Shown here piece after piece: positions 1 through 57,999 of a DNA stretch of 57,999 bases. The stretch's first letter is position 1. Every line of letters begins with the position of its first letter. The DNA comes from Deltaproteobacteria bacterium. GTDB lineage: Bacteria > Desulfobacterota > Binatia > UTPRO1. A program made the translations under genes and the position numbers. The notes beneath the pieces were generated by a model. It was not told where the DNA came from. It worked only from the letters and a program-made list of their open reading frames with translations, and did not search any database. The DNA lies in NCBI GenBank assembly GCA_029262315.1, contig JAJCZP010000054.1:1-57999 (forward strand), given 5' to 3'.

Positions 1-312
1 TTGATCTTCGCCGGCGATCATGGCGATGGGGATCGTCGGCGCGATCGCTTTCCAGGGGACCCAACGGTAGTCGATCCGAGCGTCGTTGCGGTTCGTCCGA
101 AGCTGCGTCGCCCAGGTACGCATCATCACCGCCGAGGTCGGCGGGTCCAGCCAGCGAAACGCGACCACCGGCAGGATGGTCGCCACCCCAAGCCCGACGA
201 CGATCCCAAGCAGAAGCACGCGGAGCCCGACCGCACGTCCTCTCCGACGCTTCTTCCGCCCCCGCTTCGGCGATTTCCGCGCTTGTGTACGGCCAGCCAC
301 CGCGATGTTCAT
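1..312 (-). CDS. mtgA: Monofunctional biosynthetic peptidoglycan transglycosylase, N-terminal part (runs off the window)
   Basis: The minus-strand frame shows the first 104 codons of a GT51-type peptidoglycan glycosyltransferase, which polymerises lipid II at the periplasmic face of the inner membrane. There is a Lys/Arg-rich cytosolic tail (residues 10-30), one membrane anchor (about 31-55), then the mtgA-like stretch WLDPPTSAVMMRT, DYRWVPWKAIAP and AMIAGEDQ. The last is the start of the catalytic Glu-Asp-Gln motif, and the gene leaves the window there. The ATG at 312 has GGGGAG nine bases upstream; another ATG at 321 sits too close to that ribosome site. Its promoter region holds one copy of the dispersed hairpin element. 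Confidence 0.85.
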   Translation of the reverse strand, partial: MNIAVAGRTQARKSPKRGRKKRRRGRAVGLRVLLLGIVVGLGVATILPVVAFRWLDPPTSAVMMRTWATQLRTNRNDARIDYRWVPWKAIAPTIPIAMIAGEDQ

Positions 313-373
313 TGCATTCATCTCCCCGATTGCAACCGCCTTGGGCCTTGCAGCGTAGATCGCCAGCCGCGCG

Positions 374-450
374 GCGGGAGCCGGCGCAAACCGCGCTTTG
401 CGCCGGTGACGCCCATCGGAGCACGTGCGCCCCGCGCACGCGCGCACGGG
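374..450 (-). repeat. Two-hairpin dispersed element, copy 1
   Basis: Read on the minus strand, hairpin A is a 7-bp stem with a 3-nt loop (424-430 pairs with 434-440). It is followed by the linker GTGCTCCGATGGGCGTC (424-408), then hairpin B, a 10-bp stem with the 6-nt loop GCGCGG (406-397 pairs with 390-381). The linker and the B loop are identical to the copy at 31.2 kb, while the stem bases differ. It lies between the divergent mtgA and efpL genes. Function unknown. Confidence 0.75.
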
Positions 451-501
451 GGCTAAATGTGCTGGATGACTTTCGGCGTCGAACGGGGTAGAGCACCCTT
501 C

Positions 502-1074
502 GTGATCGTTGCCGGTGACCTGAAGCGTGCCTCGCGAATTCTGGTGGATGGGGATCCGTTCGTGGTGCTCGACTTGCGCTCGCAGTCGCCGTCGGCTCGC
601 GGGGCGGCGACCCTGATCAAAACGAAGGTCAGGAATCTGCGTTCGGGAAACGTGTTCGATCGAACCTTCAAGGCGAGCGACAAGCTCGAGGAGCCGGATC
701 TCGAGTTGCGACCGGTGCAGTATCTCTACCAGGACGCCGACGGGTTCCACTTCATGGATACCGATTCGTACGAGCAGTTCTCGCTGACCGCCGAGGAAAT
801 CGGCGGCGACGCCGGGTATCTACTCGATGGCCTGGAGGGCATTCGGTCGGTGGTGTTCAACGGGAAGGTGATGAGCGTCGCGCTCCCGCAGACCGTCGTG
901 CTGCGCGTGCGCGAGACCGACCCGCCGATCAAGGGCGCGACGGCGCAGGCCCAGACCAAGCCGGCCACGCTCGAGACCGGGTTGGTGATTCAGGTGCCGG
1001 CCTATCTCGAATCGGAGGAGTTGGTGCAGGTCGACACGCGGGACGGCCGCTTCCTCGCTCGCGTCAAAGCCTAG
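502..1074 (+). CDS. efpL: EF-P-like protein of the EfpL (YeiP) subfamily
   Basis: 190 residues, the usual EF-P length, with KOW, OB and C-terminal domains. EF-P family proteins bind the ribosome between the P and E sites and relieve stalling at proline-rich sequences. The tip loop SPSARGAAT matches the EfpL/YeiP signature rather than the PGKG loop of classic EF-P, so Arg replaces the modified Lys. The C-terminal half (LPQTVVLRVRETDP, KPATLETGLVIQVP) also fits YeiP. A GTG start at 502 gives the family N-terminus (VIVAGDLKRAS); an ATG at 457 with GGGGG upstream would add 15 atypical residues and cannot be excluded. Confidence 0.88.
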   Translation: MIVAGDLKRASRILVDGDPFVVLDLRSQSPSARGAATLIKTKVRNLRSGNVFDRTFKASDKLEEPDLELRPVQYLYQDADGFHFMDTDSYEQFSLTAEEIGGDAGYLLDGLEGIRSVVFNGKVMSVALPQTVVLRVRETDPPIKGATAQAQTKPATLETGLVIQVPAYLESEELVQVDTRDGRFLARVKA

Positions 1075-1140
1075 TTTTTCCGCCCATTCTCGTATCCTGG
1101 CCCCATGACAGGTGCATGATCCCACGGTGCGGGGTCAGTC

Positions 1141-1170
1141 TTGGGCTTGACACGACGACGGTCGTATTAA
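1141..1170 (+). promoter_or_regulatory. Probable promoter with overlapping operator for the ArsR-methyltransferase/ahcY operon
   Basis: A TTGGGC box (1141-1146) lies 18 bases before TATTAA (1165-1170). The palindrome ACGAC-G-GTCGT (1155-1165) sits in the spacer, and a second consensus-like TTGACA lies at 1147. The gene starts at 1184, so the transcript leader would be very short. Overlap of a palindrome and promoter just before an ArsR-type gene suggests autoregulation (inference). Confidence 0.45.
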
Positions 1171-1183
1171 ACACTCCATCCGG

Positions 1184-2179
1184 ATGAACGGATCTACCGA
1201 ACACGCGCCCCGACCACGTATTCTGGATCAAATGGGGGTGCTGGGGGATCTAACCAGGACGCGAATCCTCCTCCTCCTGGAGCGCCAAGAACTTACGGTT
1301 GCCGAGCTCTGCCAGATTCTTCAGGCCCCTCAATCAACCGTGAGCCGCCATTTGAAGGCGTTGGGAGATGCCGATTGGGTCGCGTCGCGCGCCGAAGCGA
1401 CGAGCCGTCTCTATAGCCTTGCGCGTGAAGGGATCGACCCCGACGCGCGGCGGCTTTGGCAGCTCGTGCGGACCCAAGTCGCGGACGTGGCAACCGCGGT
1501 GCAGGACGGCCACCGTCTCGACGACGTCCTGACGCGGCGCCGCAGCCGGTCACAGGAGTTCTTCAGCTCGACCGCTGGCCAATGGGACCGCGTGCGTGCG
1601 GAGCTTTTCGGCCAGAGTTTTCACTGGCAGGCGTTGCTCGGCTTGCTCGACACAGAGTGGGTCGTCGGTGATCTCGGCTGCGGTACGGGTCAGACGGCCG
1701 AGGCGCTGGCGTCGTCGGCCGCGCAGGTGATCGCCGTCGACGATTCTCCCGCAATGTTACAGGCCGCGCGGCGGCGCCTCCGCGGCTGTGCCAACGTCGA
1801 TCTCCGTCGCGGGAGACTCGAGGCGTTGCCGATCGACGATGCGGCGCTCGACGCGGCAACATGCGTGCTCGTGCTGCACCATCTCCCCGAGCCAGGGCCG
1901 GCGCTTGCCGAGGCCGCGCGCGTGCTCAAACCCGGCGGGCGTCTGTTGGTGGTCGATATGCTGCCGCACGACCGCGAGACCTATCGCCAGCAGATGGGCC
2001 ACGTCTGGCTCGGATTCCCAGAAGAGGAGATGCACTGCCTGCTGACGTCGGCAGGCTTCGACAACGTTCGTATTCGGGCCCTGCCGTCGGATGCCGACGC
2101 GCAAGGACCAGCGCTCTTCGCCGCGGCGGCACGTCGCCGCGGACGCGCACGATCGCAGAACGGTAAACGCAACCACTAG
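1184..2179 (+). CDS. ArsR-family regulator fused to a SAM-dependent methyltransferase domain (SahR-like)
   Basis: 331 residues. Residues 10-95 are a winged helix of the ArsR/SmtB type ([20 protein letters not shown]). Residues 125-310 are a class I methyltransferase fold with the SAM-binding motif [14 protein letters not shown] and the post-motif segments [14 protein letters not shown] and LVLHHLPEP. This fusion directly before ahcY matches SahR-type regulators, which sense S-adenosylhomocysteine/SAM and control methionine-cycle genes. No Cys metal-binding motif of arsenic sensors is seen. It ends 17 bases before ahcY, so the two are almost certainly cotranscribed. Whether the methyltransferase domain is catalytic or only a ligand sensor is unknown. 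Confidence 0.85.
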
Positions 2180-2196
2180 AGCAAAGGAGCGAAACG

Positions 2197-3678
<1,482 letters not shown>

Positions 3679-3689
3679 AGCGAAGCGTT

Positions 3690-3724
3690 CGGGGGGTCCG
3701 GGGCTGCCGCCCGCGGACCCCCCG
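3690..3724. terminator. Bidirectional terminator between converging genes
   Basis: An 11-bp perfect stem (3690-3700 with 3714-3724) encloses a further GGGC/GCCC pairing. It sits between the ahcY stop at 3678 and the stop of the converging gene at 3731. There is no T-tract, so the mechanism is unclear. Confidence 0.65.
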
Positions 3725-3730
3725 ACTCGT

Positions 3731-5884
3731 TTACGAGGGTGTTTGGATCGGTGCGGGCGTTGGCTTGCATTCCATGCAGTCGACCTCGCAGAGGGATGTC
3801 GATCCGGCGGCCAAGGCGCAGGTCCGATCCCAGTGGGTGTCGCAGCAGAATTCATCGATGGCACAGACGCATCCTTGGCAGTTCGGGTCGCCGCATCCCG
3901 GGCCGCCATTTTCGGAGCAGCAGCTGATGCTCGTCGCCGTGGGCGTTGGGGTCGGCGTCAACGTCGGCGTTGGGCTGAGCGTTGGCGTCGGGCTCGGAGT
4001 TGGCGTTGGGGGAGGCGGGTTCAGGAGGCGCTTGGTCGCCGGTACGCAGAGCTGACGGATGCGTCGTGGCTCGAGACGCTTCGGGTCGTCGAACTGATTG
4101 TCGATGAAGACTGCGTCGGGGACGGGCGGCGACTCGCGGGCGCGTACGTTGTAGCAGGTCAGATGGGTGTCGGAGTTCCGGATACCCTCGCCGTTCTTGT
4201 CGACCGGGGTGCACAGGCGCCGCGGGCGTTTGATGTCGACGAGCCCGTCGCCGAACTGGTCCCGTACGGCGATATTCTGGACGCGCTGGCGGGCGCCCCG
4301 AATCTTGTAGCACTTGAAGTGATCGATCATCGGGCTGACGCTCTCTGGCGCCGGGTCGGTGAGGCTCTTCGAGGATCGTACGTACAGGAACTCCGGCCGC
4401 AGGACGTCGACGACGATGGTGCCGAACTGGTCGGTCAGCTCGACGTCGTCGACCCGCGAGAAGCGCGGCCGTTCGCGACCGATCTGGTACCCGACCAGGT
4501 GCTCGATTGCGGTGACTGCATCCGGATCCTCGCCGTTCTTGTCGGTGGGATTGCAGAGCCAGCGCGGATCTCGGATCAGGTCTGCGGTGGTCGCGACGAA
4601 CTGATCGCTGAGGGTCACCGTCTGGTCGAGGGCGTGCTGCCGATCGACGTCGTAGCAGGTGAAGTGGCCGACCTTCTCGGGGATGAATGCCAGGCCGCTC
4701 ACGACGTCAAAGCCGGTGCCGTCGCCCACGATGTTTGCGATGCCGCTCGCGGGGTCGATCGTGATGAGGGCACCGGAATCGGGATCGCGGGTCGAGCCTC
4801 CGAGTCCGCCGTACAAGGTTCCATCGCGGGAGAACTCGAGGGCTGCGACGTCCGCAAACCCAGTGGGGCCGACGGCGGTCGCTTCGCCTGTTTCGAGGTC
4901 GATCGTGTAGAGAATTCCACCGGGTCCGTCGAGGTAGCTCGCGCCGGTGCCATACATCACACCGCTTGCTGCGTTGTAGGCCAGACCACCGATCACCTCG
5001 ACTCCCGTCTTCCCGATGGGGGTGAGCGTGCAGTTCGTTGTGTCGACGATGACGAGGTCGTGGCTGACGGTGCCGTAGAGGACGCTGCCGACGAACTCGA
5101 GGCCCCTGAGCCTCTCGCCGACCTGGTAGTGACAGACGAAGCGCTCTCGGCCGGACGGAAGATCGATGGTGATCAGCGCGTTGCGCCCGGAAACCGTAGC
5201 GCCAAAGAGTGTACCGTCCGGGCCGAACTCGATCTCGGTGACGGGGCCGAATCGCCCGTGCCGTGACCGGAACGAGCCGAGTCCGGTCGCGCGGTCGATC
5301 TCGATCAGGGCTGTGCCCCGATTACCCGTCGCGCCGAGCAAGGCGCCCGGCGGCGGGAGTGAGGGTGGGGGGTCGCACTCGAGGGTGAGCGTATAGAATC
5401 CCGTGCTTGGGCCGCTTCCGCTGCTCTCGCCATCGAAGTCGAAGTCAGGGAACGCGGCGACCGCAATGAAGTACGTGCCATCAACCGGCGCGAGAAACTC
5501 CAGGTAGGAGTCCAGCGTACTCGGCTCACCCGGGGCGTGGGTGTCGTCGACGACGTCCAGGCGCGTCGTGCCGTCGGGGGCGAAGATGCCGAGCAGCGAG
5601 TCGAGGGTCGATCCGTCCTCGTCGGCGTCGATGTCGGCGGTCAGAAACTCGCCGGCAACCATCTCGAGAGCGTAGAAGTCGACGTCGCCGAGCGGGGAGA
5701 TGTTTGTGGACGCGGTATTGAGCACGGTCGGGCAAGCCACCGCCGTGGCGGTCTGTGCACTATCGTTCGGTTCGCCGGGATCCCCGGCCATGGCCTCATT
5801 GGGCGCCGGGAAGCGGCCGGCGGCGAATCCAAAGAGGGTGGCCGTGACGAGAAGAAGGATGAACGTGAGTTGTCGGTGCTGCAC
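3731..5884 (-). CDS. Secreted multi-domain protein: PPC domain, propeller-like repeats, CYK/LC repeats and Cys-rich tail
   Basis: 717 residues from a GTG at 5884 with AAGGAG six bases upstream. Residues 1-33 are a signal peptide. Residues 38-150 resemble a bacterial pre-peptidase C-terminal (PPC) domain (GDVDFYALEMVAGEFL, DGTYFIAVAAF). About 175-410 are YncE-like propeller blades (GALITIDPASG type). About 410-600 hold three repeats starting HF.CY.. and ending LC.P.DKNGE. A Thr-Pro linker (PTPTPSPTPT) leads to a Cys-rich end, CVCAIDEFCCDTHWDRTC. The same CYK/LC repeats occur in the secreted protein at 28.9-31.1 kb. Likely cell-surface or released; function unknown. Confidence 0.8.
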   Translation of the reverse strand: MQHRQLTFILLLVTATLFGFAAGRFPAPNEAMAGDPGEPNDSAQTATAVACPTVLNTASTNISPLGDVDFYALEMVAGEFLTADIDADEDGSTLDSLLGIFAPDGTTRLDVVDDTHAPGEPSTLDSYLEFLAPVDGTYFIAVAAFPDFDFDGESSGSGPSTGFYTLTLECDPPPSLPPPGALLGATGNRGTALIEIDRATGLGSFRSRHGRFGPVTEIEFGPDGTLFGATVSGRNALITIDLPSGRERFVCHYQVGERLRGLEFVGSVLYGTVSHDLVIVDTTNCTLTPIGKTGVEVIGGLAYNAASGVMYGTGASYLDGPGGILYTIDLETGEATAVGPTGFADVAALEFSRDGTLYGGLGGSTRDPDSGALITIDPASGIANIVGDGTGFDVVSGLAFIPEKVGHFTCYDVDRQHALDQTVTLSDQFVATTADLIRDPRWLCNPTDKNGEDPDAVTAIEHLVGYQIGRERPRFSRVDDVELTDQFGTIVVDVLRPEFLYVRSSKSLTDPAPESVSPMIDHFKCYKIRGARQRVQNIAVRDQFGDGLVDIKRPRRLCTPVDKNGEGIRNSDTHLTCYNVRARESPPVPDAVFIDNQFDDPKRLEPRRIRQLCVPATKRLLNPPPPTPTPSPTPTLSPTPTLTPTPTPTATSISCCSENGGPGCGDPNCQGCVCAIDEFCCDTHWDRTCALAAGSTSLCEVDCMECKPTPAPIQTPS

Positions 5885-6120
5885 GGGAATCTCCTTGTGA
5901 GGGGGGCACAATGGAGAAACTCGAATCCAACGACGTCAGCCGAGCGATGCAAAGAGCGGCTGCGTACGTAGAATCCAGGGCAGATGGGGCGTGTTCGAAA
6001 AGCAGATGCCCCTTTTCTCGCATAGCTCGGGACAGCAGGTCAATATTGCGCGGAAGCGGCCCACGCTACCCTAAGGTGGTGCATTTGCAGGGCGCCGGGC
6101 TTCCGGACTAGGTTGCCGCC

Positions 6121-6627
6121 ATGAATCCCTGTCGCGAAGTAGGACTCGAGTTCGTCGATGATGCCCCGTATCGGTACGTCGCCGACGTCACGGTGCGCGC
6201 CACGCCGGAGCAGGTCTTCGAGGTGTTCGAGGACGCCGAGGCCTGGACCGTCTGGGCGCTTCCCATTCAGAAGGTCGAGTGGACGTCTCCGAAGCCGTTT
6301 GGTGTCGGTACGACGCGGACGGTATCCATGGCGGGCGGAATGGTCGGCGACGAAGTGTTCATCGCCTGGGAGCGTGGTCGACACATGGCGTTTCGCTTTA
6401 CGGCAGCGTCGATGCCGGGGGTCGGGGCCTTCGCCGAGGACTATCACGTGACCGATCTGGGCGATGGCACGTGTCGGGTGCACTGGGTCATGGCGATCGA
6501 GCCCTCGGGGATCAACGCGGTCGTCATGCGGTTCACCGGTTGGATGATGGGATTCGGATTGCAGTTCATGCTGAACAGGTTCCGCACGTTCGTCGAGAGT
6601 CGATACCCGCTCGCGCGCGCCGCTTGA
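6121..6627 (+). CDS. SRPBCC-family (START/Bet v1-like) protein
   Basis: 168 residues with the polyketide cyclase/dehydrase-type helix-grip pattern: VRATPEQVFEVFEDAEAW near the N-terminus, a central beta-sheet, and a long C-terminal helix (LQFMLNRFRTFVESRY). The family binds hydrophobic ligands such as lipids or aromatic polyketides; no catalytic residues can be assigned. It lies 22 bases upstream of the sulfatase-like gene on the same strand and may be cotranscribed. The ligand is unknown. Confidence 0.8.
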   Translation: MNPCREVGLEFVDDAPYRYVADVTVRATPEQVFEVFEDAEAWTVWALPIQKVEWTSPKPFGVGTTRTVSMAGGMVGDEVFIAWERGRHMAFRFTAASMPGVGAFAEDYHVTDLGDGTCRVHWVMAIEPSGINAVVMRFTGWMMGFGLQFMLNRFRTFVESRYPLARAA

Positions 6628-6649
6628 CCGTGCGGCACTCTTCCGTGGG

Positions 6650-8518
6650 GTGGTGACAGTGCTGGTGCGCGCGGCGGTTCTCGGTTGCGCGTATGGCCTG
6701 GCGGTCAGCGTCGTGGCGCTGTCGCTCGGCGCGCAGCGCTTGATGGCGCTCAACATGCCGCCGGGGCCGGCGGTTGCCGCGCGGGCGGCGCTCTTGCAGA
6801 TGGTGCTCGGCGCGGTCCTGGGTCTCCTCGCGGCGCCCGTGCTACGCGGGGCGCGCGGATGGTTGTGGCACCTGCTCGTGGTTGCGGCGGTGTGGGTGGG
6901 GTTGGAACGTTACCTGGCGCTCGACCCTCTGTTTCTCCGGGCGTGGCTTGCGGCTCCGCTTGCTGGTGTGGTGCTGGTCGTGATGGGCCGGGTCGCGGCG
7001 CGCTGGTGGCGCGGCTTGCCGTGGCTGCTCGCCGGCGCCATCGTCGTGGCCGCGATCGTCGTGCCGGTGTTGCATCACGCATCGCGCATGGCCGACCGCC
7101 AACCCGCGGTGGCGCTGGGGACGCCCAGCGTCGGAGCTCCCGACATCGTGATCGTCGTGCTCGATACCGTTCGGGCGGCGAGTATGTCCGCCTACGGCTA
7201 CGAGCGGGAGACGACACCGACCTTCGACGCCCTGGGGGCCGACGCGATGCTCTTTCTCGACGCGACCGCGCCCTCGACATGGTCGTTGCCGTCACATGCG
7301 TCGCTCTTCACGGGCTGGTTTCCGTCCGCCAATGGTGCGCACGGCGAGCACCGTGTTCTCGACGACGCGCTGCCTACCTTGGCCGAAGTGTTGCGGGAGG
7401 CCGGATACGACACGCGGTGTTTCACGGCGAATCCGCATATCAGCGACAGCTTCGGGTTGACGCGCGGCTTCGCGTGGTCGGACGAGGCGTGGCTCGCCGG
7501 TGCTGGTGGTCGGAGCTTTCTGTTTGTGAATCGGTTGCTCGATTTCCTCGGGTTCTCGATCGAGGACAAGGGCGGCGCCATCGTGGCCGGAAATTTCGAG
7601 CAATGGGTTGCCTCGCGCGGGGCTACTGCGCGTCCCGCGTTCGCGTTTCTCAACTTTCTCGAGGCGCACTTTCCCTACCATCAGGTTCCGGAGGCCTTTC
7701 TCAGCGAGTTCAGCGATCATAGCCCGTTGGAGCTCCGCACGGTGAGTATGGAGCTTCTTGGAGCCCAGTTTGGACGGACGTTGACCGCGGCGGAGGTGGC
7801 GGCCGCCCGGCCGCATGCCCGCGACATGTACGATGCCGGGGTGCGCTACTCCGATCATCTGCTCGAGCGTGTCGTCGCGGCGCTTCAGAGTACCGGCAGG
7901 TTCGACACAACGATTCTCGTCGTTCTCGCCGACCACGGGGAGATGCTCGGCGAGGCTGGTGGTTTCGGGCATGGGAGCTCGCTGCGTGAGCTCGATCTTC
8001 GCGTTCCGCTGTTGGTGCGTTACCCGCCGCGCATTCCCGCAGGGCGGCGGATCGCTCCCCCCGTGTCGACGCTTGGAGTTTTCGGAACCGTGCTGGACTT
8101 GGCGGGCATCGCGCCGGCGGGTCCGCTCCACGTCGGCTCGCTCTTGCCCCTCCTTGAGGGTCTGCCGGCGGGGGCGCCGGTTATCGCCGAGCGATACCAG
8201 CAGGATCTGCTGCGCAACGGCGATGATCCGCTCCGTCGAGCCGACCGGCGCTATCGTACCTATCGGTCGGGACGGCTCAAGCTCGTGCAGACCTCGGTAG
8301 GCGAAACCATGCTTTTCGACGTTGACGCCGATCCCACTGAACGCGACGATTTGGCGGCCCGATCGCCTGACGAAGTGATACGGCTGACGGCCGAGTTGGC
8401 GGATTGGCAGGCGATGCTAGGCCTTCCGGCGCTCGACGCTCGGCTCGATAGGGTGGCGGCTCCGGCGCTTGATGCAGCCGCCGAGGAGCGCCTCCGGGCG
8501 CTCGGCTACGTCGAGTAA
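6650..8518 (+). CDS. Membrane-anchored sulfatase-like hydrolase/transferase
   Basis: 622 residues. About 130 N-terminal residues form four or five membrane helices; the rest is an alkaline-phosphatase-superfamily domain (PDIVIVVLDTVRA metal site, ADHGEMLGEAG second metal site). At the usual formylglycine position the sequence is S-L-P-S-H instead of C-x-P-S-R, so activity would require Ser-type modification or a different nucleophile. Candidate roles are sulfate ester hydrolysis or phospho-group transfer on an envelope lipid or glycan. Starts at GTG 6650, 6653 or 6659; GGGGTG at 6647-6652 fits 6659 best. Converges on the MFS/spermidine-synthase gene. Confidence 0.85.
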   Translation: MVTVLVRAAVLGCAYGLAVSVVALSLGAQRLMALNMPPGPAVAARAALLQMVLGAVLGLLAAPVLRGARGWLWHLLVVAAVWVGLERYLALDPLFLRAWLAAPLAGVVLVVMGRVAARWWRGLPWLLAGAIVVAAIVVPVLHHASRMADRQPAVALGTPSVGAPDIVIVVLDTVRAASMSAYGYERETTPTFDALGADAMLFLDATAPSTWSLPSHASLFTGWFPSANGAHGEHRVLDDALPTLAEVLREAGYDTRCFTANPHISDSFGLTRGFAWSDEAWLAGAGGRSFLFVNRLLDFLGFSIEDKGGAIVAGNFEQWVASRGATARPAFAFLNFLEAHFPYHQVPEAFLSEFSDHSPLELRTVSMELLGAQFGRTLTAAEVAAARPHARDMYDAGVRYSDHLLERVVAALQSTGRFDTTILVVLADHGEMLGEAGGFGHGSSLRELDLRVPLLVRYPPRIPAGRRIAPPVSTLGVFGTVLDLAGIAPAGPLHVGSLLPLLEGLPAGAPVIAERYQQDLLRNGDDPLRRADRRYRTYRSGRLKLVQTSVGETMLFDVDADPTERDDLAARSPDEVIRLTAELADWQAMLGLPALDARLDRVAAPALDAAAEERLRALGYVE

Positions 8519-8573
8519 GAGGCGCCGTCGCACCGAGCGCGCGATCACGGAGTGCACACCGTGCGTGGCGTCG

Positions 8574-10649
8574 CTATTCGAGTACTTGGAGCAGGTTGCT
8601 GAAGTCGTCGGTCCAGACGATCGGAGGCTCTGCCTCCTCCGGCCACGCGCGTGCGAGCGTCGTCACGCGTCGATCCTCCATGAAGCGGCGATTGTTCGTC
8701 AGCAGGACCCACGTGGCGCTGCGTCCGCTGACGCGGCGGTCGCGGCGGCTCTTGATGTAGAGGGCATGCTTTCCCGCGTGCTCGGCAAGCCCGCGCACGA
8801 GCGGAGCGAGCTCGAGATGGATGTTCGAGATGTGAATCGCCAGGATGCCGTCGGGTGCGAGATGTGCCCAGTAGATCTCCATGGCCTCGATCGTGAGCAG
8901 GTGCATGGGGATCGCGTCGCCGCTGAAGGCATCGAGTGCCAGCACATCAAATTGATGGCTGCCGTCCGCGAGCTCGCGCTCGAGTGAGAGGCGTCCATCG
9001 CCGAGGATGACGTCGATCGTTGCCTTGCTGTCGGTCAGATAGCTGAAATACGCGCGCGACAGCCGCACCGCCTTCGCATCGATCTCGTAGAAGCGCATGC
9101 GATCGCCGGGACGCGCCAGTGCCGCGAGCGTGCCGGTTCCGAGGCCGAGAACGCCGACGTGCAGGGGCTGGCGCAGCCCGGATTTTCGGCGCGGATGAAA
9201 GGCGAGCGCGGCGCGAATGCCGCTCTTCTTCGTGTAATAGCTCGTCGGAATCCGTCGTCGATTTGCCGCCATGAACTGATCCCCGTGACGGATCTGACCG
9301 TGATAGAGTTTCCGTTTCCACCGCCGGGGGCTGTCGATGTGCGATTCGGCGACGCGCAATACGCCGTAGAACGAGCGCGAGACCGCAACGGTCTCGTCGA
9401 AGTGCTCGTGGATGTGGAGCCCCAGACCGAACACCAGCGGGACGAGACCGAACGCCCATGGGAGCGGGCGTTCGAGGAGTCGAGGACGCGTGCCTCGCGG
9501 CCGTTCTCGATCGTTGATGATGCAGTAGGCCGCCAGTCCGTACGTGCCGAGCAGGCCCAGATGAAGTTCCCAGTAGCCGTCGAAGATGCGCGGGGCGACG
9601 ATGCCGACAAAGCCACCGCCGAGCGCGCCTCCGAGCGCGACGAGGAGATAGAAGAGCGTCAGGTGGCGCGCGTCGGGACGTCGGCGGACCAGCTCTCCGT
9701 GGCAGACCATGCACGAGGCAAGGAGCGTCGTCAGGTAGGCGACGACTTGTGTGCTGAGTGCCGTCTTGCTCGACGCGTTTAGCATCCACAGGCATGTGCC
9801 GAGCCCGACGACGAGGGCAGGCAGCCAGATGCGGCGGTCGTACCAACGATCGCCCTCGAACGTGACGATGAAGCTGACGAGGTAGAGCACGAGCGGGAGT
9901 ACCCACAGGAACGGAACGGCCGCCACGTCCTGACAGATCTGATTGGTCGTGGCGAGTAGCATCATCGAGGCACAGGCCGGCAGGAGAAGCCAGAGTGCGC
10001 GGCGCTCACGCCCGATCGTCGAGGATGCGAGCCTTTCGGCGAGGGGCGGATCGGCGACTCCGGGGTCGTCGGCCTTTCCCCGTGCGATCCCCACGGTCAA
10101 CAGCGCGAACGTCACGTACATGCCGGACCACAGCATCGTCTGGGTTCCCAGCCGGAGATTCGGCTCGAGGACGAACGGATATGCGAGGAGACCAAGGAGC
10201 GAGCCCGCGTTCGAGAGCGCGTACAGCCGATACGGAGCATGCGTCGAGTGCTCCGAGGTGAGCCAGCGCTGCAGGAGCGGCGCCGTCGTGGTCAGCAGGA
10301 AGTACGGAGGTCCGACGGTGGCCGCGAGCAGCAGGACGATGTGCAGCGTAGGATCGTTACCGCCGACCGGCTTCCATGCGTCGCCAGGTGCGATGGGTAG
10401 CAGCGCCAGCGAGCCGAGGAGCAGGCCCATGTGCGTGCGACGCTGCGCCGACGGGGAGAGCCGAGTCGTCAGCACGTGGGCGTACGCGTAGCCGAGGACC
10501 AGGATCGCTTGGAAGAAGAACACGCACGCGGTCCACGTGCCCGGCCCACCACCGAACCACGGCAGGATGTACCGGGCCATCATCGGCTGCACTCCGAACA
10601 GGAGGTACGCGCTCAGAAAGATCGCAATCGCCGATGTCAGCCCCCGCAT
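8574..10649 (-). CDS. Fused MFS-type membrane domain and spermidine-synthase-like domain
   Basis: 691 residues. Residues 1-410 carry about ten to twelve membrane helices, beginning with the characteristic GVQPMMARYILPWFGG block. Residues 470-690 are a class I aminopropyl/methyltransferase fold: GVLGLGTGTLAALARPGD as cofactor loop, then FYEIDAKAV and LDAFSGDAIPMHLLT. Such fusions are common in proteobacteria but their substrate is not established; polyamine synthesis is not proven. The ATG at 10649 follows GGGGAG. 67 bases separate it from the upstream P450 gene on the same strand. Confidence 0.88.
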   Translation of the reverse strand: MRGLTSAIAIFLSAYLLFGVQPMMARYILPWFGGGPGTWTACVFFFQAILVLGYAYAHVLTTRLSPSAQRRTHMGLLLGSLALLPIAPGDAWKPVGGNDPTLHIVLLLAATVGPPYFLLTTTAPLLQRWLTSEHSTHAPYRLYALSNAGSLLGLLAYPFVLEPNLRLGTQTMLWSGMYVTFALLTVGIARGKADDPGVADPPLAERLASSTIGRERRALWLLLPACASMMLLATTNQICQDVAAVPFLWVLPLVLYLVSFIVTFEGDRWYDRRIWLPALVVGLGTCLWMLNASSKTALSTQVVAYLTTLLASCMVCHGELVRRRPDARHLTLFYLLVALGGALGGGFVGIVAPRIFDGYWELHLGLLGTYGLAAYCIINDRERPRGTRPRLLERPLPWAFGLVPLVFGLGLHIHEHFDETVAVSRSFYGVLRVAESHIDSPRRWKRKLYHGQIRHGDQFMAANRRRIPTSYYTKKSGIRAALAFHPRRKSGLRQPLHVGVLGLGTGTLAALARPGDRMRFYEIDAKAVRLSRAYFSYLTDSKATIDVILGDGRLSLERELADGSHQFDVLALDAFSGDAIPMHLLTIEAMEIYWAHLAPDGILAIHISNIHLELAPLVRGLAEHAGKHALYIKSRRDRRVSGRSATWVLLTNNRRFMEDRRVTTLARAWPEEAEPPIVWTDDFSNLLQVLE

Positions 10650-10716
10650 GCCTCGCTCCCCGCGAGGCAGTGTATAGGACAGACGCCATGCTGGATGCAG
10701 CAGGAATTTACGAAGA

Positions 10717-11949
10717 CTACGTGAGCCGCGGGCCCGTCCGGAAGCGGATCTGGGCTTCCTTCACGCCGTTGATGAAGTTCGAGCGCAGCCGGCGCGGCGG
10801 TGCGACGAGCTCGATGTCGTGCATGCGCTGGGTAATGCCGCGAAAGATCTCCTGGAGCTCCATGCGGGCCAGGTTGGCGCCGAGACAGAAGTGCTCGCCA
10901 ACGCCGAACGCCAGATGGTCGGCCTTGCGGTGGATGTCGAAGGTCTGCGCGTCGTCGAAGATCTCCTCGTCGCGATTGGCCGACGGGTACCACACCACGA
11001 CCTTGGCGTTCTCGGCGATCGCCTGACCGCGGATCTCCGTCGCCGCCATCGTCTGACGGCGGAAGCAGTGCACGGCCGGGGCGAAGCGGAGGATCTCTTC
11101 GACGGCACTCGGAAGGAGATCTTGCTCGCGTCGCAACTCCGCGAGCTGGTCGGGGTGATCGAGCAGGGTCAACATGCCGTTCGAGGTGACGGTGCGGGTA
11201 GTCTCGTTCCCGGCCACGAGCAGGAGGAGAAAGAAGAACTGGAATTCCTCTTCCGAGAGTTTCTCGCCGTCGAGCTCGGCATGGACGAGTCCGGTCGCGA
11301 GATCGTCTCGCGGCTCCGCCAGGGCGCGATCGCGGAGCTTGGTGGCGTACATGAACATCTCGCCGAAGGCCTCGTCGTTCTTTTGCTCCTCGTTCACGAG
11401 GGATCCGTCGGGCTGGAGCTCGGGATCGTCGAAGCCGATCATCTGGTTCCCGAGATTGTAGATACGCGTGCGGTCCTCGGCGGGAACGCCCATCATTTCG
11501 CAGATCGCGAGCATCGGGAGTTGTGCGGCGACGTCCTCGACGAAGTCGCAGGTCCCGCGTTCGATGACGCCGTCGATGATCTCGCCGACGAGCTCCTGAA
11601 TCCGGTGATGTAGCGCGTTGATCATCCGGGGGGTGAACGCTTTGTTGACGAGGTTCCGGTACTGACGGTGTTGCGGCGGATCCATGTTCAGCATGATCTT
11701 GCGCGTCACCTCGAGCATGTGCGCATCGGGCTCGCGGACGAGTGCCCCCCGACGCGCCGAGGAGAAGAGGCCGGGATTGCGCGAGATGGCCTTCACATCC
11801 TCGTACTTGGTGATCGCCCAGTAGCCGGGACCGCCCGGCTCATCCTGCCAGAAGACGGGCGCTTCGCGTCGGAGCACCGCGAACATCTCGTGCGGGACGC
11901 TGCGCTGGAAGCGCTCGAGATCCACCAGATTGACGTCACTCAGCTGCAT
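10717..11949 (-). CDS. Cytochrome P450
   Basis: 410 residues, a soluble bacterial class I P450. The heme-thiolate loop is FGVGEHFCLGANLAR. The I-helix shows AGNETTRT in place of AG.DTT, the K-helix is EEILRF, and the Arg of the PERF-like region is present. The Cys ligates heme and the protein would need a ferredoxin/reductase pair; none is adjacent. The ATG at 11949 has GGGGAGG upstream. An upstream in-frame ATG at 11982 lies inside a palindromic operator and is less likely. Related P450s often act on steroids, terpenes or fatty acids; the substrate here cannot be read from sequence. Confidence 0.94.
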   Translation of the reverse strand: MQLSDVNLVDLERFQRSVPHEMFAVLRREAPVFWQDEPGGPGYWAITKYEDVKAISRNPGLFSSARRGALVREPDAHMLEVTRKIMLNMDPPQHRQYRNLVNKAFTPRMINALHHRIQELVGEIIDGVIERGTCDFVEDVAAQLPMLAICEMMGVPAEDRTRIYNLGNQMIGFDDPELQPDGSLVNEEQKNDEAFGEMFMYATKLRDRALAEPRDDLATGLVHAELDGEKLSEEEFQFFFLLLLVAGNETTRTVTSNGMLTLLDHPDQLAELRREQDLLPSAVEEILRFAPAVHCFRRQTMAATEIRGQAIAENAKVVVWYPSANRDEEIFDDAQTFDIHRKADHLAFGVGEHFCLGANLARMELQEIFRGITQRMHDIELVAPPRRLRSNFINGVKEAQIRFRTGPRLT

Positions 11950-11976
11950 GCAGGCATCCTCCCCAGGGTCGGCACC

Positions 11977-11996
11977 AAACAAACGAACGTTTGTTT
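11977..11996 (-). promoter_or_regulatory. Perfect palindromic operator upstream of the P450 gene
   Basis: AAACAAACG (11977-11985) and CGTTTGTTT (11988-11996) are exact inverted repeats around a 2-bp centre, 27 bases upstream of the P450 ATG. The AT-rich, TetR-style half-sites stand out in this GC-rich DNA. The cognate regulator is not adjacent. Confidence 0.7.
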
Positions 11997-12083
11997 ATTA
12001 TCCGGCCCAGGGATGCCCGGTCAAGATGCGATCGGGCAGGTGGCGCTATTGGGCCGTGCGGACGAGCAGCGGAATCGTCGCAG

Positions 12084-13427
12084 CTAGGGACAGACGGTGC
12101 CGGCGAAAGTGTCGCAGTCGACGCTCAAGTCGTTGGCGGCGTTCAGCGCGGTGCAGACGTGGCAGGCCGTCGCGTCGTCGAGACAGGTCGCCAACGCGGC
12201 TTCGGTGCCCACGCCGCAGCCGGGGAAGCTCGCGGCCAGATCGACGCCGATGCACTTCCGCGGCAGCACCTGGGTTGCGATACGGCCGACCGTGTCGTCG
12301 CAAAAGCGCTCGATCTTGAGCAACGGGTCGTTGCCGACGCACAGCTCGAGATCGGTGGCGTCGTCGAAGGGCAGGTCGGCGCCGCCCGGTCCCGCGGTGC
12401 CCTTGAGGCCGTTCTTCTTACACTTGCCGAACCACTTCAGGTACGTGTCCTGACACTTGCGGACGGCCTTGTTGACGGCCAGCTGACAACCGGCGGTGTC
12501 GGGGTCGCCCGCTTTGGTGGCCATCTGGCCCACATTCAAGTCGGCGCCGAAGATGGCGTGGACCAGTGATAGCTCTTTGTCGATCCCCGCGTCGTTTACC
12601 GTGATGGGATCGCTGGCGGCCCCGAAGACGGGGAGCTTGATCACGCCGCCGTTGTCGACGCCGTCGCAGTGCTTGTCGAAATCGAGAATGGTCTTGCCGC
12701 GCGCGGTGGCAATCTTGGCGCCCGGGTCGGCGGCGATGCACGTCTCGAGTGTGCCGACGAGCTTACCCTTGGCATGGTCGCGGAGACACTTGTCGATCTG
12801 TCGACCTTGTTTCGTCGTCACGCGCGCGAGATCCCGGCTGAGCTTGTTGTTGCAGCGCTCGCTGCTCGCCGTGATCGGGACGTCGACGAGCGTCAGCACG
12901 AGGTGGGCGCGGATTTCACCCGCCGGGAAATCGAGCGAGTGGATGTTCACATAGCCCAGGTCGTCGAGCATGTGTTCGAGGACTGCGTTCCGTGGAAGGC
13001 CCGAGGTGGCGCTCAACGTCGCGAAATCGGCGCTGCCCATGACCGTGTCGGTGGTTCGGTTCACTCCCGAGGCGATGACGTCGGCCTCGACCGTGAAGAT
13101 GTTGAACAGATGCGGCGTGACGCTCTGCGCCGGGGTCGCCGGACCGTGCACGTGAATCGCGGAGAGCAGTCCCTGCAGGTCGGCCCAGTCGATCGTGTAG
13201 CTCATTGCGCCCGTGTCGGTGTCATACGTGAGCGTGGCGTGGCCAGTGGCCGCGCTGTCGGTCGAGCCGTCGCCCGCGCATGCCACGGCAGGTGGCACCG
13301 CACAGTTGTTTACTTGGTCTTCACTGGCGTCCATGTCCCAGACGTAGGTGCCGGCCTGGGCGCTGCCGAGCCCGAGTGTGCAGGTGACGAGCGCGGCGAC
13401 GATTGCGGCGTATCCGGGCGTGCGCAT
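12084..13427 (-). CDS. Secreted CHRD-domain protein with C-terminal Cys/Lys-rich helical module
   Basis: 447 residues from an ATG at 13427 preceded by GGAGGAG. Residues 1-24 are a signal peptide cut after AQA. About 25-175 form a CHRD domain (IHVHGPATPAQS, LDFPAGEIRAHLVL), an extracellular fold first seen in chordin. The C-terminal half has Cys-spaced helices such as CNNKLSRDLARVTTKQGR followed by KC, then GKL and C. The pattern (C...K...K...KC...GK...C) recurs in both propeller proteins downstream. It is divergent from the first propeller gene. Probably a periplasmic or extracellular binding/structural protein; no catalytic site is recognised. Confidence 0.82.
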   Translation of the reverse strand: MRTPGYAAIVAALVTCTLGLGSAQAGTYVWDMDASEDQVNNCAVPPAVACAGDGSTDSAATGHATLTYDTDTGAMSYTIDWADLQGLLSAIHVHGPATPAQSVTPHLFNIFTVEADVIASGVNRTTDTVMGSADFATLSATSGLPRNAVLEHMLDDLGYVNIHSLDFPAGEIRAHLVLTLVDVPITASSERCNNKLSRDLARVTTKQGRQIDKCLRDHAKGKLVGTLETCIAADPGAKIATARGKTILDFDKHCDGVDNGGVIKLPVFGAASDPITVNDAGIDKELSLVHAIFGADLNVGQMATKAGDPDTAGCQLAVNKAVRKCQDTYLKWFGKCKKNGLKGTAGPGGADLPFDDATDLELCVGNDPLLKIERFCDDTVGRIATQVLPRKCIGVDLAASFPGCGVGTEAALATCLDDATACHVCTALNAANDLSVDCDTFAGTVCP

Positions 13428-13703
13428 GCTGATTCTCCTCCGTTGGACCAAGCGTTCTTCGGGCGCCGCAGTGGAGTCGCATCGGCGGCACGCGGCGCCC
13501 AAGTCGCCAACAAAACACAGGGTTCCTGTCGGGGTCAATGAACTTTGGCGCGCGCCGGGTGCGTCACGTTGTCGCATCTGGCGATTGGATCGCTCAGCGG
13601 CCATGTCGTTGTCGATGGCCGACGCCTGGTCCGCCGCGTAAGTGCTTGTTCCAGCTTGTACGATCGTGCTAGAGCCTTCGATATTGGATCTGGGTGCCGG
13701 GCC
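13428..13703. other. Divergent intergenic region between the CHRD and first propeller genes
   Basis: Together with the leader that follows, this makes a 359-base stretch without a convincing gene. Apart from the CHRD ribosome site (GGAGGAG, minus strand) and a possible plus-strand promoter at 13656-13685, I see no RNA gene, repeat or mobile element in it. Confidence 0.5.
13656..13685 (+). promoter_or_regulatory. Possible promoter of the first propeller gene
   Basis: TTGTAC (13656-13661), an 18-base spacer, then GATATT (13680-13685). It is placed about 100 bases before the start codon, which would give a transcript containing the whole conserved leader. Confidence 0.4.
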
Positions 13704-13786
13704 GTCATGCGTGTCGTCATGCGGGCCCCAGATTTATTTCGAGTTCGTTCACCGAGGAGGATCCTCCCATGCCAAGGAGAGTGCCC
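13704..13786 (+). promoter_or_regulatory. Conserved leader of propeller gene 1
   Basis: Contains a direct repeat GTCATGCG-TGTC-GTCATGCG (13704-13723), the 12-bp palindrome GGAGGATCCTCC, and the ribosome site AAGGAG before GTGCCCATG. The same order of elements is kept in front of the second propeller gene. The CCTCC strand could mask the nearby Shine-Dalgarno sequence, so translational control is possible (inference). Confidence 0.5.
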
Positions 13787-16279
13787 ATGCTTGCACGAAA
13801 GTTCCGTGGAATCTTGACGGCTGCGCTGTTGGGCGCGTCAATGGTGTTTGCGCCGACCGTGACGATCGCGGCCGTTGACGCGACGAACGTCGACTCTCTC
13901 CAGATCAAATGGGAATTCGCGGCCGGGGGCCCTGTCTACTCGAGTCCGAAGCTCGCCAATGGCTTGCTCTACGTGACGTCGGCGGACGGTTCCATCTACG
14001 CCCTCAACCCCAATTCGGGTGCCATCGTCTGGTCGTTCGATACCGGATCGGTCTTCGGTGGCGTCCGGGGTTCGGCGCTGATCACGCCGGGCGGCGATGT
14101 GTGCATCGGTGATGCCGATTCTCATGTGTGGTGTCGCGATGGCCTGACGGGTGCTGCCATCTGGGACAAGCAAATCGTGACACGAAGCGCGTGCAACAAC
14201 GGCGCTGGCTTCATTCAATGCGGGGCCGATAGCGACTGTCCGGCGACCAGTACCTGCAGTCCGGTCGATGACATCTGGTCCGCGCCGGCAAGCGCGGACG
14301 GCCGGCTGTTCCTGAGCATCGCGTCGCATCTCGACAATCCGTGCACCAAGGGACGCGTCGTCGCGCTCGATCTCGCGACCGGCGCCGACCTCTGGGAGTT
14401 CGTGACGGTTCCCGACAAGGTCTGCGACACCGATACGACGATCGAGTGCTCCGCCGACAGTGATTGTCCGGCGGCCGGCAGCTGCATCGAGGGCATCGGC
14501 GGCGGCGTCACGGCCACGGTGTCGACCGATCCTACGGGAGCGTTCGTCTACATGAACACGGTCGGCTGCTTCACCTATCCGTCCATTGGCGATTCCGACA
14601 CGATCTTGAAGCTCGATGCTACGACGGGTGCCGTGGTGTGGCGGAACCGAGTCGACCCGCCCGAGCAGTTCGGCGCGTGCAGCAACGATCAGTCGATCGA
14701 TTGTGGGACCGACGCCGACTGTGGCGCGGCGAACGTCTGCACCCCCAAAACCTTCTACCACGACTACGGCTCGCTGAACGGTCCTGTTCCGGTTGATGTT
14801 GGGCCGCCGGTCAACAAGACGCTGCTCATCACCGGGAGCAAGAACGGCACGCTTTACGCCCTCGATGAGGCGACTGGGGCGATCGAATGGTTCAACGAGG
14901 TAGCGCCAAAGCCGATTACCCCGGCATTCGCAGGTTTCGGCCTGTTCAATGGGCCGGTCGCTGTCGGCGATGGCCGGGTCTATGCGGCACTGTTCAATCA
15001 TGTGCCGGGGATTGCGCCGGCGCCGGACCATATCCAGGCCTTTGACGTCACGGACGGTTCCACGGTGTGGACCGCGGACGCCGGCTTGGCCTGGAGCGGT
15101 GCCTCGCACGCCAACGGCGTCGTCTACACCGGAAACAACACGCTGGCTCTGTTGAGCGCCCACAATGCCGCGAACGGCAACCTGCTCCACGAACTCGCTC
15201 TCCCGGCGCCGACGGTCTCGGTGGCGACCGTTGACGGGGCGAGCCTCTACGTCGGGTACGGACTGTTCGGGGTCGGTGGTGTGCAGGCCTTCACGCTCGG
15301 ATCCGTCGGCAAATGCCAGCAGACCGTCAACAAGGAGACCGCGAAGTTCCTGCAGGGCGAGGCGAAGACCATCAGCAAGTGCGAGCTCTCGAAGGTGAAG
15401 GGCAAGCTCGCGGGCTCGACGGTGTGTATCCGCGACGACGTCAAGACGACTGAGAAGCTCACCAAGATCGAGTCGAAGAAAATCGCTGGCATCAGCAAGA
15501 AGTGCGGCGGTGACGACAAGGTGTGCGGTGGGGATCTGACCGGGGAGATCGGCAGCGCGGACATCGGCTTCGGTGGCAGTTGTCCTGGCTTCGAGGGCCA
15601 GGGGCTGTGTACGGGTGGTAGCAACGACGGGGATGTCTGCGGCGCGGATACAGATTGCACGGGCGGGGGCACCTGCGCGCCCTGCGACGGCTCGATCGCG
15701 TCGGGCGACTGCTCGGGTGCCATCACCTGTGTGGATTGCATCGCCGCGGTGGCGACGCGCCAGATGAACGAACTCCTGGTCGGCAATCTGGTCTCGACGG
15801 ATCCGGCCCTCGAGAAGGAGGAGAACAAGTGCCAGCAGACGATCCTGAAGGAGGCCTGGAAGTTCTTTCAGGCGACGTCGAAGATCCTTCAGAAGTGCTG
15901 GGACAAGCGGCTCGCTGGTAAGCATTCCGACGACTGTCCGGATGCCGCCGCCGCGGTGGGTTCGGAGGCGCAGAAGGCCGCCGAGAAGATCGCCAAGGCC
16001 GAGGCGAAGAAGGTCTCCAAGATGTGCAAGGCCTGCGGTGGCCCCGACAAGGTGTGCGGTGGGGGTGACGATCTCGCGCTCGCGAGCATCTACAGCCCGG
16101 CGCCCACGTGTCCGGCAGTGACGCTGCCGATCGCGCCGTTTACGGATTGCGGTGCGATCACCGTCGCGACGACGGCAGACATGATCGATTGCATCGACTG
16201 CGTAGCCGAGTTCAAGATCGACTGCGTCAGCACCAACAACGTGCCGGCAGTCGCGGGGTATCCCGCCGCCTGTCAGTAG
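13787..16279 (+). CDS. Secreted PQQ-like beta-propeller protein with Cys-rich inserts and Cys/Lys helical modules (paralog 1)
   Basis: 830 residues. Signal peptide about 1-25, ending near TIAA. About 26-510 form propeller blades of the PQQ-enzyme repeat type (GSIYALNPNSGAIVWSF, GTLYALDEATGAIEWF). Three small inserts with C..D.DC......C spacing interrupt the blades, and a fourth (CGADTDCTGGGTC) lies in the C-terminal third. That third carries two Cys/Lys-rich helical modules: KCQQTVNKETAKFLQ... and CQQTILKEAWKFF.... The start at 13787 is chosen because AAGGAGAGTGCCC and the ATG are conserved in paralog 2; an upstream ATG at 13769 follows a palindrome. No quinone-dehydrogenase catalytic Asp pattern was identified, so an enzymatic role is unproven. 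Confidence 0.85.
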   Translation: MLARKFRGILTAALLGASMVFAPTVTIAAVDATNVDSLQIKWEFAAGGPVYSSPKLANGLLYVTSADGSIYALNPNSGAIVWSFDTGSVFGGVRGSALITPGGDVCIGDADSHVWCRDGLTGAAIWDKQIVTRSACNNGAGFIQCGADSDCPATSTCSPVDDIWSAPASADGRLFLSIASHLDNPCTKGRVVALDLATGADLWEFVTVPDKVCDTDTTIECSADSDCPAAGSCIEGIGGGVTATVSTDPTGAFVYMNTVGCFTYPSIGDSDTILKLDATTGAVVWRNRVDPPEQFGACSNDQSIDCGTDADCGAANVCTPKTFYHDYGSLNGPVPVDVGPPVNKTLLITGSKNGTLYALDEATGAIEWFNEVAPKPITPAFAGFGLFNGPVAVGDGRVYAALFNHVPGIAPAPDHIQAFDVTDGSTVWTADAGLAWSGASHANGVVYTGNNTLALLSAHNAANGNLLHELALPAPTVSVATVDGASLYVGYGLFGVGGVQAFTLGSVGKCQQTVNKETAKFLQGEAKTISKCELSKVKGKLAGSTVCIRDDVKTTEKLTKIESKKIAGISKKCGGDDKVCGGDLTGEIGSADIGFGGSCPGFEGQGLCTGGSNDGDVCGADTDCTGGGTCAPCDGSIASGDCSGAITCVDCIAAVATRQMNELLVGNLVSTDPALEKEENKCQQTILKEAWKFFQATSKILQKCWDKRLAGKHSDDCPDAAAAVGSEAQKAAEKIAKAEAKKVSKMCKACGGPDKVCGGGDDLALASIYSPAPTCPAVTLPIAPFTDCGAITVATTADMIDCIDCVAEFKIDCVSTNNVPAVAGYPAACQ

Positions 16280-16288
16280 ATCGAGTAT

Positions 16289-16322
16289 GCGGGTCCGCCG
16301 GGCACCATTCCGGCGGACCCGC
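16289..16322 (+). terminator. Strong hairpin after propeller gene 1
   Basis: A perfect 13-bp stem (16289-16301 with 16310-16322) and an 8-nt loop begin ten bases after the stop codon. It probably terminates or attenuates transcription between the two paralogs, so the second likely has its own promoter. Confidence 0.75.
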
Positions 16323-16398
16323 TACCCGTCAGCCTTCGAGGCTGGCACGCTGCTGACGTCGGTGGCGCGCCTCACGAATCTGACGCCCATCGGCGTCG

Positions 16399-16486
16399 GC
16401 ATGCGTGTCCGCATGCGGGCCTCGATCTCGCTAGGAACTCCGCGAGCGCTTCGGAGGTGGGTCCTCCCAGCGCAAAGGGAGTGCCC
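16399..16486 (+). promoter_or_regulatory. Conserved leader of propeller gene 2
   Basis: GGCATGCG-TGTC-CGCATGCG (16398-16417; it also reads as the inverted repeat GCATGCG/CGCATGC) is followed by GGAGG-tgggt-CCTCC and then AAAGGGAGTGCCC before the ATG. It matches the leader of paralog 1 in order and spacing. Confidence 0.5.
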
Positions 16487-19000
16487 ATGCATACGCGAAG
16501 CGTCACGCCGTCTCTACGTAGTTCGTTCTTGGTCGCGCTCCTTGGCGGGCTGCTGGTGTGGTCTCCGACCGTCACGAATGCGGCGATCGACGCGATCAAT
16601 GTTCCCACCCTCCAGCTCAAGTGGGACTTCGCCGCTGGCGGGGGCGTGACCTCGAGTCCCGTGGTCGCACACGGGCTCGTGTACGCGACTTCGTGGGACG
16701 GCTTTCTCTACGCGTTGCATCCCGACACCGGTGCCCTGGTGTGGTCGTTCGACACCGCGGCGGGGGGAATCGGAGTCCAGGCCACGCCGTTGATCACTCC
16801 GAGCGGTACCGTCTGTATCGGAGATCAGAATGCGCACGTCTGGTGCCGGAACGGGCTCACAGGGGCCCCGGTCTGGGACAAGCAGATCGTCGCGCGCCGG
16901 GCGTGCAGTCAGGCGGGGTGGGTCCAGTGTGTCGTGGACAGCGATTGTCCGGCCCCCAGCACCTGCGGTCCCGTCGACCATATCTGGTCTGGTCTCGCGA
17001 CTGCCGCGGGCCGGCTGTTCGTCAGCATTGCTTCGCACAGCGATGTCCCGTGTACGAAGGGCCGGGTCGTGGCTCTCGACGTCGACACCGGCGCCGATCT
17101 TTGGGAGTTCGTCACCGTTCCCGAGAAGATCTGCGATACCGATACCGCGACCGTGTGTACGGTGGATTCCGATTGCCCTGCGGGTGGTGCCTGCATCGAC
17201 GGCATCGGGGCTGGGGTGACGGCCACGGTCTCGACCGATCCCACCGGCGCGTTCGTCTATATGAACACCGTCGGCTGCTACACCTATCCGTCGATCGGCG
17301 ACTCGGACTCGATTCTCAAGCTGGACGCCTCGACCGGGGCCGTGGTCTGGCGTACGCGCGTCGATCCGCTCGAGGAATTCGGTGCCTGCAGCAATGACGC
17401 ATCGATCGATTGCGGCTTCGATGCCGAATGCGGTGCCTCGAGCACCTGCGACCCGAAGGCGTTCTACCATGATTTCGGCGCGTTGAACGGACCGACCCCG
17501 GTCGCTGTCGGCGCGCCGGTGAACAAGACACTACTGATTACCGGGAGCAAGAACGGCACGCTCTACGCGCTCGACGAGGCGACGGGGGCGATCGAGTGGT
17601 TCAACGAGGTGGCGCCGAAGCCTGTCACGCCGGCATTCGCGGCGTTCGGGTTGTTCAACGGACCCCTGGCGATTGCCAACGGGCGCGTGCACGCGACGCT
17701 CTATGATTTCAGTCCCTCGATCACTCCACCGCCAGACCATATCCACACGTTCGACGTCACGGACGGTACCGTGCTCTGGACCGATGACGCGGGCCTTTCC
17801 TGGAGCGGCGTCGGGGAAGCCAACGGCGTGGTGTACTCGGGGAGCCAGGTGGCGTCCGTGCTCACCGTCAACGACGCCGCCACGGGTGCGCGCCTCCACC
17901 AGATCCTGCTGCCCAACAATTCGACGTCCGTCGCGACGATCGACGGCAACAGCCTGTACGTCGGCTACGGCGTATTCGCGGGAGCCGGTGGTGTCCAGGC
18001 GTACGAGCTTCCGCCACCCGCTGGACTTGGCAAGTGTCGGCGGGTGATCGGCAAGGAGACGGCGAAGTTTCTGCAGGCGGAAGCGAAGACGATCAGTAAG
18101 TGCGAACTCTCCAAGGTGAAGGGGAGGATTGCGGGCGGCGTCGTCTGCCTCCGCGAGAATCTCAAGACGGCCGAGAAGCTCGTGAAGATCGGAGCCAAGC
18201 AGAGCGCCAAGATCAACAAGGCCTGCGGTGGCGACGACAGGATCTGCACGGGGGATCTCACCGACGAGTCCGGGAGCGAGACGATCGGTTTTGGTGCGAG
18301 CTGTCCGGGCTTCGAGGGGCGCGGGCTCTGCGTTGGTGGCAGTACCGACGGTGATCTCTGTCGCGCGGATACCGACTGTACGGGCGGCGGCACGTGCGCG
18401 ACGTGTGACGCTGCGATCGCGCCGAACGACTGCGCCGACACGCTGACCTGTGTCGAGTGCATCGCGGCCGTCGCGACGCGGCAGATGAACGATCTCCTGA
18501 GCGAGAATCTGGTGACAACCGATCCGAAGACCGACAAGGACGCGAACAAGTGCCAGCGGACGATCCTGAAGGAGGCTTGGAAGTTCTACCAGACGCGATC
18601 GAAGATCCTGCAGAAGTGCTGGGACAAACGGCTGCTCGGCAAGCACGCCGACGCCTGTCCGGATGCGGGCGCCGCGGTCGGTTCGGAGGCGCAGAAGGCC
18701 GCGGCGAAGATCGCCAAAGCCGAGGCGAAGCAGGTGGCGAAGACGTGCAAGGCCTGCGGCGGTGACGACAAGCTGTGCAACGGTGTCGGGGACATTCCCA
18801 TGGCGAGTCTCTACGACCCGGCGCCGATCTGTCCTGGCGTGACGCTCCCGCTTCCACCCTCCACCGATTGCGGGGCGATCACGGTGGTTTCGATGCAGGA
18901 TCTGGTCGATTGCATCGATTGCGTGGCCAACTTCAAGACCGATTGCGCCGCGATCAGTACCGTTCCGTCTCTCGCCGCCTATCCCGCCGCCTGTGAATAG
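16487..19000 (+). CDS. Secreted PQQ-like beta-propeller protein (paralog 2)
   Basis: 837 residues, closely similar to paralog 1 along its whole length, so this is a tandem duplication. It has a signal peptide (1-27), blades such as GFLYALHPDTGALVWSF, the same Cys inserts (CVVDSDCPAPSTC, CTVDSDCPAGGAC, CGFDAECGASSTC, CRADTDCTGGGTC) and the two C-terminal Cys/Lys modules. All module cysteines are kept while surface positions vary, which argues for disulfide-stabilised function outside the cytoplasm. The ATG follows AAAGGGAG. It converges on the minus-strand dehydrogenase gene. Biochemical role unknown. Confidence 0.85.
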   Translation: MHTRSVTPSLRSSFLVALLGGLLVWSPTVTNAAIDAINVPTLQLKWDFAAGGGVTSSPVVAHGLVYATSWDGFLYALHPDTGALVWSFDTAAGGIGVQATPLITPSGTVCIGDQNAHVWCRNGLTGAPVWDKQIVARRACSQAGWVQCVVDSDCPAPSTCGPVDHIWSGLATAAGRLFVSIASHSDVPCTKGRVVALDVDTGADLWEFVTVPEKICDTDTATVCTVDSDCPAGGACIDGIGAGVTATVSTDPTGAFVYMNTVGCYTYPSIGDSDSILKLDASTGAVVWRTRVDPLEEFGACSNDASIDCGFDAECGASSTCDPKAFYHDFGALNGPTPVAVGAPVNKTLLITGSKNGTLYALDEATGAIEWFNEVAPKPVTPAFAAFGLFNGPLAIANGRVHATLYDFSPSITPPPDHIHTFDVTDGTVLWTDDAGLSWSGVGEANGVVYSGSQVASVLTVNDAATGARLHQILLPNNSTSVATIDGNSLYVGYGVFAGAGGVQAYELPPPAGLGKCRRVIGKETAKFLQAEAKTISKCELSKVKGRIAGGVVCLRENLKTAEKLVKIGAKQSAKINKACGGDDRICTGDLTDESGSETIGFGASCPGFEGRGLCVGGSTDGDLCRADTDCTGGGTCATCDAAIAPNDCADTLTCVECIAAVATRQMNDLLSENLVTTDPKTDKDANKCQRTILKEAWKFYQTRSKILQKCWDKRLLGKHADACPDAGAAVGSEAQKAAAKIAKAEAKQVAKTCKACGGDDKLCNGVGDIPMASLYDPAPICPGVTLPLPPSTDCGAITVVSMQDLVDCIDCVANFKTDCAAISTVPSLAAYPAACE

Positions 19001-19041
19001 GGTTTGCGGGCGTACCGTGCGGCCTCGCGCGCGCGGCTGCC

Positions 19042-19917
19042 CTACTCGCGGAGGGCTTCGAGGCGGGCGAGCAGGCTGGACGTGTCCCAGCGCCCGCCGC
19101 CCATGCGTTGCACTTCCGTGTACAGCTGATCGACGAGTGCCGTGACCGGAAGCTGCACATTGTGGCGGCGTGCTTCGTCGAGCACGATGCCGAAGTCCTT
19201 CCGGACCCAGTCGACCGCGAAGCCGAAGTCGTAGCGTCCCTCGAGCATCGAGGCGAAGCGATTCTCCATCTGCCAGGATTGCGCCGCGCCCTTCGAGATG
19301 ACGTCGATGACGGCGTGCGGATCGAGACCGACCGTGCGCGCGAAGTGCAGGGCCTCGGCGAGGGCTTCGATCAAGCCGCCGATGCAGATCTGGTTGACCA
19401 TCTTGGTTAGTTGGCCTGACCCTGCGGGTCCGAGGAGCTTCGCGGTGCGCGCGTAGCAGGCGATCAGGGGCTCGGCGCGGGCGAAGGCAGGTTCGTCGCC
19501 ACCCACCATCACGGTGAGGGCGCCGTTTTCGGCGCCGGCTTGGCCACCCGATACCGGGGCATCGAGGGCGGCGATGCCTTTGTTGGCGCCGGCGCTGTGC
19601 AGTTCGCGTGCGAGCTGGGCCGACGCCGTGGTGTGGTCGACGAAAATGCTGTCGTGAGCCATCGACGCGAAGGCGCCGTCTTGGCCGGTCGTGACCGCGC
19701 GCACGTCGTCGTCGTTGCCGACGCAGGCAAAGACGTGGCTGGCGCCCTCGGCGGCCTCGGCCGGGGTTGGGGCATGCGTCCCGCCGTACTCGGCGACCCA
19801 GCGGGCCGCTTTCTCTGCGGTCCGATTGTAGACCGTGACCGTGTGGCCCGCGCGGGCAAGGTGCCCGGCCATCGGATAGCCCATGACGCCCAGACCCAGA
19901 AATGCGACGTGTGTCAT
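19042..19917 (-). CDS. NAD(P)-dependent beta-hydroxyacid dehydrogenase (3-hydroxyisobutyrate dehydrogenase family)
   Basis: 291 residues, typical family length. The N-terminal Rossmann motif is VAFLGLGVMGYPMAGHLARA, followed by YNRT. The substrate-site motif is DAPVSGGQAGAENG, and the catalytic Lys region is GSGQLTKMVNQI. Members reduce or oxidise short beta-hydroxyacids or succinic semialdehyde; the exact substrate cannot be told. I used the ATG at 19917, which begins exactly at the Rossmann strand; the frame stays open upstream but has no family sequence there. It stands alone, divergent from the glycan cluster. Confidence 0.92.
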   Translation of the reverse strand: MTHVAFLGLGVMGYPMAGHLARAGHTVTVYNRTAEKAARWVAEYGGTHAPTPAEAAEGASHVFACVGNDDDVRAVTTGQDGAFASMAHDSIFVDHTTASAQLARELHSAGANKGIAALDAPVSGGQAGAENGALTVMVGGDEPAFARAEPLIACYARTAKLLGPAGSGQLTKMVNQICIGGLIEALAEALHFARTVGLDPHAVIDVISKGAAQSWQMENRFASMLEGRYDFGFAVDWVRKDFGIVLDEARRHNVQLPVTALVDQLYTEVQRMGGGRWDTSSLLARLEALRE

Positions 19918-20087
19918 GGCGCGTAGGGTAGCGGCCGCGGGTGGCCCGTGCCAGAGCGGCCCAGCGGCCAGACGTGCCCCGTGCCAGGTGGACGCGCGAG
20001 ATGATGTTGCCCGCCGCGGCCGGCTTTCCCTCCCGGGGCGCCAGGGGTGCTTGTGGGGCCCGACTGACCGTGCGAAGAGCACTCTGG

Positions 20088-22637
20088 ATGCTCGGGAGGG
20101 TCGAGACGCCAACGCCGGCTCCAGTGGACCCGCCCATCGGTCCGGTCTCGGCGCGCGGCAAGTTTCTCTGGGTCGGTGATGAGAAGCTCTTCATCCGGGC
20201 TGTCTCCTACGGGCCCTTCGCCGATGCCGCCCACGGGGCGCCGTTTCCCGAGAAGGAGGTCGTCGAAGCCGACCTCGCGGCCATACGCGCGCTCGGTGCG
20301 AATACGATTCGGACCTACACCGTACCGCCACCCTGGCTCCTGGATCGAGCCAGCGCGCACGAGTTGCGGGTGCTCATCGGCGTGCCGTGGACGCAGCACG
20401 TATGCTTTCTCGACACGCCGGCGATCGTGGCTTCGATTCGCGGTGTCGTGCGGGCGGGCGTTCGCGCAACGGGCGACCATCCCGCCACGCTGGCGTATCT
20501 CCTCGGTAACGAGATTCCCCCGGACATCGTGCGCTGGTACGGACCCGCGCGCGTTGCACGGTTCCTGACCGAACTCGTACACGACGCTAAAACCCTCGCA
20601 CCCGCCGTGCCGTGCAGCTACGCGAACTTTCCGTCCACCGAGTACTTGGACGTGCCCGAACTCGACTTCGTGGCGTTCAACGTCTACCTGCACCGCGAGG
20701 TCGACTTTCGGCGTTACCTCCGTCGCCTGCAGAATCTCGCCGGCGATCGACCGCTCGTGCTGACCGAGCATGGCATCGACTCGCGGCGCATGGGCGAGCA
20801 CACGCAGGCCGCGACGTTGGCGTGGCAAGTACGTGCGGCGTTCGACGTCGGCGTCGCCGGGACGTGCGTGTTTGCCTGGACCGACGAGTGGTTTGCGGGT
20901 GGTCGCGAGGTCGACGACTGGAGCTTCGGGCTGGTCACGCGAGCGCGCGCGCCGAAGCCCGCGCTGGACGCGGTGCGAGCGGCGTTCGCAGAGCGGGTCC
21001 CGGCTACGCCGGCGCGTGCGGCGCCGGTGTCGGTGGTCGTATGCGCGTTCAATGCCGCCCAGACGCTCGACGCCTGTCTCGCCTCGCTGACCAGACTCGC
21101 GTATCCCGAGTGTGAGTTGATCGTGGTGAACGACGGATCCACCGACGACACCCACGCCATTGCCGCCGCGTATCCCGAGGTCATCATGATCGACCAGCCG
21201 AATCGTGGTCTTTCGGCGGCGCGAAACGCCGGCTTGGCACGGGCGTGCGGCGAGATCGTCGCCTACACCGATGCCGACTGTGTCGTCGATCCGGATTGGC
21301 TGACGTACCTGCTGGCAACCCTCGAGCGTGACGACGTGGTCGCGGTCGGCGGGCCCAACATCCCTCCGCCGGCGCGGACGGCGATGGCGGCGTATGTGGC
21401 GGCCGCTCCCGGCGGCCCGACGCACGTGTTGCTGAATGACGAGATCGCCGAGCACGTTCCTGGGTGCAACATGGCGTTCCGGCGCGCGGCCCTCGCGGCC
21501 GTGGGCGGGTTCGAACCGACCTTTCGGACGGCGGGGGACGACGTCGACATTTGTTGGCGCTTGCAGAACGCCGGACACTCGATCGCGTTCAGCCCGGCGG
21601 CCGTGGTGTGGCATGAGCGGCGGGACACCGCGAGCGGCTATGTGCGCCAGCAGCGCGGCTACGGCAAGGCCGAGGCGCTGCTCTATTTTCGTCATCCGTA
21701 TCGCTTCAACATGCTCGGCCAGTCGCGCTGGCTCGGGCGCATCTATGGGGATGTGACGACATCGTTGCTGTCACGACGCCCGGTCATCTATTCCGGCACG
21801 TTCGGGCGCGGGATGTTTCAGACCCTCTACGAGCCGGCGTCGTCGTTGCTCGCGTTCCTGCCGTTCACCCTCGAGTGGAACCTGGCGAGCGTCGTGCTGA
21901 TCCTGACCGCGCTCGGTGCCGGCGGCCCCTTCGGGGCGTTCCTCTGGATGGCGTGCCTTCCGCTCGTGCTGACCGTGGGTTCGGCGGTCGTCAGCGCATG
22001 GCGTGCCACGATCGAGCGTCGGCATGATCGTTTGTCTGGAAGACTCGTCCTTGCGGCGCTCATGATCGTTGGGCCCGTCGTTCGCGGCTTCGAACGAGCC
22101 CGGTGGCGTCTGCGGGGGCTCGGGGAGGTCGAGCGCGTACGATTCGCCGAGCCGACCCAGCGGCCGCGGGTACGATGGCGCGCCCGCGAGTTCCAGCTTG
22201 CGTACTGGGCGGAAGCCGCGCAGGAGAAGGAGGCGCTGCTCGAAGGGCTGATCGGATTTCTCGTGCCGCGGAAGTATCTCGTGGCCCATGAGCTCGGCTG
22301 GTCGACCTGGGATCTCGAGGTGCACTGCGGTGTGAGCGTGAAGGCGCGAGTACGCGTTGCGGTCGAGGTGCACGGGGAGTGCCGACGGCTCTTCCGGGTG
22401 CGCTGCGGGGTCGTGCCCTCACGCGCCGTCGTCCTGGTGCTGATCGGGGCGTTGGCCGCGATGGTTGCGGGCGTGGGGCTCGGTGCCACGGGTGTCACAG
22501 GTGTGGCGGGGGCCGTGGCGGGTCTGGTCGGAGGTGTCGCCGTGGCGCGTGCCGTTCAGCTCGGCCGTACGCTCTTTCGCGTGCTCGAGATCGTGGCCCA
22601 GCAGATCGGTCTCATGCCGGTCGATCGCCGATCGTGA
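20088..22637 (+). CDS. Glycoside hydrolase (clan GH-A-like) fused to a GT2 glycosyltransferase with membrane helices
   Basis: 849 residues if started at ATG 20088; ATG 20001 is an alternative. Residues 20-300 look like a TIM barrel of clan GH-A: the acid/base motif LLGNEIPPD (Glu142) and the nucleophile motif VLTEHGIDS (Glu227). Residues about 313-560 are a GT2 fold: PVSVVVCAFNAAQTLD, VNDGSTDD, the metal-binding TDADC, and GDDVDICWRL with a QQRGYG motif. Hydrophobic segments follow (about 590-680 and 790-840). It overlaps the ABC transporter gene by four bases. It probably builds or trims a cell-surface glycan at the membrane; the sugar is unknown. A hydrolase and a synthase in one chain is unusual. 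Confidence 0.85.
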   Translation: MLGRVETPTPAPVDPPIGPVSARGKFLWVGDEKLFIRAVSYGPFADAAHGAPFPEKEVVEADLAAIRALGANTIRTYTVPPPWLLDRASAHELRVLIGVPWTQHVCFLDTPAIVASIRGVVRAGVRATGDHPATLAYLLGNEIPPDIVRWYGPARVARFLTELVHDAKTLAPAVPCSYANFPSTEYLDVPELDFVAFNVYLHREVDFRRYLRRLQNLAGDRPLVLTEHGIDSRRMGEHTQAATLAWQVRAAFDVGVAGTCVFAWTDEWFAGGREVDDWSFGLVTRARAPKPALDAVRAAFAERVPATPARAAPVSVVVCAFNAAQTLDACLASLTRLAYPECELIVVNDGSTDDTHAIAAAYPEVIMIDQPNRGLSAARNAGLARACGEIVAYTDADCVVDPDWLTYLLATLERDDVVAVGGPNIPPPARTAMAAYVAAAPGGPTHVLLNDEIAEHVPGCNMAFRRAALAAVGGFEPTFRTAGDDVDICWRLQNAGHSIAFSPAAVVWHERRDTASGYVRQQRGYGKAEALLYFRHPYRFNMLGQSRWLGRIYGDVTTSLLSRRPVIYSGTFGRGMFQTLYEPASSLLAFLPFTLEWNLASVVLILTALGAGGPFGAFLWMACLPLVLTVGSAVVSAWRATIERRHDRLSGRLVLAALMIVGPVVRGFERARWRLRGLGEVERVRFAEPTQRPRVRWRAREFQLAYWAEAAQEKEALLEGLIGFLVPRKYLVAHELGWSTWDLEVHCGVSVKARVRVAVEVHGECRRLFRVRCGVVPSRAVVLVLIGALAAMVAGVGLGATGVTGVAGAVAGLVGGVAVARAVQLGRTLFRVLEIVAQQIGLMPVDRRS

Positions 22638-24421
22638 CGCGGCGACGCTTCGCCGTCGTACGAACGGTTTGGCGGTATCTCCAGCCGCATCGATCCCGCT
22701 TTGCCCTCGCGTTGGCGCAGGTGCTGCTCATCAGCGCGTGCGAGCTCTTGAAGCCGTGGCCGCTCAAGATCGTCGTCGATCACGTGCTCGGCGACGACCC
22801 CTTGACGTTTCCGGTGGGCGCGGCTTCCTCACCCGTGACCGTGTTGCTCGCTGCGTGTGTCGTTCTGGTCGTGCTCTACGTTGTCCTGGCGGGGTTGGAG
22901 TTGGCCACCAATGCAACGACGATCGGGATCGGGCAGCGGATGGTCGCCGACTTCCGGCGCGATCTCTACGCGCACCTGCAGCGATTGTCCCCTCGTTTCT
23001 ATGCCGAGCGCAGCACCGGCGATCTCTTGGCGCGCGTGACCGCCGACACGTTGTCGGTCCAGACCCTCGCGATGAACGGTGTCTTCCCGATGATCACCGC
23101 AGGCATGCTTTTCCTGGGGATGGCCGCCATCATGGCAAGCATGGACGCGGGATTGACCCTCGTCGCGCTCTCGATCTGTCCGCTCATCTTCGTGGCCATC
23201 TCGTTCGTGGGGGCCCGGATCCGACGCGTCGCGAGCGAGGCGCGGATCGAGGAGGGCCGCCTCCTTACCGTGACCCAGCGCGGGATCGCGGGGGTGCGCG
23301 TGGTCCAAGCCTTTACCGCCGAGCCGGAAGAGGCGGCACGATTCGCCGAGACCAGCCGGGCGAGTCTCGACGCGACGTGGCGCCTCTATCTTTTGCAGAC
23401 GCTTTCGAGCGGGATCGTCGGCATCATCGTCGCCGCCGGGACGGCACTCGTTCTATGGGTAGGCGCGACGCATGTGTTGGCAGGCACACTGAGCCTCGGG
23501 CAGGTGCTCGTGTTCATCGCCTATCTGGCGGCGCTGTATACGCCCATCAGCAACGTCAGCGAGACAGTCGGAATGGTGCAACGTGCGCGTGTCGGGGCGG
23601 AACGCGTTCTCGAGATTCTCGAGACCGCTCCCGATCTCCCGGACGGTACGGGTGCCCTACCCAGTGGCCGGGTGCGCGGGGAGCTCACGCTGCGCGAGGT
23701 GCGTTTCGCGTATTCGCCTGATCATGTCGTGCTTCGTGACGTCTCGATCAGCGTGTGTCCGGGAGAGATGGTGGCGGTGGTCGGCGTCAGCGGTGCCGGC
23801 AAGACGACGCTGGCTCATCTGGTGACGCGTTTTCTCGATCCGTCCGCGGGCGTCGTGTCGATCGATGGGTTCGATCTCCGCTCCTTGCGACTGCGCGACG
23901 TCCGCCGTCAAGTCGCGATGGTGTTGCAGCCTTCTTTCGTTCTGCCGATGACGCTTCGTGAGAACGTCACCTATGGGTCGCCGTTTGCCGACGATGCGGC
24001 GGTGGAGGGCGCGCTCGAGATCGCGCAGTTGTCCGCGCTCGTCACCCGACTGCCCATGGGACTGGAGACGATGCTCGGGGAGGGGGGCGCGACGCTGTCG
24101 GAAGGCGAGCGGCAGCGCATCACGATCGCGCGGGCGGTAGTGCGGGACGCGCCGATTCTGGTTCTCGACGAGCCGACGTCCGCGTTGGACTCCGTGACGG
24201 AGGCCGCGCTCGTGGCGGCGTTGCGTGTGCACATGCGAACACGGGCCACGCTCATGATCGCGCACCGACTGTCGACCGTGCGCCACGCCGATCGCATTCT
24301 GGTCCTGCACGAGGGGGCCATCGTCGAGGAGGGCTCGTTCGAGGCCTTGCTGGCGTCTGGCGGCCATTTCGCGGCGCTCCACGCCGCGCAAGCGTCGGAG
24401 GCGCCGTGCGCATCGTCGTAA
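22634..24421 (+). CDS. ABC exporter, transmembrane plus ATPase half-transporter (MsbA/ABCB type)
   Basis: 595 residues. Six membrane helices span residues 20-310, followed by a nucleotide-binding domain with Walker A GVSGAGKTT, Q-loop LQPSFVLPM, signature TLSEGERQR, Walker B PILVLDEPTSALD and H-loop IAHRLSTVRHAD. All catalytic residues are present, so it should act as a homodimeric exporter of a lipid, glycolipid or drug. The GTG start forms a GTGA overlap with the preceding stop. The frame runs upstream through the GT2 gene but without transporter sequence. Its place between glycosyltransferases suggests it flips their product. Confidence 0.93.
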   Translation: MTRRRFAVVRTVWRYLQPHRSRFALALAQVLLISACELLKPWPLKIVVDHVLGDDPLTFPVGAASSPVTVLLAACVVLVVLYVVLAGLELATNATTIGIGQRMVADFRRDLYAHLQRLSPRFYAERSTGDLLARVTADTLSVQTLAMNGVFPMITAGMLFLGMAAIMASMDAGLTLVALSICPLIFVAISFVGARIRRVASEARIEEGRLLTVTQRGIAGVRVVQAFTAEPEEAARFAETSRASLDATWRLYLLQTLSSGIVGIIVAAGTALVLWVGATHVLAGTLSLGQVLVFIAYLAALYTPISNVSETVGMVQRARVGAERVLEILETAPDLPDGTGALPSGRVRGELTLREVRFAYSPDHVVLRDVSISVCPGEMVAVVGVSGAGKTTLAHLVTRFLDPSAGVVSIDGFDLRSLRLRDVRRQVAMVLQPSFVLPMTLRENVTYGSPFADDAAVEGALEIAQLSALVTRLPMGLETMLGEGGATLSEGERQRITIARAVVRDAPILVLDEPTSALDSVTEAALVAALRVHMRTRATLMIAHRLSTVRHADRILVLHEGAIVEEGSFEALLASGGHFAALHAAQASEAPCASS

Positions 24422-25590
24422 CCGGGCTGATCGCCGCTTATCCGCTGGGCGGGGTGGCGTGGGACTATCTCCAATACGTGCATGGGTTGCGCGCTCTCGG
24501 TCACGAGGTGCTGTATCTCGAGGATACGGGGCGGTGGGTGTACGCGCCGTGGGACGAGGCGCTGACGGACGACTGCGACCGTCACGTGGCCTATCTGGCC
24601 GCGGTGTTTCGCGGCGGTGAGCCGTGGGCGTTTCGAGACCCACGTGGGCGAATGCATGGGATGGATGTCGCTGCTGTCCGGCGGGCTTGTGGGGAGGCGG
24701 ATCTCTTCTTGAACGTCTCTGGCGCCTGCTGGCTCCGCGACGAGTATCGGGGGCGCGGCATCACCGCCTATGTCGACACCGATCCCGGGTACAGCCAGAG
24801 CGTGTTGCTCGCCGCGGCGGAGCCGTCCGCTCCGGAAGCCGTCCGGTATGCGGCGGCTCTGATCCGTGCGCATGACGTGTTCTTTACGTTCGCCGAGAAC
24901 ATCGGCGAGGCGCGTTGTGCGGTGCCCACCGCCGGCCTTCGCTGGCTTCCGACGCGCCACCCAATCGTGCTTGACGACTGGCCGCGCTCGCCAGTTCCTG
25001 CCGAGATCTCGACGCCGGATCCTTCCCGGGCGCGGGCTTTCACGACAGTGATGTCATGGCGCGCGGCTTCGCCATTGCCCGTCCTCGGGGGGCGTACCTA
25101 CGGCGGAAAGGACGTCGAGGTCCGGAAGCTCGCCGAGCTTCCGCGGCGGGTTCGCGTGCCGCTCGAGCTTGCGGTCGCCGGCGATGCGCCGCGGCGTGAG
25201 TTGACCGACGCGGGCTGGCGGCTCATCGATGCCCGGTCGGTCTCGTCCACCCCCGAAGACTATCGCGACTATCTCGCGCGCTCTCGTGGCGAGATCGGTA
25301 TCGCCAAGGAAGTGTACGTCGCAACGGCAAGCGGGTGGTTCAGTTCCCGCTCGGCGTCGTATCTCGCCCTTGGTCGTCCGGTGATCGTTCAGGACACGGG
25401 TTTGGAGGAACGCCATCCTTGCGGTCGCGGACTCCTGACCTTTCGCGATGTCGATACGGCGGTGGCGGCGATCGACGATGTCCTCGGCGCGTACGGTGCG
25501 CACGCGCGGGATGCGCGGGCGCTCGCGGGAGCGCAGTTCGACGCGCGGCGCGTGCTCGCCCGTTTGCTCGACGACGTGTTCGCCGCATGA
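24406..25590 (+). CDS. Glycosyltransferase-like protein, paralog A
   Basis: 394 residues from a GTG at 24406, overlapping the ABC transporter by 16 bases. The N-terminus (TGLIAAYPLGGVAWDYLQYV, then LRALGHEVLYLED) looks like the first Rossmann half of GT-B enzymes. The C-terminal part SGWFSSRSASYLALGRPVIV followed by QDTG resembles the nucleotide-sugar-binding half. It shares this layout with the next gene. No experimentally defined family could be assigned, so donor and acceptor are unknown. Expected to be cytoplasmic or membrane-associated. Confidence 0.7.
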   Translation: MRIVVTGLIAAYPLGGVAWDYLQYVHGLRALGHEVLYLEDTGRWVYAPWDEALTDDCDRHVAYLAAVFRGGEPWAFRDPRGRMHGMDVAAVRRACGEADLFLNVSGACWLRDEYRGRGITAYVDTDPGYSQSVLLAAAEPSAPEAVRYAAALIRAHDVFFTFAENIGEARCAVPTAGLRWLPTRHPIVLDDWPRSPVPAEISTPDPSRARAFTTVMSWRAASPLPVLGGRTYGGKDVEVRKLAELPRRVRVPLELAVAGDAPRRELTDAGWRLIDARSVSSTPEDYRDYLARSRGEIGIAKEVYVATASGWFSSRSASYLALGRPVIVQDTGLEERHPCGRGLLTFRDVDTAVAAIDDVLGAYGAHARDARALAGAQFDARRVLARLLDDVFAA

Positions 25591-26759
25591 GTCTCACGAC
25601 AGGGCCACAGGTGGTCGTCGCTGGGTATCTCGTCCGATGTCCGCTCGGAGGATTCGCCTGGCAGGTGGCGCATTTTCTCCTCGGGCTTCGTGCGCTCGGG
25701 TGCCGTGTGTTTTTCTACGAAGACAGTGCGTACGATGCGAAGGCGTTCGTGCCCGGTGCCGAGGGCGGAGACGTGTACACGCGCGGTGCTGCGGCAGCGG
25801 AGCGTTTTCTCTTGGCACGCGGACTCGCGGATCGGTGGGCGTTCCACGATGCCGCGGCCGATCGCTGGTTCGGAAGTGGCCGCGACATGGCCCGCGCCGC
25901 GCTTGCGGACGCGGATCTCTTCATCAATCTCGGCGGGGTGAACCGCGTGCCTCGGGCCGCGCGGCCACGCGCGGTCTCCGCCTACGTCGACCTCGATCCC
26001 GGAGTGACCCAGGCGCGTCTGGCCGCGGGTGATCCGGTGCTCGACGCGCTCGTCGGCGAGCACGATTGTCTGTTCAGCTTTGGCGAGCGCATCGGTCGGT
26101 CAGGGTGTGGTGTGCCGACGGCCGGGCGCACCTGGCGTCCGCTGCGCCAGCCCGTCGTGCCTGAGTTGTGGGAGCCGCTGCCGTCGGACGCCGCGGCGCC
26201 ATTCACGACCATCGGCACATGGGACGTCGACGGGCGGGATGTGACTGTTGGCGGGGAGACCTTTACCTGGCGAAAGCGCGTCGAATGGATGCGTATACTC
26301 GACCTGCCGCGCCGCACCGGCATGCCCTTTCGCCTCGCGATGAATGTGGCGCATCATCCCGAAGACCGCCGTCGGCTCGAAGCGCACGGCTGGGATGTCG
26401 TCGACCCGATCGCGCTGTCCGCCGATCCGGCCCGCTACCGGGCGTTCATCCGAACGTCGCGCGGCGAGTTTACGACCGCGAAGGATGTCAACGTGCGGCT
26501 TCAGAGCGGCTGGTTCAGTGATCGCGCCGCCTGCTACCTGGCGGCGGGACGTCCGGTCGTGACGCAGGACACGGGTTTCGGTGAGAGGATTCCTACCGGC
26601 CACGGTCTGCACGCCTTTCGAACGCCCGAGGAGGCTGCCGAGGCCATCGCCCGGGTCGTCGATGACTACGCGCGCGAGGTCGTGGCGGCGCGGGAACTCG
26701 CGACGGCATGCTTCGCGCCTGAGCGGACACTCGCCCCCCTGCTTGCTGTGGCGCGCTGA
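25587..26759 (+). CDS. Glycosyltransferase-like protein, paralog B
   Basis: 390 residues from an ATG at 25587 that forms ATGA with the stop of paralog A. It is a diverged tandem copy: GYLVRCPLGGFAWQVAHFLL at the N-terminus and SGWFSDRAACYLAAGRPVVT then QDTGFGERIPTGHG at the C-terminus align with paralog A. Both share the SRGE...AK segment about 20 residues before the Gly-Trp-Phe-Ser. It is the last gene of the four-gene cluster, ending 34 bases before the converging ferredoxin gene. Probable sequential or paired sugar transfer (inference). Confidence 0.7.
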   Translation: MSLTTGPQVVVAGYLVRCPLGGFAWQVAHFLLGLRALGCRVFFYEDSAYDAKAFVPGAEGGDVYTRGAAAAERFLLARGLADRWAFHDAAADRWFGSGRDMARAALADADLFINLGGVNRVPRAARPRAVSAYVDLDPGVTQARLAAGDPVLDALVGEHDCLFSFGERIGRSGCGVPTAGRTWRPLRQPVVPELWEPLPSDAAAPFTTIGTWDVDGRDVTVGGETFTWRKRVEWMRILDLPRRTGMPFRLAMNVAHHPEDRRRLEAHGWDVVDPIALSADPARYRAFIRTSRGEFTTAKDVNVRLQSGWFSDRAACYLAAGRPVVTQDTGFGERIPTGHGLHAFRTPEEAAEAIARVVDDYAREVVAARELATACFAPERTLAPLLAVAR

Positions 26760-26774
26760 GCCGAGCCCTCGCTC

Positions 26775-26793
26775 GTCGCGCTCGTCCCGCGAC
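26775..26793. terminator. Weak hairpin between converging genes
   Basis: GTCGCG (26775-26780) pairs with CGCGAC (26788-26793) between the glycan cluster and the ferredoxin stop. Short stem and no T-tract. Confidence 0.3.
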
Positions 26794-27159
26794 TTAGCTT
26801 GGGGGAAGAGGGTGGCGGGTGATGACGTAGTCCTCGACCGGCCGGCCGCCGACCAGGTGCTCTTGGATGATGCGCTCGAGGACCGCCGGTGTGCAGCCGC
26901 GATACCAGACGCCCTCGGGGTAGACGACGGCGATCGGTCCGGCTTGGCAGATCTGGAGACAGTTGGCCTTGGTGCGGAAGATTCCGCCGGTGCCGGTCAG
27001 TTCCAGCTCGTGTAAGCGAGCTTTCAGGAAGTTCCACGAGTCGAGACTGGCGCTCTTGTCGCAGCACTTGGGCTTCGTCTGATCGCAGCAGAGGAAGATG
27101 TGTCGGCGAATGTGCGGGACCCCCACACCGTCCGCGATGCGCTCGAGTTCAGTCACCAT
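26794..27159 (-). CDS. Thioredoxin-like [2Fe-2S] ferredoxin
   Basis: 121 residues. The N-terminal [14 protein letters not shown] and the later [17 protein letters not shown] give the four-cysteine pattern of thioredoxin-fold 2Fe-2S proteins (Shethna-type / NuoE-like), with GVWYRG in the usual place. Such proteins carry electrons or deliver redox signals in the cytoplasm. It lies 12 bases after the patatin gene on the same strand. It could in principle serve an oxygenase, but nothing ties it to the P450 15 kb away. Confidence 0.88.
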
Positions 27160-27171
27160 CGTAGATCATCA

Positions 27172-28821
27172 CTACCGAACGGGAGGATCGTCGGCCACCC
27201 CCGTACTCGTGGGCGCGGTTGAATGCGCCGGGGTCGTGCCCGTCTCGGGTACGACGTCGACGATCCTCGCGGGCTCGTCCAGCTCCGGGTTGGCCGGCGC
27301 CGGGCCGTCACCTAGTACCTGTGCGACGTCGAGGCGGGCCTGCTCTTCCACGGTGTTCGCGTCATCGTTCGAAAGCTTGAAGCGGGTGCCGATACCCTTG
27401 GCATGCTCGTTCAGGTCGGTGATGAAACGGGTGACCGTTCCCACGCCGAACTGCACCGTGTTTTCGACGCCGCCGTACACAGTACCCAGCGCCCGCGGAA
27501 TCAGGCTCTGGGTGACCGGTTCGTCCTCGGTGGTGGCCTCGGTGACGTGATAGAGACTCAGTACATCGAAGCTGAGGTTCCGGTAGGGGTCTGTGGCGTC
27601 TTCGTCCTCGGTCGTCGCGCTGTGTGCGCGGAAGAAGGGCTCCGCGTAGCCGGCGGAACGGAGCCAGCCAATGCCGGTGGTGCGATCGGCGTAGCCTGCA
27701 ACGGTGTACGCGAGACGCTCGTGATCGGTGCGAAAGTAGCCGCTGCCGTCAATGACGATGATCCGCGCCTTCATGCCCGGATGTTCCTCGAGAATCGTCG
27801 CGAAGAGTTGCATCAGCGTCTCCAGCCCGTAGTTGTCGTAGATGCCCCCGTCTCCGAGGGCCTCGTACGCAGGGACTGCGCTCGTTCGATCCTGCAGGAC
27901 GACTGGACCGAGCAGGTTCGGGACACCGGCCGATGCAACGACGGCCATGGAAAGCGGGAATCGCCCGAGGTCGCTGTCAATCGTATCGAAGCCGGTGTTC
28001 TCCAGCGGTTGGTAGTCGCGGTCGTGGCCCTCCGTGATGAGTCGTGCGCCGCGCGCGCGTGCGAAGAGCGCCGATGAGTTGAAGCGCGTCGTCGGTACAC
28101 GGGTAAAGAGGAATTTCTGTCCGCTCGAGTACGAGGTGGCGTTGACAATGAGGGTGGGGTGCGGTGTGTCGGGGCCGGGCGTGGGTAGGTCGGCGAAGGT
28201 CGCGTCGTCGAAGAAGTTGGCATCCCAGGTCGACGCCATCACGTTGCCCCGGTGGTAGTAGGTGAGGGCGAGTGGCAGCCAGCGGAGCATGAAGAGGGTT
28301 CGGCCGACGCTCCGCAGCTCGAAGTTGCGACGCATGTCGGCGCGGTAACGCGCGAAGAACGTATCGAGTGCCGCCGGATCCGACGTCGCGGGGCGGTGCA
28401 GCGCGTAGTAGGTCGCGGCGAGTGCCCCCCCTGAAACGCCAGAGAGATAGTCCACCTCGTCGAGCAGCGTGCGCTGTCCGCCACCGGTGGCCGTGGTCTG
28501 GTTGGGCTCGACCGGGATGGTCCGGAGCTCGTCGAGGACGCAGGCGAGAAAATACGCCGCCCGGCTCCCGCCGCCAGAGACCGCGATGCCGACGAGTTCG
28601 TGTCCGTAGTCGCGCTCGCGATCATCCTCGAGCGGTTGCCATGGCGCGTTCGCATCATTGGCGTGCTTGTACACGCCGAAGAACGCATACTCCTTGACCG
28701 GGTAGCTGAGCGCATCCTGAGCGCGATCGAGGGCCGTACCAACGACCGCGCCGATGCATCCCATCAGGGTGCAGCTGAGCGCAAGCAGGGCGACGGTGCT
28801 GAGTGAGCGGTGGGTGCGCAT
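27172..28821 (-). CDS. Patatin-like phospholipase lipoprotein
   Basis: 549 residues. The lipobox LMGC (Cys22) marks a lipoprotein. The patatin domain has an oxyanion-type loop AVSGGGSRAAYF, the nucleophile elbow SGVSGGALAA (Gly-x-Ser-x-Gly) and the catalytic Asp in GDGGIYDNYG. These make a Ser-Asp dyad expected to cleave acyl esters of lipids at the envelope. The C-terminal 90 residues are an acidic, low-complexity extension. It lies 47 bases after the beta-helix gene and 12 before the ferredoxin, so the three may form an operon. Confidence 0.9.
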   Translation of the reverse strand: MRTHRSLSTVALLALSCTLMGCIGAVVGTALDRAQDALSYPVKEYAFFGVYKHANDANAPWQPLEDDRERDYGHELVGIAVSGGGSRAAYFLACVLDELRTIPVEPNQTTATGGGQRTLLDEVDYLSGVSGGALAATYYALHRPATSDPAALDTFFARYRADMRRNFELRSVGRTLFMLRWLPLALTYYHRGNVMASTWDANFFDDATFADLPTPGPDTPHPTLIVNATSYSSGQKFLFTRVPTTRFNSSALFARARGARLITEGHDRDYQPLENTGFDTIDSDLGRFPLSMAVVASAGVPNLLGPVVLQDRTSAVPAYEALGDGGIYDNYGLETLMQLFATILEEHPGMKARIIVIDGSGYFRTDHERLAYTVAGYADRTTGIGWLRSAGYAEPFFRAHSATTEDEDATDPYRNLSFDVLSLYHVTEATTEDEPVTQSLIPRALGTVYGGVENTVQFGVGTVTRFITDLNEHAKGIGTRFKLSNDDANTVEEQARLDVAQVLGDGPAPANPELDEPARIVDVVPETGTTPAHSTAPTSTGVADDPPVR

Positions 28822-28868
28822 CGTCGCGCCTTCTTGGGCGAAGATGGGGCGGAAGGCAAGGGCCGGCG

Positions 28869-31148
28869 CTACGGGAGTTCGACGGCGCCGAGATCCGGAC
28901 CCGCGCCGGAGGGGCGCGGGTGGCCGAGGATGTCGTGGTCGGGCGCAACCGCGGGATCGGCGGCATCGATGACAGCGCTGCCGGCGCTCGGAGTGCCGTA
29001 CTGGGTGACGAGCGCCGCGTGGACCTCGCAGATAGTCGTCGATCCGTCGGCGAAGGTTCCCCCGATGGGATCCCAGACCGGCGGGACCAGCCCGGCCTGG
29101 CTTGGCAGGAGCGGGTCGCCGAGGACGGCACCGATGTCATCGGTCACGTTGATGGTTTCGGCCGGATCTACCGGAATGGCCAGGCCATTGTTCCAGTAGA
29201 GATTCGTGTCGAGCACGAAGGAGAGCGTTTCGTCCTCCGGACTGTCCGAGAAGTCCTCCATCGTGCCCGTCGGATCGGACCAGATGTTGCCAGTGTAGCT
29301 CAGCTCCTCGTTCGGCGGATTGCTGCCCTCGGAGTTCGCGCGCAGCGCGTACGCCAGCGACGGGAGGTCGCCGGCGATGGTGTTGTGGTTGACCTCGACG
29401 CAGCGAGCGCCGTTGGCGCCGACGGCCGCGCGCATCGTGTTGGCCGTGTTGCCGAGCATCAGGTTGTTCTCGACGACGACATCGTGCGCGCCAAAGTAGG
29501 TATGCCCATCGTTGCCGACGAGCACGAAGTACGCGCCGCTGAGTCCTTGCCAGTTGGCGAAGACGTTACGCCAGATGCCGATGTCGGCACTTCCGAAATT
29601 GAGATCACCGCCGATTGTCGTATCTTTCACGACGATGAAGTTGCTGGTGTCGTTGCCGACCGTGCGACCACTGCCGGCGAAGTCGTTGAAAAAGACGTTG
29701 TCGCGGACCGTGACATTCGTGGTGCTGTTCATGTCGAGGTGTTCGTCGTCACCTTGCTGATTGTAGAAGAGGTTGCCCTCGACAATGATTTCGCCGGCGC
29801 CATTGTTGATCTTGAGCACGTCGTTGTTGAAGCTGTCGTGGATGACGTTGTTGCGAAGCGTGATCCGTCCGGTGAAATCGTCGTCGCCCGGCTCGCCGCG
29901 GAGATCCTGGATGTGCACGACGAGTGGGCTTGCTCCCTCGCCATCGTGCGCGATGTCGAAACCCTCGAGGGTGATGCCCTGGCCAGTGAAGGCGGTGACT
30001 ACGGTCGAGTCGTGGCGAAGCTGTGCCATGTACGGCACTTCGGAGCGGACCACGACTCCCGTTGGAAACGAGGCATCGAGTTCGACGCGTCCGAGATAGA
30101 GGCCCGGGTGGACGAGGATCGTACTGCCGTCCGCGACCTGAAGGATCGCATGTGAGATGGAGGCCCATGGCGTGAGGTCCGAGCCATCGCCGGTGAGGTC
30201 GCTTCCGTCGGTGGCCACGTAGAACTCGCTGCCGGTCGGTGCCGGTGGCGAACAGAGGTCCGGTGTTGGACCGCCGTCGCGGGTGGGGAGATCGCACGCC
30301 GTGGGCCCGGGGACGATCACGGCGGGTATGCACAGCTCTTCTCGCCGGGAGGTCTTGAGGAACACCGGCCCGTCCAGATTGACGTCCTCGATCTCGTTGT
30401 TGGCGTGAAGCCCGGACTGCTTTTCGTGTTTGAGTTCACCTGCCGCGCGTTTGATTTTGTAACAGCTCAGGTGGCCCGTTGGGTTCGTCGCCGGCGAGCC
30501 ATCGACGCTGGCCGGAAAGCACAGCCGCTGTGGTTTCTTCACGTCCAGGAGGACCGGCTCGCCGAATTCGTCGACGACGCTCGTCTGCACGCCTTTGGGA
30601 AACTTCGGTGCGCCTTTCGTTACCCGCGCGCGGTAGCAGAGGAGGCGGTCGACTACGTGACTCTCCTCGGCGAGCGGCGGGACGGGTGCGTTGGGATCAA
30701 GGGCGCTCGGGATCATCAAGCGATCGGCGCGGGCGGTAGTGAGCGCGAGGAGCCCGAACTGGTCGAGCACCAGCACATCGTGCTTTACCGTGTCGGGCGC
30801 GGTCGACGACGCGCGCAGGCCGTAGCTCAACATGTGGGTCACCGGATCGACGATGCCGGTGCCTTCGCGATCGGCGGGATTGCATAGCCCGCGACGCTTG
30901 CGGATGTCGTACATGCTGCTCGCCAGTGGATCATCGACCGGCAGGAAGAACAGCGGGTCGAGGCGCGGTGCGCCCGAGTCACGACGCGCCTTGTAGCAGA
31001 AGAAGGGATCGTTCGGTGCGCCAGCGGGATCAGCCGCGTCGGCGGGTGGTGGACCCACCACGACGCCGAGGGCGATCGCGAGAATCGCCACTGCAGTCGA
31101 GCATCGAGCAATACGTGTGAGAAAGGACACGGCGTTGGACCGGCACAT
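28869..31148 (-). CDS. Secreted right-handed beta-helix protein with N-terminal CYK/LC repeats
   Basis: 759 residues from ATG 31148, which gives a normal signal peptide (AILAIALGVVVG core, cut near ADAADP); an ATG at 31205 would add 19 residues. About residues 40-270 hold three CYK/LC repeats: FFCYKARR ... LCNPADREG; LLCYRARV ... LCFPASVDG; LSCYKIKR ... LCIPAVI. About 300-740 read as a parallel beta-helix of the NosD/pectate-lyase type (EGFDIAHDGEG, ITLRNNVIHDS, VVENNLMLGN, VEVNHNTIAGD). No lyase catalytic residues are obvious. Probably a surface polysaccharide-binding or structural protein. It shares its repeats with the secreted protein at 3.7-5.9 kb. Confidence 0.82.
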   Translation of the reverse strand: MCRSNAVSFLTRIARCSTAVAILAIALGVVVGPPPADAADPAGAPNDPFFCYKARRDSGAPRLDPLFFLPVDDPLASSMYDIRKRRGLCNPADREGTGIVDPVTHMLSYGLRASSTAPDTVKHDVLVLDQFGLLALTTARADRLMIPSALDPNAPVPPLAEESHVVDRLLCYRARVTKGAPKFPKGVQTSVVDEFGEPVLLDVKKPQRLCFPASVDGSPATNPTGHLSCYKIKRAAGELKHEKQSGLHANNEIEDVNLDGPVFLKTSRREELCIPAVIVPGPTACDLPTRDGGPTPDLCSPPAPTGSEFYVATDGSDLTGDGSDLTPWASISHAILQVADGSTILVHPGLYLGRVELDASFPTGVVVRSEVPYMAQLRHDSTVVTAFTGQGITLEGFDIAHDGEGASPLVVHIQDLRGEPGDDDFTGRITLRNNVIHDSFNNDVLKINNGAGEIIVEGNLFYNQQGDDEHLDMNSTTNVTVRDNVFFNDFAGSGRTVGNDTSNFIVVKDTTIGGDLNFGSADIGIWRNVFANWQGLSGAYFVLVGNDGHTYFGAHDVVVENNLMLGNTANTMRAAVGANGARCVEVNHNTIAGDLPSLAYALRANSEGSNPPNEELSYTGNIWSDPTGTMEDFSDSPEDETLSFVLDTNLYWNNGLAIPVDPAETINVTDDIGAVLGDPLLPSQAGLVPPVWDPIGGTFADGSTTICEVHAALVTQYGTPSAGSAVIDAADPAVAPDHDILGHPRPSGAGPDLGAVELP

Positions 31149-31220
31149 CCGTGGAACCCTGAGGGAGTCTCTAGGATCCAGGGTGATATGCGTGATGTCA
31201 ATCATTTATATTTCGCCCCC

Positions 31221-31290
31221 GTGCGCGCGGCCGCGGAGCGGCCGTGCTCCGATGGGCGTCGCCCCGCAAAGCGCGGTTTGCGGGGCTCCC
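31221..31290 (+). repeat. Two-hairpin dispersed element, copy 2
   Basis: Hairpin A is a 7-bp stem with a 3-nt loop (31228-31234 with 31238-31244). The linker GTGCTCCGATGGGCGTC (31244-31260) is identical to copy 1. Hairpin B is a 9-bp stem (31262-31270 with 31277-31285) with the identical loop GCGCGG. Stem sequences differ from copy 1 but stay paired. It lies between the upstream end of the beta-helix gene and the end of the hydrolase gene. Confidence 0.75.
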
Positions 31291-31355
31291 GCTGGGAGGA
31301 GCGGCGGGTGGGGTGGGGGGTGCTGTCGGCGTTGCGTAGGGCGGGGCGTTTGGGG

Positions 31356-32276
31356 TTAGGGGCCTGAGATGCGGAGGGCGGCGTTGGCTACTATGTCTGG
31401 GCGTTCTAGGGGGACTAGGTGGCCGGTGTCTACGGTCTCTACGTGGCCGTGGGACATCGAGGCCGCGAGGGTTTCGTAGACTGGGCGCGGGAAGTCGCCG
31501 CGTTTGGCCCACAGGAAGAGCGTCGGTGTTACGACTTCGCGGGCGGTGGCGAAGACGTCTACGTTCGAGCTGCCCGCAAAGACCGCTGCTTCGGTCGCGC
31601 CGGCGCACTTCAGCTCGACCGCGCCGTCCGCGCGTTCACGGAGTCCATCGAGCACGTAGAGATCGATGGCGCGTGGATCACAGCCCGCGAACAGCGAACG
31701 CTCGCCGAGGTGTGCGCGGGCCTCGGTCCGCGAGGGCCAGATCGCCCGTCGTTCAGATGCGCCCTCGACCAACCGTCGGATGAAATCGGGACGGCCCGGT
31801 GGCGGTGTCGATGCTGGTGGCGGTGGGGTGACGGGATCGACGAGGAGCAGCTTGTCGAAGAGCGCTGGCTGCTGAGCGGCGGCTGCCATCATCGTCGTAC
31901 CACCGAAGGAGTGGCCGATACCGAGGGCAACGCTCCCATCGCCGTGCTCATCGGCCAGCGTGGTGGCAACGGCGACGAGATCCTCGGTGAAATGGTGCCA
32001 CTCGTAGGCGCCGGGCTCGCTGGGCTTCGATGAGTCGCCGTGCCCGCGGCCGTCCATGGCGACGACGCGGAAGTGCGGGTGGAGGAGCGCTGCGACGAGG
32101 CTCCAGACCCCCTTGCAGAAACCGTTGGCATGATGGAAGAGCGCGAGGGGGCCGTCGCCGCCCCAATCGAGGAGCGCGATGTCGACGTTGCGTTCGGCGA
32201 GCGTGAGTCGTCTTGGCTGGGGCTGTGCGAGGAGGGCGACTGCGGTTTCGGTTTCCACGGCTCCCGGATGAATCAT
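31356..32276 (-). CDS. Alpha/beta hydrolase
   Basis: 306 residues of the alpha/beta hydrolase fold. The nucleophile elbow is GIGHSFGGTTMM (Gly-His-Ser-Phe-Gly), the early oxyanion region is LFHHANGFCKGVW, and the catalytic His is in VDTGHLVPLERPD. The motif MDGRGHGDSSKP is also typical. No signal peptide, so cytoplasmic. Substrate unknown; candidates are esters, epoxides or meta-cleavage products. It lies 30 bases downstream of the DUF2868-like gene on the same strand. Confidence 0.9.
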   Translation of the reverse strand: MIHPGAVETETAVALLAQPQPRRLTLAERNVDIALLDWGGDGPLALFHHANGFCKGVWSLVAALLHPHFRVVAMDGRGHGDSSKPSEPGAYEWHHFTEDLVAVATTLADEHGDGSVALGIGHSFGGTTMMAAAAQQPALFDKLLLVDPVTPPPPASTPPPGRPDFIRRLVEGASERRAIWPSRTEARAHLGERSLFAGCDPRAIDLYVLDGLRERADGAVELKCAGATEAAVFAGSSNVDVFATAREVVTPTLFLWAKRGDFPRPVYETLAASMSHGHVETVDTGHLVPLERPDIVANAALRISGP

Positions 32277-32306
32277 GCGCGGGGTCTTTGCAAACGCGGG
32301 TGGCGA

Positions 32307-34151
32307 CTAGCCTGGGCCGGCGCCGAGCAGGGGCTTGATACGGGTCCAGATCTGCTCCGCGATCGTTGGCGTCAGGGGCTCGAGTGTTTGTTGCATCATA
32401 GCGCGAACCGACGTCCGACACTGCTCACGCCCATCGGAGATGATCGCCTTCAGTTTCGAGTCGCGCAGTGCCAGCCGCGCGACGGTCGCGGGCAGCGAGA
32501 TGTGTTTGACGGATTCGGTCAGGCGGTCGCGTCCGAGCCACCAGCCAGCAACCGCGATGACGACGCCCAGCACGGCGCCGACGACGAATCCGATCGGACC
32601 CGTCGTCTCGAGCAGTACGGCGATGATCGCGATCCCGATCGATTCGCCGAAGCCTCCTGCGACCGCGCCCGCGACGAGCGCCGCTGCGGCCGAGACCGCC
32701 AGTCCGACCGCGTCGGTGATCTCGACGCCAATCGAGCTGCCGATCCGCGTCGTCGCCTGCACGGAGGCGCGGTCGACGTCCCCCGCGATCCCGGTGCTCG
32801 AGCCTGCTTCGACGGTAAGATCGCGACCGATCGTGCGCGCAACTTTGTGGGAGAGGGCGTTCTCGAGCGCGGCTTGCGCTTCTGGGAGGTAGCCTTCGAG
32901 TGTTGTCTGAAAGGCCAAGCACTGCTCCCGGAGGTCGTCCTCGAACGCGGAGATGCGTCCCCCCGTGGCACGGAACGCCTCGATCCTCGGGACGACCCGC
33001 GCGTCGTAGAGCTCCGCGCACACGAATGTTGCGATGCTGTCGGCAAAGGTGGCGCACTCGGCGCGGACGTCCTCTTCGATGGCCTGCGAGAGTTCCGCGA
33101 CGCGCAACGTTCGAGCGTGGTCGATGATCTCGCGATAGTAGGGCTCGCCGAAAGCGGGTCGCATTCGGTGCGCCATCCGGAGTTCCCGCAGCCATCCGGT
33201 ACAGATGAGGGCCGCGCGTGGCACGACGACGAACAGGACAGTCGACGCCGCGTACAGATGAATCCATCGCGCCGCCGGTGCGCCTGCTTCGGTCATGAGG
33301 AGCGACGTTTCGGCGGGGGAGGGGGGCCCCTGGCCAAGGACCGTCGCCGCCGGTGCCAGCAGGATGGTCAGCAGCGTTTGCACCGAATCGAAATCGCGGA
33401 TGAACGTGCTCTGCCAGACCACGTTGTACTCGAAGAAGAGACCGCGCACGTACATGCCGATGACCGCGCCGATGGCGATGCCGATCGCCGCCGCGTGCAG
33501 TACGCGGCGGCTCGTTGCCGTGACCAGGGGCCGCGCCGTCGTCAGCCACGCGGCCCAGAAGTGGCGTGCGATCTGGCTGATGTCGGCGACGTGGGTACTT
33601 GCGTCCTGGGCCGAGCGCTGCCAGCGGACCCAGAGTGCGGGGACGAGGGGGCGGAGCCACCAGGAGCCGCGCGCCGATGGGGTCGACGTGGTGTCGGCTG
33701 GTCGCTCGAGATCGGAGACGCCCGTGCTCTCGGGGGGGGCGGTCGTACTCGTGGTGTCGTGTGGGCCCCGCATCCGCGCCGAGACGGCTCGAATCAATGC
33801 GATGGCGAAGACGAGCAGATTCCATCCAATGAGCACGCTCATGGGATTCAGGACGACGTGAATCTTGGCGGTTGGGCCGAGATAGTTCGAGAGGAGCCCG
33901 ACGAGCAGGGCGCCGGCGAAGGCTGGGCCGGCGAGGCGGTGGGGCAGGTCGGTGATCGAGAGGATCGCGCGATAGGCCGCCAGGCCGTGCGTGAGAAGAA
34001 AGTTCGCGCGTGTCGCGAACCAGGTCGCCGCGTCGTTCGGATCTCCCGCGGCGCCGAGCGCATCGACCCGTGTCGCTGGCGCGACCGCGTTCGGTCGAGA
34101 TTCCTCGATCGTGCGGACGAGAAGGATCGCGGCGAGGTCGTGGGTCGTCAT
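32307..34151 (-). CDS. DUF2868-like membrane protein
   Basis: 614 residues from ATG 34151 (TTHDLAAILLVRTIEES resembles the DUF2868 N-terminus). Membrane segments appear around residues 75-100, 110-135, 240-265, 310-335 and, after a coiled, acidic region (about 340-470), a glycine-rich hydrophobic pair near 500-560 (IGIAIIAVLLETTGPIGFVV). A longer reading to 34340 has no supporting sequence. DUF2868 genes are commonly found next to a DUF3482 GTPase gene; none is present here. Function unknown. Confidence 0.72.
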   Translation of the reverse strand: MTTHDLAAILLVRTIEESRPNAVAPATRVDALGAAGDPNDAATWFATRANFLLTHGLAAYRAILSITDLPHRLAGPAFAGALLVGLLSNYLGPTAKIHVVLNPMSVLIGWNLLVFAIALIRAVSARMRGPHDTTSTTAPPESTGVSDLERPADTTSTPSARGSWWLRPLVPALWVRWQRSAQDASTHVADISQIARHFWAAWLTTARPLVTATSRRVLHAAAIGIAIGAVIGMYVRGLFFEYNVVWQSTFIRDFDSVQTLLTILLAPAATVLGQGPPSPAETSLLMTEAGAPAARWIHLYAASTVLFVVVPRAALICTGWLRELRMAHRMRPAFGEPYYREIIDHARTLRVAELSQAIEEDVRAECATFADSIATFVCAELYDARVVPRIEAFRATGGRISAFEDDLREQCLAFQTTLEGYLPEAQAALENALSHKVARTIGRDLTVEAGSSTGIAGDVDRASVQATTRIGSSIGVEITDAVGLAVSAAAALVAGAVAGGFGESIGIAIIAVLLETTGPIGFVVGAVLGVVIAVAGWWLGRDRLTESVKHISLPATVARLALRDSKLKAIISDGREQCRTSVRAMMQQTLEPLTPTIAEQIWTRIKPLLGAGPG

Positions 34152-34299
34152 GAGGGTCTCAACGGACGATGGTCGTGGGGCGCCGCCGGGTATGGGCCGC
34201 ACTCGCGAGCCTGTCAAGGTACCTCCCGGAATGCCCGTGGTTGCCTCGTTTCCCGCCTCGGGGCACAGTGCTTCCCGCGACGCGAAAGGGGTCGATTCG

Positions 34300-35037
34300 A
34301 TGGGACACGCACCGACGCAGCCAACGACCGACGCACCCACCTGGGAGATTCAGGGCCAGCGCGTGACCATGCCGGTCGAAGTGCGGGACGCCGCGAATGG
34401 CGTTGCGATCTTCATGGTTCCGGCCGCGGCGGCCCAGAAGCTCGTGCCTGGCGATGCGTTCGAGATCGTCGACGGCGGCGATGGGCAGGCGCAACTCGTG
34501 CTTGGCATCGTCGACTATCGCGACAACGACCTCGGCGATTACAACGAGGTTGCGATCGTGTTCTTCGTTCGGCCACGGGGCGGAGCCCCGGAGACGGCCG
34601 GTACGTTCATCTACAAGCTGCCTGTGAATCAGTCGTTCACCTGCGAGGCCGGCGCGCGCATTTGGGGATTTCCGAAGACGGTCGAGGAGATCGCGTACGA
34701 GTACACCGACGACCGGGCGTCCGGGAAGCTCGTCATGGATGGTCAGCACGTCTTCACACTCACGCTGCCGCGGGGAACGGTGGCGCCCGGGACGACCCCC
34801 GAGCCCCCGATGGAAGGTGTCACGTATACCTACATCGACGGTGTTCCGCACCGGACCCGTTTCACCACCGGGGGGACGGGCAACGTCATTACGGCTGGGG
34901 GCGAGGGTGTCACCTTGACGCTTGGAACGCATCCCATCGCGGAGGCGCTCCGCGGCCTCGGGTTGCCGTCCGCGCCGATCATGTCGAGTTGGACCGAGCA
35001 CATGCGGGGGACGTTCGAGACCCCGGAGCGACTGTAG
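34300..35037 (+). CDS. Acetoacetate decarboxylase-family protein
   Basis: 245 residues from ATG 34300 with AAAGGGG upstream. The segment ARIWGFPKTVEEI corresponds to the conserved Gly-x-Pro-Lys region that holds the Schiff-base lysine of acetoacetate decarboxylases, and DYNEVAIVFFVRP fits the preceding strand. The family includes decarboxylases and related enzymes with other substrates, so activity on acetoacetate is not assured. The next gene starts five bases after its stop, so the two are cotranscribed. Confidence 0.85.
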   Translation: MGHAPTQPTTDAPTWEIQGQRVTMPVEVRDAANGVAIFMVPAAAAQKLVPGDAFEIVDGGDGQAQLVLGIVDYRDNDLGDYNEVAIVFFVRPRGGAPETAGTFIYKLPVNQSFTCEAGARIWGFPKTVEEIAYEYTDDRASGKLVMDGQHVFTLTLPRGTVAPGTTPEPPMEGVTYTYIDGVPHRTRFTTGGTGNVITAGGEGVTLTLGTHPIAEALRGLGLPSAPIMSSWTEHMRGTFETPERL

Positions 35038-35041
35038 GGCA

Positions 35042-35485
35042 ATGCAGTTCGCACGGATCGTTCTGGGGCTGAACGGCCTCATCTTCGTCGGGTACGGCGC
35101 GCTCTGCTTGTTCGTGCCGACGACGTTGACCGCCGCGGCCGGTCTCGGCATGGAGACCACCGTGGCGACCACCGAGGTGCGGGCGATGTATGGCGGCCTC
35201 GAGTGTGCGCTCGGCGTGCTGTTCTTGCTGGCGGCTGTGCGTGCGAGCCTGCTCGAGCCCGGCTTGATCGCCGGTGTCACGGTCTTTACAGGACTCGGGG
35301 TCGCGCGGGCGCTCGGGATCGCGCTTGATGGCGGCCCCGGCGCCTACAACGTGGTGGCGATGATTTACGAGCTGGTGTCCGCCGGGTTGATGCTCGTCGG
35401 ACTCGGTCGTGTCGGGAGTCCCATCTCACGATCGGCCGCGTCGTCGGCAGAGCGTGTTGGCGACACCGGTTTGCGGGACGGCTAG
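35042..35485 (+). CDS. Small four-helix membrane protein (DUF4345-like)
   Basis: 147 residues with four predicted membrane helices (about 5-25, 42-65, 70-92, 100-125) and the pattern VRAMYGGLECALGVLFL, which recalls DUF4345. No catalytic residues known. Starts at ATG 35042, five bases after the decarboxylase-family gene. Confidence 0.78.
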   Translation: MQFARIVLGLNGLIFVGYGALCLFVPTTLTAAAGLGMETTVATTEVRAMYGGLECALGVLFLLAAVRASLLEPGLIAGVTVFTGLGVARALGIALDGGPGAYNVVAMIYELVSAGLMLVGLGRVGSPISRSAASSAERVGDTGLRDG

Positions 35486-35495
35486 CGCGGGCGCA

Positions 35496-35522
35496 GCGCA
35501 CGCCCCGTGCGCCGCGTCTTTT
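35496..35522 (+). terminator. Rho-independent-type terminator after the DUF4345-like gene
   Basis: GCGCAC (35496-35501), loop GCCCC, GTGCGC (35507-35512), followed by CGCGTCTTTT. This is one of few hairpins in the window with a T-run. It sits between converging genes. Confidence 0.55.
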
Positions 35523-35565
35523 CGGCCGAGCGCATGTGACGGCGACGCTGCGTGTACTCGATCGC

Positions 35566-37803
35566 TCAGGGCTCCACAGCACGGACGTCGACTGGGATAC
35601 CGTTCAACGCCGCATTCCCGGACGGCACGTCGACCCGATCGCCCGGTGCAAGGAGATTGTTGTTCACGCCGGGATGCGCCGTGGCGACAGCCAAGCGCAC
35701 GCCTGGTTTGTCGTGGCCCCATCCATGCGGGAGTGAAACGACGCCGGGCATCATCTCCGCGGTGATTTCCACCGGAACCTCGACGCTTCCGGTGCGGGAG
35801 GTCACGCGTGCTGCCATGCCATCGTCGAGCGCGAGACGCGTGGCGTCCGTCGGGTGGATCAGGAGGGTGCAGCGAGGTTTGCCGGTCATCAGCGGTGCGA
35901 CGTTGTGCATCCACGAGTTGTTCGATCGCAGGTGGCGTCGGCTGACCAGGACCAGTCCGTCGTCGTGTCGATCGAGTCGAGCACGCAAGCGTGGGATGTC
36001 CGCGATGACGTACGCAGGGGCGAGCTCGATCTTGTCCATTTGCGGCGCGAGGACGTCCGCCAGGCGCGGCTCGAGTGGACCGAGGTCGATGCCGTGCGGT
36101 TTGGCTTCGAGCGCCGCCAGTGTCAGCCCACCCGCGCGTGTGCCGTATGCGTCACCGTAGGGGCCGCTGCGGATCGCGAGATCGAGGAGCCGTTCCGGGC
36201 CTCCTGGCGGCGATACGGCTGTGATCTCATCGAGCGCGCGGTCGGCGATTGGCGACCCTGGCTCGGCCTGTTTGAAGGCGGTCAGCCCGGCAAAGAAGAG
36301 ATCATCGAGCTCTGTCACGTTGATTTCGTCGTACGATTGTCCCCCGACGAGTGCGGCCAGCGTGAGCAGGATCTTCCACTCGGCCGGCCGGTCGGCGGCG
36401 GGTGGAAAGATCGGCGGCGAGTAGTTGCCGGCGTGGCGGATGGCCCACGACCAGATCAGCTCGTCGTAGTGTGGCTGCTCGAACGGTGACAGTCCCGGGA
36501 GGATGACGTCGGCGTGTCGCGTCGTCTCGTTCAGGTAGTTGTCGACGCTGATCATGCAGCCGAGTCCGGGAAGCGCGGCGTCGAGCGTCGTCGGATCCGG
36601 TGTGCTGATGACGGGATTCCCCGCGATCGTGATCAGGGCCCGCAGCTGTCCCTCGCCCGGCGTGGCGATTTCCTCGCCGAGGCACGAGGCGGGAAATTGG
36701 CCGAGGACCTCGGGGGCGCCGCGTACCCGGCTTGTCCAACGACCGAACGTGAAGCCCTCGGCGAACTCGGGCGGGCGCAGGCCGACCTGCGACCAGGCGA
36801 TCGGGTTGGCGAACATCGAGCCGCCGACCCGATCGAGGTTGCCCGTGAGGACGTTCACGACCTCGACCAGCCACGACGCGAGCGTGCCGAATTCCTGGTT
36901 GCAGGTGCCGATACGGCCATAGACGGCCGCGGTCGGCGCGCCCGCCAGCTCGCGCGCCAGGCGGCGAATCGTGTCGGCGGAGACGCCACAGGTGGCGGCC
37001 ACCGCTTCGGGAGTGAACGGGCGCGCCAGGCGCTCGACCGTGTCGATGCCACGCGTCTTGTCGGCAACGGGCCCGGGTCGTGTGAGCCCTTCGGCGAAGA
37101 GGACGTGGACGATGGCAAGGAGCATCGCGGCATCGGTGCCGGGCCGGATCGGGAGCCACTCGTCGGCTCGCTCCGCCGTTTTCGTGCGACGCGGATCGAC
37201 GACGACGACACGGCCGCCGCGGGTGCGAATGCGATCGAGGTGTCCGAGGACGTCGGGCACCGCCAACAGGCTGCCTTGCGACGCGGCGGGATTGGCGCCG
37301 AGCATCAGGAGGTAGTCGGTGCGGTCGAGATCGGGGACCGGGATGCTCCACATCCCACCATACATGAGCGCGCAGACGACATTCTTCGGCCACTGGTCGA
37401 CGGTGCCGGCCGAATAGATCTGTGTGATGCCACTCATCACCATGAAGGCGCCGATGTAACGCCCGAGCGAGAAATTGTGGGCGGTCGGATTGCCGATGTA
37501 GGTCGCAACGGCGCCGACGCCGTGCTCTTCGATGATGGGACGGAGGCGGCGCTCGATCTCGCGAAACGCGTCTTCCCAAGACACCTCGCGCCAGCTGTCG
37601 CCCGTACGGACGAGTGGCGCGCGCAGGCGGTCGGGGTCGTGATGCAGGTGTCCGAGGGTGGCGCCCTTCGGGCAGATGTAGCCCTTACTCCAGACGTCGT
37701 CGTCGTCGCCCCGAATGCGAGTGACGTGGCCATCCTCGACGGTCACGCGAAGGCCACACATCGCCTCACAGAGCGGGCAGGTGCGGACGTGCGTCTCGGT
37801 CAC
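35566..37803 (-). CDS. Molybdopterin-dependent oxidoreductase (DMSO reductase superfamily)
   Basis: 745 residues. The N-terminal CPLCEAMCGLRV plus CPKG give the four-cysteine [4Fe-4S] site. Molybdopterin-binding segments include LMLGANPAASQGS, VVVVDPRRTKTAE and CNQEFGTLASWLVEVVNVL, with a C-terminal dinucleotide-binding domain (LVSRRHLRSNNSWMHN). No twin-arginine signal is seen, so it is cytoplasmic. The residue that ligates molybdenum could not be identified with confidence. The GTG start overlaps the alcohol dehydrogenase stop (GTGA), showing translational coupling. The substrate is unknown. Confidence 0.9.
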   Translation of the reverse strand: MTETHVRTCPLCEAMCGLRVTVEDGHVTRIRGDDDDVWSKGYICPKGATLGHLHHDPDRLRAPLVRTGDSWREVSWEDAFREIERRLRPIIEEHGVGAVATYIGNPTAHNFSLGRYIGAFMVMSGITQIYSAGTVDQWPKNVVCALMYGGMWSIPVPDLDRTDYLLMLGANPAASQGSLLAVPDVLGHLDRIRTRGGRVVVVDPRRTKTAERADEWLPIRPGTDAAMLLAIVHVLFAEGLTRPGPVADKTRGIDTVERLARPFTPEAVAATCGVSADTIRRLARELAGAPTAAVYGRIGTCNQEFGTLASWLVEVVNVLTGNLDRVGGSMFANPIAWSQVGLRPPEFAEGFTFGRWTSRVRGAPEVLGQFPASCLGEEIATPGEGQLRALITIAGNPVISTPDPTTLDAALPGLGCMISVDNYLNETTRHADVILPGLSPFEQPHYDELIWSWAIRHAGNYSPPIFPPAADRPAEWKILLTLAALVGGQSYDEINVTELDDLFFAGLTAFKQAEPGSPIADRALDEITAVSPPGGPERLLDLAIRSGPYGDAYGTRAGGLTLAALEAKPHGIDLGPLEPRLADVLAPQMDKIELAPAYVIADIPRLRARLDRHDDGLVLVSRRHLRSNNSWMHNVAPLMTGKPRCTLLIHPTDATRLALDDGMAARVTSRTGSVEVPVEITAEMMPGVVSLPHGWGHDKPGVRLAVATAHPGVNNNLLAPGDRVDVPSGNAALNGIPVDVRAVEP

Positions 37804-38900
37804 TGGAGCGACAGGACGGTACGGATGCCGCGGCCCGCCCGCAGATCGGCCATCGCGTCGTTGATCTCGCCGAGGGGGCGTCGTCCCGTAATCAGTTTCT
37901 CGAGGTCGAGACGGCCCGCTTGCCAGAGTGCCACCAGGCGCGGAATTTCGCGCAAGGAATTGACGCTCCCGAGCACGCAGCCGAGCAGGCGCTTGCTGCT
38001 GATGGTGAGCATGGCCGCGGGTTCGATGGTGATCGACTGTTCAATGGAGGGAGCGCCCACGGCGACGATGGTGCCACCGTTTCGGGCCGCGTTGAATCCG
38101 GCAGTGACGAGCTCCGCTCGTCCGGCCGTCTCGAAGGCGTAGTCGACTCCGACGCCGGTCAACGCGTGGGCGTGTGCCGCGACGTCGCCGCTCGCCGGGT
38201 CGAAGAGGTCGGTCGCGCCGAACCCGCGCGCGGCCTCGCGTCGGTCCGGGAGAGGGTCGGAGGCGATGATACGAGCCGCGCCCGCGAGGCGCGCCCCCTG
38301 GACGGCCGAGAGACCGATCCCGCCGAGCCCCATGATCAGCACCGTCGCGCCCTCGACGACCTGCGCCGTGTTCAGAACGGCGCCAACCCCCGTCTGGACG
38401 GCGCACCCGATGACACATGCGACGTCGAGCGGAACCTCGGGGGCGATCTTGACGGCGCCGGTTGCCGGCGTCAGGACGTACTCGGCGAACGCGGCAAGGT
38501 TCACGCCGCGCCAGACCACATCGCCGTTGCGGCTCAGGCCCGTGGAACCGTCCGCGAGGGCGTTGGTGATGAGCCCGTTGGAGTTTACACACAGACTCGC
38601 TTCGCCGCGGACGCACCAGTAGCAGGCGCCGCATGGTGGGCAGGCCGTCAGCACGACATGGTCGCCGGGCGCCAGGCTGGTGACATCGGGCGCGACCGCA
38701 TCGACGATCCCCGCCGCCTCGTGTCCGAGAACGATCGGTAGTGGGCTCGGAAACGCGCCGTCGGCGATCGACAGATCGGAGTGGCACACTCCGCAATGCG
38801 AGACGCGGACACGGACCTGGCCGGGGCTCGGATCGGCGAGTGTGATGTCGTCGTGGACGACCAGGGGTTGGCCGGCAGCTTCGAGAACGGCGGCGCGCAT
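37800..38900 (-). CDS. Zinc-dependent alcohol dehydrogenase (medium-chain family)
   Basis: 366 residues. Catalytic zinc site: VSHCGVCHSDL and GHEAAGIV. Structural zinc site: CPPCGACYWCVRGEASLC. NAD-binding loop: VLIMGLGGIGLSAVQGARL. These match class III-like or mycothiol/aryl-alcohol type dehydrogenases; the exact alcohol is unknown. ATG 38900 follows GGGAG; upstream ATGs at 38906 and 38915 are less well spaced. It sits between the LLM oxidoreductase (11 bases upstream) and the coupled molybdo-enzyme. Confidence 0.94.
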   Translation of the reverse strand: MRAAVLEAAGQPLVVHDDITLADPSPGQVRVRVSHCGVCHSDLSIADGAFPSPLPIVLGHEAAGIVDAVAPDVTSLAPGDHVVLTACPPCGACYWCVRGEASLCVNSNGLITNALADGSTGLSRNGDVVWRGVNLAAFAEYVLTPATGAVKIAPEVPLDVACVIGCAVQTGVGAVLNTAQVVEGATVLIMGLGGIGLSAVQGARLAGAARIIASDPLPDRREAARGFGATDLFDPASGDVAAHAHALTGVGVDYAFETAGRAELVTAGFNAARNGGTIVAVGAPSIEQSITIEPAAMLTISSKRLLGCVLGSVNSLREIPRLVALWQAGRLDLEKLITGRRPLGEINDAMADLRAGRGIRTVLSLQ

Positions 38901-38911
38901 CGTCATCTCCC

Positions 38912-40027
38912 TCATGATTTGGCGGGTGCGAATTCGGGGATGACGTACTTCCCCATCAGCTCGATCGTCTGCATGACCTGCTCGTGGGCAATGGCGTGCG
39001 GGTTCACGAGACAGAGCAGGAGGTCGACGCCCGCCGCTTCGTACTCTTTGCAGCGCCGGACGACTTCTTCGGGATCGCCGACGATGACTGCGTTCTCTTT
39101 CTTCAGGTAATCGAAGTCGACGAGATCGTGCATGCCCTCTTTGACGATCTTGCGGACATCCTCGAGGTAGTCGTAGGTGCCGAGATCGCGCTTCATGTCG
39201 TCCAGCCACTGCGCGACCGATGTGATGAGTTCAGCCGAGCGCTTGGTGTACCAGACGAAGCTGTCGCGCGAGATGTCGTACGACTCTTTGCTCGTCGGGG
39301 CGCAGTTCACCATGGTGAAGGCGGCGGCCTGGTTGTTGATGGTCGCCCCGATCGGTTTCGTACAGCCGGCGATGGCCTTCCGATAGATGTCGACGCGCCG
39401 TTGCACGTCGGAGGGCGGGGTGCCGACGCTGAACGAGCACAGGCCGAGACCGAGCTCGCCCATGAGTTGGTGTCCGCTATCGCTGCCCGTGGCGCCGAAC
39501 ATCGGCGGGTGCGGATCTTGGAGGGGCTTCGGGAGCACCCGGCGCTTGGGCATCGACCAGTGCTTGCCCTCGAACGAGTACTCGTCGTTGGTCCAGCAGC
39601 CGGCGATGTGCTCGACGGCTTCCTGCCACATTCCCCGGGTTTCCTCGGGGTGGATACCAAAGCCTTCGAGCTCGAGACGGGTCGAGGAGCGGCCGGTGCC
39701 GAAGTCGACGCGGCCGTCCGAGAGGAGATCGAGCACCGCGGCCGACTCCGCCGAGCGGACTGGATGGTTGTAGGGCTTCGGCCCAAGCCGCACGCCGTAG
39801 CCGATCCGCATGTTCTTGGTGCGCGCCGCGACCGCGCCGTAGAGCACTTCTGGGTTGGAGCAATGCGAGAACTCCTCGAGGAAGTGATGCTCGACCGTCC
39901 AGAATGCATGGAAGCCCATCTGGTCGCCGTAGACCGCTTGCTCGAGCGTGTTTTTGTAGGCCTTGTGCTCGCTATCCTTCTGCCACGGACGAGCGACGGG
40001 AATCTCATAGAAGAGGGCGAATCGCAC
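38912..40027 (-). CDS. LLM-class flavin-dependent monooxygenase
   Basis: 371 residues with a luciferase-like TIM barrel: FALFYEIPVARPW at the N-terminus, VEHHFLEEFSHCSNPEV, GYGVRLGPKPYNHPVRSAES and DFGTGRSSTRLELEGF. It would use reduced FMN or F420 to insert oxygen into, or reduce, an organic substrate. The GTG start at 40027 has AAAGGAG six bases upstream. First gene of a three-gene minus-strand operon, divergent from a TetR regulator. Confidence 0.92.
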   Translation of the reverse strand: MRFALFYEIPVARPWQKDSEHKAYKNTLEQAVYGDQMGFHAFWTVEHHFLEEFSHCSNPEVLYGAVAARTKNMRIGYGVRLGPKPYNHPVRSAESAAVLDLLSDGRVDFGTGRSSTRLELEGFGIHPEETRGMWQEAVEHIAGCWTNDEYSFEGKHWSMPKRRVLPKPLQDPHPPMFGATGSDSGHQLMGELGLGLCSFSVGTPPSDVQRRVDIYRKAIAGCTKPIGATINNQAAAFTMVNCAPTSKESYDISRDSFVWYTKRSAELITSVAQWLDDMKRDLGTYDYLEDVRKIVKEGMHDLVDFDYLKKENAVIVGDPEEVVRRCKEYEAAGVDLLLCLVNPHAIAHEQVMQTIELMGKYVIPEFAPAKS

Positions 40028-40076
40028 GGGAAGCTCCTTTCGCGCCTAGGCCGAGGCGGCGTTCGGCGGATACTCG

Positions 40077-40093
40077 AGTCTAGACTGGAGTCT
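40077..40093. promoter_or_regulatory. Likely TetR operator in the divergent LLM/TetR intergenic region
   Basis: Three 5-bp half-sites, AGTCT (40077-40081), AGACT (40082-40086) and AGTCT (40089-40093), form two overlapping palindromes. They lie just before the TTG start of the TetR gene and 50 bases from the LLM start. Confidence 0.6.
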
Positions 40094-40097
40094 CAAT

Positions 40098-40736
40098 TTG
40101 CGGCAACGTAACATCGTGTCTGCCCGTGGAGCAAGAGCTGCGGCGACGGAAGTCGTCACTGTACGGCAGCGCCTCAGCCCGGCGCAGGTCGCGCGGCGCG
40201 TCCGGATTCGTGACGCCGCCCGCCGCCTTGCCTCCGACGGCGGATACGCCGCGGTGACGATCGATGCCGTGGCTACGCGCGCGCGTGTGGCGCGGGCGAC
40301 CGTCTATCGGTATTTCATGTCGAAGGACCACCTGCTTGCCGAAGTGAGTGTGGCCTGGGGGGCGGAGATCGTGCAGGTATTGGTGGCGGATCCACCACGC
40401 GGCGCGCGCGTCGGCGTTCGGGTCGGGGAAGTCTTCGCGCGGGTGATCGAGATTGCGAGTCAGGACCGCAAGTTGGCGGCCTCGGTCCTCGAAGCCGCGA
40501 CGTCGTCCGATCCCGCGGTTAGCGGCGACGATCAACAGCGGCAACTCGCGGGATTGGTTGGCGCCTATCTCGACATCGCGGTCGGTGATGAGGATCTGCC
40601 TGATCGGGATACCGTAGGCACGATTCTCGGGCACGTGTTGTTGTCCGTGTTGCTCCAGTTGACGTCGGGGCGCGTCACCGCCGCTCGGGCCGCGGCGGAT
40701 GTCCGGGCCGCGGCGGCTCTGGTGATCGGCGCATGA
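40098..40736 (+). CDS. TetR-family transcriptional regulator
   Basis: 212 residues from a TTG at 40098 with TGGAG seven bases upstream; GTG 40116 is an alternative. Residues 29-75 hold the HTH (VTIDAVATRARVARATVYRY, then F), the rest an all-helical ligand domain. It probably represses the divergent LLM/ADH/molybdo operon through the half-sites in the 70-base gap, and itself. The ligand is unknown. Its ATGA overlap with the next gene indicates one transcript. Confidence 0.9.
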   Translation: MRQRNIVSARGARAAATEVVTVRQRLSPAQVARRVRIRDAARRLASDGGYAAVTIDAVATRARVARATVYRYFMSKDHLLAEVSVAWGAEIVQVLVADPPRGARVGVRVGEVFARVIEIASQDRKLAASVLEAATSSDPAVSGDDQQRQLAGLVGAYLDIAVGDEDLPDRDTVGTILGHVLLSVLLQLTSGRVTAARAAADVRAAAALVIGA

Positions 40737-41131
40737 CGACCCGCTCGATCCGGACAGTGCTCTGGTTCGCCCTGCTGTTGATGGCGCCGGTGCCTCTGAT
40801 GCTGGGCGTGGCGAGCGGTTTCATGCCGGTCGCGCGCGCGTTGATGTTCGCGGGCGTGTGCCTGGCCGTCATGGTCGTCGAGGGGATGCGGGGCGCCGTC
40901 GATCTCCTGGCGTTGATGCTCCTCGCCCAGGCGTTCGTCTTCGGCGCGCTCTGGTTCGCGGTCGCGGCCGTTGCCGCCCGTGTGTTCGCGTTGCTGCCGC
41001 GACGCGTGGCGACGGTGGGTGTGGTCCTCGCGGTGCTTGCCGGGGTCATCGCGACGTCTTCCATCTCCTGGTATCAGACGCCGTTTCGTGGCGCGGGAAC
41101 GCGGGCGAACCTCTGGGAGATCTTCGAGTGA
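40733..41131 (+). CDS. Small hypothetical membrane protein
   Basis: 132 residues with three or four hydrophobic helices (about 8-30, 32-50, 55-85, 92-112) and a short polar C-terminus. Overlaps TetR by four bases (ATGA) and the DUF3604 gene by four bases (GTGA), so it is translationally coupled to both. No family recognised. Confidence 0.78.
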   Translation: MTTRSIRTVLWFALLLMAPVPLMLGVASGFMPVARALMFAGVCLAVMVVEGMRGAVDLLALMLLAQAFVFGALWFAVAAVAARVFALLPRRVATVGVVLAVLAGVIATSSISWYQTPFRGAGTRANLWEIFE

Positions 41132-43095
41132 CCACGGAGCGTCCCGTGCTCGCGCTGCTTGCCTCGGTGCTTGCCTCGGTGCTTGCGTCGCTCGTGGCGC
41201 TGGCGCCCGCGATGGCGTTCGAGCGTACCGAGGAGCGCGCACCGTGTGCCGAGCACGCGCCGCTGCGCCGACCGTTCTTCGGCGACACGCACGTGCACAC
41301 GACGTATTCGTACGACGCCAACACGCTCGGCGTGCGCAATACGCCGGCCGATGCCTATCGCTTCGCGCGTGGCGAGCGGTTGGGCATTCAACCCTACGAC
41401 GAGCTGGGACATCCCCAGCGGCAAGTCCAGCTACGTCGCCCGCTCGATTTCGCGGCCGTGACCGATCACGCCGAGTTGCTCGGTGAGGTGCATATCTGCA
41501 CGACGCCGGGCGTCGTCGGGTACGACTCGCTCATGTGCCGGATCAATCGTCGCTGGCCGTTGCTCGCGTACATGATCGTGAACAGCGCCATGCTGAACTT
41601 CGACGAGCCGGTCCGCTATTCGCTCTGCGGTCCCGACGGTGCCCGGTGCCGGGAGGCGGCGCGAGGTCCGTGGCAGGCGATCCAGCAGGCGGCCGAAGAG
41701 GCCTACGATCGAACCGCTGCGTGTCGCTTCACGTCGTTTGTCGCGTACGAGTACAGCGGGAATCCGTTCGGGAACATGCTGCATCGCAACGTCATCTTCC
41801 GGAACGCCGCGGTGCAGGAGCGCCCGACGAATTATATCGAGACCCGCACCGGGCACGAGCTGTGGGCGCGCCTGCGCACCGAGTGTCTCGACCGCGACGA
41901 CGGCTGCGACGTCCTCACGATCCCGCACAACTCCAACATCAGTGGCGGCGCGCTGTTCCCGATCGAAGATGCGGACGGCGTACCGCTGGACGCCGCCACG
42001 GCGGCGCTGAGCGCCCGTGTCGAGCGCTTGATCGAGATCACGCAGCACAAAGGAACGTCGGAGTGTCGCGCGGCCACACCCTTTGCCGAAGACGAGCTGT
42101 GCGGCTTCGAGCTGCTGCCGTTCGCGCGTATGGATCAGTATCCGTTCAAGCGCTGGTGGACCGAGCCGCCCCGCGGTGTGCATGCCCGTGAGATCTTGGG
42201 CGAGGGGCTCGTCCAGGAGGCGCGCCTGGGCGTGAATCCCTTCAAGCTCGGGATGATCGGCGCCACCGACTCGCACCTTGGAACTCCGGGTCTGACCGAC
42301 GAGGACGTGTTTCCCGGACACGGAGCCGGCGGCGACACGACCCGCCTCGAGATCCCGCGCGTGCCGGACCGGCTGTTTTTCAATCCGGGCGGACTGGCCG
42401 CGGTCTGGGCCGAGGAGAACTCGCGCGATGCGCTGTTTGCGGCCATGCAGCGGCGTGAGGTCTACGGCACGAGTGGACCCCGCATGGTCGTGCGCTTTTT
42501 CGGCGGGTGGGAGTACGCCGAGGATCTGTGCACTGCGCCCGCACTCGCGGCGTCGGGCTATGCGGGGGGTGTCGCGATGGGTGGCGACCTGCCGCCGCGG
42601 CCGCCAGACGGCACCCCTCGCTTCGTCGTCCAGGCGACGGCCGATTCGGGGGATGACGGGCGCGGTACGGTCGGGCTGGCTCGGCTTCAGGTGATCAAAG
42701 TGTGGCTCGAAGATGGGATCTCGCGCGAGCGCATTTTCGACGTCGCCGGCGAGGCGTCAAACGTCGGCGCGGGCGTCGATCCGGAAACGTGCCTTTCCGA
42801 CGGCTCGGGAAGCACGAGCCTGTGCGCGGTCTGGCACGATCCAGAATTCGATCCAGCGGCACCCGCATTGTACTACGCCCGTGTTCTCGAGCGTCCCAGC
42901 TGTCGCTGGTCGACGTACACGTGTCTTCGCGAGGGCGTGCGATGCGACGCGGAGGTCCCTCCGCCCGCCGACCTCGCGTATTGTTGCGAGGGCGAGACGC
43001 CCAAGACGATTCAGGAGCGCGCCTGGACCTCGCCGATCTGGTACGGTCCACCGGCGGCGGTCGTGGCCACCCGGTCTCTTCCTGACGCCGATTGA
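41128..43095 (+). CDS. DUF3604 secreted protein (PHP-like)
   Basis: 655 residues from GTG 41128 (GTGA overlap). Signal peptide about 1-29. The PHP-like metal motif FFGDTHVHTTYSYDA opens the domain, followed by DFAAVTDHAELLGE and a later IPHNSNISGG and GATDSHLGTPG, all with metal-binding His/Asp residues. DUF3604 proteins are thus probable metal-dependent hydrolases; no substrate is established. Many cysteines, as in other exported proteins of this window, suggest disulfides in the periplasm. Confidence 0.9.
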   Translation: MTTERPVLALLASVLASVLASLVALAPAMAFERTEERAPCAEHAPLRRPFFGDTHVHTTYSYDANTLGVRNTPADAYRFARGERLGIQPYDELGHPQRQVQLRRPLDFAAVTDHAELLGEVHICTTPGVVGYDSLMCRINRRWPLLAYMIVNSAMLNFDEPVRYSLCGPDGARCREAARGPWQAIQQAAEEAYDRTAACRFTSFVAYEYSGNPFGNMLHRNVIFRNAAVQERPTNYIETRTGHELWARLRTECLDRDDGCDVLTIPHNSNISGGALFPIEDADGVPLDAATAALSARVERLIEITQHKGTSECRAATPFAEDELCGFELLPFARMDQYPFKRWWTEPPRGVHAREILGEGLVQEARLGVNPFKLGMIGATDSHLGTPGLTDEDVFPGHGAGGDTTRLEIPRVPDRLFFNPGGLAAVWAEENSRDALFAAMQRREVYGTSGPRMVVRFFGGWEYAEDLCTAPALAASGYAGGVAMGGDLPPRPPDGTPRFVVQATADSGDDGRGTVGLARLQVIKVWLEDGISRERIFDVAGEASNVGAGVDPETCLSDGSGSTSLCAVWHDPEFDPAAPALYYARVLERPSCRWSTYTCLREGVRCDAEVPPPADLAYCCEGETPKTIQERAWTSPIWYGPPAAVVATRSLPDAD

Positions 43096-43143
43096 ACCCA
43101 ATCGGCGGGTCCTGCATTGTGGGCTGCTTATGGTCGTATCCGC

Positions 43144-44148
43144 ATGATTCTTGCTTGGAGCGCGTTCGCCATTTGCGGCGCCTTGATTCTCGCCGCAGGA
43201 TCCCAGCTCTCTCGTGAGGCCGACCAGGTCGCGGATGCGACCGGTCTGTCACGCTCGTTCGTTGGGCTGCTGTTGCTGGCGACGGTGACGTCCATTCCCG
43301 AGATGGTCACCGGAATCAGTGCCGCGGCGCTCGTCGAGGAGCCGAACCTGGCGATCGGTAACGTGCTCGGCGCCTGTGTCGTCAATCTCTTCGTTCTCGG
43401 CATGCTCGACGTCTTGCGGCGTGGCGAGTCCGTGTACACCCGCGCGAGCCAGGGGCACATCCTCTCGGCTGGCTTTGGGGTGATCATGATCGGGTTCGTC
43501 GGCTTCAACGTGTTGCTGGGGGAGCGCACGTTGCTGCCGGCGGTGGGGCACGTGGGCGTTTCCTCCCTGATCATTCTGCTGTTCTACGTCGTGTCGCTCG
43601 GGGCGATCTATCGCTACGAGCATCGCGTGCCTGCCGACGATGTCCCGGGCGACGTCGTGGGTGCGCCCATCGCCATGTCAGGGGTGGCGCGCAGGTTCCT
43701 GGTGGCCGCGACCGTGGTCGTCGGCGCGGCGTTGGCGCTGCCGTTCGTCGGGGACCGCATCGCCGATGTGATGGGTTGGGAAGAGACGTTCGTGGGGACG
43801 CTGTTCCTGGCGATCGTTACGACACTCCCGGAGATGGCGGTGACCGTGGGCGCGATCCGGCTCGGTCAGATCGATCTCGCCATTGGGGGGCTGCTTGGCA
43901 GCAACCTGTTCAACGTCGCGACGGTTTGCTTTTCCGACATCGCGTACGCGCCAGGCCCGATCCTCGCGCACGTGTCGTCCTTTCACGCGGTGTCCGCGAT
44001 GTCGGCCATGATGATGACCGGTGTCGTCATTTCGGGATTGCTCTTCCGGCCGCGCACCCGAGTGCTCGGCACCATCGGCTGGGTGAGTTTCTTCCTGCTC
44101 ATGACGTATCTCCTGAACGTCACGGCGCTGTATCTGTACGCGGAGTGA
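43144..44148 (+). CDS. Sodium/calcium exchanger-family cation antiporter
   Basis: 334 residues, about ten membrane helices. Two inverted alpha-repeats are visible: TVTSIPEMVTGIS with GNVLGACVVNLF in the first half, and IVTTLPEMAVTVG with GSNLFNVATV in the second, each with the ion-binding Glu. It exchanges cations such as Ca2+ across the inner membrane. ATG 43144 chosen over GTG 43117 because the first helix begins there. Converges on the SnoaL-like gene 12 bases away. Confidence 0.92.
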   Translation: MILAWSAFAICGALILAAGSQLSREADQVADATGLSRSFVGLLLLATVTSIPEMVTGISAAALVEEPNLAIGNVLGACVVNLFVLGMLDVLRRGESVYTRASQGHILSAGFGVIMIGFVGFNVLLGERTLLPAVGHVGVSSLIILLFYVVSLGAIYRYEHRVPADDVPGDVVGAPIAMSGVARRFLVAATVVVGAALALPFVGDRIADVMGWEETFVGTLFLAIVTTLPEMAVTVGAIRLGQIDLAIGGLLGSNLFNVATVCFSDIAYAPGPILAHVSSFHAVSAMSAMMMTGVVISGLLFRPRTRVLGTIGWVSFFLLMTYLLNVTALYLYAE

Positions 44149-44160
44149 GCCCGCGGGACG

Positions 44161-44616
44161 CTACGCGTTCGGTCGCTGCGGTAGCGTGATCAGCAGGTGG
44201 CGACTCATGTCGCCGACGAGGTCGATCGTCATGTGGCGCTCGGCGAACCGCCAGAGATTGTCGGCGCGGACGAAGCGGTCGCGATAGCGCCCCGAGACGA
44301 TGGCTTGCAGCGGGAAGTCCTCGAGTTGTTGGAGGACGGTGAAATACGCACGCGCGGTGGCGGTTCCCGCGTCGTCGTCGACGTCGATGACGACGTTGGT
44401 CGTCAGGTGCCGGGTCCGCGGCGTGCCGTCGGCATAGCGACGTACGCTGCCCGTGTAGAGCGCCAGCACCGCCTCCCGGCCCACGGTCGCGCCGGCGCCG
44501 TCGGCCGTGATGCGTCCATCCTCGAAGAGTGCGGCGACGCCGTCGAAGTCGCCGCCGTCGAGACGCTCGGCGTATCGGTACAGGAGGGTCTCTATTTGAG
44601 TGCGGCTGTCAGGCAT
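44161..44616 (-). CDS. SnoaL-like / NTF2-fold protein
   Basis: 151 residues of the NTF2-like fold: IETLLYRYAERLDGGDFDG, FEDGRITADG, RHLTTNVVIDVDDDAG, then a C-terminal FAERHMTID strand. This matches SnoaL_4-type proteins that act as aromatic-ring dehydratases/isomerases or ligand-binding proteins. ATG 44616 chosen; the frame continues upstream with no family match. Confidence 0.85.
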   Translation of the reverse strand: MPDSRTQIETLLYRYAERLDGGDFDGVAALFEDGRITADGAGATVGREAVLALYTGSVRRYADGTPRTRHLTTNVVIDVDDDAGTATARAYFTVLQQLEDFPLQAIVSGRYRDRFVRADNLWRFAERHMTIDLVGDMSRHLLITLPQRPNA

Positions 44617-44730
44617 GCCAGGGCAAGGAATCGTAGCCGCTTCTCGGTGCCCGTGGAAATCCTTGCCAGGCGGGCACGAACCTGACGGGATTCTGGCCTC
44701 ATCTCGGAGGGTCGGATACTGTGTCGCTGC

Positions 44731-45360
44731 ATGCCCTACGCAGCCGTCATCTTCGACATTGGTGGTGTGGTGGTCGGCTCGCCGCTGCACGCGATCGCCG
44801 ACTACGAGCGCGTGAGTGGAATTGCCCCGGGGACCATCAATCGCATCATCGTCAGCGCCGGTGCGGAGGGTGCGTGGGCGCGCCTCGAGCGCGGAGAGCT
44901 GACTCCGGAGGGTTTCTTTCCGATCTTCGATGCGGAATGCGCAGCTGCCGGCTGCGAGGCCTCGGGTCGCGTCATGATGACCGCGATGGCCGAGGCGACC
45001 GTGCCCCGGCCCGCAATGATCGCGGCGATCGACAAGATCCGTCACAGCGGTCGCAAGACCGCCGCACTGACCAACAACTGGAAATCGGGGCAGCCGGCGC
45101 TGGCGCCGCTTGCGGTCCACTTCGACGTGATCGTCGAGTCGGCGGTCGAGGGGGTGCGGAAGCCGGATCCGCGAATCTACGAGATCGCCTGCACGCGCCT
45201 TGGGATTGGCGCTGAGGATGCCGTCTTTCTGGACGACATCGGGACGAATCTGAAGGCCGCGCGCAGTCTCGGGATGACGACCATCAAGGTCGTCGAGCCG
45301 CAGGCCGCGCTGGCGGAGCTCGGTGCCGTCCTCGAATTGGACTTGGCGTTCGCGCCGTAG
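44731..45360 (+). CDS. HAD-IA family hydrolase (FDxGGV type)
   Basis: 209 residues. Motif I is FDIGGVV, with Gly where most HAD phosphatases have the second Asp, as in epoxide-hydrolase N-terminal-like and ACAD10-like members. Motif II LTNNW, motif III Lys in RKPDPRIYE, motif IV FLDDIGTNLKAA. Probable small-molecule phosphatase or related hydrolase; the missing second Asp may slow phosphate turnover. Divergent from the SnoaL-like gene. Confidence 0.88.
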   Translation: MPYAAVIFDIGGVVVGSPLHAIADYERVSGIAPGTINRIIVSAGAEGAWARLERGELTPEGFFPIFDAECAAAGCEASGRVMMTAMAEATVPRPAMIAAIDKIRHSGRKTAALTNNWKSGQPALAPLAVHFDVIVESAVEGVRKPDPRIYEIACTRLGIGAEDAVFLDDIGTNLKAARSLGMTTIKVVEPQAALAELGAVLELDLAFAP

Positions 45361-45414
45361 GACTTGCCCCGGCGGGCCGGAGCGGGGATAAGAAGACACG
45401 AGGAGGGGTTGAGG

Positions 45415-46287
45415 ATGGGGAGACTGAAAGATCGTCTCGTTGGCTGGACGGTGGCTCTTGCGGTGGTGTTTCCGCTGACCGTCGCCAATGCGCAGGACCG
45501 TGGTATCCAGCTGAGTCTCGACGGGACGCGGGTCCTGGTCAACAAGGACGTTGGCGAGGATCGCTGGGGTATCGCCCTCAACACGCTATCGCAGACCATT
45601 ACCGGCAACGTCTTTCCGGGCAGTGGCGGTGAGCCTATCTTCATCTTCTGCGAGCCCGAGGGTCTGGTGAATACCTGGAGTTGCCGCGGCTCCGGGCCGT
45701 GTGTGACGGCGACGTGCACCAGTCAGTACACGGATTTCGGCGTCGTGACCCTCCCGGCGGACTTCTTTTCGCCGCCCGGCTTCAACGATCAGTTCGCGGT
45801 GCCTTCGACGGCGCCCCCGGCGCGCGCGGCAAATGGTGCCGCGACCAACGGGTTTCAGGAGACGCCCGACGGCATGCACGTCCTGGTCAGCAAGGACATC
45901 AACGGCGAGCGGTGGGCGATCACGCTGAATCGCGATGATCGGACGCTCACCGGCAACGTCTTCTTTCCGGAAGGCGGCGACCCCGCGTTCGTCTCGTGTG
46001 GGCAGGATCTCGGTGGCTCGGATTCGTTCCGGTGCTCCGGGGCTGGACCGTGCGTGACCGACGGCTGCATGGATCAGTATAACCTGATCGGGACGGTCGC
46101 CCTGCCGGACGGTTTCTTCGGTCCGAGCACGTGTGGCAACTTCAAGGTTGAAGCGAGCGAGCGTTGCGAAGCCGATACGGCGTGCGTCTTGCTTTGTGGC
46201 GTCGATGTCGTGTGCGGACCCACGCCGATTCCATTACCCGGCCTGTGTTCCGACGACTGCTCAACCTGTCGGACTCTCAATTTCTAG
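45415..46287 (+). CDS. Secreted protein with two tandem ~85-residue Cys-containing repeats
   Basis: 290 residues from ATG 45415 with GAGGAGGGG upstream. Signal peptide about 1-27 (cut after VANA). Two repeats follow: first DGTRVLVNKDVGEDRWGIAL ... TITGNVF ... GPCVTATC ... VTLPADFF; second DGMHVLVSKDINGERWAITL ... TLTGNVF ... GPCVTDGC ... VALPDGFF. Each keeps the same Cys, Trp and Gly-Asn-Val positions. The C-terminus has closely spaced cysteines (CSDDCSTC). No known domain recognised. Confidence 0.82.
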   Translation: MGRLKDRLVGWTVALAVVFPLTVANAQDRGIQLSLDGTRVLVNKDVGEDRWGIALNTLSQTITGNVFPGSGGEPIFIFCEPEGLVNTWSCRGSGPCVTATCTSQYTDFGVVTLPADFFSPPGFNDQFAVPSTAPPARAANGAATNGFQETPDGMHVLVSKDINGERWAITLNRDDRTLTGNVFFPEGGDPAFVSCGQDLGGSDSFRCSGAGPCVTDGCMDQYNLIGTVALPDGFFGPSTCGNFKVEASERCEADTACVLLCGVDVVCGPTPIPLPGLCSDDCSTCRTLNF

Positions 46288-46296
46288 TGCCCCTGT

Positions 46297-46340
46297 GAGC
46301 ACAGGCGCATTGCGCCTGTGCTCCGATCGACGCTGCGCCC
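46297..46340 (+). repeat. Degenerate copy 3 of the dispersed element, probably also a terminator
   Basis: A perfect 13-bp stem with a single-base centre (46297-46309 with 46311-46323) runs into GTGCTCCGAT (46318-46327), identical to the first ten bases of the linker in copies 1 and 2. The second hairpin is missing. It lies ten bases past the secreted-protein stop, between converging genes. Confidence 0.55.
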
Positions 46341-46347
46341 GTCTCTT

Positions 46348-47604
46348 CTAGGAGGCGGCACGCGTGCGGGGGGTGTAGGTGGCAAGGGGGGCGGTCTTGC
46401 CTTTGACGTGGGCTGGGGTGCCGGCGGTGAAGGTGAAGGTGTCGTCGGCCCGCTGACGGGTTTGCTCGGAGACGAGTACGGGGACGCCCTGCGTCTTGGT
46501 GAGTGACTCGATGCGCGCGGCGACGTTGACGGTGTCGCCGATGGCGGTGTACTCGCGCCGGCGGGCCGCGCCGATGTCGCCGACGATGACGGGCCCGCTG
46601 TGGATGCCGACGCCCATGGCGAGGGGGCTATCGCCCCGACGCTCGCGGACCACGTTCAGGTCGGCGAGGGCGTCTTGCATCGCGAGTCCACAGCGGATGG
46701 CACGCGTCGCGTGATCGGGTTGCGGAAGTGGGGCGCCGAAGTAGGCCATCAGGCCGTCACCGAGATATTTGTCGAGGGTGCCGCCGTGGGCGAAGATCAC
46801 GTCCACCATACGCTCGTGGAATTCGTTCAGTAGGGCGACGACCTCGGCACTCGGGAGCGCCTCGGCGAGTGCGGTGAACGCCCGGATATCGCAAAACAGG
46901 ACGCTCACGTCGTGGGTGCCGCCGGCCGCCTCGGTATCGAGGCGTGCCTCGATCTCTTCGGTGACCTGGGGAGAAAAGTACCGGCCGAGTCGCTCGCGCC
47001 GGACGCGCTCGTCAGTGATGTGACGGACGAGATGGACGGCGCGGTCGCCGACCCCGGAGAACATGACGGCAGCGATCATGACCGTTGCGGCTGAGATGAC
47101 GGCGACGGTGACGTCGACACCGGTCATCAGGCAAAGCGCGCTGATGCAGGCCGCGCCGACCGCGGCCGTCGGATAGGTGTAGCGTCGCTCCAGGGTGAAC
47201 GAGGCGAGAAACACCAGTAGCAGGTAGTACGCGATGGCGTGCGCGGCGGTGGGGGCCGCGTCCTCTCCGTAGCCGGCGCGCTCGACCCGGGCGGACATGT
47301 CGAGCATCATCACCAACAAGAGGGGCATCTCGACGAGCGGCAGCGCCAACGCGCCCAGGCGTGCGACGCGATCCGAGCGTCGCCCGAGCCCGTAGATCAG
47401 GGCTGCGCCCATCCACCACGGCACGATCAGCAGCAGGGAGGGCCCGACGCCGAGGAACCCTGTGGCCGCGAGCCCTTGCGTCAGTGCGAGGAACACCGTC
47501 AGCATCAGCAGCCGGTAGCCGTTCAGGCGGCGCGTGCTGTCGAGGCGCTCGGCCGCGAGCGCGCGCGCCATCGCGTCCGATGTCGATGTCCCGGGTGTGC
47601 TCAC
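46348..47604 (-). CDS. Membrane class III adenylate/guanylate cyclase
   Basis: 418 residues from GTG 47604. Six membrane helices (about 30-185), then a class III cyclase domain: [16 protein letters not shown] with the first metal Asp, [16 protein letters not shown] with the second, and [16 protein letters not shown] with the transition-state Asn/Arg. It should make cAMP (or cGMP) at the inner membrane in response to a membrane or periplasmic cue. No HAMP domain is seen. Confidence 0.93.
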
Positions 47605-47723
47605 CCGACGAGACTATTCTGTTCGACCCCTGGTTCGCTACGCCGCGGTGCAACTAGCCGGCGTGAGGCGAAGCCGAGACTCGGCCGTGATCTCGGCAAA
47701 GCGCTGCTGCGTCTCTCCCCGTG

Positions 47724-47742
47724 TCCGGGGGATCATCCCGGA
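47724..47742 (-). terminator. Short hairpin after the Cys-rich protein gene
   Basis: TCCGGG (47724-47729) pairs with CCCGGA (47737-47742), two bases beyond the stop codon on the minus strand. No T-tract. Confidence 0.4.
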
Positions 47743-47743
47743 G

Positions 47744-48277
47744 CTACTTGCAGGCGGTGCGGCAGTTCTTCCCCGCGCCGACGCTGCCACCGGCGAGTTC
47801 GCAGTGGTCGGCCGAAGTCGTCAACTGACACTTCTTCAGGAGGCAGTCGTCCAGCGTGTCGCAACGCTTCTTCGATCCGGTGCAGGTGCCATCCTTGGTG
47901 CCGTCGCCAGGTGTCTTGTCGCCACGGCAATCGTGCTGTTTCGGGAGGCAGCAGGTGACGGCATCACCGCGACCGCACGCCGAGCGTGATGCCACACGGC
48001 GAATCTTTCCGACACACTTTCGGGGGACCGGGCCACACGTCTGGGTGCCGTCGGTGCCGGTTTCGCACTTGGCCATCGTTCGCAGGGTGCGGGTGATGCA
48101 GCGCACGTACTTCCCATGCGAGGGGAAGCCGTCGCACGGGCAGGCGCTCGTGAGTTGGGCCGCGATGGTGTCGTGGACCGCCTCGCAATCGGGACGTTCC
48201 GCCTGAGCGGGGGCGGGCGGGGCTGCCAGCAGCAGGGTCAAAGCGATAGCGCCGGTCAGCACTGAAAATCGGGTCAT
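47744..48277 (-). CDS. Secreted Cys-rich protein of unknown function
   Basis: 177 residues with a clear signal peptide (1-26, cut after APAQA). The mature part has about 18 cysteines, including CPCDGFPSHGKYVRC, a CC pair (TCCLP) and a basic tail. GAGGAGG precedes the ATG at 48277. Disulfide-rich exported protein; resembles the other secreted families here in style but has no shared domain that I can align. Confidence 0.82.
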   Translation of the reverse strand: MTRFSVLTGAIALTLLLAAPPAPAQAERPDCEAVHDTIAAQLTSACPCDGFPSHGKYVRCITRTLRTMAKCETGTDGTQTCGPVPRKCVGKIRRVASRSACGRGDAVTCCLPKQHDCRGDKTPGDGTKDGTCTGSKKRCDTLDDCLLKKCQLTTSADHCELAGGSVGAGKNCRTACK

Positions 48278-48310
48278 GATGTGGAGCCTCCTCGCGGTCG
48301 GTGTGGTCCC

Positions 48311-48340
48311 AATATCCTATGTCCGTGGGTACTCGGGCAA
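48311..48340 (-). promoter_or_regulatory. Possible promoter of the Cys-rich protein gene
   Basis: On the minus strand TTGCCC (48340-48335), an 18-base spacer, then GATATT (48316-48311), 34 bases before the ATG. Confidence 0.4.
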
Positions 48341-48436
48341 CCCCGCTCTTGCAGGGAGTGGGGGTGTTAATTGCGTGGCTAGGTGGCGTGCGAATGACGG
48401 AACTCTGACAGCTGGAGGCAGAAAACCCAATGATTT

Positions 48437-48450
48437 CCAGGCATGCCTGG
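48437..48450. promoter_or_regulatory. Perfect palindrome upstream of the XRE gene
   Basis: CCAGGCATGCCTGG is an exact 14-bp palindrome, 67 bases before the XRE start. A candidate binding site for that small HTH protein (inference). Confidence 0.45.
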
Positions 48451-48516
48451 TGGCATGTCAGTTGCTCCAAGCAGGACAGCAAGCATTTCACGACGTAGGC
48501 AAAGGAGCAACGCATC

Positions 48517-48726
48517 ATGGAAGCTACCAACATTCGCACGCTACGGCAGGACCTGGGTCTCACCCAGGAGGAGTTCGCGCACCGTCTCGGCATTACTGTC
48601 GCGACCGTGAATCGGTGGGAGAACGGCCACAACAGCCCGACCCGGCTCGCACGCAAGGCCCTGGGCGATCTGGCGGCCGAGCGCACGGCGCCTGGTCCTC
48701 CGCTCAACAACCCCAGCGAAGGCTGA
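48517..48726 (+). CDS. Small XRE-family HTH protein
   Basis: 69 residues, nearly all HTH: IRTLRQDLGLTQEEFAHRLG then VATVNRWENGHNSPT. No second domain. AAAGGAG precedes the ATG. It ends eight bases before the response-regulator gene, so the two are likely cotranscribed, joining a small DNA-binding protein to a receiver without its own output domain. Confidence 0.88.
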   Translation: MEATNIRTLRQDLGLTQEEFAHRLGITVATVNRWENGHNSPTRLARKALGDLAAERTAPGPPLNNPSEG

Positions 48727-48734
48727 GCAGGGGT

Positions 48735-49169
48735 ATGGCGGGGGGACCGGCTCCAGCGATGGACCGTCCCCTGCGCATCCTGCTGGTCGAGGACAATCCG
48801 GACGACGCCGAGATTACCCGTTTCGCCGCGGAGCGTACGGTCTCCGCCGAGGTGACGTTGATCTCGGACGGGGCGTCGGCACTGCGCGCGCTCGAGGGTG
48901 AACTCCTGCACGCGGGCAAGCGTCCGGACGTGATCCTTCTCGACATGCGGTTGCCGGGAGCGGACGGCCTCGAGATCTTGCGACACGTGCGCCGGCTGTC
49001 GGCGTATCGTGAGACACCGGTGATCGTGTTGACGACCGTCGGTGATGACGAAGCGACGATCCTCGACTGCTACGAAAGCGGTGCCAGCAGCTTCCTCGAA
49101 AAGCCAGCGACGAGCCAGCGGTTCGCCGAAGCGCTCAAGGTGCTGGCCAGCGCGGTCGTTCGCACTTGA
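48735..49169 (+). CDS. Single-domain response regulator (CheY/Rcp1-like)
   Basis: 144 residues; ATG 48759 is an alternative start. Receiver only: ILLVEDNPDDAEITRFA with the acidic pocket, phospho-acceptor Asp in DVILLDMRLPGADG, conserved Thr in VIVLTTVGD and Lys in FLEKPATS. No output domain. No histidine kinase is nearby. Confidence 0.92.
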   Translation: MAGGPAPAMDRPLRILLVEDNPDDAEITRFAAERTVSAEVTLISDGASALRALEGELLHAGKRPDVILLDMRLPGADGLEILRHVRRLSAYRETPVIVLTTVGDDEATILDCYESGASSFLEKPATSQRFAEALKVLASAVVRT

Positions 49170-49185
49170 CCGTCAGCTGACGCGG

Positions 49186-49327
49186 GGCTGACGACGGCCA
49201 GATGCCCGGCTGACGACGGCCGAGATGCCCGGCTGCTCGTGACCCGGGCGGCTGCCGCCTCGTGACCTTGGCGGCTACGGCCGCGCGACCTTAGCGGCTA
49301 CCGGGGCGCTGCCTTAGCGGCGGCCGG
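49186..49327. repeat. Imperfect 23-nt tandem repeats
   Basis: Two copies of a GGCTGACGACGGCC(G)AGATGCCC unit (49186-49207, 49208-49230) are followed by four units of a different 23-nt repeat (49236-49258, 49259-49281, 49282-49304, 49305-49327) that decay rightward. The last enters the end of the next, minus-strand gene. Contiguous, with no spacers. Confidence 0.7.
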
Positions 49328-49667
49328 GGCGTCCGGACCGGAAGTTCGCGAAGCTCTCGCTCCCCGGACGGATCGCTGTCGTATCGAAGAACTTGACGTC
49401 GCGTTTGCCGCCCCACATGCGCTCGCGCGTGCGCTTCACGCGCTCGCGGAGCAGGTGTCGGTCGCGGTCGTTTTCGCCCGCGCGCCGCAGTTCCTCGACC
49501 GAGATCTCCATCGACGCCTGGAGCGTGCCTTGGCTCAGCGTGAGAGCGAGAAGCGGATCTTGATTCGTCGGCCCGTCCTGAACCTGGTGCTGCATCTTTT
49601 TGTCGATGCTGCGGACGATCCGCTGCAGGTCGAGTTGGGCATCGTTCTCGAGATCTTGAACACGCAT
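49314..49667 (-). CDS. Small hypothetical cytoplasmic protein
   Basis: 117 residues, charged and helical (DLENDAQLDLQRIVRSIDKK, later LLRERVKRTRERMW), no signal peptide. GAGAGG lies about ten bases before the ATG. The C-terminal residues are encoded by the right end of the 23-nt tandem repeats. No family recognised. Confidence 0.65.
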   Translation of the reverse strand: MRVQDLENDAQLDLQRIVRSIDKKMQHQVQDGPTNQDPLLALTLSQGTLQASMEISVEELRRAGENDRDRHLLRERVKRTRERMWGGKRDVKFFDTTAIRPGSESFANFRSGRPGRR

Positions 49668-49820
49668 TCGTCGGACATCCTCTCAGCTTGGTAAGCGGGT
49701 CAATCTAGGGGCGGGGGGGCACCCTGTCAACCTGCGGGGGCCTCCATGGCCCCGGCCGCGTCTGGCGTGCCTGGGGGATCCCGGCATAATGCGTGCGAGT
49801 CTGGTCTTCGGGAGGTGACA

Positions 49821-50564
49821 ATGGCGACGCGATGGGTCGTGATGGCAGGGATGCTGGGCCTGGCGCTGGCCGGCTGTCAGCAGAGTGAGCGTCCAGTGCG
49901 GGAGCCAACCCCGCTCGATCTGACCACGGTCGGGACGATCGCGGGGGTCGTGCGCTTCGAGGGCACGGTGCCGGCGCAGGCGGAATTGCAGATCGGGAGT
50001 TCGGCGGAGTGCGCGGCGTTGTACGACGGCCCCGTCCTGGCGGGGGACGTGCTCGTCAAGGACGGGAAGGTGCAGAACGCGCTCGTGTATATCTCCAAAG
50101 GGCTCGGTGATCGCGTCTTCGCCGTGCCGGAGACCCCGGTTGTGATCGATCAGCGCGACTGCCTGTTCGTCCCGCGGGTGGCCGCGGCGCAGGTCGACCA
50201 GCCGGTCCGCTTCCTGAACAGCGACATGCTCGCCCACAACGTGCATGGCGTGCCAACCGAGGCGCGGAGCTGGAACTTCATGCTCGCGGTGAGGGGCGCC
50301 AGTCGCGACGCGACGATCGAGCGCGAGGAGCCCGCGATCGAGATCAAGTGCGACGTGCACCCGTGGATGAAGGCCTACCTCGGCGTGTTCGATCATCCGT
50401 ACTTCGCGGTGACCGATGCCGATGGTCGCTTCTCGTTGTCGCAGGTGCCCCCCGGCGACTACACCGTCACCGTCTGGCACGAGCGCTTTGGCTCCTCCGA
50501 CACGCACGCAACGCTCGCGCCGAAGAGCGCGCAAAACGTCACGTTCTTCTTTCGCGCGGAGTAG
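49821..50564 (+). CDS. Cupredoxin-like lipoprotein
   Basis: 247 residues from ATG 49821 with GGGAGG upstream. Lipobox LAGC. The later part has DMLAHNVHG and CDVHPWMKAYLGVF, which supply the His, Cys, His and Met ligands of a type 1 copper site. A carboxypeptidase-regulatory-like beta domain follows (ADGRFSLSQVPPGDYTVTVW). It probably carries electrons at the periplasmic face; the redox partner is unknown. Ends in a strong bidirectional hairpin. Confidence 0.85.
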   Translation: MATRWVVMAGMLGLALAGCQQSERPVREPTPLDLTTVGTIAGVVRFEGTVPAQAELQIGSSAECAALYDGPVLAGDVLVKDGKVQNALVYISKGLGDRVFAVPETPVVIDQRDCLFVPRVAAAQVDQPVRFLNSDMLAHNVHGVPTEARSWNFMLAVRGASRDATIEREEPAIEIKCDVHPWMKAYLGVFDHPYFAVTDADGRFSLSQVPPGDYTVTVWHERFGSSDTHATLAPKSAQNVTFFFRAE

Positions 50565-50614
50565 TCATCGTCGGGGCGTGCGTTGCGGCAGCGCGCCGCA
50601 CGCCCCGACGATGA
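50565..50614. terminator. Perfect 18-bp bidirectional terminator hairpin
   Basis: 50565-50582 pairs exactly with 50597-50614 around a 14-nt loop, starting at the base after the cupredoxin stop and ending 17 bases before the converging PuuD-type stop. Confidence 0.85.
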
Positions 50615-50631
50615 AGAGTCTGACGGCCGAC

Positions 50632-51390
50632 TTAGAAGCCGGGGACCTTCGCGGCCCGCGCGTAGATGTGGTTCACCAGTGCGAAGCCGACCAGCACGAT
50701 GATCGTGACGGTGATCGGGTTTGCCGCCCAGGTGGCGTGCTGGCTGGTCATCAGGAACAGCAGGGGCACTGACATGTAGGTGTTGTGCTTCGAACGCGAG
50801 CCCGCCAGCGCGACCAACGCACCGTCGGGCGCCTCGCCGTTCTTGATCGCCGTGATGATCTTCTGCTGCGCCGGCCAGATACGGAACCAGACGTTGAACG
50901 CCATAATGGTGCCGTACATCGCCCCCAGGTGAATGGCGTAGCCGCGGAAGCTGAATCCGGCAAAGGCGTCGAACAGGAAAAGCACGACGCCGGATCCCAC
51001 GATCCCGGCCCAGAAGCTCGCCTGCGGGTTCTTGAGCGGGCCGCTAAAAAGGAAGTCGTAGGCGAAGACCATCAGGAAGGTAACCGCGATCATGATGAGC
51101 GCGGGCCCACCGAATCCTTGCTCGGGTGCGGCGAGGACCAGCTTCGTGTGGTAGTACACCATCAGCAGGAGCAGCACGCCCGTAATCCAGGTGAACGCTG
51201 CCCCCCACCGAAACCAGTACAGCGCACGCGGCATCAACTCGGGGACGACCTTCTTCTTGGTTTCCGCGTCCATGGTTGGCGCGAACGCGCTATTCACCCA
51301 GTTGAAGAAGTACAGCAGGCCGACCCACAGCACACCGACGATGACGTGGATCCAGCGGATCAGCGACTCGACCATATTCATTACATCCAT
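50632..51390 (-). CDS. PuuD-type (Urate_ox_N-like) membrane protein lacking the cytochrome domain
   Basis: 252 residues from ATG 51390 with GAGGAGG upstream. About seven membrane helices. WIHVIVGVLWVGLLYFFNWV near the N-terminus and GYAIHLGAMYGTIMAFNVWF match the urate oxidase PuuD N-terminal family, but the C-terminal cytochrome c domain is absent. Conserved His residues in the membrane could hold heme (inference). No purine genes are nearby, so a urate role is doubtful. Confidence 0.85.
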   Translation of the reverse strand: MDVMNMVESLIRWIHVIVGVLWVGLLYFFNWVNSAFAPTMDAETKKKVVPELMPRALYWFRWGAAFTWITGVLLLLMVYYHTKLVLAAPEQGFGGPALIMIAVTFLMVFAYDFLFSGPLKNPQASFWAGIVGSGVVLFLFDAFAGFSFRGYAIHLGAMYGTIMAFNVWFRIWPAQQKIITAIKNGEAPDGALVALAGSRSKHNTYMSVPLLFLMTSQHATWAANPITVTIIVLVGFALVNHIYARAAKVPGF

Positions 51391-51596
51391 GCGAACGTAG
51401 CCTCCTCTGCGACACACACCCTCAGGGGCATCGCGGCTCGTGCTGTAAACGGCAGGCCCGATGGTGTCAAGGAACGCCTGGCCATATGGGGACTTGGCGA
51501 TCTCCGTCGCCGTGCGCCTGGTCTCCGCCTGGCGAGGGTGCGCGGCCCTGGCGGGATGCGCGACAGTGCGGTAGACGAAGGGTCGTTCACGCGTAT

Positions 51597-51685
51597 GGAG
51601 AGGTGGCCGAGTGGTCGAAGGCGCGCGCCTGCTAAGCGTGTGTAGGGTTCATCCCCTACCGAGGGTTCGAATCCCTCCCTCTCCG
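51597..51685 (+). tRNA. tRNA-Ser(GCU)
   Basis: 89-nt class II tRNA. Acceptor stem GGAGAGG pairs with CCTCTCC, discriminator G. D-loop GTGGCCGAGTGG; anticodon loop CTGCTAA (anticodon GCT, reads AGC/AGU); a variable arm of the long serine type; T-arm GGTTCGAATCC. No CCA encoded. Confidence 0.97.
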
Positions 51686-51784
51686 TCGTTCTTCTCGCGG
51701 TCGTGACGCGTCACCTTTGTGTCGGTGTAGTACGCGCGGATCGAGCCGATCATACGACAAAGCCGATCCCGCGCCTGATGCCGC

Positions 51785-51798
51785 ACGACGCGCGTCGT
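51785..51798. promoter_or_regulatory. Perfect palindrome upstream of a secreted Cys protein gene
   Basis: ACGACGCGCGTCGT is a perfect 14-bp palindrome, 126 bases before the next start. Function unknown; CpG-rich palindromes arise easily in this DNA. Confidence 0.3.
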
Positions 51799-51924
51799 CG
51801 GTAGCACCGCGATCTCGCGTGGGTTTCGGGGCGGCGCGTGCTGACGACGCCGCTGGCACCCGCGTTGCACTCAGGTCTCCAAGGCGGCTGACACAGCGCG
51901 ATCAACAAACAAAGGAGACTCTAT

Positions 51925-52368
51925 ATGCGTGCGACGGCGACGGTATCGATGGTGCTTCTGAGCGCGGTGCTCTTTGCCGGGTCTGTCAACGCGGAGTGTG
52001 AGCTCACATGTGAGGGGGAGTGTCGGCAGGCGGTGGTGATGTGCAAGCTCGGAGCCGCGTTGGAGGCGAAGGCGGACAAGATGGCGTGTCTGAACCAACT
52101 GAACGAAGGTTCGCTCGAGTGTCAGGCGAGCCATCACGGGGGGCAGCTCGAATGTTCGGAGCTGTGCCTTCCGGATCTTCGTGGATGCGTGCGTGAGGTG
52201 CGCGCGGCATTCAAGGAGTGTCGCACCGAGGTGCGCGCCGCGTTTGGTGAGTGCAGGGCCGAGGCTTCGGGGTGGGCGCAGGATTTCAGGGCCGAGTGCG
52301 CTGAGGCGAAGGCTGGGTGTATGGCCGAGTGTCGGGGCGTGCCGGTGGACGGCGGCGGGCTCGGGTAG
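51925..52368 (+). CDS. Secreted Cys-rich helical repeat protein
   Basis: 147 residues with a signal peptide (1-23, cut after VNA). AAAGGAG precedes the ATG. The mature part has regularly spaced cysteines. The C-terminal part has 11-residue repeats, EVRAAFKECRT and EVRAAFGECRA, preceded by GCVR and followed by more irregular cysteines. This suggests a helical rod or bundle locked by disulfides. No homologous family recognised. Confidence 0.8.
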   Translation: MRATATVSMVLLSAVLFAGSVNAECELTCEGECRQAVVMCKLGAALEAKADKMACLNQLNEGSLECQASHHGGQLECSELCLPDLRGCVREVRAAFKECRTEVRAAFGECRAEASGWAQDFRAECAEAKAGCMAECRGVPVDGGGLG

Positions 52369-52564
52369 CCCGCCCCGCCGGGAGGGTGTGCCGCTGCGCC
52401 TCGGCGGAGCGCCACCTCCCGGACCCGGGCCATCCGCCGAACTTGGCGGGGAGGTGGGTGACCCGGGGTTCCTCCGTTTCCACGACGGGAGGCAAGGTCC
52501 GAAAACGACCATGGTTCTCGTCCGCGCCGCGCTATAAGAGGCGGCATTGGAAGGGGAGGGACTC

Positions 52565-53065
52565 ATGGAACTCGCGATCGATCACATTTCGTCGCCGATC
52601 GGAACCATTCTGCTCGTCGCCGACGACCGCGCGCTCTACGCGCTCGACTTCGAGGATACGCGGCAACGCATGATGGAGCTGCTCGAGCGACACTACGGCC
52701 CGGTCCGCTTGCGTGCGGCTGAGAATCCCGGTGGGTTCTCGGCGAAAGTGCGTGCCTATCTTGCGGGCGATCTCACGGCGCTCGATTCCATTCCCGTGGC
52801 GATGGGGGGGACGCCGTTTCAGCGGAAAGTCTGGACGCGCCTTCGGAAGATCAAGTGCGGGACCACGCTGTCGTACGGTGAGATCGCGTCCGCGATCGGT
52901 CACCCGAATGCTGTGCGGGCGGTCGGTAGCACGAACGCCCGGAACCCCATCGCGCTCGTCGTGCCTTGCCATCGCGTGATTGGCGCTGACGGTTCGCTCA
53001 CGGGCTACGCCGGCGGCCTGTCACGCAAGCGCTGGCTCTTGCAGCACGAAGGTCTCGAGGTCTAG
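52565..53065 (+). CDS. ogt: Methylated-DNA--protein-cysteine S-methyltransferase
   Basis: 166 residues. The active-site motif PCHRVIGADGSLTGYAGG is intact, with the acceptor Cys in PCHR. SYGEIASAIGHPNAVRAVGS is the DNA-binding helix region and ARNPIALVVPCHR leads to the active site. It transfers methyl groups from O6-methylguanine to itself (suicide repair). ATG 52565 has GGGGAGGG just upstream. Confidence 0.93.
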   Translation: MELAIDHISSPIGTILLVADDRALYALDFEDTRQRMMELLERHYGPVRLRAAENPGGFSAKVRAYLAGDLTALDSIPVAMGGTPFQRKVWTRLRKIKCGTTLSYGEIASAIGHPNAVRAVGSTNARNPIALVVPCHRVIGADGSLTGYAGGLSRKRWLLQHEGLEV

Positions 53066-53111
53066 CGCCTCCCGTCTTGTCGCGCGCCGCGGGGTATGTC
53101 AGCTTCATTGC

Positions 53112-54002
53112 GTGGGGCGGAGGAGGAACGGAGTCGTCGCGACGGGGATGGTTGCCGTCGTGATGCTCGTCGGCGGAAGTGATCGCGCCTCCGCGGGCGA
53201 CGCCGCGCGCGGTGCCGAGCTGTTCGCGCTTGCCGCCGGGTGCAATTGTCACACGCCCGCCGCGGGGCCGATCGGCGCTGGGGGCGGCGAGGTGCCGACG
53301 CCGTTCGGCACGTTCTACGGAACCAACATCACGCCGGATCCCGAGACTGGCATCGGCCGTTGGACCGACGCGGAGATCGCGGCCGCGATTCGCGATGGCG
53401 ATGCCCGTGACGTGGGCGCCGAGGCGCCGGCCATGCCCTATTACCAGTACGCGGGGATGAGCGATGGCGACGTGGCCGATCTCATCGCCTATCTCCGGAG
53501 CCTGCCGCCGGTCGTCCGCCAGAACCAACCCCATGAGGGAGAGCTGCCTCTGGCGCGCTGGGCATACTGGTTCTGGCGCGTGTTGTTCGCGCCGAGCGTG
53601 TCGCGGCCGGCGACGGCGCCCACCGACGGCCTCGCTCGTGGCCGCTATCTCGCCGACCACATTGCCATCTGTACCGATTGTCATACGCCGCGGAGCGCTC
53701 TTGGCGTCCCCGCCGCCGACCGCTACCTGGCCGGAGCCTCACCCGGGCCGGGGGGCCAGGTGGCACCGAACATTACGCCGCATCCGAGTGGTATTGCCGA
53801 CTGGAGTGTTGACGACACCATGAACCTGTTGGCGCTCGGCATGCTCCCGAACTTCGACAACGTGCAAGGGTACATGGGCGATGCGATCGACGGCCGCGGC
53901 GGCGGCCCCGGATACAAGGATGGCCCGGAGCGCGATCGGCGGCTGATCGCCGAGTATCTCCAGACCGTCGCTCCAATTGACAACGTCGTGGGGGCCAAGT
54001 AG
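53112..54002 (+). CDS. Diheme cytochrome c with one CxCH heme motif
   Basis: 296 residues. A GTG at 53112 gives a normal signal peptide (GRRRNG, hydrophobic core, cut after ASA). First heme site is GCNCHTP: Cys-Asn-Cys-His, one residue shorter than CxxCH. Second is CTDCHTP, standard. PTPFGTFYGTNITPDPETG and APNITPHPSGIADWS follow the two heme sites, as in cytochrome subunits of alcohol dehydrogenase-type complexes. Periplasmic electron carrier. ATG 53148 is an alternative start but lacks a basic N-region. Confidence 0.85.
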   Translation: MGRRRNGVVATGMVAVVMLVGGSDRASAGDAARGAELFALAAGCNCHTPAAGPIGAGGGEVPTPFGTFYGTNITPDPETGIGRWTDAEIAAAIRDGDARDVGAEAPAMPYYQYAGMSDGDVADLIAYLRSLPPVVRQNQPHEGELPLARWAYWFWRVLFAPSVSRPATAPTDGLARGRYLADHIAICTDCHTPRSALGVPAADRYLAGASPGPGGQVAPNITPHPSGIADWSVDDTMNLLALGMLPNFDNVQGYMGDAIDGRGGGPGYKDGPERDRRLIAEYLQTVAPIDNVVGAK

Positions 54003-54032
54003 CCGTGCCCTCGAACGTCTAGGGAGGTAGGG

Positions 54033-54482
54033 ATGCGGAATTCGTTGATAGTGGCACTGGTCTCGGTTTGTGGCCTCACGCTCGTGGTTGCCGCGGGGGC
54101 ATCGGAACATCTTCCCGCGGGTCCGATCCACGATCGGCACGAGTTGATGGAAGGCATCGGAGCCGACGCAAAGGCCATCGGCGGCGCCGCGAAAATCGGG
54201 GACAAAGCGGCCGCGGTCGCGGCGGCGACGCGCATGCAATCAGCGGCCAAGAAGATTCCCGCCCTGTTCCCCAAGGGGAGCCTGCACGAGAACTCGCGCG
54301 CCAAGCCCGAGATCTGGGAGAACTGGGATCGCTTCGTCGAGCTGGCGAAGGATCTCGAGAACGCCGCTGGCGGCGTTCTGAAGGTGGCGGCCGAGGGGGG
54401 CGAACTCGGGGCGACGCTCCGTCCGGTGTTCGCGACCTGCAAGGGATGCCACGAGGCGTTCCGCGTGCCTGAAGAAGAGTAG
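54033..54482 (+). CDS. Class II (cytochrome c'-like) cytochrome c
   Basis: 149 residues, signal peptide about 1-23. Helical bundle with the heme motif ATCKGCHEAFR near the C-terminus, as in cytochromes c' and c-556. AGGGAGG precedes the ATG. It lies 30 bases after the CxCH cytochrome and 12 before the outer-membrane gene, suggesting one operon. Confidence 0.9.
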   Translation: MRNSLIVALVSVCGLTLVVAAGASEHLPAGPIHDRHELMEGIGADAKAIGGAAKIGDKAAAVAAATRMQSAAKKIPALFPKGSLHENSRAKPEIWENWDRFVELAKDLENAAGGVLKVAAEGGELGATLRPVFATCKGCHEAFRVPEEE

Positions 54483-54494
54483 GCGCGCGCCCCG

Positions 54495-57158
54495 ATGGTT
54501 TTCGAGTTGCGCATGCCCCAAGTTCTTCGTTTTGTCGGCTATGGGGCGTTGTCGATCGTCCTGTTCGCGGCGCCGAGGGCTCTGGCGTCACCTCCCGCCG
54601 CGCCGGAGCAGACGGTGCGCATCGTCGCCGGGAGCCACTACGACCGGAATCCGGTGTATCGTTTCACCTTCGGCGAGGGCTATCGGCCGCTCTGGCAGGC
54701 GCCGATCGAGGTACCGCTCCTCGATCTTCAACGCCAGTCGGGCGGCCTCGTGCCGACGCGCCGCTTCGGCGGCAACCAGACGGCCGTGCTCGGGTTCACG
54801 GGCGGTGATGGTCGGAGCTATTCGTTTCGCGGCACCGACAAGAATCCGGCCGCAGTGCTGCACCCCGATCTGCAGGACTCGTTCGTGCGCGGCGTCGTGC
54901 AGGATCAGATGGCCGCCCAGCATCCGGCGGCCCCGCTGGCTGCCAACTACATTACCGCGGCGGCGGGCGTGCTTGCGCAAGACGAGCGGTTTGTCGTCAT
55001 GCCGGACGATCCCGCACTTGGTGAGTTCCGCGACGAGTTCGCGGGGATGCTCGGCACGTTCTTCGAGTTTCCACTGCCGGTTTCGGAGACCAATTCCGGC
55101 TTCCACGATGCCGTCGACATCATCGACCACGAAACGATGTACGACCGCCTGGAAGCGGATCCCGCGGTCCAGGTCGACGCCGAGGCGTTCTTGCGTGCCC
55201 GCCTGGTCGACATCCTGCTCGGCGACTTCGACCGGCATCGGAAGCAGTGGCGTTGGGCCCGATTGCCCGACGATCCGTTGTGGAAGCCGATTCCCGAAGA
55301 TCGTGACATGGCTTTCGTGCGCTACGATTGGGTCGGGCCGCGTTTGGGCCATCTCTATACCCCCATTCTCCAGCGCTACGGGCCCGAGTACGATGACATC
55401 TACGGCCTGACCCTGCACGGTTGGGAACAGGACCGCTGGTTGCTGACCGGTCTCGAGTGGCCCGTGTGGGAGCGCACCGCCGCCGACGTCCAGGCGCGCA
55501 TTACCGACGCGGTTATCGACGAAGCCCTGGCGACGTTTCCGCCCGAGTACGTGACCCTGGATGGTGAGCGCCTGAGGGCGGACATTCGCGGCCGCCGCGA
55601 CCGGCTGCCGGAGGCCGCTCGTGAGTTCTACCGCCATCTGGCGAAGCGGGTCGACGTGCGCATTACCCAAGCCGCCGAGTCGGTGCGCGCGGTACGCGAC
55701 GAGGACGGCGGGCTCACGCTCGAGGTGTCCGCGCCTGCCGGCGAGGGTGCCGAACCGCGCGAGACCTTCCGCCGCCATTTCCTGAAGTGCGAGACGAAAG
55801 AGGTACGACTCTACCTGACCGGGGGCGAGGACCGTGTCGTGACGACCGGCGGTCGCGGGCCAATCGTGCTCCGCGTGATCACCGGACCCGACGCAGCCGA
55901 GGTGGACGATCGCGATGGTGGTGGCACCCGTATTTACGACAGCGCGCAGAGCACGACCGTCCATCGAGGAAAGCGAACCATCGTCGACCAGCGACCCTAC
56001 ACGCCGCCACCGTCGACCGCGCCTCGCTATCTCGAGGGTGACCGCATTCCGCCGCGCGACTGGGGCTACGACTGGTACCCGCTGCCGCGCATCAGCTACG
56101 AGCAAGATGTCGGCGTGTTCCTGGCGGCGTCGGCCGTTCTGAAGACCTACCGCTTTCGGAAACATCCGTGGAGTTCCCTCCACACGCTCACCGCGGGGTG
56201 GGCCTTCGAGGCCGGAGAGCCGCGGGTGGAGTATCGGGGCGCGTACCGTCCGTTGAATTCGAACCTGCTCGGCAAATTGCAGGCGCGCTATTCCGGTATC
56301 GAGATCCTCGGATTCTACGGCTTCGGCAACGACACGAAGAACAGGGGCAGCAACAGTAATTTCCGGGCACGGAACGAAGAGTTTCTGCTTGCGCCGAGCA
56401 TCGAGTTGCCGCTGTGGACCGATGAACTGCGTCTGGCGGCCGGGCCCTTCTTACGTTTCACCGACACCGACGATGGTGATCGCCTGATCGATCAGATCGA
56501 TCCGTACGGAGCTGGCAACTTCGGTAGCATCGGCGGGCGGGCGCGTCTGCGCTTCGACACGCGGCGTTCGCTCCCGAATCCGTCGGGTGCCCCGGAATTC
56601 AGATTGGATTCCGAGAAGGCGGCCGCGGCCTATCCGACCGAAGGCGTGTTCCTCAATCTGTCCACCGAAGTCTCCCCGGACGTGTGGGATACCGAGAGCT
56701 GGTGGGGCGCCGTGCGGGGATCGGCCGCCGGCTATTACAGCCTCGGGGACAACGCGCGTGTCACCTTTGCCGCCCGGATTGGCGGCGAGCATGTCTGGGG
56801 CACGTTCCCGTATCAGGGCGCTGCCTACCTGGGCGGTGGTGGCACCGCGGGCACCGAGGGCACCATTCGCGGGTTCCGTCCACAGCGCTTCGCCGGCGAC
56901 CAGATGGTCTTCGGGAACTTGGACGTGCGGCTCTTCCTCGCCCGCGTCAAAGTGATCGTCCCCGGCGACGTCGGTGTGCTCGGCTTCGTCGACAGCGGCC
57001 GCGTCTTCTTCCGAAGCGAGAACTCCAAGGACTGGCACACCAGCGGCGGCGCCGGCATCTGGTTCGCCCCACTGGTCCGCACCAACGTCTTCACCGTCAG
57101 CATCAGCTCCAGCGGCGAGGACACCCTCGCGTACTTCAAGAGCGGCTTCCATTTCTGA
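54495..57158 (+). CDS. Outer-membrane beta-barrel (BamA/Omp85-like) with N-terminal kinase-like region
   Basis: 887 residues; ATG 54513 is an alternative start. Signal peptide about 1-32. Residues 90-300 carry SYSFRGTDKNPAAV, LVDILLGDFDRHRKQWRW and PIPEDRDMAFVRYDW. These resemble an ATP-site Lys, a catalytic Asp-x-Asp-Arg-His loop and a metal-binding Asp-Arg-Asp of HipA/PI3K-like or FAM20-like kinases. Residues 530-887 are an Omp85-type barrel (GTEGTIRGFRPQRF, VPGDVGVLGFVDSGRVFF) ending in Phe, the outer-membrane assembly signal. Kinase activity in or beyond the periplasm would be novel and is only an inference. Confidence 0.85.
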   Translation: MVFELRMPQVLRFVGYGALSIVLFAAPRALASPPAAPEQTVRIVAGSHYDRNPVYRFTFGEGYRPLWQAPIEVPLLDLQRQSGGLVPTRRFGGNQTAVLGFTGGDGRSYSFRGTDKNPAAVLHPDLQDSFVRGVVQDQMAAQHPAAPLAANYITAAAGVLAQDERFVVMPDDPALGEFRDEFAGMLGTFFEFPLPVSETNSGFHDAVDIIDHETMYDRLEADPAVQVDAEAFLRARLVDILLGDFDRHRKQWRWARLPDDPLWKPIPEDRDMAFVRYDWVGPRLGHLYTPILQRYGPEYDDIYGLTLHGWEQDRWLLTGLEWPVWERTAADVQARITDAVIDEALATFPPEYVTLDGERLRADIRGRRDRLPEAAREFYRHLAKRVDVRITQAAESVRAVRDEDGGLTLEVSAPAGEGAEPRETFRRHFLKCETKEVRLYLTGGEDRVVTTGGRGPIVLRVITGPDAAEVDDRDGGGTRIYDSAQSTTVHRGKRTIVDQRPYTPPPSTAPRYLEGDRIPPRDWGYDWYPLPRISYEQDVGVFLAASAVLKTYRFRKHPWSSLHTLTAGWAFEAGEPRVEYRGAYRPLNSNLLGKLQARYSGIEILGFYGFGNDTKNRGSNSNFRARNEEFLLAPSIELPLWTDELRLAAGPFLRFTDTDDGDRLIDQIDPYGAGNFGSIGGRARLRFDTRRSLPNPSGAPEFRLDSEKAAAAYPTEGVFLNLSTEVSPDVWDTESWWGAVRGSAAGYYSLGDNARVTFAARIGGEHVWGTFPYQGAAYLGGGGTAGTEGTIRGFRPQRFAGDQMVFGNLDVRLFLARVKVIVPGDVGVLGFVDSGRVFFRSENSKDWHTSGGAGIWFAPLVRTNVFTVSISSSGEDTLAYFKSGFHF

Positions 57159-57222
57159 TCCGGAGGCAGGCGGGGTGTTGCGGCGATCCTCGGCATTACC
57201 AGGCAGGTCGAGGCGAAGTCGT

Positions 57223-57250
57223 TTGACTTGGACGCCAGCTTTGTTAGACG
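57223..57250 (+). promoter_or_regulatory. Probable promoter of tRNA-Arg
   Basis: TTGACT (57223-57228), a 16-base spacer, TAGACG (57245-57250), 14 bases before the tRNA. Confidence 0.5.
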
Positions 57251-57263
57251 CTTACGCCTCCAC

Positions 57264-57337
57264 GCGCCCATAGCTCAGCTGGATAGAGCGTTTGACTACG
57301 AATCAAAAGGTCGCCTGTTCGAATCAGGCTGGGCGCA
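57264..57337 (+). tRNA. tRNA-Arg(ACG)
   Basis: 74 nt. Acceptor GCGCCCA with TGGGCGC, discriminator A. D-loop AGCTCAGCTGGATAGAGC; anticodon loop CTACGAA (ACG, probably inosine at position 34, reads CGU/CGC/CGA); T-arm TGTTCGAATCA. No encoded CCA. It is probably the integration site of the island whose integrase lies 14 bases downstream. Confidence 0.97.
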
Positions 57338-57350
57338 CTTGGTAGTACGG

Positions 57351-57999
57351 TTAGTTAGCGGTGTGTTCGTCTGCCGCTGAGTCTGTAGGTTGCGGATAGG
57401 TTGCGGATGGTTGCGTTGGCTCATCGAGCCGGTCGACCGCCGCCCGGTTTCCACCCGGCACCAGATGGCCGTAGGTGTCTACGGTGATCTGGATGCTGTG
57501 GTGGCCGAGCTGGTCACGCACGTAGGCCAGGCTCTCGCCGTTGCCGATCAGCAAGCTGGCGTGCGTGTGGCGCAGGTCATGAATGCGGATCTTTCGGAGA
57601 CCCGCTTTGGCGAGCACCTTCGGCCAGGTCCGGCTCCGAAAGTTGTCGGCGTCGACCGGCCCACGATTCCGATTCGTGAAAACCCACGCGGGTACTGCTT
57701 GTCCGCTTGCTAGGGCGGCCTTGCGTTGTTCCAGGTGGAGCGTACGGAGGACTTCAACCAGCCGTTGCGAGAGGTCCACCTGTCGCGTCTTACCGCTCTT
57801 CGGGCTGGTGAGCTGTCCCCGTGAATGTGCCTGATGGACCGTCGCAAAGCGGCCATTGAAATCGACAGCCGACCACTCCAAGGCCGTTGCTTCACCCAGA
57901 CGCATCCCCGTCCGCGCCAACAGGAAGACGAAAGGATGCCAGCGCGGGAAGCGTTCGAGACATGTTTCCAGGAGTAGGGCGAGTTCGGCTGCCGTCAAG
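57351..57999 (-). CDS. Tyrosine-recombinase integrase, partial (N-terminus beyond the window)
   Basis: 216 codons visible. Catalytic Arg in RTGMRLGEATALEW; HDLRHTHASLL gives the second Arg/His; LGHHSIQITVDTYGH holds the final His and the Tyr nucleophile. This is a phage/ICE-type integrase reading toward tRNA-Arg, the usual layout for an element integrated in that tRNA. The rest of the gene and element lie to the right. Confidence 0.93.
   Translation of the reverse strand, partial: LTAAELALLLETCLERFPRWHPFVFLLARTGMRLGEATALEWSAVDFNGRFATVHQAHSRGQLTSPKSGKTRQVDLSQRLVEVLRTLHLEQRKAALASGQAVPAWVFTNRNRGPVDADNFRSRTWPKVLAKAGLRKIRIHDLRHTHASLLIGNGESLAYVRDQLGHHSIQITVDTYGHLVPGGNRAAVDRLDEPTQPSATYPQPTDSAADEHTAN

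Follow-up and report, generated by a model that had tools for sequence, protein, structure and literature searches.

A two-hairpin intergenic repeat, probably of the REP kind, confined to a few related uncultured bacteria

Why should a constant linker between two hairpins recur in intergenic DNA of one contig, when the bases of the hairpin stems differ from copy to copy? The question is raised by the window, i.e., the whole stretch of 57,999 nucleotides analyzed here (Deltaproteobacteria bacterium, contig JAJCZP010000054.1), in which a preliminary description had placed two copies and a shortened third, and had offered a REP-like element, a protein site or an RNA as explanations. Exact matching agrees with it that the linker is 17/17 identical in copies 1 and 2, and that its first 10 bases recur, on the plus strand, in copy 3. 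In the window alone such recurrence is unremarkable, as two linker matches with at most three mismatches were obtained in 25 of 100 shuffles. The whole genome (G000; 5.92 Mb in 298 contigs) holds 22 exact linkers and 44 with up to two mismatches, compared to 2 for the reversed pattern, and the element is thus dispersed, as had been supposed; many of these matches lie in tandem, spaced 69-111 bases. The three sites had been located correctly, although the units of copies 1 and 2, with the left arm, are longer than described, and copy 3, formerly placed at 46297-46340, has other limits (Table 1). Copy 3 does belong to the family, in a decayed state: hairpin B is missing, a 13-bp perfect hairpin is found at 46297-46323, and the E-value against the whole genome is 2.6e-4.

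Table 1. Positions of the element and its parts in the window (R1, R2 and R3 are the models used in the searches)
Feature	Position	Strand	Evidence
Copy 1, whole unit (left arm, domain A, hairpin B, CTCC)	about 377..465	-	R2 95.8 bits (374-455), R3 32.5 bits (377-465)
Copy 1, domain A, long bulged hairpin, linker GGGC paired to GCCC	411..453	-	fold and pair counts
Copy 1, constant stretch GTGCTCCGATGGGCGTC (3' arm of domain A and GTC ahead of hairpin B)	408..424	-	exact match
Copy 1, hairpin B CCGGCGCAAA-GCGCGG-TTTGCGCCGG	381..406	-	sequence and fold
Copy 1, right-end motif CTCC (GGAG on plus strand)	377..380	-	sequence; nearly all copies end the unit in CTCC
Copy 2, whole unit	31203..31289	+	R2 92.9 bits (31213-31292), R3 46.5 bits, E 6.7e-10
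Copy 2, AT-rich left arm CATTTATATTTC	31203..31214	+	R3 alignment; left-flank profile, 51 sites
Copy 2, domain A, bulged hairpin	31215..31257	+	fold
Copy 2, constant stretch GTGCTCCGATGGGCGTC	31244..31260	+	exact match
Copy 2, hairpin B GCCCCGCAAA-GCGCGG-TTTGCGGGGC	31261..31286	+	sequence and fold
Copy 3, decayed, domain A only; begins at the stop codon of the ORF ending at 46287	46287..46336	+	R1 39.8 bits

Reading along the linker strand, a unit of 60-90 bases comprises, in this order: (i) an AT-rich left arm similar to ATTGATTTC; (ii) the stretch GCCCCCG; (iii) a variable tip; (iv) CGATGGGC; (v) GTC; (vi) hairpin B; and (vii) CTCC. The stretch described as a linker between hairpins is indeed constant, but it is largely one arm of hairpin A: the constant 5' arm GCCCCCG pairs with the 3' half of this stretch, making hairpin A one long bulged stem, in which G3-C6 pair with G42-C45 (numbering of the 50-nt copies), small conserved mismatches separate the next pairs, and the variable tip closes in a short loop. 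Accordingly, the 7-bp stem reported for hairpin A folds as claimed, but represents no more than the tip of a ~18-pair stem, with GCCCC(C)G closing with CGATGGGC. The RNA fold and the single-stranded DNA fold of the unit are the same. Hairpin B is a free stem of ~10 pairs in most copies; its GCGCGG loop in copies 1 and 2 was recovered from sequence and fold, and loop type is largely genome-specific (gcgcgg or aaa in G000, gtgaa in G001, gcgcga in G003, tcac in G031). Hairpin B almost never occurs without domain A, and its status as an independent repeat was ruled out, since nearly all of its copies adjoin domain A. There are two subfamilies, with a long and a short form of hairpin A; the short form, seen at orthologous sites of G001, reads GCCCCCGCTCG-CTGCG-CTCGCGATGGGCGTC, and its left arm ATTGATTTC is itself conserved. 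Tandem units abut exactly, with no spacer (G001, contig C75, 38378-38443/38444-38514; contig C85, 53535-53600/53601-53671), and contig C155 of G000 contains an array of five 72-base units. Many units of G031 (L162-L172) have an additional hairpin at their left side, which often follows TTGA(C/G)AG; such units have three hairpins and span ~100 bases.

The search of the whole genome and its relatives yielded dozens of copies in both. A covariance model of domain A (E<=0.001) detected 30 copies in G000 and 16, 12 and 16 in three relatives. The first model, R1, was rejected as a full census: orthologous sites of G001 carry a short-form domain A that R1 misses, and model R3 was therefore built. With the model of the short form including hairpin B, the numbers of copies were 81 in G001, 19 in G000 and 19 in G003. 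The outer pattern GCCCCCGN{12,40}GATGGGCGTCG gave 51 matches in G001, 23 in G000, 11 in G003 and 10 in G031, and none in the reversed controls of these four genomes; the rest of the class contributed five isolated matches: the ones in G024 and G088 are genuine members, and the remaining three are unlike the element. Domain A (E<=1e-4) is present in 9 of the 148 genomes searched in the class; it is abundant in three genomes of one family and one of another, occurs as single copies in the others, and is absent from G004 and G005, which belong to the same family as copy-rich genomes. A long-form scan of 84,980 species genomes, a set that may leave out the window's own genome, returned only two deltaproteobacterial MAGs, identified as G001 and G003 by shared matches. 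R3 detected no copies in a sample of the phylum outside the class, under strict filters that recovered just 10 of 19 of its own copies. Spread via phages was considered and rejected: viral contigs gave 64 pattern matches, which is the chance level, none above 27.4 bits. Within these searches, the family is restricted to one lineage, a few related uncultured bacteria.

The stems stay paired in the other copies, with changes on both sides. In an alignment of 80 copies of domain A, 95.3% of cells are paired, 12 of 18 pairs changed on both sides, and there are 82 both-side cells compared to 18.5 in shuffles, none of 500 shuffles reaching the observed number. For the second model (75 copies), the corresponding values are 96.0% of cells paired, 13 of 20 pairs changed on both sides, and 175 both-side cells versus 49.8 in shuffles, again with none of 500 shuffles as high; these 175 cells exceed the one-side-changed or unpaired cells. 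It should be noted that both alignments were fitted to models, so that the counts lean toward structure; earlier MAFFT alignments agree, and sliding the pairing partners abolishes the signal in both sets. The covariation from which structural selection had been proposed is therefore strong, but it need not mean selection on RNA. If each copy were a transcribed structure at the 3' end of an RNA (a terminator, a stabilizer or a ribosome-stalling hairpin) selected on the mRNA of the upstream gene, an alternative that we regard as possible but doubtful, selection on linker-strand RNA would favor G-U among single-arm changes. We found the opposite in the variable stems: the ratio of A-C to G-U on the linker strand is 8:0 in the tip of domain A and 18:6 in hairpin B, counted by column irrespective of the relatedness of copies. 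This therefore speaks against selection on the linker-strand RNA.

A 487-base end of another contig of G000 (C22, L188) is 91% identical to the start of the window (positions 1-487), which would most simply be a strain variant in the assembly; the two ends are a useful allelic pair for the element. The C22 copy differs from copy 1 by four compensated pairs (three in hairpin B and one in hairpin A), and one further change leaves a G-U on the linker strand. We infer from these comparisons that pairing may be kept at the DNA level, through a need for single-stranded DNA to fold or through templating of one arm by the other, a process known as quasi-palindrome correction. Arm-templated correction or copying of DNA hairpins would explain the covariation at least as well as selection on RNA; the family also shows that strongly covarying stems are not enough to prove that a bacterial repeat is a functional RNA.

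Comparison of orthologous sites shows filled and empty states. Site L151 is filled in G003, versus an intergenic stretch of ~12 bases in G001; in G001, an element (L131) lies within an operon, between sucC and sucD, ~9 bases before the start of sucD, whereas the two genes overlap in G003; and an element of G001 beside a promoter (L139) has as its counterpart in G003 the same promoter without the element. Remnants of the element were found at L142 and L155/L201. Thus, units were inserted or lost as a whole. By eye, the left flank is not repeated after CTCC, i.e., no target-site duplication was seen. Other sites are occupied in both sister species, usually by different subtypes (L145/L136, L152/L138, L148, L149, L154), so that, as far as the aligned sites indicate, the subtype of the element changes at some sites that remain occupied. 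Such shared occupancy could also mean functional retention, and it counts in favor of the RNA alternative, although the overall distribution, patchy and insertional, counts against it. A further possibility is that a RAYT-free hairpin element repeatedly overwrites older copies at the same sites, the hairpins being copied in or corrected by a single-strand DNA process; it is suggested because orthologous 3' ends differ in subtype and near-identical alleles differ in several compensated pairs, and we consider it rather improbable.

Placement of the copies is polar. In 24 of 56 units (tandem repeats and G031 excluded), the GCCCCC of the left end lies -1 to 17 nt from a codirectional stop codon, compared to 4.9% for random placements in the same intergenic stretches (binomial 4e-17), while the right end does so in 1 of 56; this background is crude, genes having been called by codon composition with a simple method in the DNA surrounding the copies. 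For the short-form units of G001 and G003, the numbers are 20/56 for the left end and 8/56 for the right end. The left-end contacts with stop codons favor the RNA alternative, as do the inverted pairs within single intergenic regions of G001 (C15, 41035(+)/41157(-); C64, 73268(+)/73372(-)). So does the 3' end of lon, where G003 (L211) has an unrelated GC-rich hairpin without a U-tract in the place of the element of G001, which suggests that hairpins there may matter. Conversely, many copies adjoin promoters or run antisense to their neighbors, which counts against the RNA alternative. A rho-independent terminator was rejected, as copy 2 has no U-tract and, in most copies, CTCC is followed by mixed DNA. 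Next to DUF1329 genes of G000, G001 (two genes) and G003 (L138, L152, L189, L271), the element stands right after the stop codon. Names such as sucC/sucD and lon were read from translations by eye and are presumed identities.

In other copies, TGTCAA, the reverse of the -35 box TTGACA, lies just left of GCCCCC, which puts the left end beside a divergent -35 box. This position directly upstream of a -35 box, together with the invariant core, could point to a protein-binding DNA site or a regulator operator that spread with its regulon. We consider this very unlikely: the neighboring genes are mostly unrelated to each other, both hairpins are kept though their sequences change freely, and in G003 the L139 promoter is present although the element is not. 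At L139/L212, the sister genome has no element but conserves both the -35 TTGACA and a TATAAG box; that part of the AT-rich flank therefore belongs to the host.

No mobilizing enzyme was found beside the copies. Among 18 genomes searched for Y1 proteins (PF01797), G003 and G031 lack RAYT-type Y1 genes, although both have 12-16 copies; G001 contains only frame-broken pieces; and G000 encodes four proteins with weak, sub-threshold scores against the NCBI REP-transposase model, with no element copies within the stretches of the four genes. These four proteins (L031-L034) share a conserved N-terminal PRWGGRR-GAGRK motif, and the L031 gene adjoins an unrelated 103-base tandem repeat of 5 copies. 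A RAYT as the mobilizer in present-day genomes was rejected, because its presence does not follow copy number and no RAYT is flanked by copies. The same two observations, and the lack of GTAG, make it unlikely that the family is a classical REP/BIME system whose RAYT transposase is extinct or distant, even though its anatomy is REP-like, GGAG precedes each hairpin on the opposite strand, and G001 has broken Y1 fragments.

Taken together, the copies probably constitute a lineage-restricted family of REP-like, non-autonomous palindromic elements, which was also the best of the three explanations offered at the outset. We favor this interpretation because of the many intergenic copies, the covariation, the exact head-to-tail arrays, the filled and empty sites, and the polar placement. 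The copies are short, palindromic, intergenic, numerous and dispersed, with subfamilies that have alternative complementary stem bases, as REPs in the broad sense do; we regard the family as a new form of REP, in which each unit has two hairpins and an invariant bulged base (GCCCCCG...CGATGGGC). The unit would spread as DNA that folds on itself when single-stranded, and an enzyme acting in trans, recognizing the invariant base, would copy or move it. The variable arms would stay complementary either because one arm templates the other in replication or copying, or because selection maintains foldability; copies would persist at the edges of transcription units, where harm is least. In E. coli, ribosomes stall at REPs that lie within 15 nt of a stop codon (PMC12306157). 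As the least certain step, copies that follow a stop codon by no more than ~15 nt probably have an additional effect on the mRNA 3' end, like E. coli REPs, and an effect of such copies on translation or mRNA ends is plausible.

Among known systems, no RNA family was matched, no Rfam covariance model scoring above its gathering threshold. Like MITEs, the copies are non-autonomous dispersed units with defined ends; unlike MITEs, their stems diverge with compensation rather than remaining near-identical terminal repeats, and no parent IS was found. With the GTAG REPs and BIMEs associated with RAYT (TnpA-REP), they share bulged hairpins, alternative complementary stem bases and tandem clusters, and each hairpin likewise follows GGAG on the opposite strand. 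However, there is no GTAG at the foot of the palindrome, the constant motifs being GGGCGTC and CTCC (GGAG on the other strand), and no RAYT is flanked by the copies or tracks them. The CGTC REPs (PMC3733652) are also short palindromes with many intergenic copies, usually near gene 3' ends, with CGTC directly 5' of the hairpin (here, GGGCGTC followed by hairpin B in nearly all copies), a short unpaired tail after it and no dedicated transposase. The differences are that (i) the stem of hairpin B has ~10 bp and is GC-first, whereas that of CGTC REPs has 8-9 bp with AT in the first two pairs; (ii) the tail is CTCC, not CCA; (iii) every unit carries the extra conserved bulged hairpin A; and (iv) head-to-tail arrays are common, whereas CGTC REPs form head-to-head dimers and head-to-tail ones are negligible (PMC3733652). 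How REP-like repeats free of RAYT spread, CGTC REPs among them, was stated as an open question (Di Nocera et al. 2013, PMC3733652). The present family bears on it by offering defined ends, filled and empty sites, and subtype replacement at shared sites, and the genomes that carry its copies are a small set in which a mobilizing enzyme can be sought.
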